From Acidobacteriota bacterium (GTDB lineage: Bacteria; Acidobacteriota; Blastocatellia; UBA7656): 55,167 nucleotides of DNA. The translations under genes and the position numbers were made by a program. The stretch lies in the NCBI GenBank assembly GCA_016201275.1, contig JACQDB010000054.1, forward strand, positions 1 through 55,167. Direction: 5' to 3'. The notes below the pieces were generated by a model. It searched no databases. It saw only the letters and a list, made by a program, of their open reading frames with translations, and was not told the origin of the DNA. Positions 1 to 55,167 of this stretch are shown one piece after another. Numbering within the stretch: position 1 is the stretch's first letter; every line of letters begins with the position of its first letter.

Positions 1-28
1 GCCGATCAAGCTTCTTAGATTTCGACAT
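1..28 (-). CDS. start of a gene cut by the window edge
   Basis: Reading the minus strand, an ATG at 28-26 follows an AAAGGAG Shine-Dalgarno with about 8 nt spacing. It opens a frame beginning MSKSKKLDR before the window ends. The good ribosome-binding site makes a real start likely. Nothing can be said about function. It lies downstream of the NrdD-like gene on the same strand, separated by about 165 nt that hold a repeat fragment. Whether this is nrdG, the activase often found next to nrdD, cannot be judged from nine residues. Confidence 0.5.
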
Positions 29-102
29 CCTCGCGTCTCCTTTGAGCTTTATTTCTTTGGAGACGACAGCTTAACAAATTATCAAAGAGCTTGGGCAGAG
101 CT

Positions 103-171
103 TAACTTGACACCCATGCCACAGCGGGTCGCCCGTACAGGATGGCACTTGATTTCATCCACCATCCTAAG
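103..171. repeat. partial copy of palindromic repeat family B
   Basis: This stretch holds the core GGGTCGCCCGTACAGG and a right end running into TTTCATCCACCATCCTAA. It matches the right half of the 111-bp element at 36627-36737. The left half is missing or degraded. It is followed by the short tandem TTCACTGTTCAC repeat up to the nrdD-like stop. Confidence 0.65.
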
Positions 172-193
172 ACTATTCACTGTTCACTGTTCA

Positions 194-2290
194 CTACATT
201 TCGGAGGCTTCTACGCGCTTGCGCTCACGAAGTTCCGCCAAACGTCCGGCGTCCCACGATGAAGTGATGCCGTAGCGGTCGCCTGCATAAGCCAGCCCCG
301 CCACTTTGTCGGAGTGGCATTGTGGACAACTTTCAAGCAATCCTCTGGCGGTGTGATTGCACTCCGAACAGACGGTGAATTCCGGGCAAAACACCAGCCC
401 AGCGCAACTCGATTGATAAAACGCCATAGAAATCAGGCGTGCCATTTCGTCGGCTTGCGGCAAGGCTTCGCCTAACCAGACTTCGGTGGCGGCGTTGACG
501 AAACCGAAGTCGTGAAAGATGCCTTCGGCGCGCAAGCGCTCCATCACAGGCAGACTGCATTGCGTCGCCAGCCGCGCTCCATCGGTGTAATAAACGGCTG
601 CCGATGCCGCATCGCCGCACACGATAGCGGCGGCGGTGTCGCCGAAGAAACGCAGATCCAGCCGCGCCAGCCGATGCGCGGTGATCTCCGTAGCTTGTCC
701 GCTCAATAAAAATCTGACCTTGTGTTTATTGGATAAGCGTTCGGTTTCGCGTTTCAAATGAGTCAACACCTTGAGCGCAAATTCCAGCGCTTCTGCCGAA
801 ACGTGGAGGTCGGCGTTCAACACCACGCGACACAGTTCATTCAACCCAACAATAGCGATGGCGTGCGTTGACCAGTTGAGTTTTAAAAACGACGAGCCGC
901 TGGCGCGTGTAGTCAAACCGGCGAGCGGCCCTTTTTCGCCAAGCGCTAACAGCTTTTCCAGAAAGACGCGCTTTTCCAGATGCGCCTGCGCCGCTGTCTC
1001 CATCAGTCGCGTCAACTCTTCAAACACGCGCAGGTGATCGCCCGCCGCCAGGTAGCCGACACGCGGCAGATTCAGCGACACGATTTGAAATTGCGCGGTT
1101 CGCATGGCGGCGCTGTCGGTGCGACTCAAAGCCTTTTCGTCATTGATGCCATAGCGCCGAAAGAACGAGCCTTCATCATCGCGGTCAAAGGCGATGGTCA
1201 GACCGCCGCGCTCTGCCGCCAGCCGACTGGCTAAATCGAGAATGGCGCGATAGCCGGGGATTTCATTGAAGTGACTGCTGATGTGCAGCACTAGACGCGG
1301 CGTTAAAAAAGCTCTGCCGGAACCGTCGCCTTCCAGATAGACTTCCAGCAAGGCTTGCAGAAAGCGATGCGCTTCGTTGGTGAACTCGCCATAGGTTTCG
1401 CCCATCTCCTGGCCGCCTGCGCCTATGGCCGGACGCGATTTCAAATAATGTGGCGCGTCCCAATCAAGATGCAAATCGGCGGCGATGACCTGCCCACCAC
1501 GCGCTACGGCTGGAGCCGAAAACTCGAAGACTAAAGTCTGCGCCAGTTGTTTGATGGCGTCATCGGTCAGGTCGGACAGGAACGGCGCGAGCGCGAAATT
1601 CAAAGAGTCCCAAATCACAGGCCCGGCCAGATAACCTTGCAACGACGCCGAAAATTTCACCAGATGCGCGACCAATACTTCTACGCGCCGCGCCGGGCGC
1701 GAACTGGCAAAGCCTCTGGGTAAAGCTATGCCGAAACGCTTGAGATAATCCACCGTGGTGATGAGCGAATGCGGACGGTCAATAGCGCCTATGTCGTGTA
1801 TGTGAATATCGCCTACGGTGTGGGCGTTGGCGATGGGTTCGGAAAAAACATTCAGTATGGCGTACTCGCGTTTGATGGCTTCGGCCAAAATCATACTGGT
1901 GCCTTCGGGGCCGTAAGGTTGCGAAGAGTTGTCGCGGAAGGCGCTGTGTATGATGCGGTCAACATCATAGAGCGGCACGCCCAGGCGCGTGTGCGTGCGA
2001 TGCGCGTCTTCAAGGCCAAGCTCTAAAAGTTTGGCATCAACCAGGCCGCGAATCAGCGACGAACTCAACGAGCGAAAGCCGAGTTTCTGTATGAATTGTT
2101 TGACTTCGAGGCTGATGTGAAAGGCCAGGTCGGGGTCGAGGTTGGCTTCGCGCACCAAGGCTTCGGCGATGCGTTGCGAATCGAACAAGGCCACGTCTTC
2201 GTCCGAACGCCGCACCAGCATTTCAAGTTCGCCGGATTCATCTGCGGAGAGCGCGTCTGGATTGTCGTTGGGAAAATTGTCTGTATCCAT
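194..2290 (-). CDS. NrdD-like protein (class III ribonucleotide reductase homologue) lacking catalytic Cys and canonical glycyl site
   Basis: The 698-aa product has an N-terminal ATP-cone (about residues 20-110) and then the anaerobic NrdD fold, recognisable from GDIHIHD, TYGEF, LEVYLEGDGSGR, VSLNLPRVGYL and VGLNELCR. A C-terminal zinc site is intact (FCPEFTVCSEC then SCPQC). True NrdD enzymes reduce ribonucleoside triphosphates with a glycyl radical and a thiyl-forming cysteine. Here no cysteine occurs before LNELC, so both the finger-loop Cys and its partner Cys are absent. The C-terminal RVxGY glycyl motif is replaced by AYAGDRYGITSSW. No nrdG is visible. ATG at 2290 was chosen; an in-frame TTG lies at 2350. 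It diverges from purN with an 84-nt gap. I infer a non-RNR or regulatory role, though a divergent enzyme cannot be excluded. Confidence 0.8.
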   Translation of the reverse strand: MDTDNFPNDNPDALSADESGELEMLVRRSDEDVALFDSQRIAEALVREANLDPDLAFHISLEVKQFIQKLGFRSLSSSLIRGLVDAKLLELGLEDAHRTHTRLGVPLYDVDRIIHSAFRDNSSQPYGPEGTSMILAEAIKREYAILNVFSEPIANAHTVGDIHIHDIGAIDRPHSLITTVDYLKRFGIALPRGFASSRPARRVEVLVAHLVKFSASLQGYLAGPVIWDSLNFALAPFLSDLTDDAIKQLAQTLVFEFSAPAVARGGQVIAADLHLDWDAPHYLKSRPAIGAGGQEMGETYGEFTNEAHRFLQALLEVYLEGDGSGRAFLTPRLVLHISSHFNEIPGYRAILDLASRLAAERGGLTIAFDRDDEGSFFRRYGINDEKALSRTDSAAMRTAQFQIVSLNLPRVGYLAAGDHLRVFEELTRLMETAAQAHLEKRVFLEKLLALGEKGPLAGLTTRASGSSFLKLNWSTHAIAIVGLNELCRVVLNADLHVSAEALEFALKVLTHLKRETERLSNKHKVRFLLSGQATEITAHRLARLDLRFFGDTAAAIVCGDAASAAVYYTDGARLATQCSLPVMERLRAEGIFHDFGFVNAATEVWLGEALPQADEMARLISMAFYQSSCAGLVFCPEFTVCSECNHTARGLLESCPQCHSDKVAGLAYAGDRYGITSSWDAGRLAELRERKRVEASEM

Positions 2291-2374
2291 TGATGAGTTA
2301 AGATACTGGTTTTGCCTCTTGTAATCAACATTTCGATTGCGGTTTGCCAAACCCTCAAGTATGTTTCAGGCGTT

Positions 2375-2998
2375 ATGGCAAAAGCGAAAATCGGAATCTT
2401 GATTTCAGGACGCGGCTCGAATATGTTGGCGCTGCTGGATGCCTGCCGCGAGGGCCGACTCGATGCCGAAGCGGCGCTCGTCATCAGCAATGTGGAAACC
2501 GCCGCCGGTCTCGAAAAAGCCAATGAATACGGGGTCGAAACGCTGTTTCTCGATCATCGAGGCCGACCGCGAGAGGTTCACGATCAGCAGATGGCAACCG
2601 CATTGCAACGGCGCGGCGTTGATCTGGTTTGCCTTGCCGGTTATATGCGTTTGGTGAGTCCCTGGTTCATACGCGCATTTCCTCATCGCATTTTGAATAT
2701 TCACCCTTCTTTACTTCCCGCCTTTCCCGGACTTGAGGCACAACGACAGGCGCTCGACTACGGCGTAAAAGTTACCGGCTGCACGGTTCACCTAGTGGAT
2801 GAAGAGTTGGATCACGGAGCCATCGTGATGCAGCGCTGCGTAGAAGTTTTCGATAACGACACGGTGGCAAGTTTATCAGCGCGAATTTTGGAACAGGAGC
2901 ATCGCCTTTATCCGCAGGCCGTGGCGCGGGTTTTGGATGCGCGATTTTGTCTGGTCGGGCGTGGCGCGTTTCTCAAAGAAAATTTGTCGAATGAGTGA
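2375..2998 (+). CDS. purN: phosphoribosylglycinamide formyltransferase
   Basis: PurN transfers a formyl group from 10-formyl-THF to GAR in the third step of de novo purine synthesis, in the cytoplasm. The 207-aa product has the family length. It shows the N-terminal ISGRGSNM phosphate-binding loop, the catalytic Asn-His-Asp set in LNIHPSLLPAFPG and the downstream TVHLVDEELDHGAIV segment. ATG 2375 is preferred because MAKAKIGILISG is the normal N-terminus; the frame is open 63 nt further upstream. The Shine-Dalgarno is weak. It is a solitary pur gene, convergent with the glycine-zipper gene and divergent from the NrdD-like gene. Confidence 0.95.
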   Translation: MAKAKIGILISGRGSNMLALLDACREGRLDAEAALVISNVETAAGLEKANEYGVETLFLDHRGRPREVHDQQMATALQRRGVDLVCLAGYMRLVSPWFIRAFPHRILNIHPSLLPAFPGLEAQRQALDYGVKVTGCTVHLVDEELDHGAIVMQRCVEVFDNDTVASLSARILEQEHRLYPQAVARVLDARFCLVGRGAFLKENLSNE

Positions 2999-3015
2999 TG
3001 CGGAAAAAAAAGAAA

Positions 3016-3086
3016 GAGGCAGCGACCCATGTGTCGGACTGCCTCGAATGAATGATTCTACCAGCGTTAATTTAGTGGGTCGCTGC
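3016..3086. terminator. overlapping hairpins between convergent genes
   Basis: Two inverted repeats share the same 5' bases. GAGGCAG (3016-3022) pairs with CTGCCTC (3039-3045), and GCAGCGACCCA (3019-3029) pairs with TGGGTCGCTGC (3076-3086). They are mutually exclusive. The position between the purN stop and the stop of the convergent gene suggests a bidirectional terminator, but there is no clean T-tract. Confidence 0.45.
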
Positions 3087-3144
3087 TCGTTTGTTTAGAC
3101 CCTCCGGGAAGCTTTTTGCGTTGCCCGTTAAATATTTTTTTGCG

Positions 3145-3954
3145 CTACTTGTCGCGGTCTGCACGCACCGAAAAAGTTATCGGTTTAGAAGTGGTCAAGC
3201 CGATTTCGGAACCGCCTTTGATAACCGCTTCGTTGCCTTTGGTCAACATCACACCGGCGACGCCCGCGCCTGCGCCGATGGCTCCACCGATAGCCGCGCC
3301 TTTGCCGCCGCCAATGACGCCGCCTAAAATTGCGCCGCCGATGCCACCGCCGCCTACATATTTCACCTTGCGGTCATCGGACGAGCGCCCACTGATGCCG
3401 TTTTCGCGATCCACTTCACCGCCGCGTTCATCCTGCAAATCGGCCAGATCACCGACCAGTGGTTTTTTGGTGCCATCGGGCAGAATCAAGGTGTCGAAAG
3501 CCAGCGCCAATTGTCCTTCGCGGCCTCTGGTGCGAGCGTGTACAACGGAGGTCACGCGCCCTTCAACTCTCGACCCGGCGGGGACGACTTCTATGCCGTT
3601 GGCATAAACCGGAGTGATGACGGTGGCGGTGAATTTATCGCCGGTTCGGGCAGTTTCGGAACTGATGGTCTGATTCATACGCAGGCGGAAATATTCGTTT
3701 GTCGGTAAGGTGTAAGTCGCATAAACCGGGCCGACCACTCCGGCGCTCGCATAATTTGCTGCGCCGCTTTCGCCGTTGACCGAATGCTGAATCGGCGTGC
3801 GCCTGGATGAAGTTGAGCGCACGATTTTGCGTTTGGTTGTTTTGCACGAGCAACTGCGTTTTTTCGTAGAGGCCGAGGCCGTGGATTCCGTGATGATGGC
3901 AGTAGCGGCGAACAACATAAGAACCAGCACCGATAGACCGATAAATTTTTTCAT
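3145..3954 (-). CDS. exported glycine-zipper protein
   Basis: The 269-aa product starts MKKFIGLSVLVLMLFAATA, a typical Sec signal peptide, so it should be exported. The middle (about 85-190) resembles a small beta domain (GDKFTATVITPV, VVPAGSRVEGRVTSV, LALAFDTLILPDGTK). About residues 210-245 form a glycine zipper (GGGGIGGAILGGVIGGG, then AAIGGAIGAGAGVAG), which usually packs in membranes or oligomerises. ATG 3954 is supported by an AAGGAGA site just upstream; the open frame extends further but lacks a start signal. Function is unknown. The gene stands alone and converges with purN. Confidence 0.8.
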   Translation of the reverse strand: MKKFIGLSVLVLMLFAATAIITESTASASTKKRSCSCKTTKRKIVRSTSSRRTPIQHSVNGESGAANYASAGVVGPVYATYTLPTNEYFRLRMNQTISSETARTGDKFTATVITPVYANGIEVVPAGSRVEGRVTSVVHARTRGREGQLALAFDTLILPDGTKKPLVGDLADLQDERGGEVDRENGISGRSSDDRKVKYVGGGGIGGAILGGVIGGGKGAAIGGAIGAGAGVAGVMLTKGNEAVIKGGSEIGLTTSKPITFSVRADRDK

Positions 3955-4132
3955 AGCTTGCTTTCTCCTTATTCTCTGAAGCTTGATTTGGAGAACCGCA
4001 AAAGCGGCTGGATTCTCCGCGCTTGCTTGGGATGAATGCGCCGGAACCAAGTGTTGCCATGCGGATGAAAATAAATTCATTGGTGTTTCAGCCCATTTGC
4101 AAGTTGGCAACTCGTGAGCAGCAACATCAGTT

Positions 4133-4324
4133 GGTAGTGTCCTAAAATTGTGGCGGTAGGTGATAAGCCGCTGCGCGGGTGACAGTATAAAGCCCAGCGC
4201 GTGAGCGCTGAGTGTGCAAATCGTCATTGCCTCTTAACCCGCCAAGCGGGTGACCGCATCAAGCCCAGTGCGTCAGCGCTGGGGAGGCGGCTAGCCACCC
4301 GCACCATACGATTAGGACACTACC
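4133..4324. repeat. MITE-like element with 13-bp terminal inverted repeats (contains two family D hairpins)
   Basis: GGTAGTGTCCTAA at 4133-4145 is the exact reverse complement of TTAGGACACTACC at 4312-4324. The 192-bp interior has no ORF. It contains two related double-hairpin units (about 4172-4209 and 4238-4285), the second with AGCCCAGTGCGTCAGCGCTG. A very similar unit recurs at 55095-55142. An 11/13 match to one end occurs near 20215-20227. Confidence 0.65.
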
Positions 4325-4376
4325 CACCAGTTGCACAACCTGATACCGAAATGCGAAACCATCAGAGATACGCGCC

Positions 4377-4430
4377 GTTGAGAGGTGGTCTCTGACCGCC
4401 GGAATGCGCGGTCAGAGACCACCTCTCAAC
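4377..4430. repeat. family A palindrome, perfect 23-bp stem
   Basis: Bases 4377-4399 are the exact reverse complement of 4408-4430, with an 8-nt loop. The arm begins GTTGAGAGGTGGTCTCTGAC. Related palindromes lie at 4957-5070 and 39466-39525. The setting, just upstream of rpsT, is REP-like. Confidence 0.75.
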
Positions 4431-4517
4431 CAATCGCACACATCCGCAAGCCGCTATATCTTATTCGGCGATTCGGTTTGAGATGAGTTTTCAAGGTGCG
4501 GCAATTTTTCGACAGCC

Positions 4518-4547
4518 TTGACAGGTGACGAGGCGGACGGTTATTCT
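4518..4547 (+). promoter_or_regulatory. sigma70-type promoter of rpsT
   Basis: TTGACA at 4518-4523 and TATTCT at 4542-4547 are separated by 18 nt. Transcription would begin near 4554, giving a leader of about 43 nt before rpsT. Confidence 0.6.
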
Positions 4548-4596
4548 AAACGTCTTTTTTATAAACATTTTTTGTATCTGTAGGAGAGTGTAAGAA

Positions 4597-4863
4597 ATGG
4601 CTAATCACAAGTCGGCGATCAAGAGAGTTCGCCAGACCAATCGCAAAAATGAAGTCAACAGCACCAACCGCGCCCGGCTTCGTACCGAATTGAAAAAACT
4701 GCGCTCGATTATTGCCACAGGCAACCTGACGGAAGCCAAAGCCTTGTTGCCGCAGACCATCTCGGTGATTGATAAATCCATTCAAAAAGGCGTGCTGCAT
4801 CAGAATGCCGCTGCCCGTTATAAATCGCGCCTCACCGCCAGCGTCAACAAACTGTCGGCGTAA
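4597..4863 (+). CDS. rpsT: 30S ribosomal protein S20
   Basis: S20 binds 16S rRNA early in assembly of the small subunit. The 88-aa product is typical in length and composition: MANHKSAIKRVRQTNRKN at the N-terminus, many Lys/Arg residues and the C-terminal NAAARYKSRL segment. ATG 4597 follows a TAGGAGAG site. It is monocistronic, with a promoter at 4518-4547 and a strong terminator at 4904-4938. The convergent neighbour is holA. Confidence 0.97.
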   Translation: MANHKSAIKRVRQTNRKNEVNSTNRARLRTELKKLRSIIATGNLTEAKALLPQTISVIDKSIQKGVLHQNAAARYKSRLTASVNKLSA

Positions 4864-4903
4864 GCGGTCATCGCAACGATTCATTAATTCGCTTCGCTTC
4901 GAT

Positions 4904-4938
4904 AAAAAGAGAACGGCAACTTATGCCGTTCTCTTTTT
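4904..4938 (+). terminator. Rho-independent terminator of rpsT
   Basis: AAAAAGAGAACGGCA (4904-4918) pairs perfectly with TGCCGTTCTCTTTTT (4924-4938) around a 5-nt loop. The hairpin is flanked by A and T runs, so it can end transcription in either direction. Confidence 0.9.
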
Positions 4939-4956
4939 GTCTGTCTGTTGATTTGC

Positions 4957-5070
4957 GTGAAGCCGTTGAGCGTTGGTCTCTAACCAATAGTTGACGGGGG
5001 CTTAGGTGAAGCCGTTGAGCGTTGGTCTTTGACCAACGGTTGGCGCGGTCAAAGACCGCTTCTCAACGAG
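4957..5070. repeat. two tandem family A palindrome units
   Basis: The unit GTGAAGCCGTTGAGCGTTGG occurs twice, from about 4957 and 5007. The second copy runs into a right arm GGTCAAAGACCGCTTCTCAAC that can pair back to it. The first copy is truncated. These repeats fill the gap between the rpsT terminator and the holA stop. Confidence 0.65.
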
Positions 5071-5110
5071 GCAATTAATCACACTTAATCACACGCAGAT
5101 GAAAGCCTCC

Positions 5111-6169
5111 TCAAAGCGTGCGCCGGACATTCTCCGGCATGGTCAATTCCACAATCAAATATTCGAGTTGTAAACGCGGCGTTGCCGCCGAACTCTTGAT
5201 CGCTACATCTACTTCCGCCAGCCGCTCTAATCCATAAACAATCTCTTCACGCGACAAACGATTAATCGCAGCGATGTAATCTTTCAAGCGTTGGCCGTAT
5301 TGCCCTGTGGCTTTGGCAACCTCTTCCTGCGGGGCGCGGCGCGCAATCAAATCTTTGGCAGTCAGCAGACGGCGATACAAACCGCCGAGCGAACCCACCA
5401 GCATCACCGGCTCGGCTTTGTCATCCAGCATACGGTGCAGCAAACGCAAAGCGCGTTTGCGTTCGTGTTTGATAATCGCATCCCAAATCTCGAAGCCTGT
5501 GGGTTCGCGCACACGCGGCACTAATTGCTCTATCGCAGCGTTGGTGATGAATCCGCCTTCGGCATAATTCACCAGTTTTTCCAATTCGTTCATCAAACGC
5601 CCCATAGAAGTTCCCAACAACGCGAGCAGATGTTGCAGCGCCGCCGGTTCGATGCGACAATTGCGGCTCTTCAAAAAGGCTTCGATATATCTGCTCGCCT
5701 GCGCTTCCGACAGCTTTTCAAAATTCACCACCGTGCAAGTCTTCATCAAGGCGGCGGTGATTTTGCGGCGCTGGTCTAAGGACAGGGCGCGAAACACCAA
5801 GGTAGTCGTAGGCGCTGGGCGTTTCAAATAATCCAGCACCAGGTCGAGTTCTTCTTCGCGGATTTTGTCAAAGTCGCGTATGACCACCAAACGCCTTGCC
5901 GCCATCATCGGCAACTGATTGGCGTTGTCTATGGCCAGCACTGCCGTGGTCTTCACGCCTTGGGTGATTTCGCCAATTGTAAACGTCGAATAATTGAACA
6001 AGCGTCCGCCTTCATCAATGGTGCTGACCAGCAGACGCACCGAACGCTCCTGCAAATATTCTTCTTCGCCGGCGAATAGATAGAGGCTTTCGATCTGGCC
6101 GGTTTTCACCTGCCGCCGAAGCTCTTCGTAGCTGATGCCATCTATTTTTTTCTTGGGGTAGCGGCTCAC
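5111..6169 (-). CDS. holA: DNA polymerase III delta subunit
   Basis: Delta opens the beta sliding clamp in the clamp-loader complex. The 352-aa product matches the family: an N-terminal YLFAGEEEYLQER segment (residues about 30-42), a central domain with RRLVVIRDFDKI and LVFRALSLDQRR, the LLGTSMGRLMNELEKL helix, and the C-terminal collar domain (RLLTAKDL through ATPRLQLEYLIVEL). It overlaps the end of lptE by 4 nt (ATGA), so translation is probably coupled. The lptE-holA order is common in Gram-negative bacteria. leuS, often found upstream, is absent here. Confidence 0.95.
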   Translation of the reverse strand: MSRYPKKKIDGISYEELRRQVKTGQIESLYLFAGEEEYLQERSVRLLVSTIDEGGRLFNYSTFTIGEITQGVKTTAVLAIDNANQLPMMAARRLVVIRDFDKIREEELDLVLDYLKRPAPTTTLVFRALSLDQRRKITAALMKTCTVVNFEKLSEAQASRYIEAFLKSRNCRIEPAALQHLLALLGTSMGRLMNELEKLVNYAEGGFITNAAIEQLVPRVREPTGFEIWDAIIKHERKRALRLLHRMLDDKAEPVMLVGSLGGLYRRLLTAKDLIARRAPQEEVAKATGQYGQRLKDYIAAINRLSREEIVYGLERLAEVDVAIKSSAATPRLQLEYLIVELTMPENVRRTL

Positions 6170-6684
6170 TTGCCTTCCAATATGGTTGAAATCAGGGATT
6201 GCGCGAAATCTTTAGCGACGCGCTCGACCGCCGGATTCTCTTCGTTGAAAAACGATTGCGGATCGTCCGACAATTCATATTCGCCTTCAAAAGAGATGCG
6301 CGCATTTTGATACAAAATCTTGCGCGTGTTGGTGTCGCGCAGAGTGACGGCGACACCGATACGCACTTCCCACACACGTGTGCGGCCTTGCTGGTCGAGC
6401 GTCGAACCGACGGCGCGGAACGAACGAATATCGCCGCTCAATACGGCATCCGCGCCTTCCGGGTTGGTGGTGACGTGTATGCCGCGAGCGCGTTTCAACA
6501 CCTCTTCGATGACGGCTTTGGTGAAGCGCTGTTCAACGCGATATTTCAAACTCGAATTTTGAAACACCGGGACGGCAAGAATCTTGATTTCCGGCGGCAG
6601 CGCTTTGCCTTTGCCCGCCTGTTTGTAGCCACAAACCTCTACCAACAGCATCAACGCAATCGCGAATAAAATCGGCTTGAACAT
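6166..6684 (-). CDS. lptE: LPS-assembly lipoprotein LptE
   Basis: LptE plugs the LptD barrel and helps place lipopolysaccharide in the outer membrane. The 172-aa product begins with a hydrophobic stretch MFKPILFAIALMLLVEVC, followed by GY; the Cys fits a lipobox-like cleavage site (LVEVC), though V-E-V is not ideal. The mature part has the family pattern: KILAVPVFQNSSLKYRVEQR, GADAVLSGDIRSF, IGVAVTLRDT and the C-terminal VAKDFAQSLISTILE. It is the first gene of a two-gene operon with holA. The start has only a weak AAGG site. Confidence 0.88.
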   Translation of the reverse strand: MFKPILFAIALMLLVEVCGYKQAGKGKALPPEIKILAVPVFQNSSLKYRVEQRFTKAVIEEVLKRARGIHVTTNPEGADAVLSGDIRSFRAVGSTLDQQGRTRVWEVRIGVAVTLRDTNTRKILYQNARISFEGEYELSDDPQSFFNEENPAVERVAKDFAQSLISTILEGK

Positions 6685-6768
6685 AGCGCCTTGATATTAG
6701 CTTTGTCGGTAGCATTGAGACAAGCAGTGTGATGAGGTCATTGGCGTAGGCGAGAGCAATCAGATTCT

Positions 6769-6858
6769 GCAAAGGACACCGACGACCTGAATGTGACGAA
6801 TGAAGACGGATTCTTATCCGTGTCAATTCGTTGGATTCGTGTCATCGGTGTCCTTTGC
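6769..6858. repeat. imperfect fold-back repeat upstream of lptE
   Basis: GCAAAGGACACCGACGAC at 6769-6786 pairs with a right arm ending CATCGGTGTCCTTTGC at 6858. The arms pair imperfectly over about 40 bp around a central ACGGATTCTTATCCGT. It lies between the start of lptE and the stop of the next gene. It could act as a terminator for the DUF1579-like operon. Confidence 0.55.
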
Positions 6859-6894
6859 TTGGTTGATGAAGACGAAGAGTGCGCGTCCGTTGAC

Positions 6895-7437
6895 CTATTT
6901 CACACGCTGCAAAGTCATCTCGAAAAACTTGTACCAGTTTTTGCCGTCCGGGTTAATCATTCCCACTTCGTGCCATTCGCCTTTGTCATTGCGTTGTATG
7001 GTAAAGCGCACGGTACGCCCTTGTTGTATGAAACCCCATTCCAAAAGGTCTTTGCTGATTTTCGCTTCGGCTTCAACGGCAACGCCGGTGGCCTGATAAG
7101 CAGAGAAGCGGAAGCCTTTTTTCAAAGGGTCGTAAGAAACCACGGCCAGCGCATGGTGAACGACGCGCCCGCTGCTGTCTTTGCTTTTGCCCATACCTTC
7201 AATCAATAGCGTCACGCCGTCGAGTTTGCTCTGCACGACTTCGGTTTGGGTGAAGGTTTCGCGGCGATTCGCGCCCAGCATAATCCAGCCTTCGCCGCGC
7301 CATTCGCCTTGCAGGAACTGAACTTTTTTCATCTCTTCGATTTGCGTAGCCGCTGTTTGCTCCTGCGCCAAGGCGCTCTGCGATACCACAAACAAAGTGA
7401 TAGCGGTCATCAATATGAAACGGAATTTTATCTTCAT
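6895..7437 (-). CDS. exported DUF1579-like protein
   Basis: The 180-aa product has a signal peptide (MKIKFRFILMTAITLFVVSQ, cleavage likely after SALA). The mature domain runs FLQGEWRGEGWIM, LIEGMGK, HHALAVVSYDPLKKGFRF and ends DGKNWYKFFEMTLQR. This layout resembles DUF1579 and related small lipocalin-like beta-barrels whose substrate is unknown. ATG 7437 has a GAGGAGA site. It is the second gene of a small operon after the 53-aa membrane peptide, 28 nt upstream. Confidence 0.8.
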   Translation of the reverse strand: MKIKFRFILMTAITLFVVSQSALAQEQTAATQIEEMKKVQFLQGEWRGEGWIMLGANRRETFTQTEVVQSKLDGVTLLIEGMGKSKDSSGRVVHHALAVVSYDPLKKGFRFSAYQATGVAVEAEAKISKDLLEWGFIQQGRTVRFTIQRNDKGEWHEVGMINPDGKNWYKFFEMTLQRVK

Positions 7438-7465
7438 CGGGAATCTCCTCTGGGTGAAATGTGCA

Positions 7466-7627
7466 TCAGGGTTTGGCCAGCCGTTTGACTGCGGCGGCGA
7501 GTACATAACAGGCGATGGCGGCGAAGATGGCGATTTTTCCGGGCATCAAATCAAAGGCCATCGCCATGATAAACAGAGTGCCGATAACGCCAAGCATAAC
7601 GGCAAGCGGTTGGGTGTTGAACTTCAT
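7466..7627 (-). CDS. 53-aa membrane peptide
   Basis: This short gene reads MKFNTQPLAVMLGVIGTLFI, then MAMAFDLMPGKIAIFAAIAC, then YVLAAAVKRLAKP and a TGA stop. It has two hydrophobic segments separated by DLMPGK and a positively charged C-terminus. A GCAGGAG site lies 10 nt before the ATG at 7627. It immediately precedes the DUF1579-like gene on the same strand, so the two are probably co-transcribed. Function is unknown. Confidence 0.75.
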   Translation of the reverse strand: MKFNTQPLAVMLGVIGTLFIMAMAFDLMPGKIAIFAAIACYVLAAAVKRLAKP

Positions 7628-7800
7628 GTCTTGTGGTCTCCTGCAAAAAAAAATAATCGTGACGGTCGCAGACAGTGTAAGGCGAAATGGTTTCGCCTAA
7701 ATCGCAAAAATTCTGAACGGTAGTTTTTTTCGACTGAATGGCAGGGTGAGGAGGTCAAGGCAGTTGGCAGGCTACCGGCAATCTGTGAAAATCACTGGCG

Positions 7801-8856
7801 ATGAGAGCGGAATGGCGCAGATATTGGCAAGAGATGAGGCGTTACCTCATCAATTTTCCCATAGGCATGGGGATTGCCCTCATTCCATTTTTTCTGGAAT
7901 TGCAGGAGCATCGCACCAAAGGCCAAGTGGCTTGGATGTTATTTTTGAGTCTGGTCTTCGGGCTGGTGGTGACGACGATGGTGATGTTGGCCTTCGCCGC
8001 AGTCTATGCCGGTTTGACGTTGATATACATCAAGACGCGCTTTCAACTGTGGAACTCGTTCCTGCTGCAAATCGCTGTTGGTTTGCTGGGCGCGGTGCTG
8101 GGAATTTGGACAGCCGCGCAGGTGCGTGCGCGTTTGACCGGCAGGGTGGTTGAAAAAAATGCGCTGTTTGGGGCGCTGGTCGCAGGCGGCGTCATCGCGG
8201 TTTTCTTCCTGCTTTATAACGGTTTTCAAAATGCGCGACGCGATATGCTGGCGCTCAAGGCCGCCGTTGCCGAAGCGCGTTATCAAGCCCTTGAACAGCA
8301 AATGCGTCCGCACTTTTTATTCAACGCGCTCAACAGCCTCGCCGAATTGATTGAAGCCGGACATGAAAATTCCGCCCGCCTGACCCACGCGCTGGCCGAT
8401 TTATACCGTCAGATTCTCAAACATTCCGGCTTGAAGACCGCGCCGCTCACGGCGGAAATCGAAATCGCACGGCGCTATCTGGAGATTGAAAAAATCCGTT
8501 TTGGCAAACGCCTGCGCTATTCTATCAACCTCTGCGAAGACGCCGAGAAGCTTTATCTGCCGAGTCTGGTTGTGCAAACTTTGGTGGAAAACGCCGTCAA
8601 ACACGGCATCTTGAAAGCCCTCGATGGCGGCGACATCACGATTAGCTGCCAACGCACCGAGGCGCAACTTTATCAACTTTGCGTCAGTAATACCGGCCAG
8701 CCGGTTGCGGCCACTACTTCGCAAGGCACGGGACTGGCCAACACCCGCGAGCGATTGGCATTGCTTTACGGCACACGCCATCACTTCAAACTGGAAAGCG
8801 ATGCGGCAGGACAAACCGTCGCCAGTTTTTATTTCACCGGCGAAAAGCTTGATTGA
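7801..8856 (+). CDS. LytS/YehU-type sensor histidine kinase
   Basis: The 351-aa product has four predicted membrane segments (about 20-35, 45-75, 88-106, 122-142), then a coiled stretch and the His_kinase domain. The phospho-acceptor motif QMRPHFLFNALNSL places His171; the N-box is QTLVENAVKHGI near residue 265, and GTGLANTRERL is the G2 box. Kinases of this class phosphorylate LytTR regulators, and one follows 13 nt downstream. There is no extracellular sensor domain, so the membrane segments themselves may sense. The start is the first ATG of the frame; its ribosome site is weak. Confidence 0.92.
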   Translation: MRAEWRRYWQEMRRYLINFPIGMGIALIPFFLELQEHRTKGQVAWMLFLSLVFGLVVTTMVMLAFAAVYAGLTLIYIKTRFQLWNSFLLQIAVGLLGAVLGIWTAAQVRARLTGRVVEKNALFGALVAGGVIAVFFLLYNGFQNARRDMLALKAAVAEARYQALEQQMRPHFLFNALNSLAELIEAGHENSARLTHALADLYRQILKHSGLKTAPLTAEIEIARRYLEIEKIRFGKRLRYSINLCEDAEKLYLPSLVVQTLVENAVKHGILKALDGGDITISCQRTEAQLYQLCVSNTGQPVAATTSQGTGLANTRERLALLYGTRHHFKLESDAAGQTVASFYFTGEKLD

Positions 8857-8869
8857 AACCGAGAAGACG

Positions 8870-9640
8870 ATGACCCTGGACCGGACAATTCCTAAACATA
8901 TTTTGATCGTTGATGACGAAGAACTGGCGCGTCAACGCATACGACGTTACCTGCGGCAAAATGCAATAGCGTTTACGATTGAGGAAGCCGAATCGGGAAT
9001 CGCGGCGATAGAAAAAATTCTCGCGCAGCCACCGGACATCATTTTTCTGGATGTAGAGATGCCCGGGCTTTCCGGCTTTGAAACCTTGCAGCAATTGCCT
9101 GAGCGCAATTTTCAGATTGTCTTTCAAACCGCTTACGATGAATTCGCGGTGCGCGCTTTTGAAGAGCAAGCCTGTGATTACTTGCTCAAACCGTTCACCC
9201 TCGAGCGCTTTCAACAGGCCTTGACCAATGCTTTGACGCGGGTTGCCAACGAAGAAAAATTGCAGGCTCTCGAAGCCCGGTTTGCAGAAAGGGCAGGGCC
9301 TTTGCAAAAGTTTGTCGTCAAGCAAGGGGCGCGCTTACGACTCATAGAAGAATCCGAGGTCGTGTGTTTCGTCAGCCGCGACCATTACACTTTGGCTTAT
9401 TTTGACGACCGGCGCGAAGGCATCAGCGAATTGTCGTTGAGCCAATTGCAGACGCGCCTTGACCCAGCGTTATTCAAACAACTGCACCGCAACAACATCG
9501 TGAACGTGGAAGCGATGATCGCCGTGTCACTCACGCGCAGCGGTGGTATGGAAGTTGAATTGCGAAATGGTATGCGTCTGCCGGTGTCACGCCGCCATCG
9601 TCAATGGTTGCGCCAGCGGTTTCAGGAATTGGGAGAGTGA
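8870..9640 (+). CDS. LytTR-family response regulator
   Basis: The 256-aa product starts MTLDRTIPKHILIVDDEELA. It has a receiver domain with acidic pocket VDDEE, phosphoacceptor Asp61 in FLDVEMPG and Lys107 in YLLKPF. A short linker leads to a LytTR DNA-binding domain (about 150-250) with EVVCFVSRDHYTLAY, LHRNNIVNVEAM and RLPVSRRH. ATG 8870 sits 13 nt after the kinase stop and the frame is open further upstream. LytTR proteins bind paired direct repeats; none was identified nearby. Confidence 0.93.
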   Translation: MTLDRTIPKHILIVDDEELARQRIRRYLRQNAIAFTIEEAESGIAAIEKILAQPPDIIFLDVEMPGLSGFETLQQLPERNFQIVFQTAYDEFAVRAFEEQACDYLLKPFTLERFQQALTNALTRVANEEKLQALEARFAERAGPLQKFVVKQGARLRLIEESEVVCFVSRDHYTLAYFDDRREGISELSLSQLQTRLDPALFKQLHRNNIVNVEAMIAVSLTRSGGMEVELRNGMRLPVSRRHRQWLRQRFQELGE

Positions 9641-9667
9641 GAGATAAGGTCGTCGGATTCGACAAGA

Positions 9668-9703
9668 TAAAAAACAGCCGCAACCATTCGGGCTGCGGCT
9701 GTT
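9668..9703 (-). terminator. Rho-independent terminator of hsp20
   Basis: AACAGCCGCA (9673-9682) pairs with TGCGGCTGTT (9694-9703). Read on the minus strand, the stem is followed by TTTTTTATC, the orientation expected for hsp20. The LytTR gene converges on it. Confidence 0.85.
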
Positions 9704-9756
9704 GAAGATGTTTCAAACCAAGTAGAAACGGATGATGCTGAACGTCCGGTTGCTGA

Positions 9757-10236
9757 TTATTTGACGTTGACGCTGATCTGTTTGGGCTTGGCTTCTTCTT
9801 TCTTGGGTAAGGTCAAACGCAGTATGCCATCTTGGTACTCGGCGTTGATGGCTTCGGCGTTGACATTGGGCGGCAAGGTGAACGAACGATAAAACTGCCC
9901 GTAGCTGCGCTCGACACGATGATAGCTGTCGCGCTTGTCCTCGTTTTCAAAACGCCGTTCTCCGCTGATGGACAGGACGTTTTCGTTGAGATTCACTTTG
10001 ATGTCATCTCTATTCATCTCCGGCAATTCCAACTTCAGCAGAAACGCCTCGTTGTCTTCATATATATCTACTGCCGGAGTCCAAGTGTTTAAGGCCGTGC
10101 CTTCGCCACTCACCTTGCTGCCTTCAAAGAGATTGCTCAGGCTCCTCTGTAAATCGAACAACTCTTTGAACGGGTCGGCCATTGCCAAACTGCGAAACTG
10201 TCGTGACGGAGCCAATTGTGTTCCTATTCTTGCCAT
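9757..10236 (-). CDS. small heat-shock protein, Hsp20/alpha-crystallin family
   Basis: Small Hsps hold unfolding proteins in a refoldable state in the cytoplasm. The 159-aa product has a short variable N-terminus (FKELFDLQRSLSNLF), an alpha-crystallin domain from TWTPAVDIYEDNEAF to about residue 145 (LKLELPEMNRDDIKVNL, SISGERRF, FYRSFTLPPNVN) and the C-terminal DGILRLTLPKKEEAKPK. ATG 10236 follows a CAGGAGGG site. A strong sigma70 promoter lies upstream and a terminator downstream, so it is monocistronic. No CIRCE inverted repeat was seen. Confidence 0.95.
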   Translation of the reverse strand: MARIGTQLAPSRQFRSLAMADPFKELFDLQRSLSNLFEGSKVSGEGTALNTWTPAVDIYEDNEAFLLKLELPEMNRDDIKVNLNENVLSISGERRFENEDKRDSYHRVERSYGQFYRSFTLPPNVNAEAINAEYQDGILRLTLPKKEEAKPKQISVNVK

Positions 10237-10321
10237 CTTTTTTCCCTCCTGAAAACTTTTATACTCAACACCTAATAGTGATTTGAATGTGTGTCGCTGA
10301 CTTAATGCTTGCGACGGTTGA

Positions 10322-10350
10322 ATGATAAAATCTGAGTGTTTATTTGTCAA
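10322..10350 (-). promoter_or_regulatory. sigma70-type promoter of hsp20
   Basis: On the minus strand TTGACA (10350-10345) and TATCAT (10327-10322) are exactly 17 nt apart. The predicted leader is about 80 nt. Just upstream lies an 18-bp perfect AT palindrome, AAATTTTTATAAAAATTT at 10352-10369. Confidence 0.75.
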
Positions 10351-10495
10351 GAAATTTTTATAAAAATTTTCATATACTGATTTTCACGTTTTGTAAAAGC
10401 GTTAAGGCTGAAGAAAAAGCACTCTCTACTATCTTCACGAGGTTGAGTTACAGTATGCTTTGGAGATGAACCAGCAAGTCAAGGAGGGGCGGGGC

Positions 10496-13294
10496 GTGAG
10501 TGGCATAGAGCTATTATGGAAGGCGGAAGATCAGGCGGCGCGGTTAGCAGAAATCATCAGCGATGCGCCGTTGACCAAAGAGTTGCCCTTGCGCCGCGAT
10601 GTGCGTTCGTTGGGGCGTCTGTTGGGCGAGATGCTCAAAGAGCAGGTGGGCGACAAACTCTTTGAGGCGGTGGAGCGTTTGCGGCGGCTGGCGATTCAGC
10701 ACCGCGATTTTCAAACCCAGCCGCAGAGCGATGACTCGACCAATCGCAACGAAGACGAATTGATGGCGCAGGTGCAGGAGATCATACGCGCCATGTCTGT
10801 CAGTGAAGCCTACTTTTTGACCAAGGCGTTTGCCATCTATTTTGAGTTGACCAATCTGGCCGAGACCAATCATCGCAAACGCCGCCGCCGTGCCGTGCAA
10901 CTGTCTCCCGAACCGCCGCCGCAACCCGGCTCGCTCAGAAATTTGTTTCGTCGGCTGCGCGCTGAAGGCCGTACTCTGGAAGGGACTTTGCAGGAGTTGG
11001 CGCGCATCAAGGTCACGCCGGTCTTTACGGCGCACCCTACGGAAGCGGCGCGGCGCACCATACTCTTCAAGCGCCAACGTATAGCCCAACAATTAGAAAG
11101 GCTCGACCGCCTGCCCTTGACCGACAGCGAAGCTTTGGCCGGACAAACCGCCATTGCCGCCGACATCACCGCTTTGTGGCAAGCCGATGAAGTGCGCCGC
11201 CGCCAGCCTTCGGTGCGCGATGAAATCAAGATGGGGCTGGATTATTACCTGGACTGTTTGATAGACACTTTGCCGAAAGTTTATGAAGAGATCGCTGTAG
11301 CTCTGGGTCAGGAATTTGCGGCAGAGATTGCCGAACGCGCTTTGCCCGAAGTTCTCTCTTTCGGTTCATGGATAGGCGGCGACCGCGACGGCAATCCTTT
11401 TGTCACGCCTGCCTACACTCGCATGGCTTTGGAGATGGCCAGAGAAGCGATATTGAATCATTATGTACGCGCTACCGAAGACCTGGTGCGGCAACTCAGT
11501 TCATCCGAACATCAGGTGTCGGTTTCGGCGGCACTGATGCAGGCGTTGGCGCGTTATGCCAAGACCGTAGAGGTCAATGACGCGAAAGCCGATATGCGTT
11601 CGCCGGTTGAACTCTATCGCCGCTTTGTGGTTTTCATGCTGCGGCGTTTGTTGTATGCGCGGGATGAACCAACGCACGCGGACGCTTATCACAAGGCCGA
11701 AGAGTTTCGCGCGGACCTGCTGATCCTGCGTCACAGCCTCGCAGAAAATCGCGGCGAGCGCTTGGCGCAAACGCTGCTTGACCCTTTGCTGCGCCAGGTC
11801 GAAACCTTTGGCTTTCACCTGCACACGTTGGACATTCGCCAACACGCCAACGTCCACGCCAGAGCCGTTGAAGAGTTGGTCAGCAACACCAGACTCAACA
11901 GCGAATCAAGCCTTGCGCTTCCGCCTCCGCCATCGCCGGAAACTCAAACTCTGCTCGACACCTTGCAACAGGTGGCCGCGCTCAAACGCAAGTTTGCGCC
12001 ACAGGCGATTCGTTATTATGTCATCAGCGGCGCGCAGGCATTGGAGGATGTTTTGTCGCCTGTGTGGTTGGCGGAATTGAGCGGCGTGCAGGTAGCCGCT
12101 TCGCCAGATGGCAGCGACCCAGGGTTGATGCCTGTGCCGTTGTTTGAATCCATAGAAGATTTGCGAAATTGTCCGCAGATTTGCCGCGCCTTGTGGACGT
12201 TGCCCGATTATCAGCGCTTGCTGGATTCGTGGCATCGCCAACAGGAAGTGATGCTCGGATATTCAGATTCCAATAAAGACGGCGGTATGTTCACCAGCGC
12301 CTGGGAGATTTACAAAGCGCATCGCGCTCTGCATCAGGTAGCCGCCGAATGCAATGTAAAATTGCGTTTGTTTCATGGACGCGGCGGCACTGTGGGGCGT
12401 GGCGGTGGGCCTACGCATCGAGCGATTTTATCGCAGCCGGTTGGGGCGTTCAGCGGCGAGTTGCGAATCACCGAACAGGGCGAAGTATTGAACTGGAAAT
12501 ATTCCGATGCGATGTTGGCCGAGCGCAATCTGGAATTGATGGTGGCGGCGGCGCTGGAAATGCTGGCCTGTAGAGGCAAGGCGCAGGCGACAGACGAAAG
12601 CGAATGGGACAACGCGCTGGAGCGTATGTCGGAGATGGCTTTTGCTTTTTATCGCGAACAGATCGCCGAAAGCCCTGACGTGTTGACGTATTTTGAAGAG
12701 GCGACGCCGGTCAGAGAGTTCGAGTTGGCGCGCATTGGTTCGCGTCCGGCGCGGCGCAGCGCCAGCCGAGGACTTGCAGATTTGCGCGCCATTCCTTGGG
12801 TCTTTGGCTGGATGCAATCGCGTCACGTATTGCCTGCCTGGTTCGGCGTAGGGTTTGCGCTCGAACAATTTGCGGCTCTTGAATCCGGCAATCTGGAACT
12901 GCTGAAATGCATGATGCGCGACTCTGCGTTGTTCAAAGATTTAATCAACAATGTCGAATTGGGGATGGCGAAAGCTGACCTGACGATTGCGCGCTTGTAT
13001 GCCAAGCTGGTTACGGACGAAGCTTTACGTGATAGAGTTTTTGCGCTGATTACCACAGAGTTTCAACGCACGCGGCGCATGATTTTGACGATGAGCGGGC
13101 AAGCGCACCTGTTAGAAAAAAATCCTGTGCTGTATCGCTCTATACGTTTGCGAAATCCTTACGTTGACCCTATGAGTTTGATTCAGGTCGAGTTGTTGCG
13201 GCGCAAGCGCGAAGGTGAAGCGAGCGACGATTTGAATTACGCTTTGGCCGCGACGATCAACGGCATCGCCGCTGGCTTGCGGAACACCGGTTGA
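10496..13294 (+). CDS. ppc: phosphoenolpyruvate carboxylase
   Basis: Ppc converts PEP and bicarbonate to oxaloacetate, refilling the TCA cycle. The 932-aa product is full length. It carries the catalytic His motif VFTAHPTEAARRT, FGSWIGGDRDGNPFVT, the glycine loop LFHGRGGTVGRGGGP, GYSDSNKDGG, IGSRPARR and the C-terminal MSLIQVELLRRKR ending in NTG, the usual allosteric-site tail. GTG 10496 was chosen because a perfect AAGGAGGGG lies 6 nt before it; in-frame ATG 10466 and TTG 10460 are alternatives with poorer sites. It converges with pyrD, leaving 20 nt between the stops. Confidence 0.96.
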   Translation: MSGIELLWKAEDQAARLAEIISDAPLTKELPLRRDVRSLGRLLGEMLKEQVGDKLFEAVERLRRLAIQHRDFQTQPQSDDSTNRNEDELMAQVQEIIRAMSVSEAYFLTKAFAIYFELTNLAETNHRKRRRRAVQLSPEPPPQPGSLRNLFRRLRAEGRTLEGTLQELARIKVTPVFTAHPTEAARRTILFKRQRIAQQLERLDRLPLTDSEALAGQTAIAADITALWQADEVRRRQPSVRDEIKMGLDYYLDCLIDTLPKVYEEIAVALGQEFAAEIAERALPEVLSFGSWIGGDRDGNPFVTPAYTRMALEMAREAILNHYVRATEDLVRQLSSSEHQVSVSAALMQALARYAKTVEVNDAKADMRSPVELYRRFVVFMLRRLLYARDEPTHADAYHKAEEFRADLLILRHSLAENRGERLAQTLLDPLLRQVETFGFHLHTLDIRQHANVHARAVEELVSNTRLNSESSLALPPPPSPETQTLLDTLQQVAALKRKFAPQAIRYYVISGAQALEDVLSPVWLAELSGVQVAASPDGSDPGLMPVPLFESIEDLRNCPQICRALWTLPDYQRLLDSWHRQQEVMLGYSDSNKDGGMFTSAWEIYKAHRALHQVAAECNVKLRLFHGRGGTVGRGGGPTHRAILSQPVGAFSGELRITEQGEVLNWKYSDAMLAERNLELMVAAALEMLACRGKAQATDESEWDNALERMSEMAFAFYREQIAESPDVLTYFEEATPVREFELARIGSRPARRSASRGLADLRAIPWVFGWMQSRHVLPAWFGVGFALEQFAALESGNLELLKCMMRDSALFKDLINNVELGMAKADLTIARLYAKLVTDEALRDRVFALITTEFQRTRRMILTMSGQAHLLEKNPVLYRSIRLRNPYVDPMSLIQVELLRRKREGEASDDLNYALAATINGIAAGLRNTG

Positions 13295-13314
13295 TGAAAA
13301 ATCAATGAATCGAA

Positions 13315-14244
13315 TTAATCTTTAACAAGTGACTTGACCAACTCTTTCACGCTGGTATTTTTACTGGCGCAATATTGCGACAAGCCGTCTATCACTTTCA
13401 TGGTCACGGTCGGGTCGTAATAATTCGCTGTGCCGATTTGCACAAGCGAGGCTCCGGCGATGATGAATTCCAAAGCGTCTATCGTTGAAGCGATGCCGCC
13501 TATTCCCAACAGCGGCACGTTGACACAGCTTGCGACTTCGTGAACCATACGCACGGCTACGGGTTTAATCGCCGGTCCCGACAGTCCGCCGGTTCCGTAA
13601 TTCAGGCGCGGCCTGCGGGTGTTCACATCAATAGACATTCCCACCAGCGTATTAATCAGCGACAGCGCGTCGGCTCCGGCTTCGACAATCGCGGTTGCCA
13701 GCACTTTCACATCGGTCACGTTGGGCGATAGCTTGACGATTAACGGGCGCGCAGCAATCGCTTTGGCTTTTGCGGTGAGACGGGCGGCGGCTACAGGTGA
13801 ACTGCCTATGACGATGCCGCCTTCTTTAACATTCGGACAAGAGATGTTCAATTCATAAGCGGCGATGCCTGCGCCGTCATTGAGCATCTGTATGGCTTCC
13901 AGATAATCTTCATCAGAATAGCCGAAAACATTGGCGATAATGCGCGTGTCGTAACGACGCAGCAGCGGCAATTTTTCGTCAACGAAAGCGCGTGCGCCGA
14001 TGTTTTGCAAGCCTATGGCGTTGAGCATACCGCCGTGCGTTTCGACGATGCGCGCAGGGATGTTGCCCGGTAGCGGTTGCGCCGACAAGCCTTTGGTGCA
14101 GAAGCCGCCAAGGCGGTTCAGGTCTATCAATTCGGCAAACTCCAGCCCGTAGCCAAACGTCCCCGAAGCGCCCAGCACCGGATTGTTGAATTTAATTCCG
14201 GCAACTTCGACTTCTACTTTTGTGTCGTGCGGTTGTATCGCCAT
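13315..14244 (-). CDS. pyrD: dihydroorotate dehydrogenase, class 1B catalytic subunit
   Basis: PyrD oxidises dihydroorotate to orotate in pyrimidine synthesis, using FMN. The 309-aa product has [23 protein letters not shown], the catalytic-loop cysteine in [13 protein letters not shown] (residue about 130), [10 protein letters not shown], the TLVGMSIDV stretch and the FMN phosphate loop LLGIGGIAS. The class 1B assignment rests on the active-site Cys (class 2 uses Ser) and the adjacent pyrK. It follows pyrK by 16 nt, so the two form an operon. Confidence 0.96.
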
Positions 14245-14260
14245 GATTTCGATTCCGAAT

Positions 14261-15118
14261 TTAATGAGTCATTGCCGCGACTTCCCATTGAATCCGTTCG
14301 GCAGGGAAGATGGAACCATCGGTGCAGACACGTTTGTACGCGCCGTAACTTTTCGGGTCAGCGTCTTTCATAGCGACGACGCAACCGACGCAGACGCCGA
14401 AGCCGCAGCCCATAGGCGCTTCAAGCGAGGCAAAGCACGGCAGCTTAAATGGCTCGGCGATTTCGGCAACGCGCTTCATCATCACCCACGGGCCGCAGGT
14501 ATAAATGGCCGCCTGCTGATTGCCGCCGTCGCGCAAAAAGCGTTCGAGCGGCGCGGTGACAAAGCCGCGCTCGCCTAAACTGCCGTCGTCTGTGGTGAGC
14601 GTCAACGGCATATTCAAAGCGCGAAAATCGGCTAGGCCGCAGCCTTGTGCAACTCGTGCGCTGGCGGCTCCGAAAAAGATTTGCGTAGCGATATTTTTTT
14701 GCCGCAACTCTTCGCACCACATCAACACGGAAGCCGAGCCGATGCCGCCAGCAACGACGATGGCGCGTTCGATGGGCGCTAATGACGAAGGATTTTTTTC
14801 TGCTGATTGATTATCAAAAAACTCCGCCCAACCATTGCCCAGCGGAATCAAAGCATCCACTCTGCCGCCGGGTTTAAGCAGGGCAAGCGCCTGCGTGCCG
14901 CGTCCCATCACCTGATAGAGAAAGCTGAGTTGCGTAGCGCCTCCGACTTGATAAATCGCCAGCGCCCGCCGCAGCAACGGTTCAAAAGCATCGTGAGCTT
15001 TGAGCATAGCGAATTGTCCGGCGCGGGCGTGGATTGCTTGGTTGAAATTCAGCGTCAGCAGTTTGTAGCCGGGCGCGATTTCCGTGTTGCTGGCGACTGT
15101 GGCGATGGTGTCTAGCAT
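14261..15118 (-). CDS. pyrK: dihydroorotate dehydrogenase electron-transfer subunit
   Basis: PyrK passes electrons from the PyrD FMN through a 2Fe-2S cluster and FAD to NAD+. The 285-aa product has the FAD site RRALAIYQ (RRPxSI-like), a Rossmann NAD domain ([11 protein letters not shown]) and the C-terminal cluster ligands in CGFGVCVGC plus RVCTDG. It is the first gene of the pyrK-pyrD operon. The rest of the pyr pathway is not in this window. Confidence 0.94.
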
Positions 15119-15525
15119 GAAAATTCGTTCGATGAAAGAGTCGGCAAGCGGGCCTTTTCCGTTCGGTAAGGCTCAGTCTAGCAAGCCGTATCAAAGAACT
15201 CAATTGCCGTCGTGCAGGAAGCAGACCGTGCGCTCGTATTGCCACTCTAATGCCGGTCAGACAGGCTCTCTGACTAGGCCATTGCTTGGTGCTTTGGCGA
15301 CGGTGCGCGAGATGAAGAGTGGTGAAGTGCAAAAGGGATTTCACGCCAAGTCGCCAAGTCACCAAAATCCGCCAAGATGGTTTGGTATGCTCGCCGCCTC
15401 AATGGTGAATGACGACCGAAAATGTCTGAGCGGGAATCCGAATTCAGCGGCGTTATTTGACATCTGCGGCGCGAAGAAATACCATCGTCGCTCGCGCCTT
15501 TGCTCCGAGAAACTATAGCGAAATC
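15119..15525. other. intergenic stretch, no gene supported
   Basis: This 407-bp gap between divergent pyrK and GNAT genes must hold both promoters. I see no convincing -35/-10 pair. Around 15335-15375 it contains CACGCCAAGTCGCCAAGTC, which resembles one arm of the palindrome at 41192-41286. Open frames crossing it lack coding character. Confidence 0.5.
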
Positions 15526-15999
15526 ATGATGATTAGCCTGAGACCCACACAAGCGGATGATGAAGCGTTTTTGTTTACCCTCTATGCGCTGTCGCGGCGC
15601 GCAGAGATGGCAAGTTGGGGATGGCCAGAGGCGCAGCAACAGCTGTTTTTGCGTATGCAGTTCACGGCGCGACAGGCGCATTATAAAACTCAGTTCGCTG
15701 CTGCCGATCACCACATTATTATGCTCGACGACCAGCCCATCGGCAGGATGGTAGTGGTACGAAAGGCCGAGACTTTGCGCCTCGCTGATATTGCCTTGTT
15801 GCCTGAGTATAGAGGCCAGGGGATCGGCGCGACGCTGATCGGGCAGTTGCTTGATGAAGCGCGAAGGGCAGCAAAACCGCTACAGCTTTTTGTCGAGCGC
15901 GACAATCCGGCTATCCGTTTGTACGCGCGTTTGGGTTTTGTGCAGATCGGCGATATTGATTCGCATCTGTCGCTGGAATGGCGCGCCGATAATATTTGA
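15526..15999 (+). CDS. GNAT-family N-acetyltransferase (copy 1)
   Basis: The 157-aa product has the GNAT acetyl-CoA loop in ALLPEYRGQGIGATLI (R/Q-x-x-G-x-G/A type) and the C-terminal VERDNPAIRLYARLGF signature. The substrate is unknown. It opens a compact cluster with the DUF6916-like gene (17 nt downstream) and a second GNAT. The two GNATs share a near-identical segment (LRMQFTARQAHY against IRMQFTAQQQDY) and are paralogues. The start at 15526 (with a second ATG at 15529) has a poor ribosome site. Confidence 0.88.
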   Translation: MMISLRPTQADDEAFLFTLYALSRRAEMASWGWPEAQQQLFLRMQFTARQAHYKTQFAAADHHIIMLDDQPIGRMVVVRKAETLRLADIALLPEYRGQGIGATLIGQLLDEARRAAKPLQLFVERDNPAIRLYARLGFVQIGDIDSHLSLEWRADNI

Positions 16000-16016
16000 T
16001 GGAAAGAAGGAAATGA

Positions 16017-16313
16017 ATGTTAGACCTGTTTCAGTTTTCGGATTTTGCCGCGCAGTTAAACACCAAGTTTCAAATGCACCTCAATGAAGCGACGGTGCTG
16101 GAAATCGAATTGGTCGAGGTTGCCAAGCATGGCGCGTCCACTTCGCCGTATCAATTTTCGTTGCGTTTTGCCGCTCCGCTCAATGCTCCGTTGGCGCAAG
16201 GCATCTTCAAAATGCGGCACGACAGCATGGGCGAACAGCAACTCTTTCTGGTTCCTGTCGCCAGAGATAACGACCACCTGTATTACGAAGCGGTGTTCAA
16301 TAGTCCGCAATAA
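16017..16313 (+). CDS. DUF6916-like small protein
   Basis: The 98-aa product has no signal peptide or membrane helix. Its C-terminal pattern, QLFLVPVARDNDHLYYEAVFN, recurs in the Tat-exported protein at 17119-17604 (DLFLVPGARNKLTRHYEAVFN), so the two share a domain. I assign it to the DUF6916 type by memory of that pattern. ATG 16017 follows an AAGAAGGAA site. It sits between two GNAT genes, with gaps of 17 and 14 nt. Function is unknown. Confidence 0.75.
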   Translation: MLDLFQFSDFAAQLNTKFQMHLNEATVLEIELVEVAKHGASTSPYQFSLRFAAPLNAPLAQGIFKMRHDSMGEQQLFLVPVARDNDHLYYEAVFNSPQ

Positions 16314-16327
16314 ATCGGGCCTATTTT

Positions 16328-16825
16328 ATGACGATCAGTTTTATGCCTCTGAGCGATGACAATGTAGAGGTGGCGATGGCCGCTTATGCCTCTACCCGCG
16401 ACGCCGAATTGGCGTTGGTGAACTGGACTGCCGAACAGAAAGATTTTTTCATCCGTATGCAGTTCACGGCGCAGCAACAGGATTATCAGCGCCGCTTTCC
16501 CGACGCCCAACACTTCATCATCGAAGTGGACGGGCAAGCTGCCGGTCGCCTTTATGTGGTGCGCCTGGACGATTCCATACGCCTGCTCGATCTCACCATT
16601 TTGCCGGCCCACCGCAAGCACGGCATCGGCACACGCATCCTCAAAGATTTCATGAGCGAAGCGCAAGCCGCCGGTAAAGCGGTGCGGATTTATGTCGAGA
16701 GTTTCAATCCGTCGCTGGCGTTGTTTGAGCGTTTGGGGTTTGTGCCTAGCGAAGAACTCGGCGTCCATTTATTGATGGAATGGCGTGCGGCGCAAGAAGC
16801 GCCTCACGACGCGCCCATTGCGTAA
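16328..16825 (+). CDS. GNAT-family N-acetyltransferase (copy 2)
   Basis: The 165-aa product carries LTILPAHRKHGIGTRIL, the acetyl-CoA pyrophosphate loop, and VESFNPSLALFERLGF at the C-terminus. It is a clear paralogue of the GNAT at 15526. It follows the DUF6916-like gene by 14 nt and closes the three-gene cluster. The target is unknown; the company of tail-collar proteins suggests modification of a partner protein, but that is inference. Confidence 0.88.
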   Translation: MTISFMPLSDDNVEVAMAAYASTRDAELALVNWTAEQKDFFIRMQFTAQQQDYQRRFPDAQHFIIEVDGQAAGRLYVVRLDDSIRLLDLTILPAHRKHGIGTRILKDFMSEAQAAGKAVRIYVESFNPSLALFERLGFVPSEELGVHLLMEWRAAQEAPHDAPIA

Positions 16826-16907
16826 CGGAAACGGCGTCGCTTTGCGGTGGGCGCGCTGTGTGAAGTGTCGTGTGAACAGCGGCAACGGGATAGCTGTTTG
16901 GTTAGGG

Positions 16908-17006
16908 TTGTGGCTGAAATAACCTGCACAACGTGAGAGGTTTTTCAATGCCTGGTACGGGCGGCCACCGCAGGGTCGCCCGTACCAGGTTGCACTTGAT
17001 TTTATT
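16908..17006. repeat. family B element, right end lost
   Basis: It starts TTGTGGCTGAAATAACCTGC and contains the palindrome GGTACGGGCGGCC...GGGTCGCCCGTACC. The left end and core match the intact copy at 36627-36737. The right terminal repeat is replaced by TTTTATTTAGAG, where the next palindrome begins. Confidence 0.7.
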
Positions 17007-17012
17007 TAGAGC

Positions 17013-17102
17013 GTGTCGCAGCAATGGATGTCCTGTCCATATATTGTATGTGATGGTTTAACCATCCACAACATATGGGCGATTGCTGGAATTCTGCGAC
17101 AC
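17013..17102. repeat. palindromic element with GTGTCGCAG ends
   Basis: GTGTCGCAG (17013-17021) is the reverse complement of CTGCGACAC (17094-17102). The interior is an imperfect hairpin centred on GATGGTTTAACCATC. It sits directly against the family B element. Confidence 0.6.
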
Positions 17103-17118
17103 CCTCTATGTATAATCC

Positions 17119-17604
17119 TCACACCCGATTGAACACGGCTTCATAGTGGCGAGTGAGTTTGTTGCGTGCGCCCGGCACTAAAAATAAATCAAAGAGTCCC
17201 AACTTATCTTGCGTAGCGGCGTATTGCCCTTGTTTCAGCGAGGTGGTGGTGTTGGTGGTGGAAAAGACCAGTGTGAAGCACTCTGCCGTGGGCGAGACGT
17301 GGGCTCCGGTTTTGGTGATGACCAGCGGCGGCTTATTGACGATGATCTTGATGAGCGTCATCTCCAGATTGCCTCTGGTCGGATGGGCTATCCGAAACGT
17401 CGCATTCAGAAACGGCAAAAAATTCTCGCTTCGCAAACTATGCAACGGATTGAGCAAAGCTTCCTGGGGCAGGCGAAAGCCCGCGTGATTGAATTTCCCA
17501 AAATACTGTTGAGCCAAGCCGAGATCGGCAAAGCTGATTGCGGCGGCGGCGGATATACTAACCATTGTTCCAGTTCGTAAAAAATCTCTTCGTGATTTTT
17601 TCAA
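17119..17604 (-). CDS. Tat-exported DUF6916-like protein
   Basis: The 161-aa product begins MKKSRRDFLRTGTMVSISAA, a clear twin-arginine signal (SRRDFLR), so it should be exported folded. The mature part ends in GLFDLFLVPGARNKL and RHYEAVFNRV, matching the cytoplasmic 98-aa protein at 16017. The start is TTG at 17604, preceded by AAGGGGGGAAAC. It lies on the strand opposite to the GNAT and tail-collar genes. Tat export usually implies a cofactor or fast folding; no cofactor motif is visible. Confidence 0.8.
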   Translation of the reverse strand: MKKSRRDFLRTGTMVSISAAAAISFADLGLAQQYFGKFNHAGFRLPQEALLNPLHSLRSENFLPFLNATFRIAHPTRGNLEMTLIKIIVNKPPLVITKTGAHVSPTAECFTLVFSTTNTTTSLKQGQYAATQDKLGLFDLFLVPGARNKLTRHYEAVFNRV

Positions 17605-18055
17605 TTATAGTTTCCCCCCTTGTACTATCAAGTTCAAACCAGACGGCAAACGGCATTCACTGCCTCTGGCGAAGCGAATCATTTATCAGTTAATGCTAAG
17701 ACAAAATTGATTGAAAAAAGCATCAAGCGTTCGCCTATTATATAGAAATATGCGCGAATGCAAAGAGAAATTTGGCCAGCGTAAAAACTGCTTTACTAAC
17801 GGTTTTGCTGACGTTGTGACTAAGTTTTACAGACCATGTTTTTAATTAGAGCAGCAATAACAACGAAAGCGCTAAGTTTGTTTAGTTGTGGTTTGCCAAG
17901 CTGTTGCTTTTCTGTGCGATGAAGTAGCGGCATGGTGTGTGGCTTTTGGCGCAGGGGCTGAGAAGGTAAACCGCGCCGTGTGGTTTGATAGCGTAGGCGA
18001 AAGCTAAAAAAGGCTTTGAAAAAGGGGAAAAAAGGTTTTCGGTGAGCCGATTCGC
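17605..18055. other. intergenic stretch, nothing identified
   Basis: I see no gene, repeat or strong promoter in this 450-bp AT-richer gap between divergent genes. A 114-aa minus-strand frame (17820-18164) has no ribosome site and no protein-like composition. Confidence 0.5.
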
Positions 18056-18084
18056 TTGACTTGAATGGAGCGAATTCATACAAT
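18056..18084 (+). promoter_or_regulatory. sigma70-type promoter of the tail-collar operon
   Basis: TTGACT (18056-18061) and TACAAT (18079-18084) are separated by exactly 17 nt. The predicted leader before the first collar gene is long, about 190 nt, which leaves room for regulation. Confidence 0.65.
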
Positions 18085-18279
18085 CGCTGAGCCTTCAACA
18101 AGCAGCAACACCGTTTTCGCATTGAATCAAACCGTCTTTCGCAGGTTGTAACTGGCGAAAGCAAAACGAGTCAACCGAAGTAGTCCACACGGCTTTCTGT
18201 ATCCGTGCCTAACGAGGTTGACTGAACGTCATGGCGACATGACCAGTTGGCTAACAAATCAACGAAAAAGGAGGTAAGA

Positions 18280-18792
18280 ATGGCTGAACCTTTCTTGTCA
18301 GAAATCCGCATCATGAGTTTTGGTTTCCCCCCCAAAGGCTGGGCTTTATGTGACGGGCAACTCTTGCCCATCAATCAGAATCAAGCCTTGTTTTCTTTGC
18401 TGGGTACAACATACGGCGGTGATGGTCGGGTCAATTTCGGCTTGCCGAATTTGCAAGGTCGCGTGCCGATTCACATGGGAGCCGGTCACACGCTCGGCGA
18501 GCGCGGCGGCGAACAGGCGCACACCTTGTCCATTTCCGAATTGCCGACCCACGTACACACCTTGAGTGGCTCCTCCAACGCCGGGCCTAGCGGTTCGGTG
18601 ATTATTCCCACCAACAATGTGTTGGCGGCGACGCCCAATCAATTCTACGACAGCACGGGAAGTAATTTGACGGCATTGAATCCGACCTCGGTCAGCAATG
18701 TCGGCGGCAGTCAGGCGCATTTGAATATGCAGCCGTTTCTGGTCTTGAATTTTTCCATTGCTTTGCAAGGAATCTTCCCATCACAAAACTAA
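18280..18792 (+). CDS. phage-tail-collar (microcystin-dependent) protein 1
   Basis: The 170-aa product has the Tail Collar fold signature near its N-terminus: SEIRIMSFGFPPKGWALC, DGQLLPINQNQALFSLLGTT, YGGDGRVNFGLPNLQGRVP. A central HTLSISELPTHVHTLSG histidine-rich segment and a C-terminal NMQPFLVLNFSIALQGIFP complete the family. Such proteins are known from phage short tail fibres and bacterial MdpB-like proteins. ATG 18280 follows AAGGAGGT. It is the first of three tandem paralogues with no other phage genes around. Confidence 0.92.
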   Translation: MAEPFLSEIRIMSFGFPPKGWALCDGQLLPINQNQALFSLLGTTYGGDGRVNFGLPNLQGRVPIHMGAGHTLGERGGEQAHTLSISELPTHVHTLSGSSNAGPSGSVIIPTNNVLAATPNQFYDSTGSNLTALNPTSVSNVGGSQAHLNMQPFLVLNFSIALQGIFPSQN

Positions 18793-18804
18793 GAGGAGAA
18801 AACC

Positions 18805-19308
18805 ATGGCACAACCTTATGTTGGTGAAATCCGTATGTTCGCCGGCAACTTCGCTCCGGCTGGGTGGATGTTTTGCGAGGGGCAGTTGCTTCCTATCTCG
18901 GAATATGAAACGCTGTTCAATCTGATTGGCACGACCTATGGCGGGGACGGACAATCCACCTTTGCGCTGCCCGATTTACGCGGACGTTTGCCCATGCATT
19001 TCGGCAACGGCTTTACCTTGGCGGAAACCGGCGGCGTCGAAACCGTCACCTTGACGGTGAGCCAGATGCCGGCGCACTCTCATGCTTTGCTCGGCTCGAC
19101 CAACAACGCCAGCAATGCGAGTCCACAAAATAGTGTATTGGCCAAGGCGACGACCTTCGATGGCTACATCGCCGACACCACTACCGTCAACATGGCTGCG
19201 ACCTCTATAGGGGCGACGGGCGGCAATCAACCGCATAACAATTTTCAGCCGTATTTATGCGTTGACTTCATCATCTCACTGTTCGGGATTTTCCCGTCAC
19301 AAACCTAA
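18805..19308 (+). CDS. phage-tail-collar (microcystin-dependent) protein 2
   Basis: The 167-aa paralogue reads GEIRMFAGNFAPAGWMFCEG, then SEYETLFNLIGTTYGGDG and FALPDLRGRLPMHFG. The histidine motif is SQMPAHSHALLGS and the C-terminus is NNFQPYLCVDFIISLFGIFP. ATG 18805 follows a GAGGAGAAAA site, 12 nt after the first gene's stop. It lacks the Asp of the DGQLLP motif (EGQLLP). Confidence 0.92.
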   Translation: MAQPYVGEIRMFAGNFAPAGWMFCEGQLLPISEYETLFNLIGTTYGGDGQSTFALPDLRGRLPMHFGNGFTLAETGGVETVTLTVSQMPAHSHALLGSTNNASNASPQNSVLAKATTFDGYIADTTTVNMAATSIGATGGNQPHNNFQPYLCVDFIISLFGIFPSQT

Positions 19309-19321
19309 AGGAGAAAAACAC

Positions 19322-19843
19322 ATGGATCCATTTGTAGCTGAAATTCGCATCTTTCCCTTTAACTTTGCGCCGAAAGGCTGGGCCTTTTGTGACGGGCAAA
19401 TTTTGCCGCTTTCGCAAAACACGGCGTTATTCTCTTTGCTCGGCACCACCTATGGCGGCGATGGCAAATCCAATTTCGCGCTGCCCAATATGCAAGGCAA
19501 CGCGCCCATGCATCCGGGGCAGGGGCCGGGCTTGAGTTTGCACGATCTGGGCGAGACCGGCGGCAGTGAAACCGTAAGTTTGCTGGAGTCGGAAATGCCT
19601 TCGCACGCCCATACCCTGATGGCCAATAGCTCGCCTGCTGATAATCCGACTCCGACCAATAATTCTTTGGCGCGAGTGAGCGGCGCGACGCCCTATCAGA
19701 CCAACACCTCGACAAACTTGGTGGGGTTGAGTGGCAATGCCCTTGCTCCGGCAGGCGGCGACCAGCCGCATAACAATATGCAGCCGTATCTGACCTTAAA
19801 TTTTTGCATCGCCCTGCAAGGCGTTTATCCGCCACGCACGTAA
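19322..19843 (+). CDS. phage-tail-collar (microcystin-dependent) protein 3
   Basis: The 173-aa paralogue reads AEIRIFPFNFAPKGWAFCDG, LFSLLGTTYGGDGKSNFALP and NMQGNAPMHPG, with SEMPSHAHTLMA and the C-terminal NNMQPYLTLNFCIALQGVYP. ATG 19322 follows AAAGGAGAAAA, 13 nt after the second gene; the frame is also open upstream, inside the second gene, but without a ribosome site. A large hairpin follows the stop. Confidence 0.92.
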   Translation: MDPFVAEIRIFPFNFAPKGWAFCDGQILPLSQNTALFSLLGTTYGGDGKSNFALPNMQGNAPMHPGQGPGLSLHDLGETGGSETVSLLESEMPSHAHTLMANSSPADNPTPTNNSLARVSGATPYQTNTSTNLVGLSGNALAPAGGDQPHNNMQPYLTLNFCIALQGVYPPRT

Positions 19844-19891
19844 TGATGGCGCGTAGGCTTCGGGCATAGGGGAATTATCGCAACGCTGGTG

Positions 19892-19978
19892 AAAGAGGAC
19901 ACGGGTTGAACGCATCACCCTGCGACGTGCGGCAGCGCACCGTCAAAGGGAGATGCGTCGCTACTCGTGTCCTTTTCT
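19892..19978 (+). terminator. extended hairpin after the tail-collar operon
   Basis: Nested arms pair AAAGAGGACACG with CGTGTCCTTTTC, then ACGCATCACCCT with AGGGAGATGCGT (one mismatch), with a further short inner stem. The 87-nt structure ends in TTTTCTTG. It is longer than a usual terminator and could be a structured RNA. Confidence 0.6.
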
Positions 19979-20452
19979 TGCTTGGCCGTTTGGTTTGCCA
20001 ACGGCGGCTGACCGGAGTATAGTCATCCGGGTTTCGACAGATGCAATTGATGGTTTGGAGAGCGCTTGACCGCATCTTCAGCGCCAGCCGATGTCCTGAA
20101 ATTTCGGCCTACGGTTCAAGCCCTACTCTATGCAGCGTACCATTGTCGTAATAAGGTGAAGGTAAGCTTCTGATTCAACGAACCTCTTGCATTCTTCCTG
20201 TGGTTCCAAGTGGTGTAGGACACTATCAGTAGCCCGACATACAGCGTATTTTGATTTGGCCGCAGTGGGCAATCCCGCCTAAACTCGTGCGGGACTACCA
20301 GCCAAGTTTGACGCGCAACTATCAAAGAAAATTGAGGCGGTCGCCACGCGCCCTGATAACGGTTCCCACTGAACGCGGCGGAATCTATAGTCACCGTTGG
20401 CAGACGCGCCCAGGCAGCATCCATATAAAAAAGTCATCCAAGGAGTACACCC
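19979..20452. other. intergenic stretch upstream of the giant gene
   Basis: This gap should hold the promoter of the 2562-aa gene, but I find no convincing -35/-10 pair. Around 20215-20227, GTAGGACACTATC resembles an end of the MITE-like element at 4133-4324. A good AAGGAG site precedes the giant gene's ATG. Confidence 0.45.
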
Positions 20453-23400
20453 ATGAAGAAAAATATTTTCCGCCTCGCTATCTATCTCATAGCGGTCTCA
20501 TTCGCTTTGCTGATTTTACCCAAATTTTTCTCCGCTTACATGACCTCATCAAGTTCAAAGACGCGGACTGTGCCGGAGCGCTATACAACGGCGACCGCGC
20601 TCAATGAAGCGAGCGGCAATATGCCGGAGCCGAAAAGCGGACGTGGCGTGAAGCCGTTGAGCGCACGAGTAACGACAGCCGCTGCCATGTTTGCGGCTAC
20701 GGTTACGGCGAGCAAGACCGTCAGCCCTGCGAGCGCTGCACCAGGAGCCACGCTGACCTACACCGTCACCATTGCCGATAGCGGCATGGACGCGACGGCT
20801 CTGGCGCTCAATGACACCATTGACACCAACACGACGCTCGTAGCCGGTTCAGTGAAAGCCACCCCCGTCGCAGTGAATGACAGCTATACCGCCACCGGCA
20901 ACGTGCAGATTACCATTCCGGCAGGCAGCGGGGTACTGGTCAATGATTTTCTGGGTATTCCAACCGCCACCATCACGGCCTCCGATACCACCAGCGCGCA
21001 AGGCGGCACGGTCGCAGTGAATGCCGATGGCAGCTTTACTTATAATCCACCACGCGGCTATGAAGGCACAGACACCTTCACCTATACCCTCAGCAATACG
21101 CAGGGCAGCAACGTCGGCACCGTGACCTTCACGGTCACAGGCATGATCTGGTTCATCAACAACACGGCTGGCGCTTGCAGTTCAACGTGCGATGGGCGCT
21201 TGACCAATCCTTATACTACGCTGGCGGCATTTCAAGCAGTGAATAATGGCACAGGCAATAACCCTGCGGCCAACGATAATATTTTCCTCTACACAGGCAC
21301 CAGCAACTACACAGGACCGATTACGCTGTTGAGCGGTCAGAAGTTGATTGGGCAAGGAGCGACCGCCTCGCTATCGAGCATCACCGGATTGACGCCGCCA
21401 ACCGGCAGCTTGGCGTTGCCTGCGACCAGCGGCACACGCCCGGTCATCGCCGCTGCGGTCACGGACTTGACGCTTTCAAGCGGCAACACGATTCGCGGCT
21501 TTAATATCAGCAACACCGGCGGCACGGCGTTGACCGGCAGCACCGTCGGCAATCTTAGCGCCAGCGAAATCGCCATCACCAATACTAATGGCGGCGGCGT
21601 CAATCTCAACGGCGGCAACCCTACGGCAACCTTTAACAGCATCAACACCACAGGCGGCGCTAACGGCATCAGCTTACAGAATCTGACCGGCAGTTTCACG
21701 GTTCTAGGCGATGGCGGCGCGACGAACAACGGTTCGGGCGGCACGATTCAAACTACCACCAGCCACGGCGTGTTGATCTCGAACGCCACCAATATCACGC
21801 TGGGTTACATGAACATCACCAACAGCGGCAACGGCGCGGGCGGTGATGTCAACGCCGATGGCATCAACGGCGTGACTCTTAACGGCTTGACTTTGACGCG
21901 CTGCAACGTCACAGACAACGCCGGTGATAGCGGGGTCAACGCGCAGGGCGTCTCGTTGAGCGGCGCGATGAACGGCACGTACAACATCACGAATTGCACA
22001 CTAGGTCCGAACCGCCACGACAACCTGCAAGTGCGCCCGACTTCCGGCACGATTACCGCTTTCAACATCACCGGCGGCACCATCACCGGCAGCGTCGGCA
22101 ACAGCGGTTTGAATTTCAACGTCGCGGTGACGACTGTGGTAACGGCGCTCAATATCACCAGCACGACGATCTCCAATAATTTCGCCGACGGTATGCAAAT
22201 TGATGCTGCCGACACCTCGATCATCACCCTGGCGACGATTGATAGTTGTACGTTCACCGGCAACAATATTGCTATGGACGTGGATAATTCTCAGAACGGC
22301 GTCAACAAGTTCAAGATTATAAACAACAACTTTCAGAACCAGCACAGCTCTGCGATTAACGTCTTTGCCGGTGGTACAGGCGGCGGCGTGGACGGCAAGA
22401 TTTTAAACAATACCATCGGCACCAACAACACCAAGGATTCCGGCTCGGCTATCGGCAACGCCATTCGCTTAAACATCAATGAGCAGGCGAACGGCAAGAT
22501 TCAGGTGGATGGCAACCAGATTCACGAAGTCCCGAATGCTCGTGTCATTGAAGCGATTGGTCGTCTAGGCACGGGCGGCGCAAACTTCATCATCACCAAT
22601 AACACAATCACCGTGCCGACTGGCACCAATCAAACGATTTGCGATGGTTCGACTACGACGGCTTGTCCGCTGGCAGGCATCTATGTCGAAGCCAACACCG
22701 GCAACACGGTGTGCGCCAGAGTCACTGGCAACGTCGTCAACTATGATCCGTCGGCGTTTCCCGGCGGCTTCGGCGGTGAACAATCCATTCGCGTGCGACA
22801 GACAGGCGCTCCGGCGGGCATCTTCAATCTTGAACAAGGCTTTGCCGCTCTTGCCACCAACAACACAGTGGTCAATACAGGACAATCCGGCACCATCAAC
22901 ACGGTTGCCGCTAATTCCTGTACCGGGCCCACCGTTGCCATCGTCGAGGAGCAAAATCCGCCGCCGCCTGCCGCGCTCACGCTTGAGCCGCAAGTTTTGG
23001 AACGCCTCGAAGATACGCTCTACTCGGAAGAGACGGCTTGGCACAAAGCGGCTGCGCCTGTTGAGTTGTCCACACAGGAATTGAACTGGATGGTGCAGGC
23101 AGCGATTGCTCGTCTGTCGGCGCTGGGACTCTCGGCTACCGACGCGACGCGTTTGCAAAACCTGCAATTTGAAGTGGCAAAACTCGAAGAAGGCATAGTC
23201 GCAAAGGCGAACCTACAACGCGTGTTGATTAGCAGCACTGCCGATAATTATGGCTGGTTTGTTGATCCCACGCCGGAACGCGACGAGCAATACAAGCGTC
23301 ACCGCTTCGAGAGCGACCGCGTAGCGAAAGGTAGTCCGGCGTTAGGCAAGCTCGACTTGCTGACGGCTCTGATGCGCGAGATGGTTTTTGTTTTAGGCTC

Positions 23401-26400
23401 GGAAAAAGGCGTCCGCTCTTTCCGCAACAGTGGCTTGATGCAAGTGACGTTGCCGCCTAACACTCGCCGCTTACCGGGCGTAGAGGATAACGTGTTGATT
23501 GAAACTGTGCCGGTTTTGCAAACCAGCACAGGCTTCAACAAAGGCACGCAGACGATTTCGCAAGCGCTGAATTCCAGGTCAATGGAAAACCTCGCAACCG
23601 ACCAGAGCGCGTTTTTCTCAACCAGTGATCTCACCAATCGTCTGGTGAGAGTGCAAGCGAGTGGAGAAAATCTGCGACCGGTCTATGCGGCATTGTACAA
23701 ACCCAACGCCGCAACGCCAGTAATGATGTCCGGCGAAACCGTCACGGTCACCGTAGGCACACTGCCTGTAGGCAAGAACGTCGTCATCACTTTTCAGGCG
23801 ACGATTAACACACCTTTCCCGACTAATACTTGCCAGGTGTCGAATCAGGGAACTGTGAGCGGCAGCAATTTCTCGAATGTCTTGACCGATGATCCGGGGG
23901 TTGCGGGAACTGCCAATCCCACCGTAACGGCGATTACTATTCCGCCAGTGATTGGCGCGTGTCCGACGAATATCACCGGCAACACCGATGCGAATCTTTG
24001 TACGCGAGTGACGACCTTCACGACGCCGACCGCTACAGGCTGCCCTGTGCCTACGGTGACTTGTTCGCCAGCTTCGGGCTTTGCCTTCGCCAAAGGCGTG
24101 ACTACGGTGACTTGCACGGCGTCCAATACCAGTGGGCCGGATTCAACTTGCACCTTCACCGTCACGGTCAATGATAATCAAGCGCCGGTGTTTGCCAATT
24201 GCACCAACATCACCACCAACACGGCGCTCAATCTATGCACCGCCAATGTCACTTACACGACGACGCTTAATGACAATTGTCCTGGGCAGACTTTCTCTTG
24301 TGTACCGGCTTCGGGTTCGACTTTCGCGAAAGGTGTGACCACGGTCAATTGCACAGGCAGCGATGCGGCAGGCAATCCCGCTACGCCTTGCTCGTTCACC
24401 GTCACCGTCAATGATAATCAAGCGCCGACTTTGACTTGTCCGGCTAATGTCACGACCAGCACCGATGCCGGAGTCTGTACGGCGGTGGTGACGTATGCCA
24501 ATGCCACGGCGGCGGATAATTGTCCGGGGGTCGGCACCCCAAGTTGTTCTCCGGCTTCTGGCACCGCCTTCAGCAAAGGCGTGACCACGGTGACTTGCAA
24601 TGTGATGGATGCGGCGGGCAATGCGGCGACGCCTTGCAGTTTCACCGTCACCGTCAACGATACGGAAGCGCCTAAGAGTTGCGTCACCCCACCGGCCAAC
24701 ATGATTTCGTGGTGGAGTGGTGACGGCAACGCTAACGATATTCAAGGCGTCAGCCCCAACAACAACAACGGCAGTGGCGGCGCGTTTGCGGCAGGCAAGG
24801 TCGGACAAGCCTTCACCTTCAGCGGTTCCACTTTGGTCAGTGCGCCAAATTCTGCGAGCTTGAACTTGACCGGCACAGCAGTGACGATTGACGGTTGGAT
24901 CAATCCCAATTCCAACGCCACGGATGCGGTCTATTTCGGTAAGACATCTTCCGGCGCGAATGATTATTTGTTGCTCTATCAATTCAGCAACATCTCGGCG
25001 ATTATCAAAACCGGAACCACCGAGACCATTCTCAACACCGGCGTGTCGCCCACGGTAGGCGTGTGGACGCACATCGCTTTGGTTTATAACGGCACCGATA
25101 TGCGCGTCTATGTCAACGGCGTGTTGACGGGCGGGGCGACCGCCAAGACCGGCAATCTGGCAGGCTCGAATGTGCCGTTTTCAATTGGCGGCAGAAGCGG
25201 CGGCCTGTTCTTCAACGGTTTGATAGATGAAGTAGAGGTGTTCGGTCGCGCTTTGTCAGCGGCAGAGATTCTCTCCATCTACAATGCTGGCAGCTTCGGC
25301 AAGTGCAAACCTGTGGTGGTCAATAACACTTCGGGGCAATGCTCGGCGACCAACACCTACACCAACCCGACCTTTACGGATAACTGCACGGGCGGCAGCA
25401 TCGTGTGCGCGCCGCTGGCCAACACGACCTTCCCTGTAGGCACGACGACGGTCAGTTGCACGGTGACCGATGCCAGTAGCAACACCTACACCAATTCCTT
25501 CGAGGTGCGGGTGGTAGATAATCAAGCGCCGACTTTGACTTGCCCGACCAATGTGACGACCAACACCGCTGCGGGAGTCTGTACGGCGGTGGTGACTTAT
25601 ACGACCCCAACGGCCAGTGATAACTGCACAGGAGCGACCGTGAGTTGCTCACCGGCATCGGGTTCGACTTTCAACAAAGGCGTGACGACGGTGACTTGCA
25701 CGGCGACCGATGCGGCGGGTTTGACCGGCACTTGCACGTTTACGGTGACGGTCAATGATAATCAAAATCCGACCATCAGTTGTCCGGTGAACATCACGCA
25801 GTCAACCGATTCGGGAGTTTGCACAGCAGTCGTCACTTACACGACGCCTACGGCTGCGGACAACTGTCCGGGAGTCGGCACGGTGACGTGCACTCCGGCC
25901 TCGGGCGCGACCTTCAACAAAGGGGTGACGACGGTGAGTTGCAGTGTCACGGATGCGTCGAGCAATCCGGGTTCGTGTACCTTCACGGTGACGGTCAATG
26001 ACACGCAGAATCCGACTCTGGGGGCGTGTCCGGCCAATCAGAATGTCAGCACCGCCGGCGGCTGCGTCAATGTCAGCTACACGCCGCCTACGGTTTCGGA
26101 TAACTGCACGGGAGCGACGGTCAGTTGTAGTCCGGCATCGGGAACCTGCTTCGCGGTGGGGACGACGACGGTGACTTGCACCGGCACGGATACTTCGAGC
26201 AACACCGCGAGTTGTAGTTTTACGGTGACGGTGACGCCTTGCACGATCACTTGCCCGGCCAATGTGACGACGCCAGCCGATAGCGGCCAATGCACGGCGG
26301 TGGTCAGCTACAGCGCGCCGACGACGGCAGGCACTTGCGGCACGGTGACCTGTTCGCCAGCCTCCGGTGCGGCCTTCCCGAAAGGCATCACGACGGTGAC

Positions 26401-28141
26401 GTGTTCGACTTCGGTGGGACCAAGCTGCACCTTTACGGTGACGGTCAACGATACGCAGAATCCGACCCTCACTTGTCCGGCCAATATCACGCAGAACGCC
26501 GACAGCGGCGTGTGTACGGCGGTGGTGAACTTCACGACCCCGACCGCTAGTGATAACTGCACAGGGGCGACCGTCAGTTGCAGTCCGGCCAGTGGCGCGA
26601 CCTTTAATCAAGGCGTGACGACAGTGACTTGCACGGCGACCGATACCAGCAACAACACGGCGCAGTGTATGTTCACGGTGACGGTCAACGATACGCAAGC
26701 GCCGACCGTGAGTTGTCCGGCCAATATCACGCAGAACGCCGACAGCGGCGTCTGTACGGCGGTGGTGACTTATACGACCCCAACGGCCAGTGATAACTGC
26801 ACAGGAGCGACCGTGAGTTGCTCACCGGCATCGGGTTCGACTTTCAACAAAGGCGTGACGACGGTGACTTGCACGGCGACCGATGCAGCGAGTTTGACCG
26901 GCACTTGCACGTTTACGGTGACGGTCAACGATACGCAGAATCCGACCATCACTTGTCCGGCGAACATCACGCAATCAACTGACAGCGGCGTGTGTACGGC
27001 GGTGGTGACCTATGCCGCGCCTACGGTTGCCGATAACTGCACCGGAGTGGGGACGCCAAGCTGTAGCCCGTCGAGTGGTTCGGCCTTCCCGAAAGGCACG
27101 ACGACGGTGACTTGCAGTGTCACGGATGCGTCGAGCAATTCCGCAAGCTGCACCTTTACGGTGACGGTCAACGATACGCAGAATCCGACCATCACTTGCC
27201 CGGCCAATGTCAACGTGGTTAGCAATGTTTGTGTGAGCAATCCCTACACGCCGCCGACCGCTAGTGATAATTGCCCCGGCGTGACGGTCAATTGTGTGCC
27301 GCCGCCCAGCACCTGTTTTGCGGTGGGGACGACGACGGTGACTTGCACGGCGACCGATGCCTCGAACAACACGGCGAGTTGCAGTTTCACGGTGTCGGTC
27401 ATTCCTTGCACGATCACTTGCCCGGCTAACATCACGCGAGCCAACGACCCGAATCAATGCGGCGCGGTGGTGACGTTTGCGCCGATGACGACGGGCAGTT
27501 GCGGCACGGTGAGTTGTAGTCCGGCGTCGGGGTCGTTCTTCGCTTTAGGGACGACGACGGTCAGTTGCACGACGAGCGCGGGGCCGAGTTGCGCGTTTAC
27601 GGTGACGGTGATGGATACGCAGCCGCCGACCTTGACGTGTGCGGCGAATCAGACGCGAGCCGCGCTGCGCCCCGGCGATGCTGCTGTAGTGGTGAACTAT
27701 CCCGCGCCGACGGTGACGGATAACTGTGCCGGAACGGCAGTGGTGTGTACGCCGCCTTCGGGGTCGGTGATGGCGTTGGGAGTGACGACGGTGAGTTGCA
27801 CGGCGAGCGATACGGTGGGCAACACAGCGAGTTGCAGTTTCACGGTGACGGTCTATGATGTGTGTTTGCAGGATGACGGGGGCAGTACGACGATCTTCTT
27901 CAACACCCACACGGGAGACTACCGCTTCTGTTGTAACGGCGCAGTGTTCAGCGGCAAAGGCAGTGTCGTGAGGAGCGGCAACACCTGGACGTTGACCCAC
28001 TATACGAGCGACCGCCGAGTGCTGTCGCGAGTGGACGCCAACGCCAACAGTGGCACCGGGAGTTTGCAATCGCCGCCGGGAGTGTCGCGTTGTAGTTTCT
28101 CTGACCGCGACTTCCGTAACAACGCCTGTCAATGTCAGTGA
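20453..28141 (+). CDS. giant HYR/beta-helix/LamG surface protein
   Basis: The 2562-aa product begins with a charged MKKNIFRLAIYLIAVSFALLI signal or anchor. In order it shows: a DUF11-like segment (about 85-140); a cadherin-like segment (about 145-230); a right-handed parallel beta-helix rich in ITNTN and NGGN turns (about 240-840); a 270-residue domain with YGWFVDPTPERDEQY and LLTALMREMVFVLG; three HYR repeats; a LamG-like domain (about 1405-1590); eleven more HYR repeats; and a Cys-rich C-terminus (FCCNGAVF, NNACQCQ). HYR repeats share TCPANIT, VCTAVVTY, DNC and FTVTVND. Expected to be secreted or surface bound, for adhesion. ATG 20453 follows AAGGAG. No LPXTG or PEP-CTERM anchor is seen. 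Confidence 0.9.
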   Translation: MKKNIFRLAIYLIAVSFALLILPKFFSAYMTSSSSKTRTVPERYTTATALNEASGNMPEPKSGRGVKPLSARVTTAAAMFAATVTASKTVSPASAAPGATLTYTVTIADSGMDATALALNDTIDTNTTLVAGSVKATPVAVNDSYTATGNVQITIPAGSGVLVNDFLGIPTATITASDTTSAQGGTVAVNADGSFTYNPPRGYEGTDTFTYTLSNTQGSNVGTVTFTVTGMIWFINNTAGACSSTCDGRLTNPYTTLAAFQAVNNGTGNNPAANDNIFLYTGTSNYTGPITLLSGQKLIGQGATASLSSITGLTPPTGSLALPATSGTRPVIAAAVTDLTLSSGNTIRGFNISNTGGTALTGSTVGNLSASEIAITNTNGGGVNLNGGNPTATFNSINTTGGANGISLQNLTGSFTVLGDGGATNNGSGGTIQTTTSHGVLISNATNITLGYMNITNSGNGAGGDVNADGINGVTLNGLTLTRCNVTDNAGDSGVNAQGVSLSGAMNGTYNITNCTLGPNRHDNLQVRPTSGTITAFNITGGTITGSVGNSGLNFNVAVTTVVTALNITSTTISNNFADGMQIDAADTSIITLATIDSCTFTGNNIAMDVDNSQNGVNKFKIINNNFQNQHSSAINVFAGGTGGGVDGKILNNTIGTNNTKDSGSAIGNAIRLNINEQANGKIQVDGNQIHEVPNARVIEAIGRLGTGGANFIITNNTITVPTGTNQTICDGSTTTACPLAGIYVEANTGNTVCARVTGNVVNYDPSAFPGGFGGEQSIRVRQTGAPAGIFNLEQGFAALATNNTVVNTGQSGTINTVAANSCTGPTVAIVEEQNPPPPAALTLEPQVLERLEDTLYSEETAWHKAAAPVELSTQELNWMVQAAIARLSALGLSATDATRLQNLQFEVAKLEEGIVAKANLQRVLISSTADNYGWFVDPTPERDEQYKRHRFESDRVAKGSPALGKLDLLTALMREMVFVLGSEKGVRSFRNSGLMQVTLPPNTRRLPGVEDNVLIETVPVLQTSTGFNKGTQTISQALNSRSMENLATDQSAFFSTSDLTNRLVRVQASGENLRPVYAALYKPNAATPVMMSGETVTVTVGTLPVGKNVVITFQATINTPFPTNTCQVSNQGTVSGSNFSNVLTDDPGVAGTANPTVTAITIPPVIGACPTNITGNTDANLCTRVTTFTTPTATGCPVPTVTCSPASGFAFAKGVTTVTCTASNTSGPDSTCTFTVTVNDNQAPVFANCTNITTNTALNLCTANVTYTTTLNDNCPGQTFSCVPASGSTFAKGVTTVNCTGSDAAGNPATPCSFTVTVNDNQAPTLTCPANVTTSTDAGVCTAVVTYANATAADNCPGVGTPSCSPASGTAFSKGVTTVTCNVMDAAGNAATPCSFTVTVNDTEAPKSCVTPPANMISWWSGDGNANDIQGVSPNNNNGSGGAFAAGKVGQAFTFSGSTLVSAPNSASLNLTGTAVTIDGWINPNSNATDAVYFGKTSSGANDYLLLYQFSNISAIIKTGTTETILNTGVSPTVGVWTHIALVYNGTDMRVYVNGVLTGGATAKTGNLAGSNVPFSIGGRSGGLFFNGLIDEVEVFGRALSAAEILSIYNAGSFGKCKPVVVNNTSGQCSATNTYTNPTFTDNCTGGSIVCAPLANTTFPVGTTTVSCTVTDASSNTYTNSFEVRVVDNQAPTLTCPTNVTTNTAAGVCTAVVTYTTPTASDNCTGATVSCSPASGSTFNKGVTTVTCTATDAAGLTGTCTFTVTVNDNQNPTISCPVNITQSTDSGVCTAVVTYTTPTAADNCPGVGTVTCTPASGATFNKGVTTVSCSVTDASSNPGSCTFTVTVNDTQNPTLGACPANQNVSTAGGCVNVSYTPPTVSDNCTGATVSCSPASGTCFAVGTTTVTCTGTDTSSNTASCSFTVTVTPCTITCPANVTTPADSGQCTAVVSYSAPTTAGTCGTVTCSPASGAAFPKGITTVTCSTSVGPSCTFTVTVNDTQNPTLTCPANITQNADSGVCTAVVNFTTPTASDNCTGATVSCSPASGATFNQGVTTVTCTATDTSNNTAQCMFTVTVNDTQAPTVSCPANITQNADSGVCTAVVTYTTPTASDNCTGATVSCSPASGSTFNKGVTTVTCTATDAASLTGTCTFTVTVNDTQNPTITCPANITQSTDSGVCTAVVTYAAPTVADNCTGVGTPSCSPSSGSAFPKGTTTVTCSVTDASSNSASCTFTVTVNDTQNPTITCPANVNVVSNVCVSNPYTPPTASDNCPGVTVNCVPPPSTCFAVGTTTVTCTATDASNNTASCSFTVSVIPCTITCPANITRANDPNQCGAVVTFAPMTTGSCGTVSCSPASGSFFALGTTTVSCTTSAGPSCAFTVTVMDTQPPTLTCAANQTRAALRPGDAAVVVNYPAPTVTDNCAGTAVVCTPPSGSVMALGVTTVSCTASDTVGNTASCSFTVTVYDVCLQDDGGSTTIFFNTHTGDYRFCCNGAVFSGKGSVVRSGNTWTLTHYTSDRRVLSRVDANANSGTGSLQSPPGVSRCSFSDRDFRNNACQCQ

Positions 28142-28166
28142 AGACGAGATAGAGAGGCCTTGCCAA

Positions 28167-28226
28167 GATGCAGGTGATCGTGAAAATCGCCCGATTTTAT
28201 TGGCGATTTTCACGATCACCTGCATC
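28167..28226. terminator. perfect 25-bp hairpin after the giant gene
   Basis: Bases 28167-28191 are the exact reverse complement of 28202-28226, with a 10-nt loop. The arm begins GATGCAGGTGATCGTGAAAA. There is no T-tract. It may end transcription of the giant gene or be a REP-like element. Confidence 0.6.
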
Positions 28227-28236
28227 AGCGGCGGCG

Positions 28237-28358
28237 AAGAGTGCAGGAGATGGGTTGCCGCCAGCCGCCTGCGCTTCGTCAGAGCGCGACCGTCAAGCCG
28301 CCTGCGCCTTCCCGTGGCTTTCCCACGGGCTACTCTCCTGTGCGCCTACGGCGCAAAA
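28237..28358. repeat. family E repeat, inverted relative to 54850-54966
   Basis: The sequence GTGCAGGAGATG, then GCCGCCAGCC, TCAGAGCGCGACCG, CAAGCCGCCTGC, CTTCCCGTGGCTT and CACGGGCTACTCTCCT matches the reverse complement of 54850-54966 over about 115 bp with scattered changes. It has no ORF of its own. Confidence 0.7.
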
Positions 28359-28363
28359 ACTAT

Positions 28364-28442
28364 GCGACCGGCAATTTTCAAACCGGCTGGGTAGATACAA
28401 AGCCTCGACATAAAAAGGATTGCTGCTGTCACCAAAGGACAG
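28364..28442. repeat. family F direct repeat, left copy
   Basis: This 79-bp sequence, starting GCGACCGGCAATTTTCAAAC, recurs at 29080-29158 with about four changes. The two copies bracket the membrane-protein gene at 28545-29078. Confidence 0.8.
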
Positions 28443-28544
28443 ATAAATATAGAGCCGAGGCGCTTCATTCATTGCCTTCTATTCTGAGGTCAGCCTAGCA
28501 GCATTGGAATTGGTCAGTTTATCAACAAATTAAAAAGAGGATTG

Positions 28545-29078
28545 ATGAACGACAACATCCCCAGACCAAATCTATCATCCGGCGCATTGATGTTACGCGG
28601 TGGCGCGGCAGCCGTCATCGGCATAGTGATTGGCTGGCTTGTGCTGTATCTATTGCACACTAGACGGACTGACGGGCAACTCGTACTGTGGGGAAATTTA
28701 ATGAATAACTTGGCATATTGGATATTTATTGATTTTCCGTTTATTGCGGTTGCCTTGGTAATTACTGGAATCGGAATAGGCTGGCTTATGTCAAAGATCA
28801 AGGCACGAAGGTGGTTGACCAAGCCGCTGGGCTTGGTGGTTGGAATGGTCGTCGGAGCGATTTTGAGTATGACGGCTGCTGCTGTGGTGGCGAGAATCTT
28901 TGATCTTTGGACATTAAAAGAATTCCAGTTAGTCCTCTATGGCTACTATTTTGTGAAAAGTGCAGCCGTCATCGGCGCAACTTCGGGAGCCATCGCCGGA
29001 GCCTATACCGGTGTGATGGCAGCGAAAGCAGCGATCTCTGACCGCTGGCTTGGCTGTGCGCCGACAGCGCAACAATGA
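28545..29078 (+). CDS. four-helix membrane protein, unknown
   Basis: The 177-aa product has four hydrophobic segments (about 16-38, 58-82, 95-117 and 133-158). The last is glycine- and alanine-rich (AAVIGATSGAIAGAYTGVMA). ATG 28545 follows AAAAAGAGG. I do not recognise a family. The C-terminal residues CAPTAQQ and the stop lie against the right copy of a 79-bp direct repeat. A related reading (CAPTAQK) occurs just before the left copy. The tail of the protein may therefore derive from repeat DNA. Confidence 0.75.
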   Translation: MNDNIPRPNLSSGALMLRGGAAAVIGIVIGWLVLYLLHTRRTDGQLVLWGNLMNNLAYWIFIDFPFIAVALVITGIGIGWLMSKIKARRWLTKPLGLVVGMVVGAILSMTAAAVVARIFDLWTLKEFQLVLYGYYFVKSAAVIGATSGAIAGAYTGVMAAKAAISDRWLGCAPTAQQ

Positions 29079-29079
29079 A

Positions 29080-29158
29080 GCGACCGGCAATTTTCAAACC
29101 GGCTCGGTAGATACAAAGCCTCGACATAAAAAGTATTGCTGCTGTCACCAAAGTGCAG
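29080..29158. repeat. family F direct repeat, right copy
   Basis: Second copy of the 79-bp repeat at 28364-28442. It begins 2 nt after the stop of the membrane-protein gene and ends 12 nt before the stop of the EEP gene on the other strand. Confidence 0.8.
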
Positions 29159-29169
29159 CGCCTCAGCGA

Positions 29170-29898
29170 TCAATGCGGAATGGCGAAATCGGCAATCAAC
29201 GGCAGATGGTCGCTGGCAATTAAGGCTCTGCGGCTGCGATGCAGATACAATTTCTCCACCTCCAAGCGGTCGTCGTAATAGATGTGATCCAGGTGCATCA
29301 AGGGCAGCAAACCCGGATAGGTGCGGGTGCGTTGCAGGTGCAACTTAATATCGGCGCTCTTCAAGTGCGCGGACATCAAGCGCGTCGTCAAGCCGCGTGT
29401 CCATTCATTGAAATCACCCACTACGATTCGCTTGCCTGCCGTGACGGCTTCCGTCGGTACTATCGTCTCGACCAGCTTGCGCGCCTGATAGCGGCGTTCC
29501 AGATATGAGGTGCCTAGATGGACATTGAAAAGATGCAGCACCTCGGCGTTTTTCAACTTGATGTCAGCACGCAAACAGCCGCGCTTCTCCAAGCCCTTCA
29601 TGCTCAAATCATATTGCTGCACGGCGGTGATGGGAAAACGGCTGAGGATGACATTGCCGTAAGCTGCGCCTTTGTGTTTGCGGGTCTCGCCCAGGTGATA
29701 TTCAAACTCCAGATGTTCGGAAATGTAGCGCGCCTGATCCAGTTCGCCGACGCCGTTTGCCAGACTCAACACCTCTTGAAGCCCTATGAGGTCGGCATCA
29801 ATTTCGCGCAGCACCTCGACAATGCGCGTCGGTTGAATGCGCCGATCCATGCCCTGACACTTGTGTATGTTATAGGTTACGACTCTGATTCGCTGCAT
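29170..29898 (-). CDS. endonuclease/exonuclease/phosphatase (EEP) family hydrolase
   Basis: The 242-aa product has the EEP metal-dependent phosphoesterase motifs: VVTYNIHKCQG, the metal Glu in DLIGLQEV, VHLGTS, the catalytic GDFNEW and the terminal SDHLPLIADF. There is no signal peptide. It lies 36 nt downstream of the PLD-like gene on the same strand. EEP and cardiolipin-synthase-like genes occur together in many bacteria, so a joint role in phospholipid metabolism is plausible. The substrate cannot be told from sequence. Confidence 0.92.
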   Translation of the reverse strand: MQRIRVVTYNIHKCQGMDRRIQPTRIVEVLREIDADLIGLQEVLSLANGVGELDQARYISEHLEFEYHLGETRKHKGAAYGNVILSRFPITAVQQYDLSMKGLEKRGCLRADIKLKNAEVLHLFNVHLGTSYLERRYQARKLVETIVPTEAVTAGKRIVVGDFNEWTRGLTTRLMSAHLKSADIKLHLQRTRTYPGLLPLMHLDHIYYDDRLEVEKLYLHRSRRALIASDHLPLIADFAIPH

Positions 29899-29934
29899 CC
29901 TGCTTACTTCACGCTGGAAAATCTTTCCAGTCCC

Positions 29935-31206
29935 TCACTGCTGCCTTTCCAGTAAACTGCCTAACCATTCGTGAGCGCGCTCAAAGAGCGACCGTGCCGC
30001 CCACTTTTTATAGGTTATCAATTTGCTGTCGGCTACGTCACGGGCGAAATCTTCTTCCAGACGCGCCGCCAATTTGACCTGGTTGCAGGCGACATTCACT
30101 TCGTCATTGATGCCGAACGAGCGGTGATCGAAATTGGTCGAGCCAACAACGCTCCAGACGCCATCAATGATCAAACATTTGGCGTGAATCATGCCGGGTT
30201 CGTATTCATATATCTCCCCTCCGGCATTGAGGATTTGCCCGTACAGGCGACGGCTGGAACGCCGCGTCAACAGATGATCCGAATGCTTGCCCGGCACGAC
30301 AATTTTTACTTCAACGCCGCGCTCCTTGAGGGCTCGCGCCAGTTCTTTGCGAACCCCTGCATCGGGCAGAAAATACGGCGAGGTGATGTGTATGCTCTGT
30401 TGCGCCGAAGCCAGCAGCGTTTGAAACAGTATGCGCGCTCGCGTTGAACGGCCTATGGATGGCGTGCTGTTGACGACCAGAGAATTGACCTCGCCGACCT
30501 TTTCGCAGAGCGGAAAATATTCTTTGCCGGTGAGAATTTCGCCGGTCGCCTCGACCCAGTTTTCCACAAATGTAGATTGCAGACTGGTGATGGCGCTGCC
30601 TTCGATTCTCACCATTGTATCGCGCCAGCGCCGTTTGCCTTTGCGGGATTTGTACCAGTGATCGGCGATGCCTGAGCCTCCGACAAAACCCAACACGCCG
30701 TCAATGATGATAATTTCGCGGTGCGTGCGATTGTTAAAACGCGGCAGATTGTACAAGGTGATGGGGTGATACCAGCCGACTTTGCCGCCTGCCTCGATCA
30801 AGGGCTTCAAGTAATGATTCCAGGTAGCGAAACTGCCCAGCGCATCCAAAATTAAATTGACCTGCACGCCCAACTGCGCCCTTTCGATCAGCGCCTCCAG
30901 AAAGCGATTGGCGATGTCGCCCTTCTGAAAAATATAGGCTTCGAGGTTGACGTGATGCTTGGCCTGACCTATGGCTTTTAATTCTTCTGCGTAATAAATC
31001 TCACCGTTGGTTAAAACTTCAACCCGATTGTGATGGTGAATTTGCGCGTTGGCCAGCGCCGCAACGATGCAGAGAAACTCTTGGGAATCTATCGGCACAT
31101 CCAAGGCTCTGGTGATGTTGTATTCCAGATACGGCTCGAAGAGCGCCAGAATCAACATCAAGCTCAAAAAGGCGATGGCGATGATCGAAAGAATTTCGTA
31201 CCACAT
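29935..31206 (-). CDS. cardiolipin-synthase-like phospholipase D protein
   Basis: The 423-aa product has an N-terminal membrane helix (YEILSIIAIAFLSLMLILAL) and two PLD domains. The second HKD motif is intact (MIHAKCLIIDG, then GSTNFDHRS). The first reads NRTHREIIIIDG, with Glu where HxK has Lys. Cardiolipin synthases join phosphatidylglycerol with a second lipid at the membrane. ATG 31206 was chosen; an in-frame TTG at 31227 has AAGGAAGG directly upstream but too close. Probably co-transcribed with the EEP gene. Confidence 0.9.
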   Translation of the reverse strand: MWYEILSIIAIAFLSLMLILALFEPYLEYNITRALDVPIDSQEFLCIVAALANAQIHHHNRVEVLTNGEIYYAEELKAIGQAKHHVNLEAYIFQKGDIANRFLEALIERAQLGVQVNLILDALGSFATWNHYLKPLIEAGGKVGWYHPITLYNLPRFNNRTHREIIIIDGVLGFVGGSGIADHWYKSRKGKRRWRDTMVRIEGSAITSLQSTFVENWVEATGEILTGKEYFPLCEKVGEVNSLVVNSTPSIGRSTRARILFQTLLASAQQSIHITSPYFLPDAGVRKELARALKERGVEVKIVVPGKHSDHLLTRRSSRRLYGQILNAGGEIYEYEPGMIHAKCLIIDGVWSVVGSTNFDHRSFGINDEVNVACNQVKLAARLEEDFARDVADSKLITYKKWAARSLFERAHEWLGSLLERQQ

Positions 31207-31272
31207 AGAAATTGATAAACGCCGCAACCTTCCTTATGAAAATTGCCTCAACGGGAAAGGCTTTCGCTCCGA

Positions 31273-32802
31273 CTATTGCTTCACATCAAGCCGGACATTC
31301 TTCTCGAAAAAGTTTAACACTTGGGCAAAGCTCTGGCCGACGATTAAGATGTGATCGGCTTCCGGGACTTCCAGATATTGCACCTTCAAGCCCGCCTTTT
31401 GCGCGGCGGCGAACATCTCGCGTGAACCTTGTGGCGGCACTATGCCGTCTTTCGCGCCTTGCACGATGAGAATCGGCAGCGGCTTTACGGCGTCGAGCAA
31501 TTTGGTCAACTCATCGCCCTGCCCGCGCCTGCCCCCTGCGACCGGCGCAATCGCCGCGAATAATTCGGGGTGCGTGCGTGCGACTTCCCAGGTTGCCGCG
31601 CCGCCCATCGAATGCCCGGTCAAATACGTGCGCGAGGCGTCTATCAAATAATCGCGTTTGATCGCCTGCATCACGTTGAATACATCTTCCAGACCCAAAC
31701 CGCGATAGCCGCTGAAACGTCCGCGCCCATTGGGCGCAACGAAAATCCAGCCGCGTTTTTCCATCTCGCCCTTGAGCGTCGCTTCATCGTAGAGGTTGCT
31801 GAAATAGGATTTCTCATCGCCCAAAGCGCCGTGCAGCAAGACCACCAGAGGCCGCGCCGTTTTGCCGTCATAATTTTGCGGCACATAAATTCGATACGGC
31901 ACCAGTTTGCCGTCTGTTGCCATATAAGCGCGTTCGACTTCGCCGCGTTCGGCGGCAAAGGGATTCCGACCTTGCGCCAACGCCGTCACCGCCGCTTCCA
32001 GTCTTTGCAATTCGACGAGGGGATTGGGCGGCTCTTCGCCAACCGTTTGCGTGAACGTCATCAGCCGTTGCCACCAGAATTCCGGCGTGGTGATTTGCCC
32101 GACTACCGCTTTGACCTTTGCCTCGCTGGAATTTTTTATCGCCTGAATCGCCGCCTTCACCAGTTGCAAACGCGAGGTGAAGGTGCTGATGGCATAAATT
32201 GGTTTTGAGGTGACGACGATTTTTTGCTCATTCGAGAGCAGCGTTGCGGTGACGACATACTCGCCATCCGGCACCGATAGCCGCCGCGCCGCCATCGTTG
32301 AAGTCTCGGCAATGGGAAGATTGCTGCCTATGGGCATGGTGTGAAAACCGGCGGCGGCTTTCGGGTTGGTGGCGGTCAATTCCAGCGTCACGGTGGGCGA
32401 ATTGGCAAAAGCTTTTTCGAGATTGGCAGGGAACAAGCGGTTCAAGGAAACCTGTAATTCGGCGTTCGGTTCCAACACCAGACAATTGGTTTCGAGGGCC
32501 AGCGAGGCGATGAATTTCTCGCGCTCATTCCAAGGTTTGTTTTCGAGTATCGCCATACCTTCGCCGAACATTTCCAGCAACCCGGCGATGTTGCCTGTGC
32601 GGAACTCCTGTTCGCCGCGTTGGCGCAACGCTTCAAGCGCCGGAAAATTTTTGCCTTCGCGTTTCTTCTGCGTATAAGTTTTATTGAACTCGGCATTGCG
32701 CCACAGTAATTCATTGAGAAAGGGAATCTGTTGCGCCTGTAGCTTTGCCAGGTTTGCGAACAAAAGAAGCGGCAACAAAATTGCGAAAACGCCTTTTTTC
32801 AT
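31273..32802 (-). CDS. exported alpha/beta-hydrolase (PHB-depolymerase/feruloyl-esterase-like)
   Basis: The 509-aa product has a signal peptide (MKKGVFAILLPLLLFANLA, cleavage after LQA). An N-terminal region of about 270 residues of unknown fold is followed by an esterase domain: VVLLHGALGDE, the nucleophile motif TGHSMGGAA, the acid in QGAKDGIVPP and the His in PEADHIL. That set completes a Ser-Asp-His triad. The order resembles polyhydroxybutyrate depolymerase-like esterases. ATG 32802 follows a GGAGG at 12-nt spacing. The nitrate island lies divergently upstream. Confidence 0.9.
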   Translation of the reverse strand: MKKGVFAILLPLLLFANLAKLQAQQIPFLNELLWRNAEFNKTYTQKKREGKNFPALEALRQRGEQEFRTGNIAGLLEMFGEGMAILENKPWNEREKFIASLALETNCLVLEPNAELQVSLNRLFPANLEKAFANSPTVTLELTATNPKAAAGFHTMPIGSNLPIAETSTMAARRLSVPDGEYVVTATLLSNEQKIVVTSKPIYAISTFTSRLQLVKAAIQAIKNSSEAKVKAVVGQITTPEFWWQRLMTFTQTVGEEPPNPLVELQRLEAAVTALAQGRNPFAAERGEVERAYMATDGKLVPYRIYVPQNYDGKTARPLVVLLHGALGDEKSYFSNLYDEATLKGEMEKRGWIFVAPNGRGRFSGYRGLGLEDVFNVMQAIKRDYLIDASRTYLTGHSMGGAATWEVARTHPELFAAIAPVAGGRRGQGDELTKLLDAVKPLPILIVQGAKDGIVPPQGSREMFAAAQKAGLKVQYLEVPEADHILIVGQSFAQVLNFFEKNVRLDVKQ

Positions 32803-32911
32803 AGGCTCAATCGTTCCTCCAGGCAGAATAAAATTGCCGACCACTTGCCGACCACTATACTTCTATGGCAGTGTAGCATACCGACGAAGAAAAAGTAGTT
32901 TCCCTCCCCTG

Positions 32912-32952
32912 TGACCCAAGTCATTGTCTGGCGTGGCCGTGCTGACTACACT
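32912..32952 (+). promoter_or_regulatory. CRP/FNR-family box plus -10 element before the nitrate operon
   Basis: TGACCCAAGTCA (32912-32923) is a TGAC-N4-GTCA palindrome of the CRP/FNR/DNR type. A TACACT -10 hexamer lies at 32947-32952. With transcription starting near 32959 the box is centred at -41.5, the class II activator position. The same layout occurs at 40314-40354. Confidence 0.7.
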
Positions 32953-32982
32953 CAAAGCAGCAAGCGCAAAGAAAGGCAAGAG

Positions 32983-34137
32983 ATGAATCGAGAAGCGGTG
33001 AAAGCAACCCTGTGGGGGGCGCTGGTTACGGCCTTGTTGGCGGCCTTAATCATGATTGGTTCGCGCAATCTGTCGCACTTTGATGCGGCGCTGGTGGGTT
33101 ATACGTTTGCGGTTTTGTTCGCTGCCTTCGGTATCACTTACCGCTACACAATGTGGTTGCAACGCCCACCTACCGCAATATATTGGAGACGCGGCTGGCA
33201 ACTCTTCTTTCGCCCGAAATTTCTGGGGCGCAATCTGGCCAACTGGCTCAAACGATTGACCGGCGAATTTGCGCTAAACCTTTTTATCTTTCGGCGCGGC
33301 AAACTGCGCGGCGGGGCGCACTGGTTGATTATGTGGGGGTGTTTGATCGCCATCGCCATCACCTTTCCGCTGGTCTTTGGCTGGATACATTTCGAGACCA
33401 CAGCCAACGACATCAACTGGTATCGCACTTATGTTTTCGGCTTTCCGACCTTTTCGTTTCCGATTCATTCGCTGCTCGGCTTCATGATTTTTCACGGATT
33501 AGTATGGGCGTCGTTTCTAGTCATCGCTGGTGTGATGCTGGCGATGCGTAGGCGCATGAAAGATCACGGCGCGGCGGCCTTGCAACAATTCGGCGAAGAC
33601 TTTTTGCCGTTGATTTTGTTGTTCGCCGTCAGCGTCACCGGCTTGATGTTGACCGCGAGTTATTCGTGGTTGAAAGGTTACGGCTATGAATTCCTGGCGA
33701 TTCTTCATGCCATCACGGTGATTTTAACTTTGTTGTATCTGCCGTTCGGAAAATTTTTTCACATCTTTCAACGCCCGGCGCAACTTGGCGTGACCTTTTA
33801 CAAAGACGTAGGCGAACGCGAAACCTTGGCCGCGTGCCGACGTTGCGGCGCGGACTTCACCTCACAGATGCACGTCGAAGATTTGATTCACGTCGAAAAA
33901 CAATTGGGCTATCGCTACGACATGAGCGATGAAAAAATTGAGCATTATCAATGGATTTGTCCGCGTTGTCGTCGCGCTCTGGTGGTCTTGGCGCAGGGGC
34001 GTAGCTGGCAGGGCGAACGCGGCGACGAGTTAATAGAGGTGCAGAGCGCGGCTGTGAAACCGCAATCTTCATTCGGCAACCAGCAAATTGATTTCGGCCC
34101 CTTGGGTGAAGAAGATCGCAAAAATTTTCATCCGTAA
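32983..34137 (+). CDS. membrane subunit, probable quinol-linked electron carrier of the nitrate island
   Basis: The 384-aa product has about six membrane helices. Histidines lie in or near them ([46 protein letters not shown]) in a pattern fit for b-type haem, as in NarI/DsrM-like subunits. A cytoplasmic C-terminal tail carries CRRCG and, about 45 residues on, CPRC, a possible zinc or rubredoxin-like site. ATG 32983 follows AAAGGCAAGAG. It is the first gene after the regulated promoter and is followed by the Mo enzyme. Its family assignment is inferred from topology and context. Confidence 0.7.
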
Positions 34138-34147
34138 GAGTTTGGAG

Positions 34148-34248
34148 TACCGCAGACTGTCTAGTCTGCGGCTGACAGCGGAGGGCAATGACTTGGATTT
34201 ACTGCGCTTCTGTAACCAAGTCCACCGCAGGCTAGACAGCCTGCGGTA
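34148..34248. repeat. family C double palindrome
   Basis: GTACCGCAGACTGTCTAGTC (34148 onward) and its near reverse complement ending AGCCTGCGGTAC (34248) form long arms. Each arm is itself a CCGCAG...CTGCGG hairpin. One arm recurs at 54640-54670. Confidence 0.75.
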
Positions 34249-34316
34249 CATCTGCGCTGTAACTTAATGACAAAGGCATTACTCCAAACGCTGATTGAAA
34301 AGTTTGAGCTTTTATT

Positions 34317-36536
34317 ATGGCAAAAATTCCTGAAAACAGCGCAGCGCTGCTTGAGCAATATGGCCCGCATCTGGCTTACTCCAATGGCTTGAAACTGGCT
34401 ACAGGAGCCGATCCTGACCGTTTGGTGGATACCCATTGCTGCTTCTGCGGACAACAATGCGGCATACGTCTGAAGGTCAAAGAGAATCAGGTTATCGGCT
34501 TTGAACCCAGAGAAGATTTCCCTTTCAATCAAGGGATGCTCTGTCCGAAAGGCGTCAAGCGTTACCTGCAAGGCGCGCACCCTGACCGCCTGCTAACCGC
34601 TATAGAACGCGACCCGTCATCACCGACAGGCTTTCGCCCTATGGCTTATGAGCGCGCCATCGAGCGCGTCGCCGCAGAGATTCAACGCCTTCAAGCCGAC
34701 TATGGTAAAGACGCTTTCGGCATTCTGAGTGGCGCGAGTCTGACCACCGAAAAGGCTTATTTAATGGGCAAATTTGCCCGCGTCGCTGTGCAGACCGCCA
34801 ACATAGATTACAACGGCAGGCTCTGCATGGTGAGCGCCGCCGCTGGCAATAAAAAGGCTTTTGGCATAGACCGCGCCGCCAACCCTTGGTCGGATATTTT
34901 AGGCGCGGAGGTTGTATGGATCAGCGGCGCAAACGTCGCCGAATGCGCGCCCATCACCACCAACTATGTATGGCAAGCCCGCGAACACGGCGCGAAGATC
35001 ATCGTCGTTGATCCGCGCATCACGCCCATAGCCAGAACCTGTGATCTGTTTCTGCCGATCAAACCCGGACGCGACATTGCCCTCTTTAACGGCATACTGC
35101 ATTTGATGATTGCCAACGATTGGCTAGACCACGACTTCATCAATCAACACACGGTAGGCTTTGAAGCCGTCGCCGAACACGTCAGCGAATGGACGCCGAA
35201 ACAGACCGCGCAAGTCACCGGCATCACCGAACGCGCCATTCATCAAGCGGCGGAATGGTGGGGCAAAGCCAAGACCAGTTTTTTGCTGCACGCTCGCGGC
35301 ATCGAACATCATTCGCACGGTGTGCAAAACGTCTTGGGCGCAATCAACATGGTTTTAGCATCGGGCAGAATAGGCCGTGAACATTGCGGCTATGCGACCA
35401 TCACCGGGCAAGGCAACGGACAAGGCGGACGCGAACACGGGCAGAAGTGCGACCAGTTACCGGGCGGACGCGACATCAGCAACCCCGACCATCGCGCTTT
35501 CATAGCCAACGTCTGGGGCGTTGCAGCCAACGATTTGCCACAAGCCGGTGTGGATGCTTACGAGATGTTTCGCAAGATTGATCGCGGCGAAATCAAAGGC
35601 TTGTTGAGCCTGTGCTTCAATCCGAAAGTCTCTTTGCCGGATAACCATTTCATCACTCGCGCTCTGGACAAATTGGAGTTTTATGTAGCGATAGATTTTT
35701 TTCTCAACGAATCGGCACATCACGCTGACATCGTTTTGCCCGGTTCGCTGCACGAAGAGGACGAAGGCGTGGTGACGCAAATCGAAGGGCGCGTCATCAA
35801 AATCAACCAAGCCGTTGACCCGCCCGGCGATGCCAAACAGGATTGGCGCATCATTCAAGATATTGCCGCAAAGATGAAACGCGAACGCGGCTTTACCTTT
35901 CACAATCCGCGAGAAATTTTTGACGAATTGCGCGTCGCCTCAAAAGGCGGCATCTGTGATTATTCGGGCATCACCTACGAAAAAATCGAACAGCAGAACG
36001 GCGTCTTCTGGCCTTGCCCTGATGATGACCATCCGGGTACGCCGCGTTTATTTGAAGAAGGCTCGACGAACGTCATAGCCAAAGGCAACGGGCGTTTTTA
36101 TTTTCCCGACGGCAAAGCGCGCTTCAATGTCGCGCCCTACTCGCCGCCCATCGAAGACGTGGATGCGGAGTATCCAATAATTTTGACCACCGGCAGAGTC
36201 GTCAGTCAGTTTCTTTCGGGAACGCAAACCCGTCGCATAGGCCCGCTGGTTGACCAGTACCCCGAACCTTGCGTAGAGATGCACCCGCAGCTTGCCGAAA
36301 AACTTGGCATCAAAGACGGCGACTTAACGACAGTTGAATCACGACGCGGCGATTGCACCTTGCCGGCGATGGTGGTGACGACGATTCGCCCAGACACCGT
36401 ATTCATCCCTTATCACTGGGCAGGCCGCAAGAGCGCCAATCAATTGACCATTGCCGCGCAAGACCCGATCTCGAAAATCCCCGAATATAAAGTGTGCGCC
36501 GTGCGCGTCAGGCGGAGCGGGGAGAAGGGGAGATAG
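34317..36536 (+). CDS. molybdopterin nitrate reductase, NapA/NasA type, cytoplasmic
   Basis: The 739-aa product begins without a Tat signal, so it is cytoplasmic. It has an N-terminal 4Fe-4S site (CCFCGQQC, then GMLCPKG), the Mo-ligand Cys in [12 protein letters not shown] (Nap/Nas type), [35 protein letters not shown] and the C-terminal guanylate-binding domain ([24 protein letters not shown]). This fits a nitrate reductase; formate dehydrogenase is less likely as the Mo ligand is Cys, not Sec. The NarK-like transporter downstream supports nitrate. The electron route is unusual: membrane subunit, ferredoxin subunit and Rieske protein are all adjacent. The stop lies in a purine-rich tract (GGGGAGAAGGGGAG). 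Confidence 0.88.
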
Positions 36537-36589
36537 GGAGACGGGGAGAAGGGGAGAGAAGAAGTGAACAACGGACAACGGACAACAGA

Positions 36590-36780
36590 CGAGGGCGAAG
36601 GGCTACGGACTACGGGCTAAGGACTAAGGATTGTGGATGAAATAACCTGCAAAACTTGAGAGATTTTCCAATGCCTTGTACGGGCGACCACCGCAGGGTC
36701 GCCCGTACAGGTTGTACTTTATTTCATCCACAATCCTAATGACTACGGGCTGAGGACTAAGGACTGAGGACTAGGAACTA
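36590..36780. repeat. GGACTAAGG-type simple repeat split by an intact family B element
   Basis: Degenerate tandem units (GGACTACGGGCTAAGGACTAA and GGGCTGAGGACTAAGGACTG) flank a 111-bp element at 36627-36737. That element has perfect 19-bp terminal inverted repeats (AGGATTGTGGATGAAATAA at 36627-36645 and its complement at 36719-36737) and a central palindrome TACGGGCGACC...GGTCGCCCGTA. Confidence 0.8.
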
Positions 36781-37422
36781 ATGACTAATGGAGAATTTTT
36801 TATAGATCAGACGCGCTGCATTGGTTGTCAGGCTTGCGTGCAGGCGTGCAGCGAATGCGACACGCACAAAGGCTATTCGATGATTCATCTCGAATACATT
36901 GATCGCGCTCATTCGGTGCAGACCGCGCCGGTCGTCTGTATGCACTGCGATTCGCCTACCTGTGCCGAAGTCTGTCCGGCGGATGCGATTAAGAAAACCG
37001 CTGATGGCGTTGTGCATACGGCGCGCAAGCCGCGTTGCATCGCCTGTAACAACTGCGTGCTGGCCTGCCCGTTCGGCGTTCCCAAGATGAAGACTGAATT
37101 CAAACTGATGATGAAATGCGATATGTGTTACGACCGCACGTCGGAAGGCAAACGCCCGATGTGCGCCACCGTGTGTCCGAGTCAGGCGCTGTTTTTCGGC
37201 AGCCGCGAACAACTCGAAGCCCTGCGCCCGCGCTCCGTGCCAACCAATCAATTTCAATTCGGCAATCAGGTCATCACCACCAAGGCCAATATGTTGTTGC
37301 CGAAAGTTGGGCGAGCGCAATATATAGATGTGACAGCGGCGATGGATGAGCAGACGACGGGCAAAGATATTTCTCTCAATATTCTGATGGATAATTTATT
37401 TAGCGAAGAGGAGAAGTTCTAG
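36781..37422 (+). CDS. four-cluster ferredoxin subunit (NrfC/DmsB type)
   Basis: The 213-aa product carries four 4Fe-4S cluster motifs: [40 protein letters not shown] and [20 protein letters not shown]. There is no signal peptide or membrane helix. Proteins of this type wire a molybdopterin subunit to a membrane partner. The ATG follows the repeat tract with only a weak AGGA site, so its expression may depend on what the repeat leaves of the operon transcript. It overlaps the Rieske gene by 1 nt. Confidence 0.92.
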
Positions 37423-37967
37423 TGAAAAGCGACAAGGAAGAATTGACGGTTGCGCCGGATGGTCGCCCACAGGAAGAGCAGCCGAAATGGCGCACCGATT
37501 TTCCGATAGACTGGCCGGAAGACCACTATGTGGCGCGGCGCGATTTCACCAAGTTCATGGTGTTGACGAGTCTAGCGTTTACGGTTGGGCAGGGCTGGAT
37601 TGTCTTGCAGAATTTTTTTCGCAAGCGGCGCGGCGAATTGCCCGTGCAGCGCCTTGCCGCAGTCGAACAGATTCCTGTAGGCGGGTCGCTGGTTTTTCAT
37701 TACCCGGACGAAGCCAATCCTTGCGTGCTGGTGCGGCGCACGGAAACCGCCTTTGTCGCCTTCGGTCAGGAATGCACGCACCTGGCTTGCGCGGTGGTGC
37801 CACAACCGGAGCGCAACTGTTTTCATTGCCCTTGTCACGAAGGCTATTTCGATTTGTCGAGCGGGCAACCGCTAGCCGGGCCGCCGCGCCGTCCTTTGCC
37901 ACGAATCAAACTCGAATTTCGGCAGGGCGAAATTTACGCCACAGGCATGGAAGGGAAGAGCGTATGA
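37422..37967 (+). CDS. Rieske 2Fe-2S protein with Tat-like membrane anchor
   Basis: The 181-aa product has [20 protein letters not shown] near the N-terminus, a twin-arginine-like signal anchor. The C-terminal Rieske domain shows CTHLAC and, 17 residues on, CPCHEGYFD, the two Cys and two His cluster ligands. GTG 37422 has a GAGGAGAAG site and shares its G with the previous TAG. The Rieske head is predicted outside the cytoplasmic membrane while the Mo enzyme is inside. That implies electron passage across the membrane, or that the anchor is not translocated. Confidence 0.9.
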
Positions 37968-38188
37968 GAAGGTCTTTTACACGCGAGCAGCGCTTGACCA
38001 TTGTGTACGGCATTTTGTGCATCGTGTTGATTCTGGTGGTGCTGCAATTGTGGTTGTTCACGGCAACGATGAATGCGTACTTGAGCGGCGATGATGCGGT
38101 GGTGGTGCCTGCGGCGCTGGCCAGCTTGGTCTGCTTTTTATTGAACTTCGGTTTGCTGCGTTATTTGATTGCGATGGAGCGGAAATAA
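37964..38188 (+). CDS. 74-aa two-helix membrane protein (DUF6755-like)
   Basis: The product starts [20 protein letters not shown] and has two membrane helices (about 13-35 and 48-68). It overlaps the Rieske gene by 4 nt (ATGA), so translation is coupled. The start [10 protein letters not shown] and [14 protein letters not shown] recall DUF6755 proteins, which I cite from memory. It may be a small membrane anchor of the same complex. Confidence 0.85.
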
Positions 38189-38219
38189 TTTTTAACGTGA
38201 TGCGAGGGAGGGGAAGGGT

Positions 38220-39410
38220 ATGGATAAAAATTCTGGCAGTGCTTCACCAACTGGAAATGCTTTGCAATTGGCGCTGGCGACCGGGGCGTTTGCGGTTTGT
38301 TTTGCGGTCTTCGGGTCGGTGTCGGCGATGATGCCGATCATGCGAAAGTCGCTCGGCCTCAGCCCCATTCAAGTGAGCATAGCCGTAGCGATTCCGGTTT
38401 TGCTTGGCAGTTTAGGTCGCATTCCGCTGGGGATGTTGACGGATAAATATGGTGGGCGATTAATTTTTTCCATCGTCATGGCGTTTGCCGTGGTGCCAGC
38501 GGTGTTGATGGGATGGGTCGGCAGTTACTGGCAATTGCTGTTGTGCGGTTTTTTCATAGGCATCGCGCTGGCGAGTTTTTCCGTCGGCGTAGGTTTTTCG
38601 AGCGCTTGGTATCCGCCGGCAAAACAGGGCCTGGCGTTGGGCGTTTACGGCGCGGGCAACGTCGGGCAATCAATGGCGGCATTCGGTTCGCCTTTGCTTG
38701 CGGCGTCTCTGGGATTCAAATGGGGCTTTTGGACATTTGCCATCATACTCTTGGTCTGGCTTGTTTTGTTTATGACGCTGGCGCGCAATGCGCCGCGCCA
38801 AGTTCCGGCGAAATCCATCAAAGATATGCTCGCGCCGCTGCGTGAATCGAAGAGTTGGGTGCTGAGTTTGTACTACTTTTTAACCTTCGGCGGCTTTGTA
38901 GCGATGAGCATTTATCTGCCGACTTTTTTGACAGAGATGTTCAAACTGACGCCGCAGGATGCAGGGCTGAGAACCGCAGGCTTTGTGTTGCTGGCGACAG
39001 CGATGCGTCCAGTAGGCGGGATGTTGGCGGATAAAATCGGCGGCCTGACGATTTTGAAATGGGTCTTTCCGATTACTGCGATGATGGCGATTTTCATGGC
39101 CTGTCCGTTGATGTCAACCTTCACCATAGGGGCATTGGGAATGGCGGCGGCGATAGGCTTGGGCAACGGCGCGGTCTTCAAACTGGTGCCGGAATATTTC
39201 CCCAACGCGGTGGGCAGCGTGACCGGATTGGTGGGCGCGGCGGGTGGCTTGGGCGGTTTCTTTCCGCCTTTGGTGGTGGGCAGCGTTAAACAGATGACCG
39301 GCGCGTTTACTTTGGGCTTTGTGTTTCTGGCGATGTTTGCGGTGATTTGTTTAATCGTAGCGCGCAAAACCAGCTCGACCACGAAACTGCTACCGGCACA
39401 CGCTGTGTAA
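38220..39410 (+). CDS. NarK/NasA-type nitrate/nitrite transporter (MFS)
   Basis: The 396-aa product has 12 predicted membrane helices and NNP-family features: [14 protein letters not shown] between helices 2 and 3, and the glycine-rich signatures [11 protein letters not shown] and [12 protein letters not shown]. Members import nitrate or exchange nitrate for nitrite. It follows the 74-aa gene by 31 nt with a GGGAGGGGAAGGG site. It is the last gene of the operon; a family A palindrome follows. Confidence 0.93.
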
Positions 39411-39465
39411 GCGGGGGAAATAAAATTTCATGGGCATCGTTTGAGGAAGCGGAAAGAAATAGCAT

Positions 39466-39525
39466 CCCGTTGAGAAGCGGACTGTGACCGCCAGTCTCGC
39501 GGTCTGTGACCGCTTCTCAACCGGG
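39466..39525. repeat. family A palindrome after the nitrate transporter
   Basis: CCCGTTGAGAAGCGG on the left pairs with CCGCTTCTCAACCGGG on the right, and inner GTGACCGC pairs with GCGGTC-type bases. It lies between convergent narK-like and CRP/FNR genes and could end both transcripts. Confidence 0.7.
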
Positions 39526-39566
39526 TTATAGTTCTTTCTGTTCATCAATTCTTGTTCCGCAGTTAT

Positions 39567-40268
39567 CTATTCACCGGCGTAGGCGCGCAAGGCTTCTTCG
39601 TCGGGAATGTGAATGATGCGCCCGTCCACTGCAATCAGGTCGTTGTTCTGCAATCGCGCCAATGCACGCGACACCACTTCGCGCACCGTGCCGATGCGAG
39701 CGGCGATTTGTTGATTGGTCAACACCAATTCGACAGCGACTCCACGGGCTTGCGTCTGGCCGCGATAGCTGGCTTCGGCAAGCAGGAACTTTGCCAGCCG
39801 TTGATCCACTTCGTGAAGCGACAGGGTTTCGATTAATTCCGCTGAACGGCGCAAACGTCCGGCGAGCAATTTCAATGCGGCAAGAGCGATTTGCGGATGC
39901 TCCAGACAAAGCCGCTTCACGTCGCGCTTGTCTATAAAAAGAACTACAGCATCTTCTTCGGCGGCGGCGGTCGAAGGATACGCGCCGTCATCAAAGACCG
40001 GCACTTCGGCGATGGTCGCCCCTGCGCGTTCAACGTGAATCACCTGTTCGCGTCCGTCCAGGCTTTCGCGAAACGCACGCACCGCGCCTTCCCAAATGAC
40101 GTACAGGCCACGCGCCGTGTCGCCCGCCACAAAGAGAATGTCGCCGCGTTTGAGCGTGTGTTTGATAGCGCGTTCCGACAAGGCTTTTAATTCCGCTTCG
40201 CCGAGTTCGCCAAATAAAGCCGTGCGCCGCAGTGCTTCGATTTTCTCCATCGTCATAGGCTTTATCAT
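39567..40268 (-). CDS. CRP/FNR-family regulator, DNR/NnrR-like
   Basis: The 233-aa product has a cyclic-nucleotide-type sensor domain (LKRGDILFVAGDTARGLYVI, AEVPVFDDGAYPSTAAA), a dimer helix and an HTH (LTNQQIAARIGTVREVVSRALARL). The recognition helix has E-x-x-S-R, as in FNR and DNR rather than CRP. That fits TGAC half-sites. It has one Cys only, so it is not an FNR-type iron-sulfur sensor; NO or haem sensing as in DNR is possible. ATG 40268 was chosen; TTG 40292 is an alternative. The gene is divergent from ric, with a matching box between them. Confidence 0.92.
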   Translation of the reverse strand: MIKPMTMEKIEALRRTALFGELGEAELKALSERAIKHTLKRGDILFVAGDTARGLYVIWEGAVRAFRESLDGREQVIHVERAGATIAEVPVFDDGAYPSTAAAEEDAVVLFIDKRDVKRLCLEHPQIALAALKLLAGRLRRSAELIETLSLHEVDQRLAKFLLAEASYRGQTQARGVAVELVLTNQQIAARIGTVREVVSRALARLQNNDLIAVDGRIIHIPDEEALRAYAGE

Positions 40269-40313
40269 CGCGCCCGAATGGTCTTCCTTCAAGTCTGAAA
40301 AAGTTTTCGCCTG

Positions 40314-40354
40314 TGACTTATGTCAGCGGCAAGGCGGTCTTGCTGGCTTACACT
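40314..40354 (+). promoter_or_regulatory. CRP/FNR-family box plus -10 element before ric
   Basis: TGACTTATGTCA (40314-40325) is the second TGAC-N4-GTCA palindrome. A TACACT hexamer lies at 40349-40354. The distance from box centre to -10 is 29.5 nt, identical to the nitrate operon promoter. Confidence 0.7.
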
Positions 40355-40412
40355 CAAGCTTGAGAGAACAATTTTACATTCACAAGCCAAGCTTGATGCG
40401 GAGGAAAAATTT

Positions 40413-41138
40413 ATGTTGATGAAAGAGAGCAAAACAGTGCGCGAGTTGGTGGTTTCCTATCCCGGCGCGTCTCGCGTATTTGAAAAAGCCGGTATTGATT
40501 ATTGCTGCGGCGGCGGGCGCTCGCTTGACGAAGCTTGCCAGGCGGTAGGCGTTTCGGTGAATGAAGTGCTGCACAAGTTGGAAGAACTGCCGGAATTTTC
40601 TTTGGGAAACACGACCGAAAAAAATTGGGCGACGGAGCCGCTGAAAAATCTAATCTCCTTCATTGTTGAAACGCATCACGTCTTTACCAAAAATGAATTG
40701 GCACGTCTGGAAAAATTGCTGGCGAAAGTCTGCACCGTGCATGGCGAAAATCACCCGGAGTTGTGGAACGTCAATTCGTTGTTCATCGAATTGAAGAATG
40801 ATCTGCTGCCGCATATGTTCCGAGAAGAGCAGGTGCTGTTTCCGTACATCAATGCGTTGCAGGAGGCCGATACGAATCATCTGCCTGCGCCTACGCCGTT
40901 TTTCGGTACGGTGCAAAATCCCATACGCATGATGAGTTTGGAACACGATGCGGTGGGCGATATTTTGCGGGCGCTACGTCAGGCGAGTCATGATTTTGCC
41001 GTGCCGGAAGGAACCTGCATCAGTTATGCGACGCTCTATCAAGCCTTGCAGGAGTTCGAGCAGGATTTGCATCAGCATATTCACCTGGAAAATAATTTCC
41101 TGTTTCCCAGAGCCATTGAACTGGAAGCCGCGATATAG
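40413..41138 (+). CDS. ric: iron-sulfur cluster repair di-iron protein (RIC/YtfE/ScdA)
   Basis: RIC repairs iron-sulfur clusters damaged by nitric oxide or peroxide. The 241-aa product has the N-terminal DUF542 segment with DYCCGGGRSLDEAC (residues about 28-42) and a C-terminal hemerythrin-like domain. Its di-iron ligands lie in VETHHVF, MFREEQVLFPYI, MSLEHDAVGDIL and HQHIHLENNFLFP. ATG 40413 follows GCGGAGGAAA. The regulatory box upstream and the divergent DNR-like gene suggest induction by nitrosative or low-oxygen stress. Confidence 0.95.
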   Translation: MLMKESKTVRELVVSYPGASRVFEKAGIDYCCGGGRSLDEACQAVGVSVNEVLHKLEELPEFSLGNTTEKNWATEPLKNLISFIVETHHVFTKNELARLEKLLAKVCTVHGENHPELWNVNSLFIELKNDLLPHMFREEQVLFPYINALQEADTNHLPAPTPFFGTVQNPIRMMSLEHDAVGDILRALRQASHDFAVPEGTCISYATLYQALQEFEQDLHQHIHLENNFLFPRAIELEAAI

Positions 41139-41191
41139 AAGATGAATGATTGACGTAAATTTTCTATGCGGTTTCAAATGCCTACATCTGA

Positions 41192-41286
41192 CTTAGCGAA
41201 TCCCAGCGACTTGGCGGCTTGGCGTGCGACTGTAGATTGCTGAACCCAGCAAGCGAACTCGCGCCAAGTCGCCGGGATTCGCTAAG
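41192..41286. repeat. long inverted repeat after ric
   Basis: Bases 41192-41216 (starting CTTAGCGAATCCCAGCGACT) pair with 41262-41286 (ending GGGATTCGCTAAG) over 25 bp with one mismatch, around a 45-nt loop. A related CGCCAAGTCGCC fragment lies near 15340. Confidence 0.7.
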
Positions 41287-41732
41287 ATTTTTCGGTAGCG
41301 CGAAACAAGTATTGCTGAAGTGGGAACACTTGAACCGATGCGTAGCTTCGTAGGAGTTACAAAAATATTTCGTACCTCATTTCTATAGACAGGCCGTGCC
41401 TACGGAGCGCAAGCGGCGCAGTTGGTTGCCGGTCGAGCCATACTTTTTTCGCCCTACCGATTTTTCTTGCCCCTCGCCGCTGCCAATGTGCAAGCGGACT
41501 TGGTTCTGCAAGGCTTGCAAAATTAGTGCTGACATACGCTCCTCTTCTGTGCTAGATTGACAGCCGTAACCCTGAAGTCTCAAGCCTATTGGTCAAATCA
41601 GTAGCCGCATCATTGCCCTGAAGTTTTTTACTCTCACCGTAAAATTCTCACCCGAAAAATTGCCTGTTGCGGCAAATGGCGAAGCTTGCATCTCGCCGTT
41701 TGCCGGTGGTTTTCAAAGAAGGAGATTTCTCT
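41287..41732. other. intergenic stretch, no gene supported
   Basis: A 66-aa minus-strand frame (41383-41583) crosses this gap but has no ribosome site or family resemblance. No clear promoter was identified for the DUF1800 gene. Confidence 0.45.
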
Positions 41733-43148
41733 ATGGCACGCATGACCTATGACGAAGCGGCGCACCTGCTCAGGCGCATGGGATTTGGTGGCACGCCTGC
41801 CGAAATCGACAGCCTGGCGACGCGCAGCCGCGACGAAGCGGTTGATTATCTGCTCAATTACGAAGCCGTCAACAATGACGAGATGGATAATTATTTGAGC
41901 CGCAATTTCAACCCGAAACGCTTTACGCCGACCGATGATCTGCAACTCTGGTGGATTGTGCGTATGCTCAAAACCGCGAGGCCGTTTGAAGAGAAGATGA
42001 CGATTTTCTGGCACAACCATTTTGCCACGGCGCTCGATAAAGTAGATTACCCGTTGATGTATTTGCAGAATCAACTGCTCCGCTCCAATGCCCTCGAACG
42101 CTTTGATAGCCTGCTGCTCAACGTGGCGCGTGATCCGGCGATGCTGGTATGGCTGGACGGCGTCAGCAATGTGCGCGGCAATCCAAATGAAAATTTCGCC
42201 CGTGAATTGCAGGAACTTTTCACGATGGGCATCTACGACGCGGTTACCGGGCAGGCCAACTACACGGAAAAAGATGTGAAGGAAATTGCCCGTGCTTTCA
42301 CCGGCTGGACCTTCAAACAAAAGGGCGAGAAAAAATACAAATACGTTTTCTACATACAAGCAGACCATCACGACGATGGCGCGAAAGAGATTTACGGGCG
42401 CGTCGCCAATTACAGCGGCGAAGATGTCATCGAAGTGGTGTGCGCCAGACGTTCGACAGCGCGTTTCTTAATCAAAAAATTGTTCGAGTTTTTCGTCTAT
42501 CCATTATCGAATAGCGGCGAGGACAAAGCGACCATCGAAAAATTCGCCGATGTTTATGTGAACGGCAATCACTCGCTACGCGCTGTGGTGCGGGCTATTT
42601 TTACGTCGGAAGAATTCTTCGGCACGCTCGCCCGCTTCGCCTTAATCAAAAGTCCTGCCGAAATGATTGTCAGTTCGATTCGCACCCTCGGCGCGGATTA
42701 TTACGCGGGCAATATGAACGACGGCGATTACGACACCTACGGCCAGTTCAGACGCATGGGCTTTGACCTGCTCAACCCGCGAGATGTGTCGGGATGGAAA
42801 TTGAATCTCGGCTGGTTAAGCACGGCGACGTTGTTGGAGCGCTACAATTTTGCCAGTGATTTATTGACTAATCGCGATTTTGGCAATCGTGTGCTGGGCG
42901 CAAAACTCACCAACGACCAGCTACGAAAATATACCGATGCCAGCGCCGAAAAGACTGTGCAAAATTTTCTCGCATTGCTGGGGCCGCTCAAAGTTGACGC
43001 GGCGACCGTGCAAACGCTCGCCAATTATTTGCAGATGGACGACGATGGCAGGCGCGTGAACTTTACCGTGGACGACCACAGCATAGATAAAACCGTTCGC
43101 GGTTTGGTCTATCTGATTATGTGTTTGCCGGAATATCAAATGAATTAA
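41733..43148 (+). CDS. DUF1800 family protein
   Basis: The 471-aa product begins MARMTYDEAAHLLRRMGFGG and contains the DUF1800 hallmarks: HLLRRMGFG, MTIFWHNHFAT, NENFARELQELFTMG, EIARAFTGW and LINPRDVSGW-like NPRDVSGWKLNLGWL. No signal peptide is visible. ATG 41733 follows AAGAAGGAGA. DUF1800 and DUF1501 genes travel together in Acidobacteria and Planctomycetes, as they do here. Their biochemical role is unknown. Confidence 0.93.
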   Translation: MARMTYDEAAHLLRRMGFGGTPAEIDSLATRSRDEAVDYLLNYEAVNNDEMDNYLSRNFNPKRFTPTDDLQLWWIVRMLKTARPFEEKMTIFWHNHFATALDKVDYPLMYLQNQLLRSNALERFDSLLLNVARDPAMLVWLDGVSNVRGNPNENFARELQELFTMGIYDAVTGQANYTEKDVKEIARAFTGWTFKQKGEKKYKYVFYIQADHHDDGAKEIYGRVANYSGEDVIEVVCARRSTARFLIKKLFEFFVYPLSNSGEDKATIEKFADVYVNGNHSLRAVVRAIFTSEEFFGTLARFALIKSPAEMIVSSIRTLGADYYAGNMNDGDYDTYGQFRRMGFDLLNPRDVSGWKLNLGWLSTATLLERYNFASDLLTNRDFGNRVLGAKLTNDQLRKYTDASAEKTVQNFLALLGPLKVDAATVQTLANYLQMDDDGRRVNFTVDDHSIDKTVRGLVYLIMCLPEYQMN

Positions 43149-43272
43149 CGATCACCATCGGAACCGTTCGCCACGAAGTTTGCGACGTTCACGAAGCCGA
43201 AACATAGCATAAGTTGCTTCGTGTTCTTTGAGTTCTTCGTGGTTAGAAAAGCGGTTTGCAGCGGAGGAGATG

Positions 43273-44571
43273 ATGCCAACCAATCGAAGACAATTTATCA
43301 AACAGACTTTTGGCGCGGTCAGTGTAGGCATGATTGCGCCGAGCCTATTTATCAATACAGCGCGAGCCAATACGTCCGCGCAACAAGAGGCGTTCGCCGT
43401 TGATGCGAATCGCCGCGTACTGGTGATTATTGAATTTTCCGGCGGCAACGACGGCCTCAACACGGTGATTCCGTATGCTGATTCGCGTTATGCGAGTCTG
43501 CGCCCGGTGATGGCGTTCAAGGACTCGGAATTGAAAGACGCGGCAGGTCGTTCGATGATTTTATCCAATCAACTCGGCCTGCATCCAGCAATGAGCAAAA
43601 TCAAAGGGCTGTATGATGAAGGCAAAGTGGCCATCGTTTCCGGCGTCGGTTATCCGAATGCCAACGGCTCGCATTTTGAATCGGCGGACATCTGGCATTC
43701 GGCGAAATTGACTGACAGCCGCAGCGATGGCTGGCTTGGCAGATACGCCGATATTGCTTTGTTGGGCAAGCCCGGACTATCGGCCATCGCCATCGAAGAC
43801 CGTTTGCCGAAAACGCTGGTGTCCGCGAACGTCGTGATGTCGAATATACCGAACTTCGATGAGTACGGCTTGCGTACCGACGAGCAGTATTCGGAAAATC
43901 GCACCAACTTGGTGAATACCTTTCTGGCCTTGCATCAACGCAATTTTCCGGCAGGCAGTTTTCTTAACGAAGAGATGCGAATCGGTTTCGATGCGGTCAA
44001 CAGCGCGCTCGAATTTCGCTCGGCGTTGGACCATTATTCTTCGTCGGTGAAGTATCCCGAAAATAATTCTCTGGCGGAGGGCTTGCAGATGCTGGCGCAA
44101 ATCATCACCACCATGCCGGAGTCAACTTTGTTGTACGTGCAGATGGGCGGCTTCGATACGCATTCGGATCAAGTCAACGGCGGCAATAAAGCCGCAGGCC
44201 AGCACGCCGATTTGTTGGGGGATTTTTCCGAAGCGGTCAAAGCCTTCTCTGACGATATGAGCGAACACGGTTTGGCCGATAACGTGTTGTTGATGCAGTG
44301 GTCGGAATTTGGCCGCCGACCGAACGAGAATAAATCTCTAGGCACCGATCACGGCACGGCGTCGAATCTGTTTGTCATCGGTAACGCCGTGCGCGGTGGC
44401 CTCTACGGTAGCCAGCCGTCCTTGGCGGTGACGGATTTGGATGATGCCGGCAACCTGAAATTCAACGTAGATTTTCGCGCCGTTTATGCAACGATACTGG
44501 ATAAATGGTTACGCAGCGAGTCGAGAGCCGTACTGGGCGGACAGTTCGAGAATGTAGGCTTTCTCGGATAA
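43273..44571 (+). CDS. DUF1501 family protein with Tat signal
   Basis: The product of about 432 aa starts with a twin-arginine signal (TNRRQFIKQTFGAVSVGMIA), so it is exported. The DUF1501 (sulfatase-like) domain shows IIEFSGGNDGLNTVIPY, LGLHPAMSKIKGLYDEGKVA, GFDTHSDQ and SEFGRRPNEN then GTDHGTAS, a set of likely metal ligands. ATG 43270 and 43273 are adjacent; GGAGGAG sits immediately before, so the exact start is uncertain. It is the partner of the upstream DUF1800 gene. Confidence 0.93.
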   Translation: MPTNRRQFIKQTFGAVSVGMIAPSLFINTARANTSAQQEAFAVDANRRVLVIIEFSGGNDGLNTVIPYADSRYASLRPVMAFKDSELKDAAGRSMILSNQLGLHPAMSKIKGLYDEGKVAIVSGVGYPNANGSHFESADIWHSAKLTDSRSDGWLGRYADIALLGKPGLSAIAIEDRLPKTLVSANVVMSNIPNFDEYGLRTDEQYSENRTNLVNTFLALHQRNFPAGSFLNEEMRIGFDAVNSALEFRSALDHYSSSVKYPENNSLAEGLQMLAQIITTMPESTLLYVQMGGFDTHSDQVNGGNKAAGQHADLLGDFSEAVKAFSDDMSEHGLADNVLLMQWSEFGRRPNENKSLGTDHGTASNLFVIGNAVRGGLYGSQPSLAVTDLDDAGNLKFNVDFRAVYATILDKWLRSESRAVLGGQFENVGFLG

Positions 44572-44655
44572 TATGTTTTTCGCTGAACCTTTCGTGAAAG
44601 TTGGACAAGACAATCAGGCATTGAGTTATACTGCAAACCATAGGCAGTTTCGATT

Positions 44656-44862
44656 ATGCGACCCGAATATGATTTGAAAAGTTTGCGCGTCAGGCGCGTT
44701 GGCAGCGAACGCAAAACCATCAGCGGCGAGCCCATCGTTCATTTAGCTCCAGATGTGGCGGATATCTTTCCTGACTCTGATTCGGTAAATGAAACTCTGC
44801 GGTTTTTAATTAGAATTACGAGAGAAAATCAATCTGTTCAAGGCGATACTACTTCTACATAG
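44656..44862 (+). CDS. 68-aa hypothetical protein (BrnA-like N-terminus)
   Basis: The product starts MRPEYDLKSLRVRRVGSERK and ends in a predicted helix NETLRFLIRITRENQS. The opening MRxEYDxxxLxxRR recalls small antitoxin-like proteins of the BrnA type, though no toxin gene lies beside it. The start has only a weak AGGCAG site. A hairpin 55 nt beyond the stop could be its terminator. It may be genuine, but I am not certain. Confidence 0.55.
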   Translation: MRPEYDLKSLRVRRVGSERKTISGEPIVHLAPDVADIFPDSDSVNETLRFLIRITRENQSVQGDTTST

Positions 44863-44916
44863 TTTTATCTCAACTCGTCCGAGATTAGAAAAATACATGG
44901 ACCACACCGCAGCTTT

Positions 44917-44944
44917 AAGACACAAGCCTCGATGGTTGTGTCTT
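44917..44944. terminator. hairpin between convergent genes
   Basis: AAGACACAA (44917-44925) pairs with TTGTGTCTT (44936-44944). It lies between the 68-aa gene and the end of dnaE-C, with weak T-runs on either side. Confidence 0.5.
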
Positions 44945-45066
44945 GGATGTTTTGAGATGTACTGCTACTGCATATTGTGCTACTGAATCATCAAACTACA
45001 ATATACAGACAACGAACTTCAAATCCTTGTGCTGTAACCGCCAAAACAGAACAATCAAGTTATAAT

Positions 45067-46416
45067 CTACCTTGTTGCACCATTGGCTTTTCCTACGCGC
45101 AATTCGACGCGGCAGCGCTCGCCCATCAATTGAGTAATCGAATTGGTCAACTCCGGCGTCACCCGCACACGGACGAATTGATTGGGTTGTATGCGCGCCA
45201 GTTGGCCGTCTTCGAGTTCCACTTCAAAAACAATTTCGCAATCACCGCGATGCGTATCCAACAGGTGATAGAGTTGATCCAGACGGTCATCTTTTACCGC
45301 CGCAACCGGAAAGCGCATGGACATGACTTTGGCGGTGCGTTCGCGCAGGTTCACCAGTGATTGTATCTCGTCGGCGATGATGCTCATCGCGCCGCCATCA
45401 TCTATTTCCAGTCGTCCGCGCACCAGTATGGGCGCGTCTTCCTGCAACACACTCACAGATTTCTTATAGGTCTCCGGCCATACTACGACTTTGACCGAAC
45501 CATATTGATCTTCGATTTGCGACAACGCAAAGCGGTCGCCTTTCTTGGTCGTGCGAACCGATAATTCAATGACGATGCCGCCTAAACAGACCTGCGCGCC
45601 GTGATGAAAATTCGCCAGCGCATTCACATCCGCAGTGGCTATATCTTTCATCGCCGCTTCATAGCCTTGCAGCGGATGACCGGAAATGTAAAAGCCGAGG
45701 GTCTCTTTTTCGCCTTTTAATAATTCCGCTTGCGACCATTCGGCAACCTGCGGCAGCGGTGGTTCTGCAATCGCCACCTGTGCCAGCATCGCGCCAAACA
45801 GCGAGACTTGACCACTGGCTTTCGATTTCTGGGTGCGCTGACCGCTGTCAATCGCCGCATCAATGGCTGCGAACAATTGCGCTCGATGATGAGTTCCAGC
45901 AAGTGAATCGAAAGCGCCGGATTTGACTAAGCCTTCCAGCACACGCTTATTCACTGCCTTGGGGTCAACGCGCTCGGTGAAATCGAAAATAGATTTGAAC
46001 GCGCCGCCGTTGTTGCGCGCTTCGACGATGCTCGCGACTGCGCCTTGCCCTATGCCTTTGATTGCCGCCAGGCCGAAGCGTATGGTGTTGCCGTTTGCCG
46101 TAAAGTTATCGAAACTGGCGTTGACATCGGGAGGCAAAATCTCTATGCCTTGGGAGCGCGATTCGCTGATATATTTGACAACTTTCGCGGTGTTGTTCAA
46201 TTCGTTCGACAACACCGCCGCCAGAAAATGCGTCGGGTAATAGGCCTTCAAATAGGCCGTTTGATAAGCCAGATAGCCATACGCCATCGAGTGGCTGTTG
46301 GCGGTCAGTATGCCATTCGCAAAGTAGTTATGATGGGGAGCGCGCATGGTCATGTTATAAGTTTTTTCAGTCCCACGCGGCGTGACGCGAACAATCTTTG
46401 TCTTTTCGATTTTCAT
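45067..46416 (-). CDS. dnaE: DNA polymerase III alpha, C-terminal part with split-intein C-half
   Basis: The 449-aa ORF begins with a 40-residue intein C-half: MKIEKTKIVRVTPRG, NMTMRAPHHNYFANG and ILTAN, then the first extein residue Ser. From SHSMAYGYLAYQTAYLKAYY it continues the DnaE thumb/fingers region, HhH motifs (AAIKGIGQGAVASI) and the OB-fold (KGDRFALSQIEDQYGSVKVVVW). In DnaE alpha this part binds the clamp and single strands. Its ATG overlaps the endonuclease stop (ATGA). IntN plus IntC would restore a 1171-aa polymerase by protein splicing. The penultimate intein residue is Ala rather than His, as in some split inteins that have Ser. Confidence 0.93.
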   Translation of the reverse strand: MKIEKTKIVRVTPRGTEKTYNMTMRAPHHNYFANGILTANSHSMAYGYLAYQTAYLKAYYPTHFLAAVLSNELNNTAKVVKYISESRSQGIEILPPDVNASFDNFTANGNTIRFGLAAIKGIGQGAVASIVEARNNGGAFKSIFDFTERVDPKAVNKRVLEGLVKSGAFDSLAGTHHRAQLFAAIDAAIDSGQRTQKSKASGQVSLFGAMLAQVAIAEPPLPQVAEWSQAELLKGEKETLGFYISGHPLQGYEAAMKDIATADVNALANFHHGAQVCLGGIVIELSVRTTKKGDRFALSQIEDQYGSVKVVVWPETYKKSVSVLQEDAPILVRGRLEIDDGGAMSIIADEIQSLVNLRERTAKVMSMRFPVAAVKDDRLDQLYHLLDTHRGDCEIVFEVELEDGQLARIQPNQFVRVRVTPELTNSITQLMGERCRVELRVGKANGATR

Positions 46417-47225
46417 AAATACCTCTTGAGCAAAACCTTTTTTCGCTCCAGATAGACCTCAGCATTTTGGTAAAGATAGCGAGTAATTTTTCGGATGTCG
46501 GCGTCAAGCGACCATTGAATGAAGGCAACCGATTTATTTTGGTGAAGCCGGTTATCCGAAATCCCCAGTTTGCAGATGAGCCACATTCTGATTTCCGTAA
46601 GCAATCTCTCGCTGCCACAAAATCCGATGATGGCACCACCATCCTGGCGATGACTGACAGTGCCATCACCATCCAGTATGCCGCGCAAAAGATGCGGCAT
46701 AAACTCCTGCTGTAATACCGGCAGATAGGTCAAGGCGCTTTTTCTCGGCACCACACCGTAACGGCTTAAATCGGCTGCCATGCGCTGCGAGGAGACCGTT
46801 ACTCGGTATAGAGGTTGATGACGAATGGAACGTGCTTTGATGTGCAGCACCGGATTGGTCGAACCTAAAAACTCTCTAAATTTTTCCAGCAACTCGCAAT
46901 CAATCATCTGTAACCCAATTTGCGGCTCGCCGTTATTTCGTGTGTCGCTGATATATCCATCGGTGAGCAGTATGCCCAACCAATAGGCTTTGGCCTGTGT
47001 GTCAACATTGGCGAAAATCGCCTCGTGATAACTCTTATAGTCTGCGCGACCGTAAGGACTGCGCTTGGCCACGCCATGCTTTTCGAGAACGTCATAGACG
47101 GTCTTTTTGGTTTTGAAAGGAATCAGTTTCAAAACCTCTCTGGCCGTATGTCCTTCCTGATAATGAGCGATGATCAATTGCTCCATTTCAGGCGTGAGTC
47201 GTTTGTTCCAGGCGGTGCGCGGCAT
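46413..47225 (-). CDS. free-standing LAGLIDADG homing endonuclease inside the fractured dnaE
   Basis: The 270-aa product starts MPRTAWNKRLTPEMEQLIIA and has an N-terminal helix-turn-helix region (about 10-55). Two LAGLIDADG motifs follow, WLGILLTDGY (82-91) and LRGILDGDGT (180-189), so it can act as a monomer. ATG 47225 has an AAGGAG site at 9-nt spacing. It is in a different frame from both dnaE parts, overlaps the end of dnaE-N by 38 nt and the start of dnaE-C by 4 nt. Intein endonucleases are usually fused in frame; here it is a separate gene. It would cut an intein-less dnaE allele and spread the locus. Confidence 0.93.
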   Translation of the reverse strand: MPRTAWNKRLTPEMEQLIIAHYQEGHTAREVLKLIPFKTKKTVYDVLEKHGVAKRSPYGRADYKSYHEAIFANVDTQAKAYWLGILLTDGYISDTRNNGEPQIGLQMIDCELLEKFREFLGSTNPVLHIKARSIRHQPLYRVTVSSQRMAADLSRYGVVPRKSALTYLPVLQQEFMPHLLRGILDGDGTVSHRQDGGAIIGFCGSERLLTEIRMWLICKLGISDNRLHQNKSVAFIQWSLDADIRKITRYLYQNAEVYLERKKVLLKRYL

Positions 47226-49818
47226 ACTCTTCAACTCCTTGGGAAAAATAGATCGCCAAATCTTTTTCAAGAATCTCGCGCAACGGCAGATAGCCGTCGT
47301 CGGTATAGAATTTGTGTTCCAGCGTGCAGGTGATGGTTCGCCCATCGGCGGTTTCAATCTCTACGACCTCCTGCTCTCCGGTTGCAAAGGCTTCGACGAT
47401 CTCATTGACAAAGACTTGTTCGCTGTCATAACTGTAGGTTCGAGAGGTGGTCACTTCGCAATTGGCGATCTGTTCAAGGGTAACGGGTGCGCCGCTGTCT
47501 GCGTCAACGATGGTGGTAGCGCCTGACAAACAGCGATTGAAGGCATAGTCGGCGAAGCCTTCCATGCTCTGCCATAATTTATCGAGCTTCTCTTTTTCAT
47601 GACCTTTGGCCATGGCCTGTTTGGTGAACTTCTCTTTGTGTTTGTCGAGTTCTTCGCGCTTCTTCTTGCCCATAGCGCGGCGCACCAAATCGGCTTCGCC
47701 TAACGAGTATCCGGCGAGGCGTTGAAACACCGCCATGATTTGCTCCTGATACACAATCACCGCCATGGTATTGCCCAGCACATCTTGAAGTTCAGGAAAG
47801 TCATAACGAATTTTCTTTTTGCCATGCCGACGATCAATGAAATCGTCAATCATGCCGCTGTCAATCGGCCCCGGACGATAGAGCGCATTGAGCGCCGATA
47901 AATCTTCCAGATTTTCAGGCTTTAAGCGGCGGCAAATGTCTTTCATGCCATCCGATTCAAACTGAAAAATCGCTTCCGTTTTGCCTTCAACGAAAATCTG
48001 CAACGCTGCTTTGTCATCAAGCGGAATATTGGCCAGATCAATACGCTTGCCGGTTTCGCGCGCGATGGATTTCAGGCAGTCTTCGATGATGGTCAAAGTG
48101 GTCAAGGCCAGAAAGTCCATCTTCAACATCCCGGTCTTTTCCAAATCATTCATCGGGTACTGCGTGGTAATTTCATCGCGTGAGGTTTTGGAAATCGGCA
48201 CCAGTTCGTAAAGTGGTTGCGGTGAAATGACGACTCCGGCGGCGTGTACCGAAGTGTGGCGCGAACAGCCTTCCAAGCGCATGGCGATTTCGATTACTTC
48301 TTTGACACGCGGGTCTGCGTCTATCGCCTTTTTCAATTCCGGCACGTCTTGAATGGCTTGCGCGATAGAGATATTGCGTCCGCGCACCGGCGGCGGAATC
48401 ATCTTGGCGATCTTTTCGACTTCCGCATACGGCATATCCAGAGCGCGGCCTACATCTTTAATCGCCGCTTTCGAGGCCATCGTGCCAAACGTAGCGATTT
48501 GCGAAACGTGATCGCGCCCGTAATAATCGGCCACGTAATCAATGACTTTCTGCCGCCCGTGTACGCAGAAATCTATGTCTATATCGGGCATCGAAACGCG
48601 CTCAGGATTTAAGAAACGCTCGAACAGTAATTCGTATTGCAGCGGGTCAATGTCGGTGATTCTCATGCTGTAGGCGACAAGCGAACCTGCAGCGCTCCCA
48701 CGACCAGGGCCTACAGGAATCTGGCTGGTGCGTGCATACTTGATGAAATCCCAGACGATTAAAAAATATCCGGGAAAGCCCATCTTGGTGATGACTTCGA
48801 TTTCGCGTTCGAGGCGGGCGCAGTAATCGTCATAATCGAATTTGCGGTCGGGCTTCTCTTTAATTGCCGCCCAGCGTTCCGCCAATCCATCACGGGCGAT
48901 CTGGGCAAAATAGCTGTCGGTCGTGAAGCCTTCCGGTACACGATATTTGGGCAAATGATTTTGTCCGAAAGGCAATTCCAACTCGCACATTTCGGCAATC
49001 GCTACGGTGTTCAACAACGCTTCGGGCAGGTCTTTGCCAAACAGCATCCACATCTCTTGCGGCGTGCGAAAGAAGAATTGTTCGGGTTGATACTTGACTC
49101 TGCGGGTTTCGGTGTGAACTTTGCCCGCGCCTATGCAGACGTGTATATCGTGAGCGCGCCAATCTTCTTTCATCAGATAATGGCAATCGTTGGTGGCCAC
49201 CAAAGGAATGCCGGTCTTTTTCGATAGCGCCATCATGCCGGGAATGACTGTGCCGACCTCTTCTTCGAGTTGGTGATTCTGAATTTCCAGATAGTAATTG
49301 CCTTTGCCGAACATATCTTCAAACTCTTTGGCGCGGCGTGCGGCTTCGTCGAATTTGTCGGTCAGCAACAAGGCCGACGGCACCCCCGACAGACAGGCCG
49401 ACAAACAAATCAAGCCTTCGCTGTGGGCGGCGAGAAATTCTTTATCAATGCAGGGTTTGTAATAGAAGCCTTCGGTGTAAGAGAACGACGTAATCTTGAT
49501 GAGGTTTTGATAACCCTGCAAATTTTTAGCCAGCAGGATGATGTGATTTCTGCCGCGTTCGCCGGTCGTTGATTCGCCGCGCTCGGTCATGCGGCTTTTT
49601 GACAGGTAAGCTTCGATGCCGATGATCGGTTTAACGCCGGAGCCTTTCATGGTGTTATAGAAAGACAGCGCCCCGAACATATTGCCGTGGTCGGTGATGG
49701 CAACGGCGCGTGCCTTCGTCTCCTGGGCGCGTTTGGCGAGCGGTTTGATTTTAATCGCGCCGTCGAGCAGGCTGAAATCCGTGTGTAAATGAAGATGCAC
49801 AAAATCTTTTTCGTTCAT
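47188..49818 (-). CDS. dnaE: DNA polymerase III alpha, N-terminal part with split-intein N-half
   Basis: The 876-aa product has the PHP domain (HLHLHTDFSLLDGA), the palm with catalytic acids in PDIDIDF, and GPGRGSAAGSLVAY. At EGFADYAFNR the extein stops; residue 763 is the intein Cys. The 114-aa IntN begins CLSGATTIVDADSG, with block B in GRTITCTLEHKF, and ends at the stop. The host site is four residues beyond the cyanobacterial split-DnaE site (FAEY before CFNK). ATG 49818 begins MNEKDFVHLHLH; the frame is open to 49887. Splicing with dnaE-C is required for a full polymerase. Confidence 0.93.
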   Translation of the reverse strand: MNEKDFVHLHLHTDFSLLDGAIKIKPLAKRAQETKARAVAITDHGNMFGALSFYNTMKGSGVKPIIGIEAYLSKSRMTERGESTTGERGRNHIILLAKNLQGYQNLIKITSFSYTEGFYYKPCIDKEFLAAHSEGLICLSACLSGVPSALLLTDKFDEAARRAKEFEDMFGKGNYYLEIQNHQLEEEVGTVIPGMMALSKKTGIPLVATNDCHYLMKEDWRAHDIHVCIGAGKVHTETRRVKYQPEQFFFRTPQEMWMLFGKDLPEALLNTVAIAEMCELELPFGQNHLPKYRVPEGFTTDSYFAQIARDGLAERWAAIKEKPDRKFDYDDYCARLEREIEVITKMGFPGYFLIVWDFIKYARTSQIPVGPGRGSAAGSLVAYSMRITDIDPLQYELLFERFLNPERVSMPDIDIDFCVHGRQKVIDYVADYYGRDHVSQIATFGTMASKAAIKDVGRALDMPYAEVEKIAKMIPPPVRGRNISIAQAIQDVPELKKAIDADPRVKEVIEIAMRLEGCSRHTSVHAAGVVISPQPLYELVPISKTSRDEITTQYPMNDLEKTGMLKMDFLALTTLTIIEDCLKSIARETGKRIDLANIPLDDKAALQIFVEGKTEAIFQFESDGMKDICRRLKPENLEDLSALNALYRPGPIDSGMIDDFIDRRHGKKKIRYDFPELQDVLGNTMAVIVYQEQIMAVFQRLAGYSLGEADLVRRAMGKKKREELDKHKEKFTKQAMAKGHEKEKLDKLWQSMEGFADYAFNRCLSGATTIVDADSGAPVTLEQIANCEVTTSRTYSYDSEQVFVNEIVEAFATGEQEVVEIETADGRTITCTLEHKFYTDDGYLPLREILEKDLAIYFSQGVEEYAAHRLEQTTHA

Positions 49819-50190
49819 GATGAGTTCTCTTGATGAATGGTGCGCGGATGGTCGCGCTGAGGGTATGGATTTCACCACCAGTGTCACAATTTTTTATGAC
49901 GCCTTGCGCTTGAACTGCCGCATCCCTCACGGCGCGTGATTATAACGCAAAGCGGAAAATCCTGTACACCAAGAGTTGTGGCTTGATTGGCGCAAACCTC
50001 AAAATGTTGTTTATTTTCAGGGAAATCTTTTTTTCTCTGGCAAAGCGACTTCGGCTTTCCGGCAGAGAAAAAGCCGAGCAAAAAAAGTGGCGGGAAGTAT
50101 GCCATTAGCGATACTATAGGCAGGGTCAAAGTCCGCGTGAGAACGCGGGTTCACCGCGCCACTTTCAGCGAGTTTCACAAACGAACGCCT
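49819..50190. other. intergenic stretch between divergent dnaE-N and KAP genes
   Basis: It contains a hairpin with TTTTTCTCTG (50030-50039) and CAGAGAAAAA (50063-50072). The KAP frame is open across 49987-50190, but that stretch lacks domain character. I could not settle a promoter for either gene. Confidence 0.5.
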
Positions 50191-51666
50191 ATGGTGAAAA
50201 ATGACGAGCCGGTATATGAAGATGCGCTGGGGTATTACTCTCTGGTCAAGCGCATAGGGCATCGCATATTGCGCTGTGCGCCGCCTTATGTCATTGGCGT
50301 GTGCGGCTCCTGGGGGGCGGGCAAAACCAGTTTCCTGCGTATGCTGCAAGCCTATCTCGGCGGCGCTGTCGAACGCGCCGATGGCGGAGTGAAAAAGCTT
50401 TCTCCGACCGAGCATCAACAATGGTTTGTCGAAGCCTACGACGAGTTCAAGGCTGTCAAAGAGCAGAAGAAAATCGAATTGGTGTGGTTCAATCCCTGGC
50501 AGCATCAGTTTGAATCAAGCCCGTTGGTTGCTCTGCTCAACGAGATTCGCCAGCATTTCAGCATCAAGCACAAACTGTTCAATCAGGCCGGCAAACTTAC
50601 CGATGTGACGATTCACGCCACGTTGAACTCCATGACCGAAATCGCCAAAGACCTGAAAATCCCCCTGCCTTCGGCCAGAACGGTCATGGAACGCGGACGC
50701 GAATATGAGAGCGAACATTTTTCCAGCGCTTTAGGCTCGCAACGCTTCCGCGATTTTTTCGAGAGCGCGATTAAAACCATCACCGGCAAAGACGGTTTGC
50801 TGGTCATCTTCATTGACGACCTTGACCGCTGCGAAGGCGAGGTTTCTTATCGCCTGCTGGAATCGTTGAAACTCTATCTCAACGCCAGCAATTGTGTTTA
50901 CATACTTGGTCTCGATCAGCAGCATCTGGAAAGCACCATTGCCAAAGCGCTGTCCGGCGAAAAAGAGACCTGGCGGTTTCGCCCGCTGGCGCGGGATTAT
51001 CTGAGCAAGATGTTTCAGAACATTTTTCTGCTGCCGGTGCCGCGTCAAACCCATACCTACATCGAACAGTTGCTGGATTTTGCCGATGCGGATTTTCAGT
51101 CCTGTTTGACTGACTTGTTCGGCTTCAAAGCCGCTGATCGCCAATCGTTGGTTGCCGTGTTGAATGAAAATCTGCCGCACAACCCGCGCAAGATCAAATC
51201 CTTCATCGCTTCATGGAAACTCTATCTGGATGCGCTGTCGCCGTTGCCTGCGGCGGAAAAACTGGACTGGCGATTAACCCTCGTCTTGCAGTACCTGGCG
51301 CAATTTGAAGAGCCGTTGTTTCGTCGCATTGAAATCGCTCCGGCTTTTTACAATGACGAACTGGTGAACTATTGCCGGCATGGCTACAGCGCACACCCGT
51401 TGTTTGACGGATTGGAACTTCCTTACGGGATGCAGATCAACACGCCGGAAAATGATCCGTCGGGTGGTTTCGATTCACCGATTCCCAGCGGCACAGAAGC
51501 GACTTCCGAGCCGGGTGGCGTAGCGAAAAAAGATGAACCGAAACGACTGCCGGAACCGCGTATCTTCTGGGTCAGCCGTCTGGTCAAACAACTGATGAGC
51601 GAGCGCGGCGATAAATTGAACGAGGAGTTTATCCTGCAACACCTGCTTCACGCGGGCGGTAAATAA
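50191..51666 (+). CDS. KAP-family P-loop NTPase
   Basis: The 491-aa product begins MVKNDEPVYEDALGYYSLVK. It has the KAP Walker A GSWGAGKTSFLR (residues 39-50), IELVWFNPWQHQFE after it (the KAP W-F-N-x-W-x-Y/H motif) and Walker B LLVIFIDDLDRCE (about 202-214). The C-terminal region is predicted alpha-helical, followed by a Pro/Gly-rich linker (GGFDSPIPSGTEATSEPGG). No membrane helix pair is visible, unlike many KAP proteins. KAP NTPases include phage-exclusion proteins such as PifA. The NACHT gene follows 24 nt downstream. The start is the first ATG with domain sequence; its ribosome site is weak. Confidence 0.9.
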   Translation: MVKNDEPVYEDALGYYSLVKRIGHRILRCAPPYVIGVCGSWGAGKTSFLRMLQAYLGGAVERADGGVKKLSPTEHQQWFVEAYDEFKAVKEQKKIELVWFNPWQHQFESSPLVALLNEIRQHFSIKHKLFNQAGKLTDVTIHATLNSMTEIAKDLKIPLPSARTVMERGREYESEHFSSALGSQRFRDFFESAIKTITGKDGLLVIFIDDLDRCEGEVSYRLLESLKLYLNASNCVYILGLDQQHLESTIAKALSGEKETWRFRPLARDYLSKMFQNIFLLPVPRQTHTYIEQLLDFADADFQSCLTDLFGFKAADRQSLVAVLNENLPHNPRKIKSFIASWKLYLDALSPLPAAEKLDWRLTLVLQYLAQFEEPLFRRIEIAPAFYNDELVNYCRHGYSAHPLFDGLELPYGMQINTPENDPSGGFDSPIPSGTEATSEPGGVAKKDEPKRLPEPRIFWVSRLVKQLMSERGDKLNEEFILQHLLHAGGK

Positions 51667-51690
51667 GGCAATAATCCATGCGGGAATGTT

Positions 51691-54507
51691 ATGGCGAGTA
51701 ATGTGACCAAAGACCTTGAAGGCAGTTACGCTTTGCGTTTGTCGTGGCGTTACCGCGAGGTTGATTTTCTGGGGCTGCCGCACTTGAAAGATAATCGCCC
51801 GGTGCGCCTGGAAAATATCTATGTGCCGTTGCGTCTGGCCTGGGAGATGCACAATCGTCGCGACAAAGAGAAAACATTTTTCGTTCCCAAAGCCTTGCAG
51901 GAGAGCCGCCACCTGGTAGTTCTGGGCGATCCCGGCAGCGGCAAATCCACACTCGTCAAAGTCCTGACGCACGCCTTTGGACAATCGGCCAGCAGTGCTT
52001 TCAAACGTATGTTCGGCGAATTGTTGCCCGTGCCGATTATTCTGCGCGATTACAAAGTGCGGCGCTGGAACTCGCCCGAAGAGATGTTGAGCGATTTCAT
52101 CCGAACCCTTGATGCAGAAATCCGCGACGAAATCACACCGGAATGGTTGCTCGACCATCTACGCGGCGGGCGCGGCTTTCTGTTGATTGACGGCTTGGAT
52201 GAAGTCGGCAGCGTCACCGACCGCAAACAGTTACGCGATAAAGTTGTGCGCCCGTTGCTCGCCCAGATGCCGGACAGCCTGGCGCTGTTGACCAGTCGCC
52301 TGGTCGGTTATGAAGAAGCGCCGTTTGAAGGCTATGTGGATCTGAAAAAATATCCGCTCGAAGCGCCGTATCGCGGGTTGCCGCCGACGATTCGGCGTTG
52401 TTATGTAGCGCCGTTTAGCGATGAAGACATCGAACAATTCATCGTGCGCTGGTACAAGGTGCGCGAAGCCCATTCCGACAGACAGCGCGAAGGCATCGAA
52501 TCGTTCAAACGCGCTCTGCATCAAAACGACCGCGTCAGACGCCTGGCCGACAATCCGCAGCTTTTAACCTTGATGGCGCTGGTGCATCGCGTGACGGCGA
52601 ATCTGCCATCGGGGCGCGTCAAATTGTATGACAAGATTGTGGAAGCCTATCTGGAAACCATTTCGGTTTATCGCAAGATGAGTGTGCCGGCGACGCTCGA
52701 TGAAATGAAACGCTGGCTGGCAAAAGTCGGCTGGGAGATGCAGGAGCGCCGCGATGAACAGGAGGCCGAAGAGTTGTTGGTGCATCGTGACGAGGTGTTG
52801 CGGTGGTTGACCGACGCGATTACCAGAGAGCGCGGCGCAAGTGGGGCGCTCGAAGATGCCGAAAAATTTTTGGACTATGTAGCGCGGCGTGCCGGTTTAT
52901 TGATCCCGCGAGGCCAGGACACGGAAGGGAAAGATCTGTTCGCCTTTGTGCATTTGACCTTTCAGGAATATTTCGCGGCGTTCGAGTTACGCGGCAGAGT
53001 GCGGCGGTTCGATTCATTGGCGCAGGATTGTGTGGAACGGGTGACCAAACCCCACTGGCACGAAACCCTGAATATTCTTTTTGAAATGCTCAACGAGTTT
53101 CCCGGCGCTTGCGATGATTTATTCGATGTGATGGTGAAACAAACTGCGAGCCTTCCCAAAAAAAGAAGGAGCACAGCGGAATTTTTCTCGGCGTTGTTGC
53201 TGGATGAACAGAACGGCCTCAGTGATAAAAAGCAGAGAGCGGCTGCCGATTTTACGCTGGCTTCGGTCTGCGAAAATTACGACGATGCCATTATCAAGAA
53301 CCTGCGCGATTTGGAACCGGAGCCAAAGAAAACGCTGGTGAGCGATTGGTTTGACAGCAAGCTGCGAGAGGCGACGGCGAACGGGTTTAGCAAATATTTC
53401 TTTCTGGTTGGAGCAGAGTTGTTTGCAGATTGGCATATCCGTTTGAGCGAGTGGATTGAGAGCGGTGATTATCGGGAGCCTGATAAGCTGCAAGTCGCGG
53501 AAATCGCCTTGATTGGTGCGTGCGATGCCGATACCTCTCGCAAGTTTTGCCCGTGGGCGGTCGAGCATTTGCCATTGGATATGTGGTTGCGGCGAATATC
53601 CTTTTGGACCGGACACAGTTTAAGCTTGGCGGATATTTATCGCCAGGAGATTTATGCGACCTATGACGATACCATTCGGCAGCACTTATTTATTGAAGCA
53701 AGCGTTGCCGCAGCCTTTGTTATATCACAATTACTCAGAACAGTAGTTGCTTTCTTAAGGAGTGCTCTGGCTCGCGGTTTGGCCCGCACTCTAGCTCGCG
53801 ATCTGGAACGCGACCTGGATCGCGCTCTGGCTATTGATCTAGATGGCACTCTGGTTCGCGCTCTGGCACACGCTCTGGAGCGAGTTCTGGATCGCGCTCT
53901 GGTTCGCGCTTTGGATCCCGCTCTAGCTCTCGATCTAGCTTTTTATCTTCATGACGGTCAGGCTCTCCATCTGGATCGCGCTCTAAATGCAGTAGCGCCG
54001 CGTCCTGAGTTGAAACTCGACAAAGCCGGAATCACCTCAACCTTCGCGCTGTCCGAATGGATATTCTTTGCGCCGGATGACTTCGATAAAGAAGGCGCTA
54101 CGCTCATCAAAGAGCTAACCAAACTTGCACAAGCGCCGGATGATTGGACACGACTGCTGGCCATCTCTGCATTGCTTTCGCTGGGCTATGGCACGCCGGA
54201 ATTGTGCGGCGAGCGCAACGCTCTGCTTGAAAAAGGTATCAAGCGCAGCCCGCAATTTACCTTTCCCGCTGCTCTCCATCCCGAAACCGAAACCACAGAG
54301 TTTCGCAACCAGTTGCCGGAACTTTTTGACATCATCTTCCTGCACAATCCCGATGACCCGTGGCTGCGCCCGGAACTCTTTGACCCGGCGCGACCGGAAG
54401 CGAAATACTTTCTCGTCAAGCCGCGCGAGTTCTTCATCCTTGCCGCCGAAGCGCTCGACCCCGAAGGCGAAACCGAGTTGACCGCGTGGCGCAAAAAACA
54501 AAGCTGA
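51691..54507 (+). CDS. NACHT-domain NTPase with tetrapeptide-repeat C-terminal region
   Basis: The 938-aa product has a short N-terminal segment and then a NACHT module: Walker A VLGDPGSGKSTLVK (about 77-90), Walker B GFLLIDGLDEVG (about 162-173), SLALLTSRLVGYEE as sensor 1 and the downstream RRLADNPQLLTLMAL. After the NTPase comes FVHLTFQEYFAAFELRG (about 420), typical of NACHT proteins. Helical repeats follow. Residues about 691-766 consist of x-L-x-R tetrapeptides from a 12-bp DNA repeat. Bacterial NACHT proteins include antiphage sensors. There is no recognisable effector domain at either end; the upstream KAP gene may be the partner. Confidence 0.9.
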   Translation: MASNVTKDLEGSYALRLSWRYREVDFLGLPHLKDNRPVRLENIYVPLRLAWEMHNRRDKEKTFFVPKALQESRHLVVLGDPGSGKSTLVKVLTHAFGQSASSAFKRMFGELLPVPIILRDYKVRRWNSPEEMLSDFIRTLDAEIRDEITPEWLLDHLRGGRGFLLIDGLDEVGSVTDRKQLRDKVVRPLLAQMPDSLALLTSRLVGYEEAPFEGYVDLKKYPLEAPYRGLPPTIRRCYVAPFSDEDIEQFIVRWYKVREAHSDRQREGIESFKRALHQNDRVRRLADNPQLLTLMALVHRVTANLPSGRVKLYDKIVEAYLETISVYRKMSVPATLDEMKRWLAKVGWEMQERRDEQEAEELLVHRDEVLRWLTDAITRERGASGALEDAEKFLDYVARRAGLLIPRGQDTEGKDLFAFVHLTFQEYFAAFELRGRVRRFDSLAQDCVERVTKPHWHETLNILFEMLNEFPGACDDLFDVMVKQTASLPKKRRSTAEFFSALLLDEQNGLSDKKQRAAADFTLASVCENYDDAIIKNLRDLEPEPKKTLVSDWFDSKLREATANGFSKYFFLVGAELFADWHIRLSEWIESGDYREPDKLQVAEIALIGACDADTSRKFCPWAVEHLPLDMWLRRISFWTGHSLSLADIYRQEIYATYDDTIRQHLFIEASVAAAFVISQLLRTVVAFLRSALARGLARTLARDLERDLDRALAIDLDGTLVRALAHALERVLDRALVRALDPALALDLAFYLHDGQALHLDRALNAVAPRPELKLDKAGITSTFALSEWIFFAPDDFDKEGATLIKELTKLAQAPDDWTRLLAISALLSLGYGTPELCGERNALLEKGIKRSPQFTFPAALHPETETTEFRNQLPELFDIIFLHNPDDPWLRPELFDPARPEAKYFLVKPREFFILAAEALDPEGETELTAWRKKQS
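53765..53985 (+). repeat. 12-bp minisatellite inside the NACHT gene
   Basis: About 18 degenerate units of GCTCTGGCTCGC type run through this stretch, all in frame. They encode ALAR, GLAR, TLAR, DLER, DLDR, ALVR and similar tetrapeptides. The repeat is DNA-level, as codon use is nearly constant. Confidence 0.85.
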
Positions 54508-54639
54508 AACAGAAATCTCGAAGAAGGGGCTTCGCATTGATGATGAGCGACAAAGCCTTCATAACGGGTGATAGCATAAGTTGCACCGGGCTATTGAATC
54601 ATGCCCTTTCAGGGCAATGACGTTAAGTTAAGAAAAACT

Positions 54640-54670
54640 GTACCGCAGACTGTCTAGTCTGCGGCTGACA
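54640..54670. repeat. family C palindrome, single arm
   Basis: GTACCGCAGACTGTCTAGTC continues to CTGCGGCTGACAG, matching the left arm of the element at 34148-34248. The right arm is absent here. Confidence 0.75.
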
Positions 54671-54796
54671 GCAGCGAGCTAAGTGAGTAGCCAAAAGTTA
54701 TGTCAATCAAGATTTTATTTTAGCCTGTATTTATTAACCGATTGACAATTATTTTGTCACTACCCAGCTTGGTTGAAAATTGCTGATCGCTTCGTT

Positions 54797-54966
54797 TTTG
54801 CGCCAGAGGCGCACAGGAGAGTAACCCGTGGTAGCGCCACGGGAATTCGTTTTTACGCCAGAGGCGCAGAGGAGATTAGCCCGTGGTGAAGCCACGGGAA
54901 GGTGCAGGCGGCTTGGCGGTCGCGCTCTGACAGAGCGCCGGAGGCTGGCGGCATCTCCTGCACCCT
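54797..54966. repeat. family E repeats, tandem short unit plus long unit
   Basis: A CGTTTTTGCGCCAGAGGCGC unit is followed by a second CGTTTTTACGCCAGAGGCGC unit, each running into a CCCGTGG...CCACGGG hairpin. The second unit continues to about 54966 and matches, in reverse, 28237-28358. The frame that crosses it is not a gene. Confidence 0.7.
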
Positions 54967-55094
54967 TTCAGGGCGCGCAGCCTCTGCCCAACGTGGTTCC
55001 AGTGCCTGTAGCACTGGCTACTCTCCTACACCCCTGCGGGGCAAAGCTTACTTTTACCCATAAGTCAGAACTTCATCAACTGCGATAGTTTTTT

Positions 55095-55142
55095 AGCCCG
55101 CGAAGTGGGCGATAGCATATAGCCCAGTGCGTCAGCGCTGGG
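55095..55142. repeat. family D double hairpin
   Basis: AGCCCGCGAAGTGGGCGATA then AGCCCAGTGCGTCAGCGCTG and GG form two adjacent hairpins. The same pair occurs at 4238-4285 inside the MITE-like element, about 50 kb away. Confidence 0.75.
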
Positions 55143-55167
55143 TAAATGCGAAACCATCTCTCGCTAG

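Follow-up and report, generated by a model that had tools for sequence, protein, structure and literature searches.

Fractured genes, reportedly described by Dassa et al. in 2009, come mainly from phage-like metagenomic DNA and comprise eight enzyme types, and an endonuclease family related to Vsr is said to be present at about half of the loci; a Vsr-related enzyme is therefore not required for membership in the group. The other close systems are inteins of DnaE. Cyanobacterial DnaE inteins have an Ala before their last Asn, as does the IntC of the window analysed here, by which we mean the whole 55,167-nt stretch of Acidobacteriota DNA. The available part of PMC2664965 gives the cyanobacterial split DnaE inteins an IntN of 102–111 aa and an IntC of 35–36 aa, and places the intein before CFNK. 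According to the available part of PMC6390638, Desulfonema ishimotonii carries a contiguous 415-aa DnaE intein inside one of two dnaE genes, and its dnaE is stated not to be divided by a split intein; it resembles the window in having a non-cyanobacterial dnaE intein and dnaE as two adjacent genes.

Organization of the dnaE locus

The dnaE of the window consists of three overlapping genes, namely dnaE-N, a LAGLIDADG gene and dnaE-C. A conserved enzyme gene is interrupted with IntN and IntC on separate ORFs, and between the halves there is a free-standing endonuclease ORF with its own start and in another frame. The features are as follows:

49818-47188, minus strand: dnaE-N gene, 876 aa, Cys763 to the stop being IntN
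47533-49818, minus strand: dnaE-N extein, the first 762 residues of DNA polymerase III alpha, with PHP, NTPase and finger domains
47191-47532, minus strand: IntN, 114 aa, with Cys1 and block B TCTLEH; stop at 47190-47188
47235-47240, minus strand: AAGGAG, Shine-Dalgarno-like motif for the endonuclease gene, within IntN
46413-47225, minus strand: free-standing LAGLIDADG endonuclease gene (P0002), 270 aa, in a frame that differs from IntN and IntC
46953-46985, minus strand: first LAGLIDADG motif YWLGILLTDGY, aa 81-91, D89 identical in 5/5 cases
46659-46694, minus strand: second LAGLIDADG motif HLLRGILDGDGT, aa 178-189, D187 identical in 5/5 cases
46413-46416, minus strand: ATGA stop/start overlap of the endonuclease gene and the IntC gene
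46416-45067, minus strand: dnaE-C gene, opening with IntC
46297-46416, minus strand: IntC, 40 aa, ending TAN, with SHS next
45067-46296, minus strand: dnaE-C extein, 409 aa and stop, beginning with Ser+1 (SHSMAYG)

The endonuclease gene runs on the minus strand from an ATG at 47225, spaced 9 nt from the AAGGAG, to a stop at 46413, and overlaps dnaE-N by 38 nt, and the frames of IntN and IntC agree with each other. The earlier note had read the same anatomy from the sequence, and its coordinates, the lengths of IntN, IntC and endonuclease, the TAN end of IntC, the frames, the AAGGAG start and both overlaps were all confirmed. The insertion site in DnaE lies between FNR and SHS, and the predicted spliced DnaE is 762+409 = 1171 aa. 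The same allele as in the cyanobacterial DnaE intein is excluded by this site, the cyanobacterial insertion point before CFNK being three residues upstream of the FNR-SHS junction (PMC2664965, available part). The first 98 aa of IntN have a net charge of -14 and the last 33 aa of IntC one of +3.

Family assignments and structure model

IntN matches TIGR01445 (intein_Nterm) with 37.3 bits, above the cut-off of 24.5, and Pfam Intein_splicing with 24.8 bits, below the cut-off of 35.8. When solved structures were searched with the IntN profile the cyanobacterial DnaE inteins came out best, with 14 sequences from DnaE inteins (E 1.4e-10 to 3e-8) and DnaB inteins behind at 1.4e-6, whereas the IntC profile had a DnaB intein as its best match (0.0074) and missed the DnaE inteins.

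The endonuclease scores 42.2 against Pfam LAGLIDADG_3, above the cut-off of 22.5, and is not Vsr-related; no NCBIfam model matched P0002. Pfam marks one LAGLIDADG stretch in P0002 and two in the copy of genome G003. An N-terminal helical (HTH-like) segment is followed by two LAGLIDADG repeats, and in a structure model of middling confidence both motifs carry their acidic residues and the alpha-beta-beta-alpha-beta-beta-alpha unit occurs twice. LAGLIDADG structures are at the top of the Foldseek list for this model, with TM 0.22–0.30 at a middling model pLDDT of 67, and a sequence search of P0002 against solved structures gave nothing meaningful. Judged from its distribution, the tree conflict and the selection described below, P0002 would be expected to cleave site-specifically and to home.

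Recurrence in Acidobacteriota

The locus, taken in the earlier note for a chromosomal case with a LAGLIDADG enzyme, is not isolated. The three-ORF order, for which that note had proposed a genome search, is present in four other Acidobacteriota assemblies (G003, G420, G421 and G422) with endonucleases that are 56–68% identical, giving five assemblies with a LAGLIDADG-fractured dnaE, window included, besides phage contigs, some of them also with LAGLIDADG genes. All five bacterial cases are draft assemblies, and the four named ones are MAGs. The endonuclease gene ends with ATGA in every one of the five; the IntC start called by script is the ATG of this ATGA in three, and an ATG two codons earlier in G420 and G421. 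The endonuclease is under purifying selection, with dN/dS of about 0.22, 0.09 and 0.12 in the three unsaturated pairs.

The complete element occurs in 3 of 119 genomes from the order of G422. When the endonuclease profile was run over a phylum sample of 396, with at most six candidates scored per genome listed, two matches were obtained, one being the gene of the window itself and the other a partial match in G345, and G003 was without a row. Among plasmids 13 records matched the endonuclease, all with less than 60% identity. A second intact dnaE elsewhere in the genome, which the earlier note had set against its reading, was looked for in the window genome (162 contigs, 98.7% complete) with a dnaE-N query and a joined-junction query, and none was found, indicating that some reconstitution of DnaE is needed.

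Relatives at the same DnaE residue

Other members of the class carry inteins at the same residue. In G013 a Uma2 nuclease gene occupies the slot between the intein halves; it has a second copy elsewhere in G013 with 69% identity, and may be a passenger without a homing role. A 22-codon in-frame remnant is found in G002, where the endonuclease start is fused to its last codons and the ATGA is intact. G009 has a contiguous intein, the only contiguous case of the class, which could be a re-fusion; a Met within this intein was considered as a re-fusion mark and dropped, not being aligned with the IntC start. In seven genomes the intein halves are widely separated or lie on different contigs, with no intact dnaE listed, and far-apart halves are found in the two-contig, apparently complete genomes G017, G021 and G025. 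G007 has an intein-less junction with Ser+1, and the junctions of G001, G004 and G006 have Ala+1.

All 16 intein-bearing rows retain the block B His, including those with far-apart halves. Cys1 and the Asn-Ser junction are likewise present in all 16, which counts less since the extraction pattern asked for both. IntN is acidic and IntC basic, a polarity that the contiguous G009 intein shares with the split rows and the contiguous Chloroflexi intein G423 does not; this is in line with the electrostatic association of split inteins described in the available part of PMC11923092. The suggestion that the window locus might be an intermediate between a contiguous and a fully split intein is supported by the occurrence of all these states at the same residue, and the order from contiguous to fractured to split would be one possible course. 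From the remnants, loss of the endonuclease is the only oriented step, and for most steps in the series we infer the direction.

Intein and host phylogenies

In the intein tree G003 groups with G420–G422 (97/95). This grouping is rejected by the host data with a p-AU of 3e-40, whereas the intein data reject the host grouping only marginally (p-AU 0.0435), the tested groups having been picked after the first tree was seen. The conflict suggests that the intein moved between hosts; the identities of IntC and endonuclease alone do not demonstrate transfer. The IntN tree has few columns and weak deep branches (62/85), and the intein tree has no fixed root. Junction-spanning matches were obtained in 39 genomes, with loci given for the best 30 rows; a locus was available for 27 of these genomes, and all of them were read except G053, which failed the pattern, leaving 26. 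The host tree lacks the 12 genomes that had no locus, G005, which matched only weakly, and six genomes that did not match. G423 was omitted from the second tree run, and for tree building ExtN was trimmed to 45 aa, as the longer piece is disrupted by a second intein in some rows.

Viral counterparts

Among viral contigs (IMG/VR), 31 of the 43 inteins at this dnaE junction are split, and six of these have a middle gene of the LAGLIDADG type, in a set that is not dereplicated; 59 viral loci were collected, and the 16 that lacked the DnaE junction pattern were excluded from the split/contiguous count. The middle ORFs of L111, L112 and L114 are identical, and for the IntN tree identical cores were collapsed into one. 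In 15 split viral loci the script saw no IntC, and 13 of these were read by eye, L100 and L120 not, while L137 was counted by the script as adjacent with its IntC 1.2 kb away.

Like the window, phage dnaE inteins within L096–L154 have an IntN, a middle nuclease gene and an IntC in dnaE, and their IntNs show 29–51% identity to that of the window. The middle genes of L113 and L122 are homologous to P0002, with 31 and 29% identity, whereas most other middle genes look Vsr/EDxHD-like, as read by eye with weak Pfam support. The inteins of L122 and L098 are located two residues further on than the window site. A scan of the viral contigs with the endonuclease's own profile gave no match, but the same profile later matched L113 and L122, which had been found via the IntN scan, and the empty scan thus reflects a limit of the pattern search.

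In 50,697 named phage records the window IntN found no dnaE, only seven inteins in Campylobacter phage reductases. The endonuclease matched 140 phage records, 99 of them with a coverage of at least 80%, and its homologs include I-MsaII of Staphylococcus phage MSA6 and an enzyme of Alicyclobacillus phage MMB025. The MMB025 gene lies between two DnaE-like coding parts, as in the window, but no intein halves were seen beside it. Several of the phage LAGLIDADG endonucleases are, unlike P0002, annotated as intron-encoded; a comparison of six loci, two each from named phages, viral contigs and bacteria, with Rfam gave no match at E 0.1, and no Rfam intron was found at the MMB025 locus.

Proposed mechanism and alternatives

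We propose, with a probability of about 0.82, that the chromosomal dnaE carries a three-part mobile element with trans-splicing intein halves, a homing LAGLIDADG endonuclease and an exchangeable slot, arranged as IntN, free-standing endonuclease gene and IntC. Both DnaE polypeptides would probably be translated from a single transcript on which their start sites are coupled, and the intein halves should associate and trans-splice via Cys1 of IntN and Ser+1 of the C-extein to give the 1171-aa polymerase. The endonuclease is predicted to cut intein-less dnaE alleles near the junction of FN(R/K) and SHS, and repair would copy the IntN-endonuclease-IntC block as a whole. The gap could be taken by an unrelated nuclease, as by Uma2 in G013 and by Vsr/EDxHD-like enzymes in phages; alternatively, the endonuclease may decay to a remnant as in G002, after which the halves could stay adjacent or separate, as in the Chloracidobacterium group.

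That a single contiguous LAGLIDADG intein was broken up by sequencing or assembly errors might be suspected from the common frame of IntN and IntC in a draft assembly, but frameshift or sequencing error is ruled out by the recurrence of the layout in four other assemblies, where the endonuclease is in its own frame with an IntN overlap of 23–44 nt and the ATGA end. The low dN/dS of the endonuclease likewise speaks against chance or a frameshift, and this explanation can practically be dismissed. That the two halves function as a two-subunit polymerase without splicing, with the intein pieces as a docking tag only, is very improbable; a two-chain DnaE is conceivable and splicing of the window DnaE is a prediction, but the block B His is retained in every row, including rows whose halves lie far from each other, and Cys1 and Asn-Ser add to this with lesser weight.

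Two further explanations concern the history of the element. The locus might be a decayed parasite that is merely inherited, with a split intein that still splices and an endonuclease that no longer homes, its gene persisting because IntC translation is coupled to it. G002, which lacks the endonuclease body, retains the 22-codon frame and ATGA as if coupling were the thing preserved, and within the window's own family inheritance of the intein could be vertical, but the purifying selection on the endonuclease, the motif acids identical in five of five, the scattered distribution and the tree conflict make this unlikely. We are rather doubtful also about a reverse order, where the split intein is ancestral in the lineage, nucleases enter the gap later and G009 is a re-fusion. 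In the host tree G009 has neighbours with split inteins, which fits this order, as does its polarity, unlike that of G423; however, the intein root is unfixed, the polarity could predate splitting, and viral contigs hold contiguous relatives at the same junction. The mobile three-part element is the reading that we prefer.

Comparison with known systems

We suggest tentatively, at somewhat less than even odds, that a single dnaE junction acts as a common docking slot for a modular three-part element, whose split-intein gap is filled in turn by unrelated LAGLIDADG, Vsr/EDxHD-like and Uma2 nucleases and which moves between phage and bacterial replicase genes, endonuclease loss leading to a dispersed split gene within the class and perhaps back to a contiguous intein (G009). 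In that case the remnant that couples translation would be under selection, and a split could be reversed. The origin of naturally split inteins is an old question, and in this class a single residue of an essential gene occurs with a fractured, a nuclease-swapped, a remnant-bearing, a contiguous and a dispersed intein, so that each proposed step is testable with natural proteins; it is also a source of new natural split inteins with Ser+1.

The element resembles the cyanobacterial DnaE split inteins (Ssp, Npu) in its location in dnaE and in combining a long IntN with a short IntC (114 and 40 aa in the window), and differs from them in having Ser+1 instead of Cys+1, an endonuclease, and overlapping genes. 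With the fractured genes of Dassa et al. it shares a conserved DNA-metabolism gene, a split intein and, between the two intein halves, a free-standing gene for an endonuclease, whereas its host gene is a bacterial chromosomal replicase, its nuclease is LAGLIDADG (or Uma2) and not Vsr-related, and it has relatives with loss and dispersal at the same residue. The fractured gene as a kind is known, and new are the cellular chromosomal replicase, the swapped nucleases and the graded series at one site.

Organization of the dnaE locus

The dnaE of the window had been read in the earlier note as three ORFs, with a LAGLIDADG gene in another frame between the two intein halves IntN and IntC, and the coordinates and family matches bear this out. 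The locus and the genes adjoining it are as follows.

49818–47188, minus strand: dnaE-N, 876 aa, with a 114-aa IntN at its C-terminal end (from sequence)
47225–46413, minus strand: endonuclease gene, 270 aa, in a different frame (from sequence)
46416–45067, minus strand: dnaE-C, 449 aa, starting with a 40-aa IntC followed by SHSMAYG (from sequence)
49987–51666, plus strand: KAP-family NTPase (PF07693, 3.6e-28; PADLOC PDC-S20, 1.4e-32)
51691–54507, plus strand: NACHT-type NTPase (PF05729, 5.2e-9)

Matches to the DnaE domains, to the intein N-terminal model TIGR01445 and to LAGLIDADG_3 are all above the curated cut-offs, and Pfam Intein_splicing gives 24.8 bits on IntN, which is under its cut-off. 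The IntC has no intein-family match of its own in the family-model search, and is recognized from its sequence, from alignment with relatives, and from a match of dnaE-C to PRK07373, a DnaE model which we take to be that of cyanobacterial DnaE-C; this match extends back to residue 6 and lies below the cut-off of the model. A second dnaE was not found in the 162 contigs of the genome. The KAP-family and then the NACHT-type NTPase gene adjoin dnaE, and are possibly a defence pair.

Cys1, a block B His, the terminal Asn and Ser+1 are present, from which ordinary trans-splicing is predicted. Of the 16 intein-bearing rows, 15 combine an acidic IntN with a basic IntC, and only that of a Chloroflexi MAG (G423) does not. 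Natural split inteins are described in PMC11923092 as associating electrostatically and as divided, where an endonuclease would sit, into pieces of about 100 and 40 aa. In the predicted structure of the endonuclease (pLDDT 67) helices and strands follow one another much as in LAGLIDADG enzymes, with an N-terminal helical segment in addition, and LAGLIDADG entries top the Foldseek list obtained with this model. The whole block would home as one.

Recurrence of the layout

An identical arrangement of the three genes, sought as the earlier note had suggested, is present in Chloracidobacterium sp. UBA7656 (G003), which belongs to the family of the window, and in Acidobacteriota CP_BM_RX_R9_16 (G420), CP_BM_RX_34 (G421) and gp4 AA20 (G422). 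Their layout rules out a reading of the window dnaE as a sequencing error. The endonucleases are 68, 59, 57 and 56% identical to the window copy respectively, and the overlaps with IntN in the five genomes are 38 (window), 44, 23, 23 and 23 nt. All five endonuclease genes terminate in ATGA, and the IntC start picked by script is the ATG of this motif in three of them, with an alternative start two codons upstream possible in G420 and G421. Simple dN/dS of the endonuclease is about 0.22 (G420/G421), 0.09 (G420/G422) and 0.12 (G421/G422), the remaining three computed pairs being dS-saturated, and resembles that of the C-extein in the matching pairs (0.24, 0.09 and 0.10).

States of the insertion site

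Of the 58 genomes of the class that were searched with a joined-flank query, 52 gave a match: 39 across the junction (intein-less), 12 as two halves and one (G005) only weakly. The two-half matches are the window genome (G000), G002, G003, G009, G013 and seven genomes of g16, a genus of the Chloracidobacterium group. In G013 (Blastocatellia bacterium SSF51) the two halves flank a gene for a Uma2 protein of 237 aa (55 bits, against a Pfam cut-off of 27). Its stop codon overlaps the IntC gene at the first ATG of the latter (TAATG), and a second copy, 69% identical, is present elsewhere in the genome. Only 21 nt lie between the two genes in G002, spanned by a 22-codon frame with an endonuclease-like start (MPRTAWNKRLTPEIE) and an endonuclease-like end (RYL, then ATGA), from which we infer an in-frame loss of the endonuclease body. 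In G009 a 160-aa contiguous intein lies within a single 1702-aa open frame, and the Chloroflexi MAG also has a contiguous intein, at a site identical to that in the window dnaE. The seven g16 genomes carry the dnaE halves at two separate places, about 0.7–1.4 Mb apart on one contig in G021, G025 and G017, and on different contigs in the other four.

Further inteins were seen in the same genes. The dnaE of G003 (L040) and G013 (L041) contains a second, contiguous intein upstream, before C(V/T)YQEQ, and an additional IntN-like match in the G009 frame (L042) suggests that this dnaE carries another intein besides the 160-aa one.

The residue directly after the site is Ser in 21 and Ala in 5 of 26 intein-less rows, and it is Ala in all three readable intein-less members of the window's family (G001, G004, G006). 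The Ala-bearing loci are L010, L011, L012, L038 and L039. Cys, Ser and Thr are listed in PMC11923092 as the nucleophiles used by inteins at this position, Ala not being among them, and the Ala-bearing dnaE genes are possibly resistant alleles.

Phage counterparts

An IntN profile scan over viral contigs gave 59 loci, 43 of them with DnaE-junction matches, called by script, without dereplication, as 31 split, 9 contiguous and 3 unclear. The script missed IntC in 15 of the split loci; 13 of these were read individually and show a middle ORF followed by dnaE-C with IntC. The endonuclease profile matches six viral middle ORFs, L122 (2.8e-39), L113, L103, L108, L101 and L116 (truncated), and Pfam backs LAGLIDADG in all four tested. 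For four middle ORFs outside this profile, Pfam gives a passing NUMOD3 with DUF559 slightly below cut-off (L119), sub-threshold nuclease-like matches only (L107), ROS_MUCR (L145) and no match (L096), and most phage middle ORFs are therefore labelled Vsr/EDxHD by eye. Just a 61-aa tail resembling the endonuclease end remains in L141, and no middle ORF was seen in L117 and L136; both the layout and the loss of the middle gene thus also occur in phage dnaE. Deep branches of the IntN tree are weakly supported.

The enzyme is matched by 140 phage records. The gene of the best match, Alicyclobacillus phage MMB025, is flanked by two phage-DnaE-like parts as read by eye, and a relative in Lysinibacillus phage LC76P1 is likewise flanked, by eye, by two DnaE-like coding pieces. 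No intein halves were found beside either gene, and no Rfam intron; a comparison of the window IntN with named phages found no dnaE.

Host and intein trees

In the host tree (ExtN, 45 aa, plus ExtC, 250 aa) G003 clusters with G000, G002 and members of the family that lack the intein (99/98), with G420–422 distant; in the intein tree, from which G423 was left out, it joins G420–422 (97/95). The host data reject the latter grouping when it is imposed on them (p-AU 3e-40), and the intein data reject the host grouping only marginally (p-AU 0.0435), both groupings having been picked after the trees had been inspected. The disagreement of the two trees suggests that the intein has moved between hosts. 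Endonuclease and IntC identities taken alone are without this conflict, G003 being nearer G000 than G420 in both. The host data reject a single clade of all intein carriers, and intein presence on the host tree requires at least four changes.

A full endonuclease with IntN is found in 3 of 119 genomes from the order of G422, with weaker endonuclease matches in four more and a weak IntN match in one. Among 396 genomes sampled evenly across the phylum, the endonuclease profile found a full-length enzyme in one, the genome of the window. One relative in the order of G422 (G458, L091, C65:1830–2405; E 6.6e-22; 486-aa open frame) is apparently outside any intein. The window genome has an apparent contiguous LAGLIDADG intein in another protein (L068, C81:20275–20655; 821-aa open frame).

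Comparison with known systems

One Chloracidobacterium thermophilum B protein is included in a table on inteins in PMC4071816. In the open-access papers covered, a fractured dnaE is not described from bacteria, nor is a LAGLIDADG or Uma2 gene located between the halves of an intein, nor a Chloracidobacterium dnaE that is split. The closest known kind for the window dnaE is that of the 'fractured genes' reportedly described by Dassa et al. in 2009.
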